Of a stretch of 22,194 bases of DNA, positions 1-22,194 are shown one piece after another. The notes under the pieces were generated by a model. That model ran no database searches. It saw only the letters and a program-made list of their open reading frames with translations, and was not told the origin of the DNA. How positions within the stretch are numbered: the first letter of the stretch is position 1; each line of letters starts with the position of its first letter. The position numbers and the translations under genes were made by a program. Origin of the DNA: a virus; IMG/VR virus record IMGVR_UViG_3300010153_000135, positions 1 through 22,194 of that record, one strand, 5' to 3'.

Positions 1-595
1 CAGCTTGGGTAGCGGCTCCCTTACCGAGTTGAATTTTCTTATCCGTTATTTCAAGGTTTGTGGAGCTAACCGTAGTGGTTGTACCGGCGACCGTTAAGTC
101 ACCCGCAATAGCAACGGTACTGTCTGACCCGCCAAGAGTAAGCGTGTTCGCCCCCAAAGAGCCTGCCCAGATTACGTCTGCTGCCGTTGTGTCTAGAGAT
201 GTTAGCCCTGTAAATGCTGTCGTTGTGCTGCCCAGAGAGCAATCTGTGGCTCCTATTAGCATGCCATCATTAACCAGATGAGCGTTGGCTACGCCAGTAT
301 CCTTTAGGGAGACGATACCACCTGTTCCGTCTGATTCATCAAATGCAGAGATATCGAACTCACCAGAGGCAAACCCTGCCATACCAGTTTTGGTAGCAGT
401 AGCGGTACGGGTGATTTCATAGGTTTCCTCCTCTGGGTCTGAAGTGGGATCAGCAGTTGCTCTACCAATGAAGAGTCGGTTTGTGCCGTTTAACCAGCCC
501 AACTCTCCATAGTCTAGATTTCCGTTTGAAGGAGCGACTACAGCCGTATGGCCAGTTGCTCCACCAGATCGTGCGATTAATACTTTATTTGCCAT
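1..595 (-). CDS. Tail fibre / structural protein, N-terminal part (partial, runs off the window at position 1)
   Basis: An open frame starts with ATG at 595 (MANKVLIARSGG) and stays open for 198 codons to the window edge, so the C-terminus is missing. Residues from about 165 carry a motif of the type GDLTVAGTTTTVSSTNLEI followed by DKKIQLGKG. Similar motifs (DLTVNGTTTTV...DDKNIELG) are common in fibre and other structural proteins of marine T4-like and T7-like phages, usually just before a beta-rich or trimeric fibre shaft. It is the last gene of the tail module and follows the gp17-like adaptor after a 37-bp spacer, so I infer that it supplies the distal fibre or receptor-binding part. No clear Shine-Dalgarno sequence precedes the ATG. 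The composition (Thr, Gly, Ala, Asp rich) fits a virion surface protein. The receptor and the full length cannot be judged here. Confidence 0.75.
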   Translation of the reverse strand, partial: MANKVLIARSGGATGHTAVVAPSNGNLDYGELGWLNGTNRLFIGRATADPTSDPEEETYEITRTATATKTGMAGFASGEFDISAFDESDGTGGIVSLKDTGVANAHLVNDGMLIGATDCSLGSTTTAFTGLTSLDTTAADVIWAGSLGANTLTLGGSDSTVAIAGDLTVAGTTTTVSSTNLEITDKKIQLGKGAATQA

Positions 596-632
596 TATGT
601 TTTAGGGGTAGGGGTTTATATGTGTGTAAAAA
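596..632 (-). other. 37-bp spacer between adaptor and second fibre gene
   Basis: This short A/T-rich gap lies between two tail-fibre genes. Read on the coding strand it begins with a run of T, continues ACACACATATAAA and then has two tandem CCCCTA units before the ATG. No hairpin and no Shine-Dalgarno sequence is visible. It is longer than the 1 to 5 bp gaps between most genes here, so it could hold a promoter or another control element, but nothing in it is recognisable. Confidence 0.3.
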
Positions 633-1211
633 TTATTCTGCCCAGCTTCTCCCACCGCAGTCGTAAGCGTTTCCTTTGTCTGCGGCGAAAGTCTTGTTCT
701 CAATGTTCTGCGTGTCGGAATGACCGACAAAATCTCCTGTTACGCTTGCTACTGCTTTCATTGCTGCCAGAGTGAGGGTGAAGGTACTGGTGCTCGATAC
801 CACCGAGAGATCATCCTCAAGCTCCTGCGAACGAAATAGAGCATAATTATTAGAGTTGTCAAGATCAGACTCCGTTAGAGGTGAGCCAGCCTGAAAATTA
901 ACGAAGTGGGCGTCTTTAGGTGTAACTCGTTTTATGTGAAGCCGATAGACAGCATTAGCCGTCAACCCATAGGTCTGTGGAATCAGAATATCACCGTTCG
1001 TGAGGGTGTAATCATTATTTAGAGTAAGTGCTGCTTGGCCTCCCACAATGGCAGTTTTGAAATCATCCAAGCTCTGCCCTGCGCTAGAGATATATAGCTG
1101 AATATGAGAATCAACGAGCCAAGCAAAGTTAGTATTATAAGAATTGCTAATGGTATGAGCCAGAGTTGCAGGATTTCCTGCCGTTGCGGTAGCATAATAA
1201 CGTGAATACAT
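633..1211 (-). CDS. T7 gp17-like tail fibre adaptor (N-terminal domain only)
   Basis: This 192-aa protein matches the phage T7 tail-fibre N-terminal domain, the part of gp17 that docks on the tail. Visible hallmarks are YTLTNGDILI near residue 70, VYRLHIKRVTP near 88-98 and the later LTESDLDNSNNYALFRSQELEDD, which corresponds to the gs.L...dLN....Q.l...QE..D stretch of the family. T7 gp17 is about 550 aa, so here only the attachment domain plus a short tail (SDTQNIENKTF, resembling the TQTLTNKT type linker of fibres) is present and the shaft and tip are absent. The next gene downstream is probably the rest of the fibre. The ATG lies 1 bp after the stop of the gp16-like gene, preceded by TTAAGATAAA, so translation is probably coupled. 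Confidence 0.85.
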   Translation of the reverse strand: MYSRYYATATAGNPATLAHTISNSYNTNFAWLVDSHIQLYISSAGQSLDDFKTAIVGGQAALTLNNDYTLTNGDILIPQTYGLTANAVYRLHIKRVTPKDAHFVNFQAGSPLTESDLDNSNNYALFRSQELEDDLSVVSSTSTFTLTLAAMKAVASVTGDFVGHSDTQNIENKTFAADKGNAYDCGGRSWAE

Positions 1212-1212
1212 T

Positions 1213-4200
1213 TTATCTTAAAGAGCTAGGGTGTCTAAGTTGCTTATTGCGCTTATTTCTATAGTGCGACAACATCAAGTCTAATTCAGGAAACGCCTTC
1301 TCTGCCCCTGCTTTAGCTTTACCACGAAACTGTTGCAAGAGGCGCTTCATGCCTTTAACACGAGGATCATTAGTACCTCGTTCCCAATCTTCATATTGAG
1401 CAGCCTTCGTCCATTCCCTGAACTGTCTACTTTTTATGAACCGCATCATTCTTTCCCGAACATTTTCTCCTCCTAGTCTGGTAGTTCCAATTGCCTCTTG
1501 GAAAAAATCATAAGCAGACTGACCTTTATCATCAACAAACTTCCGCATGTCCAGCGATTCTTTCCCATGATACTGCGCTTCAGGTGGAGTGAAGCCAAAC
1601 TGAAGGGAGGCCAGAGTATCCAAGACTTCATCGTCCTTAATCTTTGAGTAAGAAAACGGATTAACCATAGAGACCATCCGGTTAAACATGTCTTCTTGGG
1701 TTCCCAGTAGCTTGTCCCCCAAGATACCACGCCTTGCTTCCACCCCACTAGCCAAGCCGGGGATTTTTGCTTTCATAGCAGTCATCAGGTCACGAGTCTC
1801 CTTGATAAAAGGATCGTCTGTAACTACCGTAAACTGAGAAATAGCCTTGGGAATGTAGGAAGTCGCCTGCTTGGTTAACAAGCGTTCTGCATAGTTACCT
1901 CCTCCAACAGGGTTCATTAGCCCCTGCAGTATATTCGTCAGCCCTGCTAAATAACTCTTATTAAGAATATTATTCGATGTCGCATACATCCCAGACATGA
2001 ACAGAGCATTTATCCAGTTATCGTTTATATCCCCTCCCTCACTTGCCTCGTCCAGAAACTCAGCCATATCAGCTGACAGCCCTAGAATGGTGGAGAACGG
2101 ATCAAGCCGTGCGTAGCTAACGTAATATTCTCCAATTTCAAACGAATAGGGACGCCATCCGGTCTCCATCTTTAGCTTACGCTCTCGTGCATTCGTTGGC
2201 CCCTTCCCGGTAACCGTCCCCATTGCAGCCAAACTGATCAGGCTTGAGTATAGCATCGCGCCAGTTCTAACCCTGCCTAGGGCTTCAGCAGCCCGAATTG
2301 GGTCTTTACTGAGCATATCAGCCTGATACCTCATATGGAACTTCTTCAGCATACCCCCTCGCTTCTGTATAAGCGCATCACTAGGAGCGAGCGGAATCCG
2401 CTGAAGGGGAAACTTTAACAAGTTGACAGGAGTACGAATAAAGGGCATTAAGATTCGCATCCACGAATGTCTACCTACCAAGTCCTGTATGTCCTGCTGC
2501 CACGATTTATCGTCAGGATTAACCTTATTGTGCGACAGCATCCTCTTGAAATCTGTATCCAATGGGCGCGTAAACGTCACATCTTCAGCCCAATCCATTG
2601 CGAAGTCCGACAGAGTAGAGCGGTTGGCATCGTAGTGCTTGTCTACGAAGTTATAAATATAATCATCCCTATTACTAAACTCTGGAGGGAGCTTCTCACC
2701 TGACGAATTCGCATGAGCAATGGCTGCTGCATAGTTATTCCACGCTTCGTCCTGCAGAACATCAGGTGTGTAACGAGCGCCAGTTTTGCGGATCATCCCG
2801 TGGAATCTCGTGGCAGCATGCTCTGCCAAGGCTTTATGAGAAGCCCCTTCTCCTAGCTCCTCAATCGCATCGCCTGTTAAGCGAGCCATTGCTGATGATC
2901 TATAGGAAATCTGTTTGTAAAGTTCATCGGTACTAATCATGAACCTACTGGGGAGGCGTATCATCTCTCCCGCCCAATCAAGCATTCCCTTTGCCCAGCG
3001 TCCTACAGGTTGTCCTAAGAAAGCAGCATCAGCAATTCCATCAGGGATGAAGTCGCCGGTTATTGCTTTAGTTGGGGTGACATCAAAGAGTGCGCTACGT
3101 GATTCTAATACACTCTTGCCGCTTCTGAATGCCTTACGGCCTCCCGCAAGAGCCCCTGCTCCCTGTGTTCCTCTTCCAAATATCTCTTTGCGCCCTTCGT
3201 TATAAGCTGCTTCTGTAGACCATCGAGTCATACGAGCGCCCTTGTTGAGCCCTAATGCAGCAAGCAGCTTTATGGTCTCGCCCATAATGTTAGCCGCATA
3301 CATGGTTTGGTGGATAAAGAATCGACGGGACTTTCGGTCACCAATTGCTCCAATGAATCCCTCCGCTGGCTTGTATGCCATGTGAAGGGCTGTACCTATG
3401 GTGTTAACCACTTGGGTTTTGGTTCCCGAAAGAATGGAATTCAGCCAATATTCATTATGAAGATCGATACCTGTGATGGATTTGTGGGTGAGATTCTTGA
3501 TCCCAATAGCAGCTTCTTCGCCAGCTTGTTCTGATCCAGCTTTCTTTGCGGCACTCATTATGGCCTCCAGCCTATTTGCTAACTTAGTCAGGCCGCGCTT
3601 CCCTCCCGCTCTGTTGATGATCTCATTCAACATGACTTTCGGGTCACCCCCAAACATGTCTAGTGACTGCATCGATTTATGGGCCGCTAGTTGGCGACCT
3701 GAAGCTGTTGAAAGGCGTTGGAACGAGGATAACTTTGCCTCTATGCGTTTAAGCTCAGCCGCAAACTCTGCGAAAGCTTTGTCAGAGGTAGGTGTTGCAT
3801 CTGTGATCTTCTCGGTGAGCTTCATGAATTGCTTCATGGAAACCATCTGGTCAATACGGTAAGCCCACGTTCTAACGTAGAGCTCCTTCATCACTTTAGT
3901 ATCCTCTAGGAGAGCTTTCTCTAAATCGGTATGGCCCACCTTGAGCTCATCCCATGATCCCTTCCAATCCCCGTAACCCTTTCGGAACCGCTCCATGACC
4001 ATCAGAGAGTCCATGTTGTTAGCAGTAGCAATATTATCAATCTGATTAATCACATCCTGCATCAGGACATCTTTAGCTGACATCCCGTGATCATCAGAGA
4101 GCCAGCCAATAGCTTTAGCAATCTGATCATCTTTGGATACGGCCATGCTTTTCTTCAGATGGCCAGACATGAAGTGCATCAGGCGTCCTGTGAAATATTT

Positions 4201-5967
4201 AGACCCAGCATCCGTCATCGTGCCATCCACGTTGATGAGTTCCTGAGCTTCCAGCAGCATCTCGTTAAGGTTCTTACCCTTACCAAGGGCTGCTTGCTGT
4301 AAGCTTTTAACGAAACCACGGGCGGCATCATCACCACCTGAGAACAGCCTCTCGTGTATCAGCTTAGGATCGACTTCTAGATGCTTCATTCCAGCAGGAG
4401 CATCAAACTCATACTTCCAGAGGCTTCCTATTCCTCGACGCTTTAAGGCGTTTGCTGCATGGATATCCAACCGCTGTTGATAAAGCTTCTCATTCCTCGT
4501 CTTTGGAAACTTTATTTCCGCACGTTTCCGCGCAATCAGCCATGCTTCGTATTCAGATGCACTATTGAAAGCAGCCCTTGGAACGGTTGTTCCCGTTGTA
4601 GACGAGGCTAGTAATTCTTTTGGCTTACCCTTAGTAACGCCTTCCCATTCTTTAAGAATCGCATTGCGGTTAACCCTGATGTCAGCATCATCGACACCCC
4701 TAACAACGCTCTCTACCATTGGCCCTTTTTCCCCAGCTGCTAACTGACGAATAGCTGGGTTGTACTCTTTACTATGATGGACAGCCCCCTTCAGGAAGAC
4801 GGTTTTTAATATTCCAAGCTTGTTCCTTTCTTGAGGAACCTTATCCCACTCGTGAGGTACAACAGTTTCATCTTCAGGACGATTCAGGAGGTCATCATCC
4901 TTACCCTTAGTGTTATCAATTTGCTCCTCTAGCTCAGACTGTTTACGAGCCAAGTCAGCTTCCTCTTGACGAGCCTTCTTTAACTCTTTTTCATTAAGAG
5001 TCTCATTGAGATTACGCTGTGGTTTGTGCTCAAACCCAAGATTTTCCTGTTCTTCCTTCAGGCTCTGCTTGGCTTCTTCGCCAGCTTTGGCTTCTGTTTT
5101 TTCGGCTCCCTTTTTGGCTTTCTCACTCATTCCAAACGCACCCTTCTGAATGAGTTTGGTACGTGTAGCCATAAGCTTCATGGATTGCCAGAAGACATTG
5201 AAGAATCCCCCTAGTAGGGCTCCTTCCGTAGCCATGATTCCTCGTCCCCCTATGTTCGTCATGGCTTTCTCGAACGAAAGTATTGATTCTCGCGCTAAAT
5301 CTTCTGAAGTGCGCTCTTCCCATCCCTCCTGAGAAGAGATATTCTGATAAGCGTTGTGAAGCTCAGGATGAGACTTGAAGAAACCTAACAACATACTCTC
5401 GTCACCATTGAACGCAGCGAAGTCAGCCATGTACCCACGTAACAAACCGTTGAGAGATTCTTGCTTAAGTGTCTGAGCTACCGTCATCTGCTTGCCTGTC
5501 TTAAAAGCCCTACCGGACTTACCTACCTGACGAGCTCGCTGGGCTTTCTTAACATGGTCAGTCCCACGAAGGGCTTTCATCCCATACCCCGTAAGCTTAG
5601 TAGCTCCTTTGGCCATTGGCCCACCGATAGGAAGTCCTGACACAAACTGTGTGATGCCACTAACGACATCAAAATATGTGTTGTTCTCCCGGCGATCAAC
5701 CAAGTCGATGTCAAACAGCCGTTCGCCATTCGGCTTCGTGTAGCCCACCATGTCGGGAATTAGATTCAGCATATTTGATACACCCTTCTCTAGGCCGTCT
5801 CCCAGCCCAGCAACGGTGTTCATCAGCAAACCCTCGTTAGCTCTAGCAGCCGCATCGTAATCCATAGGATCAGCATACTGCCTCTTCAGCCTTGCGAAGC
5901 TGCTGGCAATCTTCCTGTCTTCTGGTGTCGCTACACCGCCTCCAAACTGTCCTCCTTCTAATGGCAT
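1213..5967 (-). CDS. Internal virion protein D, T7 gp16-like (1584 aa)
   Basis: This is a very long protein in the position of T7 gene 16, after the gp15-like gene and before the fibre gene. In T7 gp16 (1318 aa) sits in the inner core, is ejected first and helps pull DNA into the cell. The C-terminal third looks family-typical: an MPFIRTPVNLLKFPLQR segment at about residues 1171-1187, a hydrophobic stretch near 1235 and a late VNPFSYSKI segment. A charged coiled-coil-like region covers about residues 281-360 (Lys/Glu rich). I see no lytic transglycosylase signature at the N-terminus (no ES...GLMQ type motif), unlike T7 gp16. The start ATG at 5967 is 3 bp after the previous stop; the leader is purine-rich (AAAGAAAAGAAAGAA) without a strict Shine-Dalgarno sequence. 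The assignment rests on position, size and the C-terminal region rather than on full-length similarity. Confidence 0.78.
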   Translation of the reverse strand: MPLEGGQFGGGVATPEDRKIASSFARLKRQYADPMDYDAAARANEGLLMNTVAGLGDGLEKGVSNMLNLIPDMVGYTKPNGERLFDIDLVDRRENNTYFDVVSGITQFVSGLPIGGPMAKGATKLTGYGMKALRGTDHVKKAQRARQVGKSGRAFKTGKQMTVAQTLKQESLNGLLRGYMADFAAFNGDESMLLGFFKSHPELHNAYQNISSQEGWEERTSEDLARESILSFEKAMTNIGGRGIMATEGALLGGFFNVFWQSMKLMATRTKLIQKGAFGMSEKAKKGAEKTEAKAGEEAKQSLKEEQENLGFEHKPQRNLNETLNEKELKKARQEEADLARKQSELEEQIDNTKGKDDDLLNRPEDETVVPHEWDKVPQERNKLGILKTVFLKGAVHHSKEYNPAIRQLAAGEKGPMVESVVRGVDDADIRVNRNAILKEWEGVTKGKPKELLASSTTGTTVPRAAFNSASEYEAWLIARKRAEIKFPKTRNEKLYQQRLDIHAANALKRRGIGSLWKYEFDAPAGMKHLEVDPKLIHERLFSGGDDAARGFVKSLQQAALGKGKNLNEMLLEAQELINVDGTMTDAGSKYFTGRLMHFMSGHLKKSMAVSKDDQIAKAIGWLSDDHGMSAKDVLMQDVINQIDNIATANNMDSLMVMERFRKGYGDWKGSWDELKVGHTDLEKALLEDTKVMKELYVRTWAYRIDQMVSMKQFMKLTEKITDATPTSDKAFAEFAAELKRIEAKLSSFQRLSTASGRQLAAHKSMQSLDMFGGDPKVMLNEIINRAGGKRGLTKLANRLEAIMSAAKKAGSEQAGEEAAIGIKNLTHKSITGIDLHNEYWLNSILSGTKTQVVNTIGTALHMAYKPAEGFIGAIGDRKSRRFFIHQTMYAANIMGETIKLLAALGLNKGARMTRWSTEAAYNEGRKEIFGRGTQGAGALAGGRKAFRSGKSVLESRSALFDVTPTKAITGDFIPDGIADAAFLGQPVGRWAKGMLDWAGEMIRLPSRFMISTDELYKQISYRSSAMARLTGDAIEELGEGASHKALAEHAATRFHGMIRKTGARYTPDVLQDEAWNNYAAAIAHANSSGEKLPPEFSNRDDYIYNFVDKHYDANRSTLSDFAMDWAEDVTFTRPLDTDFKRMLSHNKVNPDDKSWQQDIQDLVGRHSWMRILMPFIRTPVNLLKFPLQRIPLAPSDALIQKRGGMLKKFHMRYQADMLSKDPIRAAEALGRVRTGAMLYSSLISLAAMGTVTGKGPTNARERKLKMETGWRPYSFEIGEYYVSYARLDPFSTILGLSADMAEFLDEASEGGDINDNWINALFMSGMYATSNNILNKSYLAGLTNILQGLMNPVGGGNYAERLLTKQATSYIPKAISQFTVVTDDPFIKETRDLMTAMKAKIPGLASGVEARRGILGDKLLGTQEDMFNRMVSMVNPFSYSKIKDDEVLDTLASLQFGFTPPEAQYHGKESLDMRKFVDDKGQSAYDFFQEAIGTTRLGGENVRERMMRFIKSRQFREWTKAAQYEDWERGTNDPRVKGMKRLLQQFRGKAKAGAEKAFPELDLMLSHYRNKRNKQLRHPSSLR

Positions 5968-5970
5968 AAA

Positions 5971-8900
5971 TTATTCTTTCTTTTCTTTAGGCTTCACTCC
6001 ACCTCTCGACGAGGAGACAGGTACTTTTGTCTTAGAGTCCTTTAGCTTGTCCATCTTAGGTAACGCAGGGCTTGGCGTTAGCTTCGTCGTATCGTAGTTC
6101 CACGGCTTCGGAGGCAGAGGTAATGGGTACACCTTGAAATCCGAGAGGTAGGGAGAGTAAGGGTTTTCGGTATCCTCTACTGAGGACATCCTCACTAACA
6201 TGTTGTACGCTTCAGCTAACTCAGAGTTAGGCTCAAAGCTCCGAGTCGTTATCTCCTGCTCAGAGTATTCTTTAGTCAGCGGTAGATGGTCTTTATCCAT
6301 CTTCATCGCTCCTCCGCTCAGTAATTGAAAATATTTATGATATGTCTCATCCCACCTCTTGCTTCGGTAGGTGTTTGTTTCAACATCGTTGAACGACTTA
6401 TAGGGGAAGCCTAAGAATGTTCCGCTGCTCTCCCAGCCCCTCTTCTCGCCACTAGCAGTATAGAGATCACCTTTAACCTTCCTCCTTACGGTTGTCTTTT
6501 CCTCCTGCCGGGGATCAGTCAGCGGGAACCCCTCGAAAAGCACAAATTTTCTACCCTTGATATGCCACGGGTTCATCTTAGCCGCTGCTCCAAGGGGGTT
6601 AGCTGTGTTCATAGCAGCTAGTGTGAGTGCTGTAGCTACGGACTGCTTCCAAGGTGTATTCTTTGAGAGCTCTTCAGCTGTCTTACCCTCCAAGTCCATC
6701 TTCGTCTGCCGCACATCATATACCGTCTGGGGGTGGCCACCATATCCACCATAGTCTTCCCATGTATGCTCTGAGGTAATCGTAGGGCCACTTACGCCTG
6801 AGAAAAATTTGTAGAAATTTACTAAGTCTATGCCCTCTTTAACATTATGCCCTTGGGTTGCTATGGCAGTATTGTTCTCGTAAGCATTCTTTACATGTCC
6901 AGCTTGGTCAGGGGTATACTCCTTACCCTGAAACATAAAGTTCTTACCCGAAGGTGCTGGAAGGATTTTACCTTTAGGCCACCCATCGCTCTTGAAAAAG
7001 TTCTGTAGCAGTTGACGCTTGATGCCGACATTAACATCAGCTGGCATGTCCCCCACATCGATCCCAAGTTTAATCCTCCTCTGAGGTTCTAAGACCTCAC
7101 TTCGGTATCGAAGTATATTCTCCTGACGGGTAGGCTCATGAATCACGCCATTCTCCATCGGCATAAGATCAAGGTTCAAGGGGCCGGTCTTCAGGAACGC
7201 AGCAAACCTCTTCAGTTTAGCCAGACGCTCTGGCTCCATGTCTTCAGGAGCAAGCTCCCACTCATCATAGAGATTAGACATCTCAGAGATATCAGCCCAA
7301 GACTCAAAAATCTGGTGCTTCCTAGGGTCGATCCCTTTTGGATTAACTTTAATCTCTACCGGATAATCCTCTCCTAGAGTAAAGACTGCTTCAATTGGGA
7401 GATATTTATCGTCAACTGACTTCTCCCAACTCGTCCCGTTGTACTGCAGATGGATATCAGCCCAGTAGTTCTTAAGCCCCTTCAGCTTCGTTTGGGCTTT
7501 TTTAAGCTCCTCCGAGTTCTCCATAGGGTTGTTCCCCTTGAACTCAATATCCTTAGCAGTTTGAATTATATCTTGTTCGATTGTCACAAGCTGCTTATCA
7601 GCAGCCATACGTATTTTAGAACCGAGAGCAGCCAAGCGATCCCCACGCTGTCCTGCATACATCTGAAAAGCTACGTTCTCGTGTGATCCTGTTTCATCTT
7701 CGACAGGCTTCATGTGACGAACATCAGCACTAGATAGCTTTTCCAGAACCGTGTGGACTCGCTGCAACTGTTCGTCCCTTCCGGCGCTTAGACTCCCTTC
7801 CGCTGCTTTGTCACGACTGTCCCCAGAGTCTACGTCAGGTTCTCCCATACCCTTATCATACTTCTCACCTAGGGCGGTCTCTTCCACACGACTTTGCGCT
7901 GACTGCCCTTGGTGAAACTTCCACATCTCATCCTGAAAAGCTCGCGTACTAAAGAATGCCTTCAAATCCTGTTTGACCTTCTCTTTGCCTCCCCCCTCCC
8001 ATGCTGTTTTCTTCTCGCCGGGGTCTGTCACACCGGCATCAGCCTGATCGCTCTGCCATTGGTTAACCATTTCCGTCTTCTTACGGGTTATCGCACGAAC
8101 CAACCAATTAACGGTCTTCGTAGATGCCTCCTTGTTGGGGAGATTTATCTCAAGAGCACGGTCACGGTCATCAGGCAAGCCAGTAGTGGCGGCATCATCT
8201 GGTTGACGCGCCATCTGTGTTAGCTTCGCAAGATTAGGAGCAATTATCTTTTCATAGAAGGGATAATATATCGCTCCACCCACGTTCCGCTGCTCATCGC
8301 CGACAGCGTCACCGATCCGCTTCGCTCCATAGGCAGCACTCTGCCCAAAGACATCCAGAACAATATCTTTCTCAACCTTAATCGAGGAGTGAAGTTCAGC
8401 TTCGCCTGTCTGCTGCCTCTTGATTACGTCAAGCATGGCAGTAATATCTGAGTCTAAATCTGAATCGCCTGCGCTGTTTGCGTTTCCGTATTGCTGCACC
8501 CTTATAGCGATCAGTTCAGCTTCAGCCCCTGCGGGAATCTGCCCCGTGTCAGCATAGTAATCTTGTATCTGCCCTAGCTTCTGGCGTCCCCACCTGACCC
8601 CATAGTTATCGTCGCCTGACATGAAGTGGCCCTCCATCCAGCCCTTCATAATAGCCATCAGCTTTTCCCCTTCTATCGTGTGGTCAGGGTTATTCTGGAG
8701 ATACATGGTATCCAGCATGTTCCCCTTGATGAAGGACTCAAATGCGGTGCGTGGACTTTCAGAGTTTAAGACCATCTTTCTGAAGATAGGCTTGAACGAA
8801 GGCATCATGATGCGAAGATAAACATCCTCCATGACTTTTTTTGTAATATCGGTGTCTATAATTTCATTGGCCTTCCTCGATGAATCCTCAGACTCCGCGT

Positions 8901-10317
8901 AGAACTTATGCATCGCATGCTTAACCGTATCTAAGAGAACAAGCCTGTGCTCCTCTTGTACTCTCGATGCTTCTGGGCTGTTTAATATCTTCTTAAACCT
9001 AGGGTCTGTGGAAGCTATCGCAATGAACCGATTAAAATTTTTGTGATTAATATCACCGATCCTTGATATGCCTTCTTTCTGGAATGCCTCTGCTTGCTCC
9101 TGTGGCCATGTCTCATTCGCAAAGTCATCCATCATGGGCCACAAGACTTTGTCCCCAAAAAATTTAGCATCGTTCGCAGACTGTGTAGTCAACCTACTTC
9201 GCCTTGCTGCCTGAGAGTCATAAAGATGCTCCAGCTGAGCTTCTGCTTCTTCCCTGAATCCTCCGACTACCGAGGTGCTTCCTGTTGGAACCTTAGAACG
9301 CTCCCCAGTTGGTTTGCCTTTGTCATCGGTCAGCATTGCATGGGTTGGCCTACGGAGGTTGAGGAAGCCATCTACCCATGTCTGTAGCTTATCAACATCA
9401 ATATTAATATCGTTCACCGCCCCATTCACAACTGGAATCCAAGCGTTCCTGAAGACATCCTCCTGATACAGGAGTCCTTCTGGTACATTGGTAGGCCAAT
9501 TGTGTGCCTTATCGGTATAGGCTTCAGCTACCGGAGCGAGTGAAGCCTGTAATAGCTTCTTCTGATAAGCGGCCCGTTTCTTTTCAGGGATTGGGTTACC
9601 CTCCTCATCAACAGTAGCATCCGACTCAACGAACTTAGTCATGTTGTCTCGAAGGATACCCCTCATATCAGTAATGTTCGCTACTCGATCCTTAATCTCC
9701 TTACGCTTGTTCCAATCCGCTAATGCTTTTAGGACTTCGGGGCGCTTCTCTACGCTTTGAAGATATGCGTTATCATACCCTTGTCGCCAGTTTTCTGTAA
9801 TAGATTTTGAGTCATCATCTTTACGCTGCTTGCGGCTATCCCAAGCAAACTTCTGGATGGCCGAAAGAAACTCATCAGATTTATCATAATCCTTATATTT
9901 CGTTAGCGTGTCCTCCCACGCATCAGAGTTGAATAACTCATCGAGATCGACAGAAGCCTGTTCTCCTCCTGCCAGCCTTGCGCCATTGCCCATCACATGG
10001 TCTAGCCTTTTCTGGGGGATGCCTAGCTTTGCGCCAGCAGCTGATATGGCTATCCCCGTGTCGGTGACCGTCTGCTTGAGTGCTGGCAGATTATCGATAG
10101 CCGTCTGCTGTGCAGCTTGGTTGTAACCTAGAGCAGCCCTGATGCCTCCTCGGTTAAACTTCATCAGGTTCTCCGAGAGTGCTTCAATAGAGCTAGGCCC
10201 AACAGGTGGCCCTGCTACACCCACATGACTATAAGGCTGAAGCTGTTTAGGCTTCGGATACTGTGGAGTTCCGAGAGCGTCTAGGGCCGAAGGGGCATAT
10301 CGTTTCTTGCGGGGCAT
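5971..10317 (-). CDS. Internal virion protein C, T7 gp15-like (1448 aa)
   Basis: This large soluble-looking protein lies between the gp14-like and gp16-like genes, the place of T7 gene 15. T7 gp15 (747 aa) forms rings of the inner core and the ejection channel together with gp14 and gp16; this protein is almost twice as long, as is common in marine T7-like phages. It starts MPRKKRYAPSALDALG, is mostly helical and charged, and ends in a basic tail (GGVKPKEKKE). An Ala-rich stretch (ATALTLAAMNTANPLGAAAK) lies at about residues 1226-1248. No catalytic motif was recognised. The start ATG at 10317 has a good AGGA ribosome binding site overlapping the stop of the gp14-like gene. Identity is inferred mainly from gene order and size; another ejected core protein would look the same. 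Confidence 0.72.
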   Translation of the reverse strand: MPRKKRYAPSALDALGTPQYPKPKQLQPYSHVGVAGPPVGPSSIEALSENLMKFNRGGIRAALGYNQAAQQTAIDNLPALKQTVTDTGIAISAAGAKLGIPQKRLDHVMGNGARLAGGEQASVDLDELFNSDAWEDTLTKYKDYDKSDEFLSAIQKFAWDSRKQRKDDDSKSITENWRQGYDNAYLQSVEKRPEVLKALADWNKRKEIKDRVANITDMRGILRDNMTKFVESDATVDEEGNPIPEKKRAAYQKKLLQASLAPVAEAYTDKAHNWPTNVPEGLLYQEDVFRNAWIPVVNGAVNDINIDVDKLQTWVDGFLNLRRPTHAMLTDDKGKPTGERSKVPTGSTSVVGGFREEAEAQLEHLYDSQAARRSRLTTQSANDAKFFGDKVLWPMMDDFANETWPQEQAEAFQKEGISRIGDINHKNFNRFIAIASTDPRFKKILNSPEASRVQEEHRLVLLDTVKHAMHKFYAESEDSSRKANEIIDTDITKKVMEDVYLRIMMPSFKPIFRKMVLNSESPRTAFESFIKGNMLDTMYLQNNPDHTIEGEKLMAIMKGWMEGHFMSGDDNYGVRWGRQKLGQIQDYYADTGQIPAGAEAELIAIRVQQYGNANSAGDSDLDSDITAMLDVIKRQQTGEAELHSSIKVEKDIVLDVFGQSAAYGAKRIGDAVGDEQRNVGGAIYYPFYEKIIAPNLAKLTQMARQPDDAATTGLPDDRDRALEINLPNKEASTKTVNWLVRAITRKKTEMVNQWQSDQADAGVTDPGEKKTAWEGGGKEKVKQDLKAFFSTRAFQDEMWKFHQGQSAQSRVEETALGEKYDKGMGEPDVDSGDSRDKAAEGSLSAGRDEQLQRVHTVLEKLSSADVRHMKPVEDETGSHENVAFQMYAGQRGDRLAALGSKIRMAADKQLVTIEQDIIQTAKDIEFKGNNPMENSEELKKAQTKLKGLKNYWADIHLQYNGTSWEKSVDDKYLPIEAVFTLGEDYPVEIKVNPKGIDPRKHQIFESWADISEMSNLYDEWELAPEDMEPERLAKLKRFAAFLKTGPLNLDLMPMENGVIHEPTRQENILRYRSEVLEPQRRIKLGIDVGDMPADVNVGIKRQLLQNFFKSDGWPKGKILPAPSGKNFMFQGKEYTPDQAGHVKNAYENNTAIATQGHNVKEGIDLVNFYKFFSGVSGPTITSEHTWEDYGGYGGHPQTVYDVRQTKMDLEGKTAEELSKNTPWKQSVATALTLAAMNTANPLGAAAKMNPWHIKGRKFVLFEGFPLTDPRQEEKTTVRRKVKGDLYTASGEKRGWESSGTFLGFPYKSFNDVETNTYRSKRWDETYHKYFQLLSGGAMKMDKDHLPLTKEYSEQEITTRSFEPNSELAEAYNMLVRMSSVEDTENPYSPYLSDFKVYPLPLPPKPWNYDTTKLTPSPALPKMDKLKDSKTKVPVSSSRGGVKPKEKKE

Positions 10318-10320
10318 ATA

Positions 10321-10917
10321 TTATCCTGTTCGCCTTGCGGTCTCACCGAACGTCTTCTCTCCCCACGACCCCGGCGACTGATCACCAAAGCCTCCTGCTT
10401 TATAGGTTCCATAGTGACCAGCAGTATCCCCGGCTATCCCAAGGGCAGTAACAGCCAGAGACGGACGATTGATTGGCCTGTAGTTCGATACTTGTTTGGC
10501 AGTATGTATTGCAGCCTGCCTGTCTAGGACACGATCCATATGACTAATAGCGGCTGAGTCATGAAGGTAAGAAGCATAATTCATTTGAGCTTCCTGAGCA
10601 ATGTACTCGTTGCTTAATGCCTCCAAGCTTGCACCAGTTACTCCTGAGTCAGCAGCTGAAGCCATTGCGCTAGAGCGAACCATTGACGCTTTAGTGGCGA
10701 GGGTGTTTCGGTCTCTTGCGTTGTTCAGCGTCTGCTCTCTCGTTAACGCAATTTGATCAGACATCTGTGTGGCCGACTGATGCGCCAAGGCTTTGCCGAC
10801 TGCTTTCTGATGTTTCAAGGTAGCCTTAGCTTGGGCCTGCTTAGCTTGATGTCCCGCAACGCCGCTTGCAGCGGAGATGCCCATCGAGATCATCATTAAT
10901 GTAGCTGGTTCACACAT
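10321..10917 (-). CDS. Internal virion protein B, T7 gp14-like
   Basis: The 198-aa length is almost that of T7 gp14 (196 aa), and the N-terminus (MCEPATLMMISMGISAASG) has the typical start of the family: Met-Cys followed by a hydrophobic small-residue helix. After that comes an Ala/Gln-rich helical region of about 110 residues and a Gly-rich C-terminus. T7 gp14 is a core protein that goes into the outer membrane during DNA ejection and forms the pore for gp15 and gp16. The ATG at 10917 overlaps the last 8 bases of the gp13-like gene (ATGTGTGA), so translation is coupled, and the gp15-like gene starts 3 bp after its stop. Gene order 13-14-15-16 supports the call. Confidence 0.85.
   Translation of the reverse strand: MCEPATLMMISMGISAASGVAGHQAKQAQAKATLKHQKAVGKALAHQSATQMSDQIALTREQTLNNARDRNTLATKASMVRSSAMASAADSGVTGASLEALSNEYIAQEAQMNYASYLHDSAAISHMDRVLDRQAAIHTAKQVSNYRPINRPSLAVTALGIAGDTAGHYGTYKAGGFGDQSPGSWGEKTFGETARRTG
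10324..10327 (-). promoter_or_regulatory. Ribosome binding site of the gp15-like gene
   Basis: On the coding strand AGGA ends 6 bases before the ATG at 10317 and overlaps the stop of the gp14-like gene (GGATAA). It is one of the few clear Shine-Dalgarno sequences in this window and supports the chosen start. Confidence 0.65.
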
Positions 10918-11425
10918 AGCGTCTAAATAATATAAATTTCCTTTTCTCTATGCCGTACTTTTCAAACTCTTGCACAAGCTCAAAGCCTGTCCACTTAAGC
11001 CAGTTAAGGTGTACTGTGTTTCGTGCGTCAATAACATTATATAATAATCTATAATGGCTCTGTATTTCATCTACCCATTCCCGGCTGTGCCTGATGAAAG
11101 TTCTGGATTTGGTAAGGAGATCATCAGTTCCGACGAGCCAGACCACGCCTCTGTCGGGATGATCAGTTTTACATGCACCAAAGATTCCACAAGGTTTTCC
11201 TGTGCTGGTGAGTCGGATCGTGTAGCAAGGACATGAGGCATGGATGCCATCTCTAATGACTTGTAGATGAGGTTGCTCCGTGAGGGCATTGACTTCGTTT
11301 TTGTCAGCTTGCCGCAAGTGTCTTGCAACATGTAGTGCATCTGCTTTGGTACTATGTTCAACATATAAGCCTTTGTAGTCCCAGCGTCCTTTGGTTCTAA
11401 CCTGTCCATCTATTTCCTCTCGCAT
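10910..11425 (-). CDS. T7 gp13-like protein with acetyltransferase-type fold
   Basis: The C-terminal half resembles T7 gp13: VVWLVGTDDLLTKSRTFIRHSREW, then a helix, then LLYNVIDARNTVHLNWLKWTGFELVQEF, parallel to T7 WFVTSDQVW...LWNYVWVGNTSHIRFLKTIGAVFHEEY. These features fit the GNAT-like fold seen in this phage family (a beta strand, then an Asn before a helix, then a G-F strand). T7 gp13 is needed for virion morphogenesis; enzymatic activity is unproven. I chose the ATG at 11425 (171 aa) because AAGGGAG lies 5 bases upstream; an in-frame ATG at 11440 would add five residues but lacks such a site. The gene overlaps the end of tail tubular B by 29 bp and the gp14-like gene by 8 bp. It is longer than T7 gp13 (138 aa) through an N-terminal extension. 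Confidence 0.78.
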   Translation of the reverse strand: MREEIDGQVRTKGRWDYKGLYVEHSTKADALHVARHLRQADKNEVNALTEQPHLQVIRDGIHASCPCYTIRLTSTGKPCGIFGACKTDHPDRGVVWLVGTDDLLTKSRTFIRHSREWVDEIQSHYRLLYNVIDARNTVHLNWLKWTGFELVQEFEKYGIEKRKFILFRRYV

Positions 11426-14400
11426 AAGCTCTCCCTTCATAATCCAAACTCAAGAAGTCGGAAGGGTATGGTGTTGCGTTGGACACCTTCAAGGTAACCC
11501 TATCGTTTCTTCCCATGATTCCAAACGAATAGAAGCCTTCCGACAATGTGTTCGCTCCGACAATGCCCGAAGCAAACCCTAGCTCTGCCCCGGTGAACGC
11601 ATAGTTACTGTCCACTACGGTGTTCTCCGGTATGTGAGTGACGGTCACCTTAAACTGACGCGAGTTAGTGAACTCCAAGGTTCCTCTCGTCAGCTGCTGC
11701 CTGCCTCCCATCAGGGTTCCTCTTCCCCCTGTTCCTACGTTCTTCCGAAGGTGCGGCTTTGAGAAAGTATAATCCAAAGTGTATGGATCACCAATGTAAA
11801 ACGAGACACCCGTAAGATTAATAGGGAACTTGGCTACAGCACCAGATAAGTCGGAAGCTACTTCTGTCTTCCCGTCTGCTCTTACCACCTGAACCCTTGT
11901 TTTATCTTCAGGAACATAGGGTAAAGTGACTGTCGATTTACCTGAGCTTGAATCGTACAAAGGATCACCTAGGGTCACCCCGGTGGGGAGCACATGCGCT
12001 CCACCACTCCAGAGAACATCAACCCTACGATCCAGCAGGATTTCATAGTCCATGCCTATATCTTTCTGGCTGTCCTCGAACACTAATGACTCCAGACCGA
12101 CTACTGTGTCTCTCTTAATGACAAGATAAAGGATATTATGAATGAACTTACATGCCAATACCCTGTCCTTAGCTCCCCCAAAGACATACTTGAACCAAGC
12201 TGACTGTGTCTTTGAGCCATCTGAAGCTGTAAAATATTTATAAACATATAGAATTGCCTGCGTAGAATCATCTGTTAGGCAGACCAGCGTGTTCTCCTCT
12301 GGGCAGGAAGTGATCGAAAGGATATTTCCAGCTATATACTTAGGAATGTGAGCCGAGATGTCCTTCGACTCCATTGCATCCACCTGATCTCTCGACCTAA
12401 AGTATTCCGATACGGCTCCAAATTCAGAACGCTTGAAGGCAAAGAAAATATTATTACCAGCGTTTACGGGTTTAGCTGTAGCTGAGTTGGAGAAGTGGGA
12501 CGTAGCTGTAATCTGAACAGTCTTAGGGGAGATGTATGGGTCACCTGTGATGCTGAATTGAGCCTGCTCGCTGAAGACAATCAACTGATCAGCAAAGGGT
12601 ATGGCATGCTTCAGGTGTGAAACCATGTTGGTTGAGGCAGTCACATCAATGGGAGCCGTATCCAACAGGGCTGCTGTGGTGGTGCGGAAGAGATTGTAGT
12701 GCTCTCCTGCCTCACTAAGTATAACGCTCTCACCCGCAATCAATCCCAAACGATTTTTGTGTAAAAATATATCAGTTATCGTATTCCCAAGCATAGATGG
12801 GAAAGGATTAGTCCTGTTATCCCCTGCGTTTCGGGTGGCCCACGGGGAACGCTCCAGCCTGAAAAACTTTCCTTGTGGGTTAGCAGTTGTTTCGTGTGTA
12901 GGGCTGAAGTCCCTTACCAAGATAACTGGCATGGTGTTCCGGTTGAATCTGTGCTGTAGATCATAGCCGAGACTCTCAACCCAGCGTCCTTCTAGTAGAC
13001 GAGTAGGATCAGGATTGTCAGCCTCGAATCTAAGGTAGTAATCATCAGCCTCTTCTCGTGCGTCACCTACCACCCTAACAACGTGGCCGTGGCGACATTT
13101 CGCGGGGAGCTTAACTGACTCACTCACCTCGGTGAACGTGAGGCTCATCGCGTTTCCACCCATGTCATCAGATGTTACGATATCAAATGGCTTCCCTTCG
13201 GGATGGCGAATAGAAATGATATTACCGTCTTGGACAACAATCCAATCCGTTTTCGCATCGTCAACCCACGTTGTCTTTGATGCATCACTCAGCCTGCCAA
13301 GTACCTTGCCCCTATAGGACATGCCAAGGCATTCTTCCTCATGCTCCTGATTGTATCTGCCATCTGCAGTTACATTTCCATCCACCTTCAGAGGGGTTGG
13401 GAGTGGCGTAACGTCTCCAGTAGTTCCACCGTGATAAACCCCATCAATAATTTTTACATTGCCAGCAAGCATCTCAGCAATACGTTCTGTGCCTATTGCT
13501 CTTTGGGTTTTCTTCCTCCCTGTATCAGTTGTAAAATCAACCGTTCCTGCATTTCCCGTCCACTTAGGTGTCTTATAGAAAAACTCACCGTCATAAACTT
13601 GTCGGTTTCCGAGTGACGTAGTCTCTACTGTCCCAGAACCCAGCGTAGTTGACGCCTTCCCACGATGCATATACTCCTCCCTGATCGACAGACCAGAGAG
13701 GCCGGTGGTGAACATTGTTTTATATCTTAGGTAGTTCACCTCTGCGACTGACGCCCACATAGCGTCTACTCCTGTCGTAATAGATTTACCCCAATATTGG
13801 TGATCTTCCGTTTTATATTGGTGGTGTAACTCTGCTTTGTGGAAAATGAATGTGGCAGTAATTGCGGTGTTTGCGGTATCCGTCACCGCCGCCGTGTTCA
13901 CTCCTGTCTCACCAACCGCTAGGCCGTTCGCATCACACGCAACCATCTCCCAATCCTCCTGCATCGCAGCATTACTATTGAAAGCTGCTATGAGCTCTGC
14001 AACGGTGGTACTTCCTAAGAGTGATTCGGGGGAGATACTGCTAGTGTTTCCCCCTTTCTTGTGCCAATGGAAGTTGATGGCCATGTCAGCGGCCTCTTCG
14101 GTGGGGAAGATACTAGCCTTTGGGGTGAGAGTAGCGTCCCCATATTCGCTGGTATGCCTGTTCTCAAAGCACATCTCAAACGATGTCTTTTTGTTAGGCT
14201 TGTAGTAGTCGCCTTCTATACCAACATTAGGAGGAAAATCTGCGTAGTTGTTAGCGCCATCTGAAAGCACCCACTTTTGGGTGGATCGGTTTGACTCGGC
14301 ATAAACATAACTCCTGTCGATTCCCCAATTCTGTGTCAAACGAAACCGTTTACCATTGTACCCGTTACCATCGTGACGGGATCGAATCATGGCTATCTTT

Positions 14401-16184
14401 CGAGTGGGCTCGTTCTTTGTTGCTGCACCATAAAGCCAACAACGTGATGACTTAGCCACAATGCCTGCACTTGAGGTGGCAGTAACAGCTTCGTCTCCTA
14501 CCTTTACTTTGTATTGCTTACCATAGTCAGCCGAGTCAATCGAAATGAAAGCTTCGTGACTTTTATGGTACTTCATCGTAGGGTCTGATGCCACCCTGAT
14601 GGTGGTGTTCAGAAGGAACGTAGTGTCCCCTACAGTTGCTGCCTTTATGTCGGTTGCAGGATTATCGACATCCAGTAAATAGCTGGTTGCTCCCGGCTCT
14701 CCAATCTCCAGCGGGTACTTCGTGCCTGTCTTAACATCATGAACGTGTGGCCCTGATGCCTTGATACCACCTTCTGCTGAAAACGTAGTACCTTCATCAC
14801 CAACATAGGCCCAACCTGTTGTTCCTGTGTTCTGCCCTGTCATAGCAGAGCGGTAATCAGTAGGTAACGGACGCCGTTGGGTTGCGCTATTGCCGCTTGT
14901 GCTATAGAGGAGGCTACCCCAAAAATATAATTGAATAGTCTTAGCGGCGACATCATCGTAGGCATGCAGCGTTGGCGAGGAGGTAGTAATATTTACATCT
15001 TCTGCGAATTGAATGAAAGGGACACCATTATATGCCGTACCCTCGTGGGTTATGTTTCCTGTACCGTGATTCACCTTAATACCACGAGGATTCCTACGGC
15101 CTTTACCGATCCTCATCAGCTGGCCGTTCGCTATGTTAGCATAGTCAAGCGGGTTACTACCGTCAGCAGCTATTCGATAGAGTTTGTCATCGTTGGCAAC
15201 CCACTTGTCAGCACTCGTAACTGACCACCAACCAACCCTCTCTTCAGGAGGACGTACTCCTTCGGATGCCGGTGGAAGCTGATCACGATCCACAAAGAAG
15301 CCATAGTTCTCCGAGGGTACGCGGGATTTCTGGAGGTTTCTCACCCAGAATTTATTATTAACCTCGTTGCTGCTACCGGAAGAAGTTAAGGCTTCTCCCA
15401 TCATCTGCGTAATAGCACTACCATCCGTACCCTTTTGGGTCAGCCCGTATGTGACATCACTCTGCAGGATATATTTAGTTGTTCCTTCGAGACGATTAAT
15501 TTGGAAGTTGTCTCCCTCAACAAAGTTGTGACCAGAGCCAGACGTAGGGTCACTAAAGCGTACCGTCAGGACACCATCGATCCACTCCCCAGCATCGTTG
15601 CCAGAACCCGCAATCTTAACGGACTCGATTAGGATGCCTGCTTTATAGTTATACTCACCTAGTGCCGACTCCGTTAATTCCACTTGGCCTAGCTTAACTT
15701 TTGCTCCACCTTCAGTCTTGGAGACTTCAAACTTATACTGCGTCCCACTATTTAACGCATGGTTCTTGACGTAATATTCTTCTCCTTCCACTAAACCAAA
15801 CGGAAGTTGGGCAGTAGGGGAATTCCTGAAGAACTGTAGCTTGTTACCGTTTACAAATTGAGCCGCCGTTGCGTGAGAATAATAGAGGAAGTCATCAGCT
15901 GCGAAACCTACGCTAGTAATATCAACACGCACACCCTTATTAATAACAATAGCATACCGCTCTTCGGCATCTCGATTAATAAGATGAATGAAACTATTTG
16001 CTCCTGTCCCTGCGTTTACATCCAGAGTACCAATGTGCTTTGTGGGAGGCCGCTTGACTAAACCCTTAACGTGAGAAGAGTATGCATTGATCTGTTCAGC
16101 CGCTTGGGAGGGATGCCGTTGTGACTCCGCTTGTTGACTGACCCCTTGGGCTAGGCTAGAGACTGCATGCTTTACGTAAGGCAT
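11397..16184 (-). CDS. Tail tubular protein B, T7 gp12-like, with two large insertions (1595 aa)
   Basis: This is the nozzle protein of the short tail. Residues 1-92 match T7 gp12 clearly (SLAQGVSQQ, GLVKRPPTKHIGTL, FIHLINRDAEERYAIVINKGVRV). The match resumes at about 505-572 (TVGDTTFLLNTTIRVAS, YGKQYKVKVGDEAV) and again from about 980 to the end (VVRVVGD...DDYYLRFEAD, NPFPSMLGNTITDIFLHKNRLGL, DTAPIDVTAST, IPFADQLIVFSEQAQFSITG, AHIPKYIAGNILSI). T7 gp12 is 794 aa; the surplus is two insertions of roughly 400 residues each, at about 93-500 and 573-970. The first begins with a beta module (LPFGLVEGEEYYV...GGAKV) of a kind widespread in tail proteins. The ATG overlaps the stop of tail tubular A by one base (TAATG), so the two are translationally coupled. 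The boundaries of the insertions are read by eye. Confidence 0.93.
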   Translation of the reverse strand: MPYVKHAVSSLAQGVSQQAESQRHPSQAAEQINAYSSHVKGLVKRPPTKHIGTLDVNAGTGANSFIHLINRDAEERYAIVINKGVRVDITSVGFAADDFLYYSHATAAQFVNGNKLQFFRNSPTAQLPFGLVEGEEYYVKNHALNSGTQYKFEVSKTEGGAKVKLGQVELTESALGEYNYKAGILIESVKIAGSGNDAGEWIDGVLTVRFSDPTSGSGHNFVEGDNFQINRLEGTTKYILQSDVTYGLTQKGTDGSAITQMMGEALTSSGSSNEVNNKFWVRNLQKSRVPSENYGFFVDRDQLPPASEGVRPPEERVGWWSVTSADKWVANDDKLYRIAADGSNPLDYANIANGQLMRIGKGRRNPRGIKVNHGTGNITHEGTAYNGVPFIQFAEDVNITTSSPTLHAYDDVAAKTIQLYFWGSLLYSTSGNSATQRRPLPTDYRSAMTGQNTGTTGWAYVGDEGTTFSAEGGIKASGPHVHDVKTGTKYPLEIGEPGATSYLLDVDNPATDIKAATVGDTTFLLNTTIRVASDPTMKYHKSHEAFISIDSADYGKQYKVKVGDEAVTATSSAGIVAKSSRCWLYGAATKNEPTRKIAMIRSRHDGNGYNGKRFRLTQNWGIDRSYVYAESNRSTQKWVLSDGANNYADFPPNVGIEGDYYKPNKKTSFEMCFENRHTSEYGDATLTPKASIFPTEEAADMAINFHWHKKGGNTSSISPESLLGSTTVAELIAAFNSNAAMQEDWEMVACDANGLAVGETGVNTAAVTDTANTAITATFIFHKAELHHQYKTEDHQYWGKSITTGVDAMWASVAEVNYLRYKTMFTTGLSGLSIREEYMHRGKASTTLGSGTVETTSLGNRQVYDGEFFYKTPKWTGNAGTVDFTTDTGRKKTQRAIGTERIAEMLAGNVKIIDGVYHGGTTGDVTPLPTPLKVDGNVTADGRYNQEHEEECLGMSYRGKVLGRLSDASKTTWVDDAKTDWIVVQDGNIISIRHPEGKPFDIVTSDDMGGNAMSLTFTEVSESVKLPAKCRHGHVVRVVGDAREEADDYYLRFEADNPDPTRLLEGRWVESLGYDLQHRFNRNTMPVILVRDFSPTHETTANPQGKFFRLERSPWATRNAGDNRTNPFPSMLGNTITDIFLHKNRLGLIAGESVILSEAGEHYNLFRTTTAALLDTAPIDVTASTNMVSHLKHAIPFADQLIVFSEQAQFSITGDPYISPKTVQITATSHFSNSATAKPVNAGNNIFFAFKRSEFGAVSEYFRSRDQVDAMESKDISAHIPKYIAGNILSITSCPEENTLVCLTDDSTQAILYVYKYFTASDGSKTQSAWFKYVFGGAKDRVLACKFIHNILYLVIKRDTVVGLESLVFEDSQKDIGMDYEILLDRRVDVLWSGGAHVLPTGVTLGDPLYDSSSGKSTVTLPYVPEDKTRVQVVRADGKTEVASDLSGAVAKFPINLTGVSFYIGDPYTLDYTFSKPHLRKNVGTGGRGTLMGGRQQLTRGTLEFTNSRQFKVTVTHIPENTVVDSNYAFTGAELGFASGIVGANTLSEGFYSFGIMGRNDRVTLKVSNATPYPSDFLSLDYEGRAYARGNRWTG
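11431..11437 (-). promoter_or_regulatory. Ribosome binding site deciding the gp13-like start
   Basis: AAGGGAG on the coding strand lies 5 bases upstream of the ATG at 11425, inside the end of the tail tubular B gene. It favours the 11425 start over the upstream ATG at 11440, which has no comparable sequence before it. Confidence 0.6.
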
Positions 16185-17029
16185 TAGTAGTTATGAATAG
16201 TAGCTATGGGAGCGATATTAGATGCACCACCACGATCAATTGTGTAGTAAGCGAGAGGCGATTGGAAAATATGATCATCCGCTCTGTCAGCCTCGGCAGC
16301 TAGAAACTGTATCCACGCCTCACGCTCGTCCATCTGTATCATCTGCACCAACTGCGTGTCACCTACGTGGCGTTGAGCAAACAACCTTGCTGCCTTCATT
16401 GTGATGAAGCGACGAGCATATTCAGGGAGAGCCTCCCCGCCTGCCTCCTCCTGCTCGAATGGGATTTGATAAATAATAACTGCTTCCACATCGTCAGAAA
16501 ACTCGTAGGTGTTCCCCTTCTTGTCATAGATAAAGCGGCCCCTAACAATAGGGTCAGCCGTACCTAGGTTCGACGAGGTCACGAGGGAACTAAAGTCTAC
16601 ACCAAGAGCAGTCTGAGGTGTGCCGACACGTTTCGTATAGGTGAGTGTAGTTGGGGAGCCTCCTGCTGGAGCAGCAGCTGCCTCAAAAATCTTACCAGTT
16701 GTGCCTGTAATAGAGGCTACTGTAGTTTCCGTAGTCCCCACCTTTACAGTCTCACCTTTGAGAAGGTAGTGGGGGGTGACTGTAGTTACCGTGGTTCCAC
16801 TAACGGTGACACCCGTTAGCTCCTCCATACCACGATAGAGCTTAACTTTATAAAATTTGTTGAAATGCCAGCCTTCAGACTGAACAGCTTTGTCTACTTC
16901 CTCTAAAATTTTTTGGGCATCATTCGCTTCGCCTGCTGTCGCTAGTTGGTTAACCCTAGACGCACCTATAGACGAGAGCATCTGGTTGACGGCCTCTAGC
17001 TTCCCGGTGAATTTTCCGTATGTTGCCAT
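16184..17029 (-). CDS. Tail tubular protein A, T7 gp11-like
   Basis: This is the ring protein that joins portal and nozzle in T7-like tails. The N-terminus (GKLEAVNQMLSSIGASRVNQL...AQKILEEVDKAVQSEGWHFN) matches the family (LSAVNDILASIGEPPV...[20 protein letters not shown] in T7), and the C-terminal part has LPEYARRFITMKAARLFAQR...EREAW. T7 gp11 is 196 aa; this protein has 281, the extra residues forming a Thr/Val/Gly-rich beta segment at about 68-150. I start it at ATG 17029 (MATYGKF); the frame stays open further upstream, but that part lies inside the terminator hairpin and carries no family similarity. There is no Shine-Dalgarno sequence, and the ATG follows the T-run of the terminator by 8 bases. 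It ends one base inside the tail tubular B gene. Confidence 0.93.
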   Translation of the reverse strand: MATYGKFTGKLEAVNQMLSSIGASRVNQLATAGEANDAQKILEEVDKAVQSEGWHFNKFYKVKLYRGMEELTGVTVSGTTVTTVTPHYLLKGETVKVGTTETTVASITGTTGKIFEAAAAPAGGSPTTLTYTKRVGTPQTALGVDFSSLVTSSNLGTADPIVRGRFIYDKKGNTYEFSDDVEAVIIYQIPFEQEEAGGEALPEYARRFITMKAARLFAQRHVGDTQLVQMIQMDEREAWIQFLAAEADRADDHIFQSPLAYYTIDRGGASNIAPIATIHNY

Positions 17030-17037
17030 AATGATAT

Positions 17038-17098
17038 AAAAAATAGGGGAAACCCTCCACACCCATACAATGGGCTGTTACCAGCGGAGGGCTCCCCT
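17038..17098 (-). terminator. Intrinsic terminator after the major capsid gene (position of T7 Tphi)
   Basis: On the coding strand a long hairpin is followed by A and six T. The outer arm AGGGGA (17093-17098) pairs with TCCCCT (17045-17050), the next arm CCCTCC (17086-17091) pairs with GGAGGG (17053-17058), and a small inner hairpin CCCAT-TGT-ATGGG lies at 17062-17074. The T-run is 17038-17043. It sits between capsid and tail tubular A genes exactly as Tphi does between T7 genes 10 and 11. There it would let only part of the transcripts continue into the tail genes, so that capsid mRNA stays in excess. The strength cannot be judged from sequence. Confidence 0.88.
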
Positions 17099-17108
17099 TG
17101 ATTAACTA

Positions 17109-18338
17109 TTACTGACCGGGTTGCTGTTCGTCAGACCACACAACAACAGACTCAGGGCGCAATGCACCGTGACCCATGCTGTACTTGGATACAAACAGGT
17201 TACCTTGACGATTGATCAGATACTCTGACTCAACTGTCAAGTCCATCAGCTTCAGGGTAGCAAAGCCGCCCTTCTGGAACACTATGCCTGCTACATCGCT
17301 GTAGTTTAAGGCGTAGTTATTGTAATCAGCCTGTGATGTCCACCTGTTCTCCTCGCCAGTACGTATACCGTCTGGCAGATGGTTACTCACCAAGATGTTG
17401 ATCCCGGCTACCTGACCCAGCGACCCTGACGAGACAGAGCCCACACCACCGACATCTCTGTTGATGATGGAGTTCACTACGTCAGTATTCTCAGAGTTGT
17501 TAATCAACTCGTAATACATCGCAGGGGTGACAATCGCATAGCGATCACTCGAAGGAACATCCTTCTCATCCAATATCCGTGCCGACTCAAAGAGAGCCTT
17601 GCGGAGGTAAGATGCCTTTGGATCAGCCTTGAGTTTACCTTTAGCAGACCCAGTAGCTGGCCCAGCGTACGCCGTGTTCACGGCATCATACGTGAGGTTA
17701 GCTAGGGTTTCCGCATCGGTTCCAACCGTTACACCAGCAGACTTCATTGAGTACACAACGGAACCCTTCTTCGTCTGCCCTTCAATCCAAGCAGGAGCAG
17801 GAATCAACCCTGTCGTATCACCTGTTGCCTTGTTCGTAGGTAGTTTAACACTCTGCTTTGCGCCAGTTTTCATGGCAACTTGCAGTACGTTCTTATCAAA
17901 CTGGTTAGCCAAGGCTTCACCAAGTTGATGAGTGTACGGAGCACGAACGTCGAAGTGACTCACCAATTCATCGACAGCTGCTATGAACGTAGAGCTCATG
18001 AGCACCTTATCAATGTGGATCATCGTTTCAGTCTGAGTCATCTTGTTCAGACCGCCGCCTTCACCAGTACCGTTACCAACTGTCGCAGTCAGAATGTCCT
18101 GACCGGGGCTGTAGTAACCAGCTTTGGCTGTCCCTATGATGGGGAACTGTGCTGATTTACCCTTCGTGATCGTTCGGATCGTATGAAGGGGTTTCATTAT
18201 ATTCTTCTCATCGAAGACCGTCATTACCTCACCGGCAAACTTCTTTAAGAAGAGAGCGGTTGAGTCGTTTGCACCTTGGTTTGCGCCTACGCGGCCAGCT
18301 GTTCCGCTGCCGAATAGATTATCTGCATATCCTGCCAT
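17109..18338 (-). CDS. Major capsid protein, T7 gp10A-like
   Basis: This 409-aa protein forms the icosahedral shell (HK97 fold). The N-terminal third matches T7 gp10: ALFLKKFAGEVMTVF, then IRTITKGKSAQFPIIGTAKAGYYSPG (T7: VRSISSGKSAQFPVLG), and VRAPYTHQLGEALANQFD (T7: VRSEYTSQLGESLAM). The C-terminal half contains the usual KALFESARILDEKDVP and RYAIVTPAMYYELI segments. The length is close to gp10A (345 aa) plus small insertions. It is the only gene with a long leader (105 bp, two hairpins) upstream and a strong terminator downstream, so its mRNA is probably made and kept at a high level. No sign of a gp10B-type frameshift extension was found; in-frame stops follow at once (TAA TAG). Confidence 0.96.
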   Translation of the reverse strand: MAGYADNLFGSGTAGRVGANQGANDSTALFLKKFAGEVMTVFDEKNIMKPLHTIRTITKGKSAQFPIIGTAKAGYYSPGQDILTATVGNGTGEGGGLNKMTQTETMIHIDKVLMSSTFIAAVDELVSHFDVRAPYTHQLGEALANQFDKNVLQVAMKTGAKQSVKLPTNKATGDTTGLIPAPAWIEGQTKKGSVVYSMKSAGVTVGTDAETLANLTYDAVNTAYAGPATGSAKGKLKADPKASYLRKALFESARILDEKDVPSSDRYAIVTPAMYYELINNSENTDVVNSIINRDVGGVGSVSSGSLGQVAGINILVSNHLPDGIRTGEENRWTSQADYNNYALNYSDVAGIVFQKGGFATLKLMDLTVESEYLINRQGNLFVSKYSMGHGALRPESVVVWSDEQQPGQ

Positions 18339-18443
18339 AATATTTTATCTTATTAATATTTCTAAACAACTAAACGACCATAGCACTCACTATGGTCTCA
18401 CCAATCCCTTCGGATTTGCGTCCAAGTTGTCTGTCGTAACAGG
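18339..18443 (-). promoter_or_regulatory. 105-bp leader of the major capsid gene
   Basis: This is the longest non-coding stretch in the window and holds no plausible small gene. On the coding strand it contains, in order, a small hairpin (AATCC-GAAG-GGATT, 18403-18416), a perfect 8-bp-stem hairpin (18376-18397), a direct repeat GTTTAG-TT-GTTTAG, and an A/T-rich segment AATAAGATAAAATATT before the ATG. In T7 the corresponding area carries the strong phi10 promoter, so I infer that this leader carries the late promoter, an RNA processing or stability element, or both. I could not identify a promoter sequence with certainty. Confidence 0.55.
18376..18397 (-). repeat. Perfect 8-bp inverted repeat upstream of the capsid gene
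   Basis: The coding strand reads GACCATAG-TGAGTG-CTATGGTC, a perfect 8-base stem with a 6-base loop. It is followed by GTTTAGTTGTTTAG, which is T-rich but not a clean T-run, so it is at best a weak terminator. It may instead be an mRNA 5' stabilising or processing hairpin for the capsid transcript. The opposite strand of the element contains ACTCACTAT (18385-18393), identical to nine bases of the T7 RNA polymerase promoter consensus but pointing away from the capsid gene. Confidence 0.6.
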
Positions 18444-18710
18444 CTATTCGGCTTCCCCTTCGGGCAAATCTAACGGCCCCGCTAACCAACCTTCAGGTAG
18501 AGTGACTCTGTTTTTAGAGAGTTCCCACTCAGTACCATTCCAGTAGTACACACGGCCTGTGACCTTTGGCCCTAAACGAACCAACGTGTCACTTGTTGGA
18601 ATGAAGACTACTCTTTTCCCACTTGTCAAGCATCCGCTGCTTCCAAGCGTCACGCAACTTGCGAGGGACAGCAGGAGCAACCGTTGCTTTAACGGGTTTA
18701 GCAGCTTCAT
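18444..18710 (-). CDS. Small putative lipoprotein (88 aa), possible lysis or envelope protein
   Basis: The N-terminus is a lipoprotein-type signal: basic residues K2, K8 and R10, a Leu-rich core from residue 11, and two possible lipidated cysteines, C19 in LASC (good lipobox) and C27 in SSGC. The mature part is short and has a compact aromatic motif, RVYYWNGTEWELSKNRVTLPEGW, followed by an acidic C-terminus. I have a general sense that small phage and mobile-element lipoproteins with a YYWNG.W.LS....PEGW pattern exist, but I cannot give a firm family. It follows the holin-like gene by 23 bp and precedes the capsid leader. By position and topology it could be an outer-membrane spanin (Rz1-type) partner or an envelope-modifying lipoprotein; function is not established. 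The ATG at 18710 has only a weak GGA close upstream. Confidence 0.72.
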   Translation of the reverse strand: MKLLNPLKQRLLLLSLASCVTLGSSGCLTSGKRVVFIPTSDTLVRLGPKVTGRVYYWNGTEWELSKNRVTLPEGWLAGPLDLPEGEAE

Positions 18711-18733
18711 TCCATAGTAAACTTAGTATCTCT

Positions 18734-18997
18734 CTAAGAATTGCTATTAGTGCTGCTGCCATTAGCTGCGTCCAGTTTCTTGAGGGTCAATCGAGAGCCT
18801 GTGTAGCCAAGGGCAACAAGAGCAGCCATGATTAGGCCAACAACCTTAGTCAAACCATCGCTTTCATCCAGTATTCCAGAGGAAGCAACGGCTCCAAGGA
18901 CTACAGCAGCCATGCTCATGTAGAACTCGGTGGATTTATATCCCGGTTTCTTAACCGTTTCGTTCTCCACCGGCACACTCAATTTAGTCTTGGGCAT
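18734..18997 (-). CDS. Holin-like small membrane protein (87 aa, two transmembrane helices)
   Basis: Two hydrophobic helices are visible, about residues 25-43 (FYMSMAAVVLGAVASSGIL) and 49-66 (LTKVVGLIMAALVALGYTG), joined by a short acidic turn (DESDG). The N-terminus is charged and the C-terminus polar and Ser/Asn-rich. The pattern KSTEFY...GIL...GYTGSRLTLKK is typical of small phage holin-type proteins. Class II holins such as T7 gp17.5 (67 aa) have a similar size and two helices. A holin makes holes in the inner membrane at the end of infection. The start ATG at 18997 has a good AGGA site 6 bases upstream, and the gene begins 2 bp after the secreted-protein gene. A non-lytic membrane role remains possible because no endolysin is seen here. 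Confidence 0.68.
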   Translation of the reverse strand: MPKTKLSVPVENETVKKPGYKSTEFYMSMAAVVLGAVASSGILDESDGLTKVVGLIMAALVALGYTGSRLTLKKLDAANGSSTNSNS

Positions 18998-18999
18998 AT

Positions 19000-19326
19000 C
19001 TATTCCTGTTTGCTTCTGCTGATTTCACCAAGCTTAAGATGTACCTTGTTGGTCTTGGTTCCTAAGAAAAGTGAAGGAAACGGAAGTTCCAACGAGAGAT
19101 ATGGAATCTTTAACCTGACTCCATCCGACGAAACGCTGGCATCTGGGGTTACCCCTGCCTTAGCTCCCAAACAAAGAGAGGGAATTGGCCAAGAAATTTT
19201 TTGACCAAAAAGCGTTACGTTAGGGGAGGGCTTAAGGCTCGCTCCAAAGGCACTCGGTTTCTTACCGTTCGCACTTGCAGTCGTTGCGAACAACGCTACA
19301 CCAATGATTAGTATTAGTTTTTTCAT
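19000..19326 (-). CDS. Small secreted protein of unknown function with internal repeat (108 aa)
   Basis: Residues 1-19 form a clear Sec signal peptide (MKKLILIIGVALFATTASA) with cleavage expected before Asn20. The mature part of about 89 residues is basic and contains two similar segments: ISWPIPSLCLGAK at 44-56 and LELPFPSLFLGTK at 79-91, which share P.PSL.LG.K. The repeat suggests a small beta-rich domain with hydrophobic edges. I do not recognise the family. The ATG lies 1 bp after the scaffold stop, with GGAG about 12 bases upstream. With the holin-like and lipoprotein genes it makes a set of three envelope-directed products. A signal peptide is unexpected in a structural operon; a periplasmic role in lysis or in altering the host envelope is the simplest guess. 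Confidence 0.7.
   Translation of the reverse strand: MKKLILIIGVALFATTASANGKKPSAFGASLKPSPNVTLFGQKISWPIPSLCLGAKAGVTPDASVSSDGVRLKIPYLSLELPFPSLFLGTKTNKVHLKLGEISRSKQE
19004..19007 (-). promoter_or_regulatory. Ribosome binding site of the holin-like gene
   Basis: AGGA on the coding strand ends 6 bases before the ATG at 18997 and overlaps the last codons of the upstream gene. It is a clear Shine-Dalgarno sequence and supports the start. Confidence 0.6.
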
Positions 19327-19327
19327 A

Positions 19328-20071
19328 TTATATTACTTCTCCGCTCGTCATACTCAGTCGTTTCTCTACGTGAGCATGCCAATTTCTGTCGCCTGCTTTG
19401 TAGCGAGGGTCTTTCATATCCTGCTGCATCTCATAGGTAGACCCATAGCCTCCTACAGTAGGGGTCTTACCCCCTTGAACTAAAGTAGGTGTAGAAGATT
19501 CACCCGTAGCGGCTCGGTACTGAGACCATAACCCCTTAATAGCTAGGCTTGCGGCGTTGATATCCCCTGTGATGGCATCGTTGTAGGCATCAAGTTCAGA
19601 TGGGTCTACATTCTCAGAAGCCCACTCGGTCATGGCATCATAGTTATCGTCACCGCCTACAATATTAAGAAGCCCATTCTGGTGGGCCTCATTCAGGCTG
19701 TTCTGCCCTTGAATATAGCTGTCAACAAGGTCTCTAGAGATACCCTTCTTTTCTAGAGCTTCATACGTGGCATCTTGCAGTCCCCCCTGCTCATTATATT
19801 CATCGTTGTACTGATCAAACTCTTCAGAAGTTAAGAGCCCTTCAGCCTCTGCACGGCCAGAAGACATCTTCTTTTCCAGCTGATCATATGCAGAAGCTAG
19901 AGCTTCAGGTGAGTCAAACTTATCGTGTAACCACTCTGGTCGTTCGGCCCCCTCCTCTTGAGGTTCCTCTGTTTCCTCTATAGGCATTGGATTCTCTTCA
20001 GATTCCATTACCTCTAGAGACGGATCATCGGGTGGGGTCTCTTCCGCACCCATTGTTACTCGGTCTACCAT
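19328..20071 (-). CDS. Capsid assembly scaffolding protein, T7 gp9-like
   Basis: This 247-aa acidic protein has a Glu/Pro-rich, probably disordered N-terminus, then PEWLHDKFDSPEALASAYDQLEKKM (residues about 46-70), the segment typical of T7-like scaffolds, and a central VGGDDNYDAMTEWASENVD with downstream AYN.AI...IN.AS.AIKGL...Y. The C-terminus has the basic-aromatic end (EMQQDMKDPRYKAGD...V.KRL) that in such scaffolds contacts the capsid protein. It directs prohead assembly and leaves before DNA packaging. The start ATG at 20071 follows an A/T-rich leader (ATAAATAAAAATAAT) without a Shine-Dalgarno sequence; a second in-frame ATG lies six codons later at 20053. In T7 gene 9 is directly followed by gene 10; here three small genes come between. 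Confidence 0.93.
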   Translation of the reverse strand: MVDRVTMGAEETPPDDPSLEVMESEENPMPIEETEEPQEEGAERPEWLHDKFDSPEALASAYDQLEKKMSSGRAEAEGLLTSEEFDQYNDEYNEQGGLQDATYEALEKKGISRDLVDSYIQGQNSLNEAHQNGLLNIVGGDDNYDAMTEWASENVDPSELDAYNDAITGDINAASLAIKGLWSQYRAATGESSTPTLVQGGKTPTVGGYGSTYEMQQDMKDPRYKAGDRNWHAHVEKRLSMTSGEVI

Positions 20072-20085
20072 ATTATTTTTATTTA

Positions 20086-20994
20086 TTAATACTCTCTGCC
20101 CTTGGTGTCGTATCTCTTCTTCTTTCGTGCTCCTGTCTTCAGGTTAGATGAAATTGGTGCGCCGGGATGGGTGTCTTTTACCTTACCCACCTCACCAAGC
20201 TGCTTGGAGGGTGGTCTCCTCCTGTTCTTAGCTGTTCCTTGGCCAATGTTTAAGCGTTTACGATCAGCCTTGGTGTGGGCATCCGAAGCGGTCTTCTGCA
20301 TAGACTTAGGTTTCGACCTAGATATATTCTTCGCGCCTGTTTTTACAGACGATAGCGGCTTGCCTGCCTCATGTCCCCCTCTTCGTGCCTGATCTTTGGC
20401 ATATTTAACATCTGAAGTACCACGACCTACCCGTTTTTGCTGCCTCGTGCCAGACTTCACGATGTGATCCATAAGATTACGCTCGGCAGCTTTCTTACTT
20501 CTTTTCTTGAAGCCGCTTCCAGCCGCCTTCTTTGCAGCCTTTGTCAGGAGAGCTTTACCAGCGGCATAGCCTGCCTTCGCAGCGCCTCCAACAGGGACAA
20601 GATACCCTGCGATATCAAGGGCTTTGGCTGCTCGCTCCTTAAGGGTATGCTTTCTCACATTAGATGCTGCATGTTCACCCGCCTTCCGTGCTCCCTTCTG
20701 AGCCTCGATCAGCATGGTCTTTCGACGCAAGCGATCACGATTCTTTGTGGCAGTAGCAACAGCGGCCTTGGCCTTGTCCACTCTAGCCTTACTTTGACTA
20801 ACAGATGCTTTTGACGCTGCCTGCTTCCTTCTAAGACGCGCTTGTGTCTCGGCCTTGTTCGCAAGAGCTTGCTTAAGTGGGGTAATCTTAGCCTTCAGGA
20901 GGGAACCCTTTAGTTTCCCCTCCGTTTGTCTTAACTCCCGCTGGATTCTTGCGGTGTTCGCTTCCCGCTGTCTTTGTTGTTTCGATTTAGCCAT
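20086..20994 (-). CDS. Highly basic protein of unknown function between portal and scaffold (302 aa)
   Basis: The protein is extremely rich in Lys, Arg, Ala and Gln. Residues 1-100 look like a long charged helix or coiled coil (RQREANTARIQRELRQTEG; LRRKQAASKASVSQSKARVD). About 126-151 is the only hydrophobic part, Gly/Ala-rich (ALDIAGYLVPVGGAAKAGYA), and the remainder is basic and probably disordered, ending KKKRYDTKGREY. I do not recognise a family. The composition resembles histone-like or core proteins that bind DNA, and its place between portal and scaffold suggests it is packaged or involved in head assembly, but this is inference only. It begins 5 bp after the portal stop with no clear Shine-Dalgarno sequence and ends 14 bp before the scaffold ATG. 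T7 has no equivalent at this place. Confidence 0.75.
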   Translation of the reverse strand: MAKSKQQRQREANTARIQRELRQTEGKLKGSLLKAKITPLKQALANKAETQARLRRKQAASKASVSQSKARVDKAKAAVATATKNRDRLRRKTMLIEAQKGARKAGEHAASNVRKHTLKERAAKALDIAGYLVPVGGAAKAGYAAGKALLTKAAKKAAGSGFKKRSKKAAERNLMDHIVKSGTRQQKRVGRGTSDVKYAKDQARRGGHEAGKPLSSVKTGAKNISRSKPKSMQKTASDAHTKADRKRLNIGQGTAKNRRRPPSKQLGEVGKVKDTHPGAPISSNLKTGARKKKRYDTKGREY

Positions 20995-20999
20995 TATAA

Positions 21000-22194
21000 T
21001 TATTGTTGCATACCTTGTTGCATGGCTCCCGCCATCGCTTGAAGTTGTTCAGGGTTCTCGTTCGCCATCTTGCCAGCAGCCGAAGCACCAGCAGGGATAG
21101 CCTTATCCATCATCTGCATCTGTTGGGCCTGCTGCTGTTCCGCTTGGATTTCCTCCTCAGACCGGATGAGACCTTCAACGTCTATCCCTAGAGAGGTGGC
21201 CCTACGTTTGAGGTAGTCACTCATGTTAACGTAGGTAGCAAACTTATCTCCCAGCAGCTGTGAAGCTCCAGAGATAAAACTGTCTAGCTTATTAAGGTCA
21301 TGCCCCCTACCCAATGCCTCAAGCCCTGTTACAATCGTTGGCTTTATGATCTTCTTGGGTAACTTGGGTAAGCGGCCTGACTTACTCATACGATCCATCA
21401 GTCGGTTGACTAATGGAAGCTGAAATTCTTGTGAAAGGATACTATATACCCCGCCGAGGACATCTTCAAGTTCTTGTGCCATGAACCTGATCTCTTCAGC
21501 AGTCACTCGCTCACCCTGTCTTTGGATGGCGGTGTTCATCAGGAAAGCAAACCCTAGTCGTTCTTTGATCTGGGTTATAGTTTCTTGAGCCACTCTGAAG
21601 TCGGCAAATTTTTCCATCTGCAAGACCGTGACATCTTGTGCGTTCCCTTGAACAATACTGCCGTTAGGAGCAGTAGCCAAAGTGCGTGGGCGTGTGGTTC
21701 CATTTGGATTTACTAAGAATATTACCTTTGCTGCTGCTGTTGCTCCCTCAACGATTGCTTGTGTCAACCCTTCGAGAGATTGTAGATCACCAAAATATTC
21801 CTCAATGAATCCTCTTCCGTAGTCCTCACCCTCGATGCGGGTGTACCTAAGAGGAACCCAAGGACTCTTGTCTAAGGGATAGGAGCCACGAGCGGAGGGG
21901 ATATCCATATCGGCAACCTCCTGTCGCACCATCCACTTATTCTCGTGACGATATATTCCAGTATAAACATCGACACTCCTTTGGCCGTGCGCCATTCCAC
22001 CTTCAGTCTCATGCCCTGCCTCCTGTATAAAGTTACGGATATCTTCAGGTAAGACATCAGGATCAACACTTTCTTTAACAATAATAGACTGCACGTTCCC
22101 CATTGGGTCACGCTTACAGACATACCTATCTAGATTAAAAATTCTAATGCCTCCCTTGTCAGGTACATACAAGAGAACATTGCCTGCTACTACC
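21000..22194 (-). CDS. Portal (head-tail connector) protein, T7 gp8-like, partial (N-terminus outside window)
   Basis: The frame is open to the window edge, giving 397 visible residues; T7 gp8 has 536, so about 140 N-terminal residues are missing. The first visible residues, VVAGNVLLYVPDKGG, correspond to the VTGN.LLYLP segment of T7-like portals, followed by FNLDRYVCKRDPMGNV. Further on, a conserved core reads VPLRYTRIEGEDYGRGFIEEYFGDLQSLEGL, then the LGFAFLMNTAIQRQGERVTAEEIRFMAQELEDVLGGVYSILSQEFQLPLV region typical of the family. The C-terminus is Gln/Met-rich (EIQAEQQQAQQMQMMDKA). The dodecamer forms the packaging channel and the tail attachment site. The TTG at 22172 is an ordinary internal Leu codon, not a start. 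It is the first gene of the visible virion operon. Confidence 0.95.
   Translation of the reverse strand, partial: VVAGNVLLYVPDKGGIRIFNLDRYVCKRDPMGNVQSIIVKESVDPDVLPEDIRNFIQEAGHETEGGMAHGQRSVDVYTGIYRHENKWMVRQEVADMDIPSARGSYPLDKSPWVPLRYTRIEGEDYGRGFIEEYFGDLQSLEGLTQAIVEGATAAAKVIFLVNPNGTTRPRTLATAPNGSIVQGNAQDVTVLQMEKFADFRVAQETITQIKERLGFAFLMNTAIQRQGERVTAEEIRFMAQELEDVLGGVYSILSQEFQLPLVNRLMDRMSKSGRLPKLPKKIIKPTIVTGLEALGRGHDLNKLDSFISGASQLLGDKFATYVNMSDYLKRRATSLGIDVEGLIRSEEEIQAEQQQAQQMQMMDKAIPAGASAAGKMANENPEQLQAMAGAMQQGMQQ

Follow-up and report, generated by a model that had tools for sequence, protein, structure and literature searches.

A candidate lysis module with an overlapped spanin-like gene pair between the scaffold and capsid genes of marine T7-like phages

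Rz/Rz1 of lambda, gp18.5/gp18.7 of T7, and LysB/LysC of P2 are the prototypes of overlapped two-component spanins, and spanins share little sequence. In T7, the holin and Rz/Rz1 genes are located just upstream of the terminase genes. An i-spanin gene overlapping the start of an o-spanin gene out of frame is a recognised spanin architecture, and the lipoboxes of o-spanins vary (PMC6139136). For LUZ100, a cultured T7-like Pseudomonas phage, it was reported that no spanin could be annotated (PMC10134795). Here, I analysed a 22,194-base IMG/VR virus record (the window) of a marine T7-like podovirus, which lacks the terminase region and has all its main genes on the minus strand. I suggest, with a probability of roughly 0.6, that a holin-like protein (B) and an overlapped Rz/Rz1-type (i-/o-spanin) pair (X/C) form a lysis module among the head genes.

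Genes between the scaffold and capsid genes

As shown in Table 1, genes A, B, and C lie between the scaffold and capsid genes, separated by 2 bp between A and B and by 23 bp between B and C. In this, the ORFs, their spacing, and their placement agree with the first-pass annotation. Its three-gene unit was incomplete, since a fourth gene, X, spans the 23-bp gap and overlaps C out of frame. At a useful score, no PHROG or Pfam family was found for A, B, C, or X of the window.

Is this arrangement common? A scan of IMG/VR viral contigs with a C profile found 485 relatives, from which 80 loci were kept, and 65 distinct copies were examined for gene order. The scaffold gene lies upstream of C in 58/58 testable distinct copies and the capsid gene downstream in 64/64. 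Thus, the order of the cassette is not due to chance. A B homologue is present upstream of C in 55 of the 60 testable distinct copies, and A is present in 12 of 53. These counts indicate that B-X-C is the core and A an accessory. In loci without B, its place is taken by a phrog_9685 transmembrane (TM) protein (L061) or by other short hydrophobic proteins (L062 and L167). A tblastn search of INPHARED gave no match for A, B, and C of the window or for the C or B proteins of relatives further away, and nothing was confirmed by a C profile search of genome contigs.

Gene A carries the signal MKKLILIIGVALFATTASA, and its family alignment has a conserved signal and an A-x-A cleavage region. PHROG and Pfam had no family match for A, and its AlphaFold model (pLDDT 43.6) is uninterpretable, with no confident fold. 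Since A is optional, it is not part of the core. Lysis or envelope control had initially been suggested from the presence of one protein for each envelope layer; this argument does not hold with an optional A, and the conserved unit is B plus X/C. The possibility that A is an endolysin was rejected because A is optional, is 108 aa in length, and has no family.

Gene B is holin-like in being small and in having at least one predicted TM segment: hydrophobic segments lie at residues 25-43 (KD 1.79) and 49-67 (KD 1.67). Members of the B family weakly match three PHROG holin families (E 0.0008-0.1): phrog_297 in four members, phrog_2359 with the best score (E=0.00079), and phrog_34682 (E=0.0021), the last with a match of nearly full length in L142. 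The window's own B has no holin-family match in PHROG. In Pfam, Phage_holin_2 was matched only at E=0.062, and a PDB profile search with B gave no match. These holin matches are weak and could stem from generic TM similarity.

Gene C has the predicted features of an o-spanin, namely a signal peptide with a lipobox and a lipidated Cys. The signal ends LGSSG|C. The lipobox of the window (GSSG|C) is weak, but the predicted lipidation Cys (Cys27) does not vary within the family, and the lipoboxes of distant members are canonical (LTGC, LSGC, and LAGC). In the AlphaFold model (pLDDT 63.8), the short conserved mature part forms beta strands with moderate confidence. A search with the model found no PDB match worth using and one viral match of 52% identity. 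A PDB profile search with C gave only weak frataxin matches (E>=0.038 over about 27-43 residues), which were taken as chance. The sole spanin-family match for C or X was that of the L062 C protein to phrog_456 (E=0.049).

A conserved single-copy DNA element, GTTACGACAGACAACTTGGA, lies at the 3′ end of C and resembles a T7-type promoter core. The promoter reading is weakened because most genomes scanned have just a single convincing copy. Further downstream is a hairpin, GACCATAG-TGAGTG-CTATGGTC, with no Rfam match. In 16 sequences, 8/8 pairs changed on both sides and 99.2% of cells were paired, but these sequences were trimmed by eye from the alignment to the surroundings of the hairpin, a choice that favours the structure.

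Elsewhere in the window, a Lys/Arg-rich protein of 302 aa without a PHROG or Pfam match is encoded between the portal and scaffold genes (20994-20086). Among the close relatives checked, only L002, L027, and L049 have it, and in the others its place is taken by short basic proteins of other kinds. Two internal proteins of virion type are very large (1584 and 1448 aa; 1213-10317, minus strand) and have no Pfam match, and thus no domain recognisable as a lytic transglycosylase like that of T7 gp16.

Table 1. Coordinates of features in the window (minus strand) and of related loci
Feature	Position	Strand	Basis or remark
Scaffold (capsid assembly) protein, T7 gp9-like	19328..20071	-	PF05396 E=2.3e-16, phrog_1052 E=6.9e-48; upstream boundary
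A, 108-aa secreted protein, optional	19000..19326	-	ORF; Sec-type signal; family alignment
B, 87-aa two-TM holin-like protein	18734..18997	-	two hydrophobic segments; family matches to holin PHROGs
X, 57 aa, i-spanin-like candidate	18589..18762	-	conserved open frame; dual-coding signature
C, 88-aa lipoprotein, o-spanin-like candidate	18444..18710	-	invariant Cys27; mature domain; 485 relatives
Conserved single-copy DNA element	18421..18440	-	at 3′ end of C
Covarying 22-nt hairpin	18376..18397	-	between C and capsid gene
Major capsid protein, T7 gp10-like	17109..18338	-	PF21703 E=1.2e-47; downstream boundary
LUZ100 unannotated 78-aa ORF, candidate spanin-pair member	L070 3063-3299 (LUZ100 record about 20275-20511)		overlaps gp38
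Terminase-side overlapped pair	L083 6060-6362 with G005 25942-26190		
Terminase-side overlapped pair	L181 2070-2375 and 2293-2520		
Terminase-side overlapped pair	L176 1665-1988 and 1783-2073		

Gene X and its overlap with C

Gene X starts within the end of B, covers the 23-bp gap, and is read in a different frame from C, into which it reaches by about 40 codons. It shares 29 nt with the end of B and 122 nt with the start of C. It was found that X is open at the same offset in 28/28 relatives. Among the 65 distinct copies, where X was scored as open at 48 aa or more, it is open in register in all 62 testable ones. With the C protein fixed and the codons random, X would be open by chance in about 24% of cases per sequence, and related sequences are not independent.

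The codon usage of C also bears a trace of X. In 25 aligned relatives, the first, second, and third codon positions of C have variabilities of.114,.305, and.250 in the overlap and of.176,.151, and.421 outside it. The most variable position in the overlap is thus the second of C, which is the third of X, whereas outside the overlap it is the third of C. C codons for the same amino acid differ in.20 of comparisons in the overlap and in.415 outside. A distant clade has a weaker shift in the same direction. Since X is open in register and the variable codon position is shifted, X is very likely a real gene that constrains its overlap with C. The predicted signal peptide of C is therefore partly encoded together with X.

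Spanin gene pairs can be embedded, overlapped, or separated; X and C form an overlapped pair, with a constant out-of-frame overlap and dual coding. Neither X nor C of the window was linked in sequence to a named spanin in PHROG, Pfam, or INPHARED. This lowers their claim to membership in such a family; X and C may nevertheless function as spanins, since known spanins are so dissimilar in sequence. The N-terminal hydrophobic helix of X in the window has a KD of 1.31, an Arg-Glu in mid-helix, and a moment of 0.35, and is amphipathic, while the hydrophobic segment reaches a KD of 1.55-1.71 in relatives. The tail of X is strongly basic. The predicted membrane topology of X is the weakest step in reading the locus as a lysis module.

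Terminase-side genes and rival explanations

How might such a module work? B would permeabilise the inner membrane, and an unrecognised muralytic enzyme would act before X/C. X may be anchored in the inner membrane via its N-terminal hydrophobic helix, and C may be a lipidated outer-membrane protein. Late in infection, X and C would meet across the periplasm and help to disrupt the outer membrane. A would be an optional secreted accessory. The lysis reading draws on the holin matches of the B family, the overlap architecture of X/C, the layout of L185, the o-spanin matches of LUZ100 gp38, the interval genes of phage ProddE (see the last section for these three), and the fact that, apart from C, no convincing lipoprotein was found on the coding strand of four near-complete wider relatives of 37-40 kb (G012-G015; one further ORF of 35 aa in G012 was taken as noise). 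Against it stand the weak membrane segment of X, a second set of genes on the terminase side, and the failure to recognise an endolysin.

The terminase-side set was found in close relatives. G002, G005, G006, L176, and L184 have a second overlapped pair upstream of the terminase genes, consisting of a protein of about 100 aa with an N-terminal TM segment and a coiled-coil-like region and a lipoprotein with a GLEVEY/GLEMEFYEP-like motif. L177 has the lipoprotein of this pair, and G003 has a related lipoprotein only. L179, L180, L182, and L206 showed no such pair in the 1.9 kb upstream of TerL, and L105 showed none in its flank, which is shorter. In the close-relative clade, a one-TM protein of 54-60 aa recurrently overlaps or abuts TerS at the position of T7 gp17.5 (holin). 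Given the second pair and this holin-position protein, two pairs may share the spanin role, or the role may be duplicated. The terminase-side pair by itself was not accepted as an answer to the spanin question, because this pair is patchy and was not seen in the wider relatives. Two neighbouring genes were also observed in this region: a glycosyltransferase-like gene (PF04488; L083 6369-7019) adjoins the G005 pair, with a similar protein in L180, and a 138-aa one-TM protein near the G003 terminase genes (L078 270-686) has a weak match to a mechanosensitive-channel beta-domain (PF00924, E=0.005).

The cassette has no endolysin, as had been noted at first. Amidase_2 was absent from 19 relative records. 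No endolysin family was found among the Pfam matches listed for the G005, G014, and G015 proteins, one scan being represented by the best 25 of 37 families, with the remainder weaker than 8e-5. With no endolysin recognised in the cassette or in the genomes scanned, the genes do not make up a complete holin-endolysin-spanin cassette. The first-pass annotation held that a full lysis set elsewhere would count against its proposal. This is borne out in part by the several close relatives with a holin-position protein and a second spanin-like pair, but not by the four near-complete wider relatives, with C as their only convincing lipoprotein.

Envelope modification and a secondary lysis set are the main rivals. 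In the former, which covers superinfection exclusion, C (with A where present) would mask or alter a surface receptor or protect progeny from debris, B and X would anchor or regulate C, and the terminase-side genes would lyse the cell. The second spanin-like pair and holin-position protein of several close relatives would suit such a division of labour, but the pair is missing from the 1.9 kb upstream of TerL in the four relatives named above, and the wider relatives have no other convincing lipoprotein than C. The small, conserved, beta-rich mature part of C and a weak match of the window's B to a superinfection-exclusion family (phrog_4980, E=0.038) point to envelope modification, against which the B family matches three holin families and L185 has the same arrangement where T7 has its lysis genes. 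I consider this explanation unlikely. Of the initial proposal of a lysis or envelope-control unit, lysis is the part best supported by the comparative evidence (holin-like plus Rz/Rz1-like), and envelope control is left as a rival.

A secondary, redundant or regulatory lysis set seems quite unlikely. Here B would be an antiholin or second holin, X/C would be an auxiliary spanin tuning the timing, and the primary lysis genes would be those by the terminase genes. The occurrence of both sets in close relatives fits this explanation, although, of the two, the scaffold-capsid module is found more constantly in the distinct copies and the terminase-side pair is patchy. It is highly improbable that the small proteins are expressed together with the head genes as morphogenesis factors or parts of the virion: their position between the scaffold and capsid genes is strict, but the signal peptide, the lipobox, and the TM segments point to the envelope as their destination, and no structural family was matched in PHROG or Pfam.

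Returning to the lysis module, it can be tentatively proposed that a large group of marine T7-like phages has such a module in a relocated position, in which X/C would be a new kind of spanin pair, very short and dual-coded, working alongside a muralytic enzyme that was not recognised, and that the genomes of some lineages have two sites with overlapped spanin pairs that differ from each other. If the lysis reading is right, protein families without annotation in at least 485 viral contigs gain a likely role, and spanin-like genes outside the usual lysis locus can be missed, as in LUZ100, which was reported without spanins. One phage group would then offer a natural comparison between one and two spanin-like pairs. 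Which enzyme degrades the cell wall in the B-X-C phages? This is the question raised by the module.

Comparison with known systems

As in two-component spanins, X is a short upstream ORF with an N-terminal hydrophobic segment, and C starts inside X in another frame. The putative periplasmic length of X plus C is about 100 aa, within the reported range of 62-300 aa (PMC6139136). In contrast, X has only about 57 aa, and its membrane segment is weak and amphipathic; C is not proline-rich but conserved and rich in beta structure; and X/C sit among head genes.

Two other T7-like or similar phages have comparable intervals. In the Ayaqvirus S45C18 (AP013544), the scaffold-capsid interval encodes a small TM protein (phrog_9685), after which comes an ORF that has a lipoprotein-like frame nested in it. 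However, the protein families are different, the nested frame is a candidate, and an amidase is annotated beside TerL. In ProddE, a T7-like Desulfovibrio phage, an endolysin and a two-TM putative holin are annotated between the capsid assembly and major capsid genes. Unlike the window, ProddE has an endolysin in this place, a putative spanin is found after the tail tubular protein B, and the proteins are not evidently related to B, X, and C.

The parallels of X and C with L185 and LUZ100 rest on layout, not homology. L185, whose terminase is 64% identical to that of G005, has a B homologue, an X-like ORF of 81 aa, and an overlapping lipoprotein directly upstream of TerS/TerL. In LUZ100, the scaffold-capsid interval encodes the TM protein gp37, the unannotated 78-aa ORF, and the lipoprotein gp38. 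gp37 is a TPTPxDD-type TM protein, and gp38 belongs to a different lipoprotein family from C. gp38-like annotated lipoproteins occur in Pseudomonas phage AF, Aeromonas phages, and Proteus phage Saba, and gp38 matches annotated Rz1-like/o-spanins (E 5e-4 to 4e-2). The 78-aa ORF has an N-terminal hydrophobic helix, its GTG start overlaps the stop codon of gp37, and gp38 starts inside it. Thus, LUZ100 resembles the window in having, within the scaffold-capsid interval, a TM protein followed by an ORF that is overlapped by a lipoprotein gene.

Follow-up and report, generated by a model that had tools for sequence, protein, structure and literature searches.

The portal-scaffold locus

We analyzed a stretch of 22,194 bases (hereafter, the window) from a T7-like phage that is known from metagenomes only and whose record covers part of a genome. 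The head-assembly genes lie on the minus strand in the order portal, basic gene, scaffold and capsid protein. The start codon of the basic gene is 5 bases after the portal stop and its stop codon is 14 bases before the scaffold start. The features on which the analysis is based are as follows, with the family of relatives of the basic protein designated family A:

21000 to 22193, minus strand: portal protein, 3' part (PF12236, 2e-63), with its 5' end beyond the window
20086 to 20994, minus strand: family A basic protein, 302 aa, net charge +61, pI 11.4
20602 to 20982, minus strand: continuous N-terminal helix predicted by AlphaFold2, aa 5-131
20671 to 20754, minus strand: motif common to family A, aa 81-108 (like RRKxxLxxxxxGxRKxGK)
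20545 to 20601, minus strand: Gly/Ala-rich, mildly hydrophobic segment, aa 132-150 (mean Kyte-Doolittle 0.96)
20089 to 20379, minus strand: basic C-terminal region, aa 206-302, much of it with low pLDDT
19328 to 20071, minus strand: scaffold (capsid assembly) protein, 247 aa, net charge -35 (PF05396, 2e-16)
17109 to 18338, minus strand: major capsid protein, 409 aa (PF21703), which served as a control

The charge, pI and position of the ORF bear out an earlier, sequence-only reading of this DNA, which had noted a very basic protein of 302 aa between the portal and scaffold genes. That reading had also described a composition dominated by Lys, Arg, Ala and Gln. Lys and Arg together contribute 27.2% of the residues (82) and Ala 15.9% (48), as described, whereas Gln is a weak part of the description at 5.3% (16 residues), below the 7.6% of the portal. 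Cys and Trp are absent from the protein and Phe occurs once. We rejected an overlapping-frame artefact as the source of the ORF, based on the several stops in the plus-strand reading of 20086-20994, the family A matches at the locus and the dN/dS values reported below.

Using 14 sequences as input, AlphaFold2 modeled a helix at aa 5-131, with block means of 92-97 pLDDT within residues 41-100, and two more helices at aa 139-159 and 162-205. The pLDDT dropped below 50 at residues 132-142, 159-162, 207-231 and 256-289 and, because the pTM was 0.30, only the local structure of the model is readable. The long N-terminal helix and disordered C-terminus anticipated from the letters alone thus stand as predictions of the model. 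Approximately the first 80 aa of the window protein have no counterpart in the other aligned family A members, in which the shared motif sits at or near the N-terminus rather than at aa 81-108. The Gly/Ala-rich segment is the best 19-residue stretch of the protein (residues 132-150, 53% Gly plus Ala). It had been described as a Gly/Ala-rich hydrophobic stretch; the richness is as described but the hydrophobicity is mild, the usual transmembrane cut-off being a mean Kyte-Doolittle value of about 1.6.

Three other ORFs in the window match internal virion protein families (phrog_308, phrog_805 and phrog_6651) and seem to fill the T7-type core role that had been considered for the basic protein. 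None of the window ORFs scanned, in a record that is part of a genome, matched a protease in PHROG or Pfam. Between the scaffold and capsid genes are three small ORFs (18444-19326, minus strand) with no PHROG or Pfam match. By eye, one has a signal-peptide-like start, another a lipoprotein-like start and one a hydrophobic stretch, and they are perhaps lysis genes. The window also encodes a relative of tail tubular protein B of 1,595 aa (11397-16184, minus strand). Its best PHROG match spans residues 878-1592, which leaves much of the N-terminal half as a possible addition.

Relatives of the basic protein

Direct searches with the window basic protein returned no Pfam match up to E 0.1, no PHROG match, and no tblastn match in 50,697 phage records, where a longer family A relative likewise found none. 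A peptide-pattern search of the viral contigs (viral_contigs) with the window protein gave no match, and a profile search returned a single contig (L088), though further family A loci are known. Pattern searches of this kind are therefore insensitive and a miss means little. The family A profile had no match among PDB sequences up to E 1, and Foldseek returned 0 matches to viral models at E <= 0.001. The model of the L088 allele was of low confidence (mean pLDDT 60, pTM 0.21). We found no recognizable histone-like or HU-type DNA-binding domain in the basic protein (Pfam to E 0.1; PDB profile to E 1), and no anti-defence family was recognized in the family libraries searched (Pfam and PHROG). 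Further, the lack of an enzyme family match in Pfam and PHROG, together with a model consisting of predicted helices and a low-confidence tail, fits the earlier suggestion that the protein is not an enzyme. Weak Pfam and PHROG matches of relatives (for example, TPD52 at 0.001 for L008) were set aside as probable coiled-coil noise, the Pfam ones falling under the curated cut-off.

Family A relatives surfaced only via their neighbors, once the viral contigs were searched with the portal, capsid and scaffold proteins. A hidden Markov model built from the window protein and eleven ORFs of the portal-scaffold interval then found further family A ORFs. When this type of scan was applied to 129 loci and the window, which are stretches and not whole genomes, the family A matches were confined to the portal-scaffold interval or to contig ends.

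The portal-scaffold interval as a cassette site

We compared the interval in 40 rows (the window and 39 contigs, near-copies included), all with a portal identity of at least 74% and with the portal end and scaffold start present. The locus set comprised the best 80 of 121 loci, with 55 further loci (many on the same contigs) outside the counts, and repeat loci on one contig were dropped (21 ids in the interval analysis and 22 in the scaffold-charge table). Three contigs stop short of the scaffold (L009, L019 and L043), the first with a partial family A match. Also outside the 40 rows are two contigs (L106 and L110) that match family A in part but lack a portal.

The distance between portal and scaffold varied from 1 to 1,383 bp in these rows. 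Family A was present in 14 of them (window included) and absent from 26, and a second family of basic proteins, B, was present in 15. A search for basic proteins at the same locus in related phages, as the sequence-only reading had proposed, thus found them in 18 of the 40 rows (family A and/or B), leaving 22 with neither. Considering ORFs of at least 70 aa in 26 non-redundant contigs (one per near-identical group), all of the interval ORFs (22/22) had a net charge per residue of 0.15 or more, as did 21 of the 273 other ORFs on the same strand. By eye, the latter 21 are one conserved gene of 70-77 aa that directly precedes the portal (21 of the 26 contigs; for example, L011:5375-5596). Its product starts with MC and is rich in Lys and Pro, and the gene sits roughly at what we take to be the place of T7 gene 7.3. 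Five interval ORFs under the length filter (40-67 aa; in L013, L037, L038, L039 and L101) are not strongly basic. Short Cys-rich ORFs of 40-41 aa with WPWYR near the end are found in the interval of three contigs (L013:7182-7307, L037:5878-6003 and L101:5445-5567).

Family A proteins have a short basic motif followed by a Gly/Ala-rich segment (10 of the 14 aligned sequences, window included) and, mostly, by a variable basic tail. Four of the 14 are short members with a Kyte-Doolittle value of about 0, and two contigs (L023 and L027) carry the short family A type alone, without the Gly/Ala segment. Family B proteins are small (72-101 aa) and basic, mostly with a Lys/Tyr-rich tail at the end. 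A third type, C, matches phrog_7595 (1.9e-20 for L024) and, weakly and below the cut-off, DUF5754, both of which are of unknown function. It is a basic protein of 95 aa (L023:5823-6110 and L024:6249-6536), and tblastn places relatives of it in 43 phage records, including those of Roseobacter, Synechococcus and Prochlorococcus phages; two papers that mention DUF5754 deal with viruses of algae and protists. The combination of these genes differs among three contigs whose portals are 98-100% identical: C, B and A2 in L023; C, B, A1 and A2 in L024; and B, A1 and A2 in L025.

Whole-gene exchange, gain and loss

The basic gene is swapped as a whole between close relatives. Contig L088 encodes a capsid protein 100% identical to that of the window and carries, in place of the window gene, an allele of 206 aa with an identity of 31% (tblastn) to 42% (multiple alignment). 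Upstream, the two agree without a mismatch across 118 bases that comprise the end of the portal gene and its stop codon, the latter being the breakpoint. Downstream, only 3 mismatches occur in 3,825 bases, starting from this feature of the basic gene:

20089 to 20115, minus strand: last nine codons (RYDTKGREY), the downstream breakpoint of the swap with L088

The gene is also repeatedly gained or lost at this position. Family A presence requires 6 changes on each of two trees, one of portal and capsid proteins (41 rows) and one of scaffolds (40 rows), and in both at least 5 of the changes are forced by supported branches. Because close relatives lack it, the basic gene is probably not essential. 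The dN/dS ratio was 0.27-0.73 in five pairs of family A relatives (the window's own allele not among them), which supports the translation of family A. The ratios in the measured pairs were 0.16-0.29 for the scaffold and 0.04-0.05 for the portal.

For the earlier statement that the gene has no T7 counterpart at this place, nine relatives were examined at the portal. Nothing is annotated between portal and scaffold in five of them (S45-C18, BB8, CRP-403, KM23-C739 and Bylgja), two (LUZ100 and P-SCSP2) have only short, weakly charged ORFs, and the Rhizobium phages TRX32-1 (169 aa, net +23) and RHEph01 (166 aa, net +19) encode a basic protein there. The Rhizobium-phage protein, a relative of which was seen in RHEph21 as a tblastn hit only, is unrelated to family A as judged from the lack of tblastn matches between the two groups. 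The portal gene of TRX32-1 is annotated as two ORFs (L004:5608-7273). We also noted a portal relative (55%) in a Parvibaculum MAG (L173), followed by an ORF of 96 aa that is not strongly basic by eye; its location in a bacterial genome does not fix the host of the window phage. Among the matches listed, the available excerpts of the open-licence literature on T7-like and Autographiviridae loci, virion proteomes and head or cargo proteins do not describe the cassette, which is not proof that it is unpublished. The name RHEph01 did not appear in the excerpts among the matches listed, and those on Cobavirus report no virion mass spectrometry.

Scaffold charge and the presence of family A

Scaffold acidity and family A presence are statistically linked. 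Complete scaffolds had a net charge of -26 to -35 in rows with family A (13) and of -16 to -29 in rows without it (25). We tested the link post hoc, after noticing the trend, and with few independent changes, using independent contrasts of scaffold charge on family A presence. On the portal and capsid tree, r was -0.59 with 38 tips (p 9e-5) and -0.74 with 27 tips (p 1e-5); the scaffold tree gave -0.55 (p 3e-4) and -0.75 (p 6e-6). The portal and capsid contrasts excluded L036 (truncated scaffold) and the outgroup (L045 and L048), the 27-tip set also excluded L010 and ten near-identical rows, and L088 was included in the scaffold tree only. Contrasts of scaffold charge against total cassette charge gave r -0.40 and -0.68. 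An independent-pairs test, whose cut-off of -26 was set once the data were known, yielded about 4 pairs as expected, 0 against and 1 tied, and was not significant (median p 0.125). Acidic scaffolds also occur elsewhere: the nearest relative without the cassette (L010) has a charge of -28 in a truncated scaffold, a contig with family B only (L089) has -29, and outside the clade the scaffold charge goes down to -41 in a contig whose interval is empty (L007).

Split by segment, the correlation was r -0.69 (p 8e-5) for scaffold aa 83-247 and weaker for aa 1-82 (r -0.39, p 0.04). The latter adjoin the cassette, and their weaker signal speaks against mere hitchhiking. We thus rejected the idea that simple co-transfer of the scaffold with the cassette fully explains the charge link, based on this difference and on the 6 family A changes on the scaffold tree, yet partial co-transfer may contribute. 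The largest charge difference between rows with and without family A maps to a short region:

19673 to 19705, minus strand: scaffold aa 123-133

Within it, an acidic residue occupies position 128 in 10 of 13 rows with family A versus 3 of 25 without (E in the window), and position 130 in 10 of 13 versus 2 of 25 (H in the window, not acidic). Position 124 shows the reverse, being acidic in 0 of 13 rows with family A versus 17 of 25 without (N in the window). Given these opposite trends, acidic residues are shifted locally as much as they are gained.

As for the controls, capsid charge was not significantly related to family A presence (r -0.05 with 26 tips and -0.11 with 19 tips). Portal charge tracked it with the opposite sign, the portal being less negative when family A is present (r +0.39, p 0.02, 36 tips; r +0.48, p 0.015, 25 tips), and the portal control is therefore not clean. 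Its correlation with total cassette charge (+0.19 to +0.35) was not significant. The portal trend could reflect a second partner or linked genes that drift in charge with the cassette.

Candidate roles of the basic protein

The reading that we favor, at a rough probability of 0.45 and by analogy with the internal proteins of T4, is an exchangeable cassette for basic head cargo that is co-assembled into the procapsid through the acidic scaffold. The window gene would be one allele of this cassette, which would supply strongly basic cargo proteins. During procapsid assembly, the basic protein would bind the acidic scaffold by charge and be drawn inside alongside it. Once the scaffold exits, the basic protein would remain in the head on the packaged DNA, and would later enter the host cell with the ejected DNA and act there. 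Binding to the scaffold, a place in the virion, association with DNA and ejection are all inferences, as is the role of the protein, for which protecting the incoming genome against host defences seems the likeliest candidate. The earlier proposal of a packaged head protein is thus partly supported, by the location in the head-assembly module and the covariation of scaffold acidity with gene presence, with the reservation about the portal control.

T4 and P1 are the best-known sources of counter-defence proteins that are packaged and ejected. A broader and more tentative proposal, which we regard as doubtful in its full form, is that this uncultured T7-like clade maintains a dedicated, swappable slot for head cargo, with the scaffold as a charge-based loading receptor that co-evolves with fast-changing, ejected anti-defence effectors. 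If true, scaffold-loaded cargo would be more general and would reach small T7-like phages, the locus would point to where counter-defence genes may sit in uncharacterized phages, and the scaffold region would be offered as a candidate docking surface.

An unlikely alternative is a structural role in DNA condensation, in which many packaged copies would neutralize the charge of the DNA and aid its dense packing, and the protein would have no role after ejection. The net charge of +61 and the basic, low-confidence tail are in line with such a protein, and excerpts on the T4 internal proteins describe binding to DNA in low salt (PMC9026906) and lysines that contact DNA phosphates (PMC3012670). 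However, families A and B are both missing from the interval in 22 of the 40 close rows; packaging is independent of such a gene there, and the basic protein is thus no general need of packaging. Fast exchange would also be unexpected for a plain structural role. Hence, of the DNA-condensing or nucleoid-like function suggested by the sequence-only reading, the purely structural version is the part that becomes less likely.

Less probable again is a helper of assembly that would bind scaffold or portal while the head forms, leave with the scaffold and be absent from the mature virion. This would be consistent with the location in the assembly module, with the charges of both scaffold and portal tracking gene presence and, from an excerpt on T4, with the slower head assembly of IPIII mutants (PMC9026906). 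Frequent absence and the replacement of the entire gene beside a nearly unchanged scaffold would, however, be odd for an assembly factor. We give still less weight to an accessory gene whose product would work in the infected cell and outside the head, for example as an inhibitor of host nucleic-acid enzymes, and whose place in the late module would be incidental. Patchy presence, swapping and the relaxed selection on family A relative to the portal agree with it, but not the confinement of family A matches to the interval or contig ends (among stretches, not whole genomes) or the relationship between family A presence and scaffold charge. Finally, a part of the ejection machinery, in which the Gly/Ala-rich helix inserts into the host membrane and aids DNA entry, is very improbable despite the recurrence of the segment in 10 of 14 sequences, as its hydrophobicity is low (0.96 in the window protein, which weakens the membrane-inserting helix proposed earlier, a somewhat higher 1.04-1.38 in nine longer relatives and about 0 in the four short members) and internal virion protein families are matched by other window ORFs.

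Comparison with known systems

T7-like phages carry internal core and ejection proteins in their heads. The basic protein differs from them in that none of the internal virion family matches falls on its ORF. Cargo proteins stored in the capsid of a short-tailed phage are described for crAss001 in the parts of the source available (PMC10172136), but they are much larger than the window protein. Excerpts on phage P1 describe DarA and Hdf as head proteins with a positively charged, DNA-facing side that are tied to assembly and to defence against restriction, in a phage with no separate scaffold protein (PMC12810830). The window protein differs from the P1 Dar proteins in having no family match (Pfam and PHROG, family libraries only).

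The excerpts available on T4 describe its internal proteins as basic, present at about 300 copies each per head and co-purifying with the core protein gp22, and as dispensable and not highly conserved, with IPI blocking a host nuclease (PMC9026906, PMC3012670). The window protein, at net +61 and pI 11.4, is strongly basic like IPI, IPII and IPIII. It is also variable between close relatives, as seen in the absence of family A from 26 of 40 rows and the L088 swap, and its dispensability would follow from such absences. The T4 proteins associate with the scaffolding core, whereas for family A the corresponding evidence is indirect, in the form of scaffold charge covariation with a portal control that is not clean. 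The T4 proteins have an N-terminal capsid targeting sequence that the prohead protease cleaves; family A has a shared motif, at aa 81-108 in the window protein. The two groups differ in sequence, as the searches found no homology between them, the window protein having no Pfam or PHROG match and its family A relatives no match to an internal-protein family. They also differ in setting, the window being from a T7-like phage with a different scaffold, in which the basic protein is a candidate cargo. Thus, if the cargo reading is right, the basic protein would resemble the T4 internal proteins in anatomy and behavior, not in descent.
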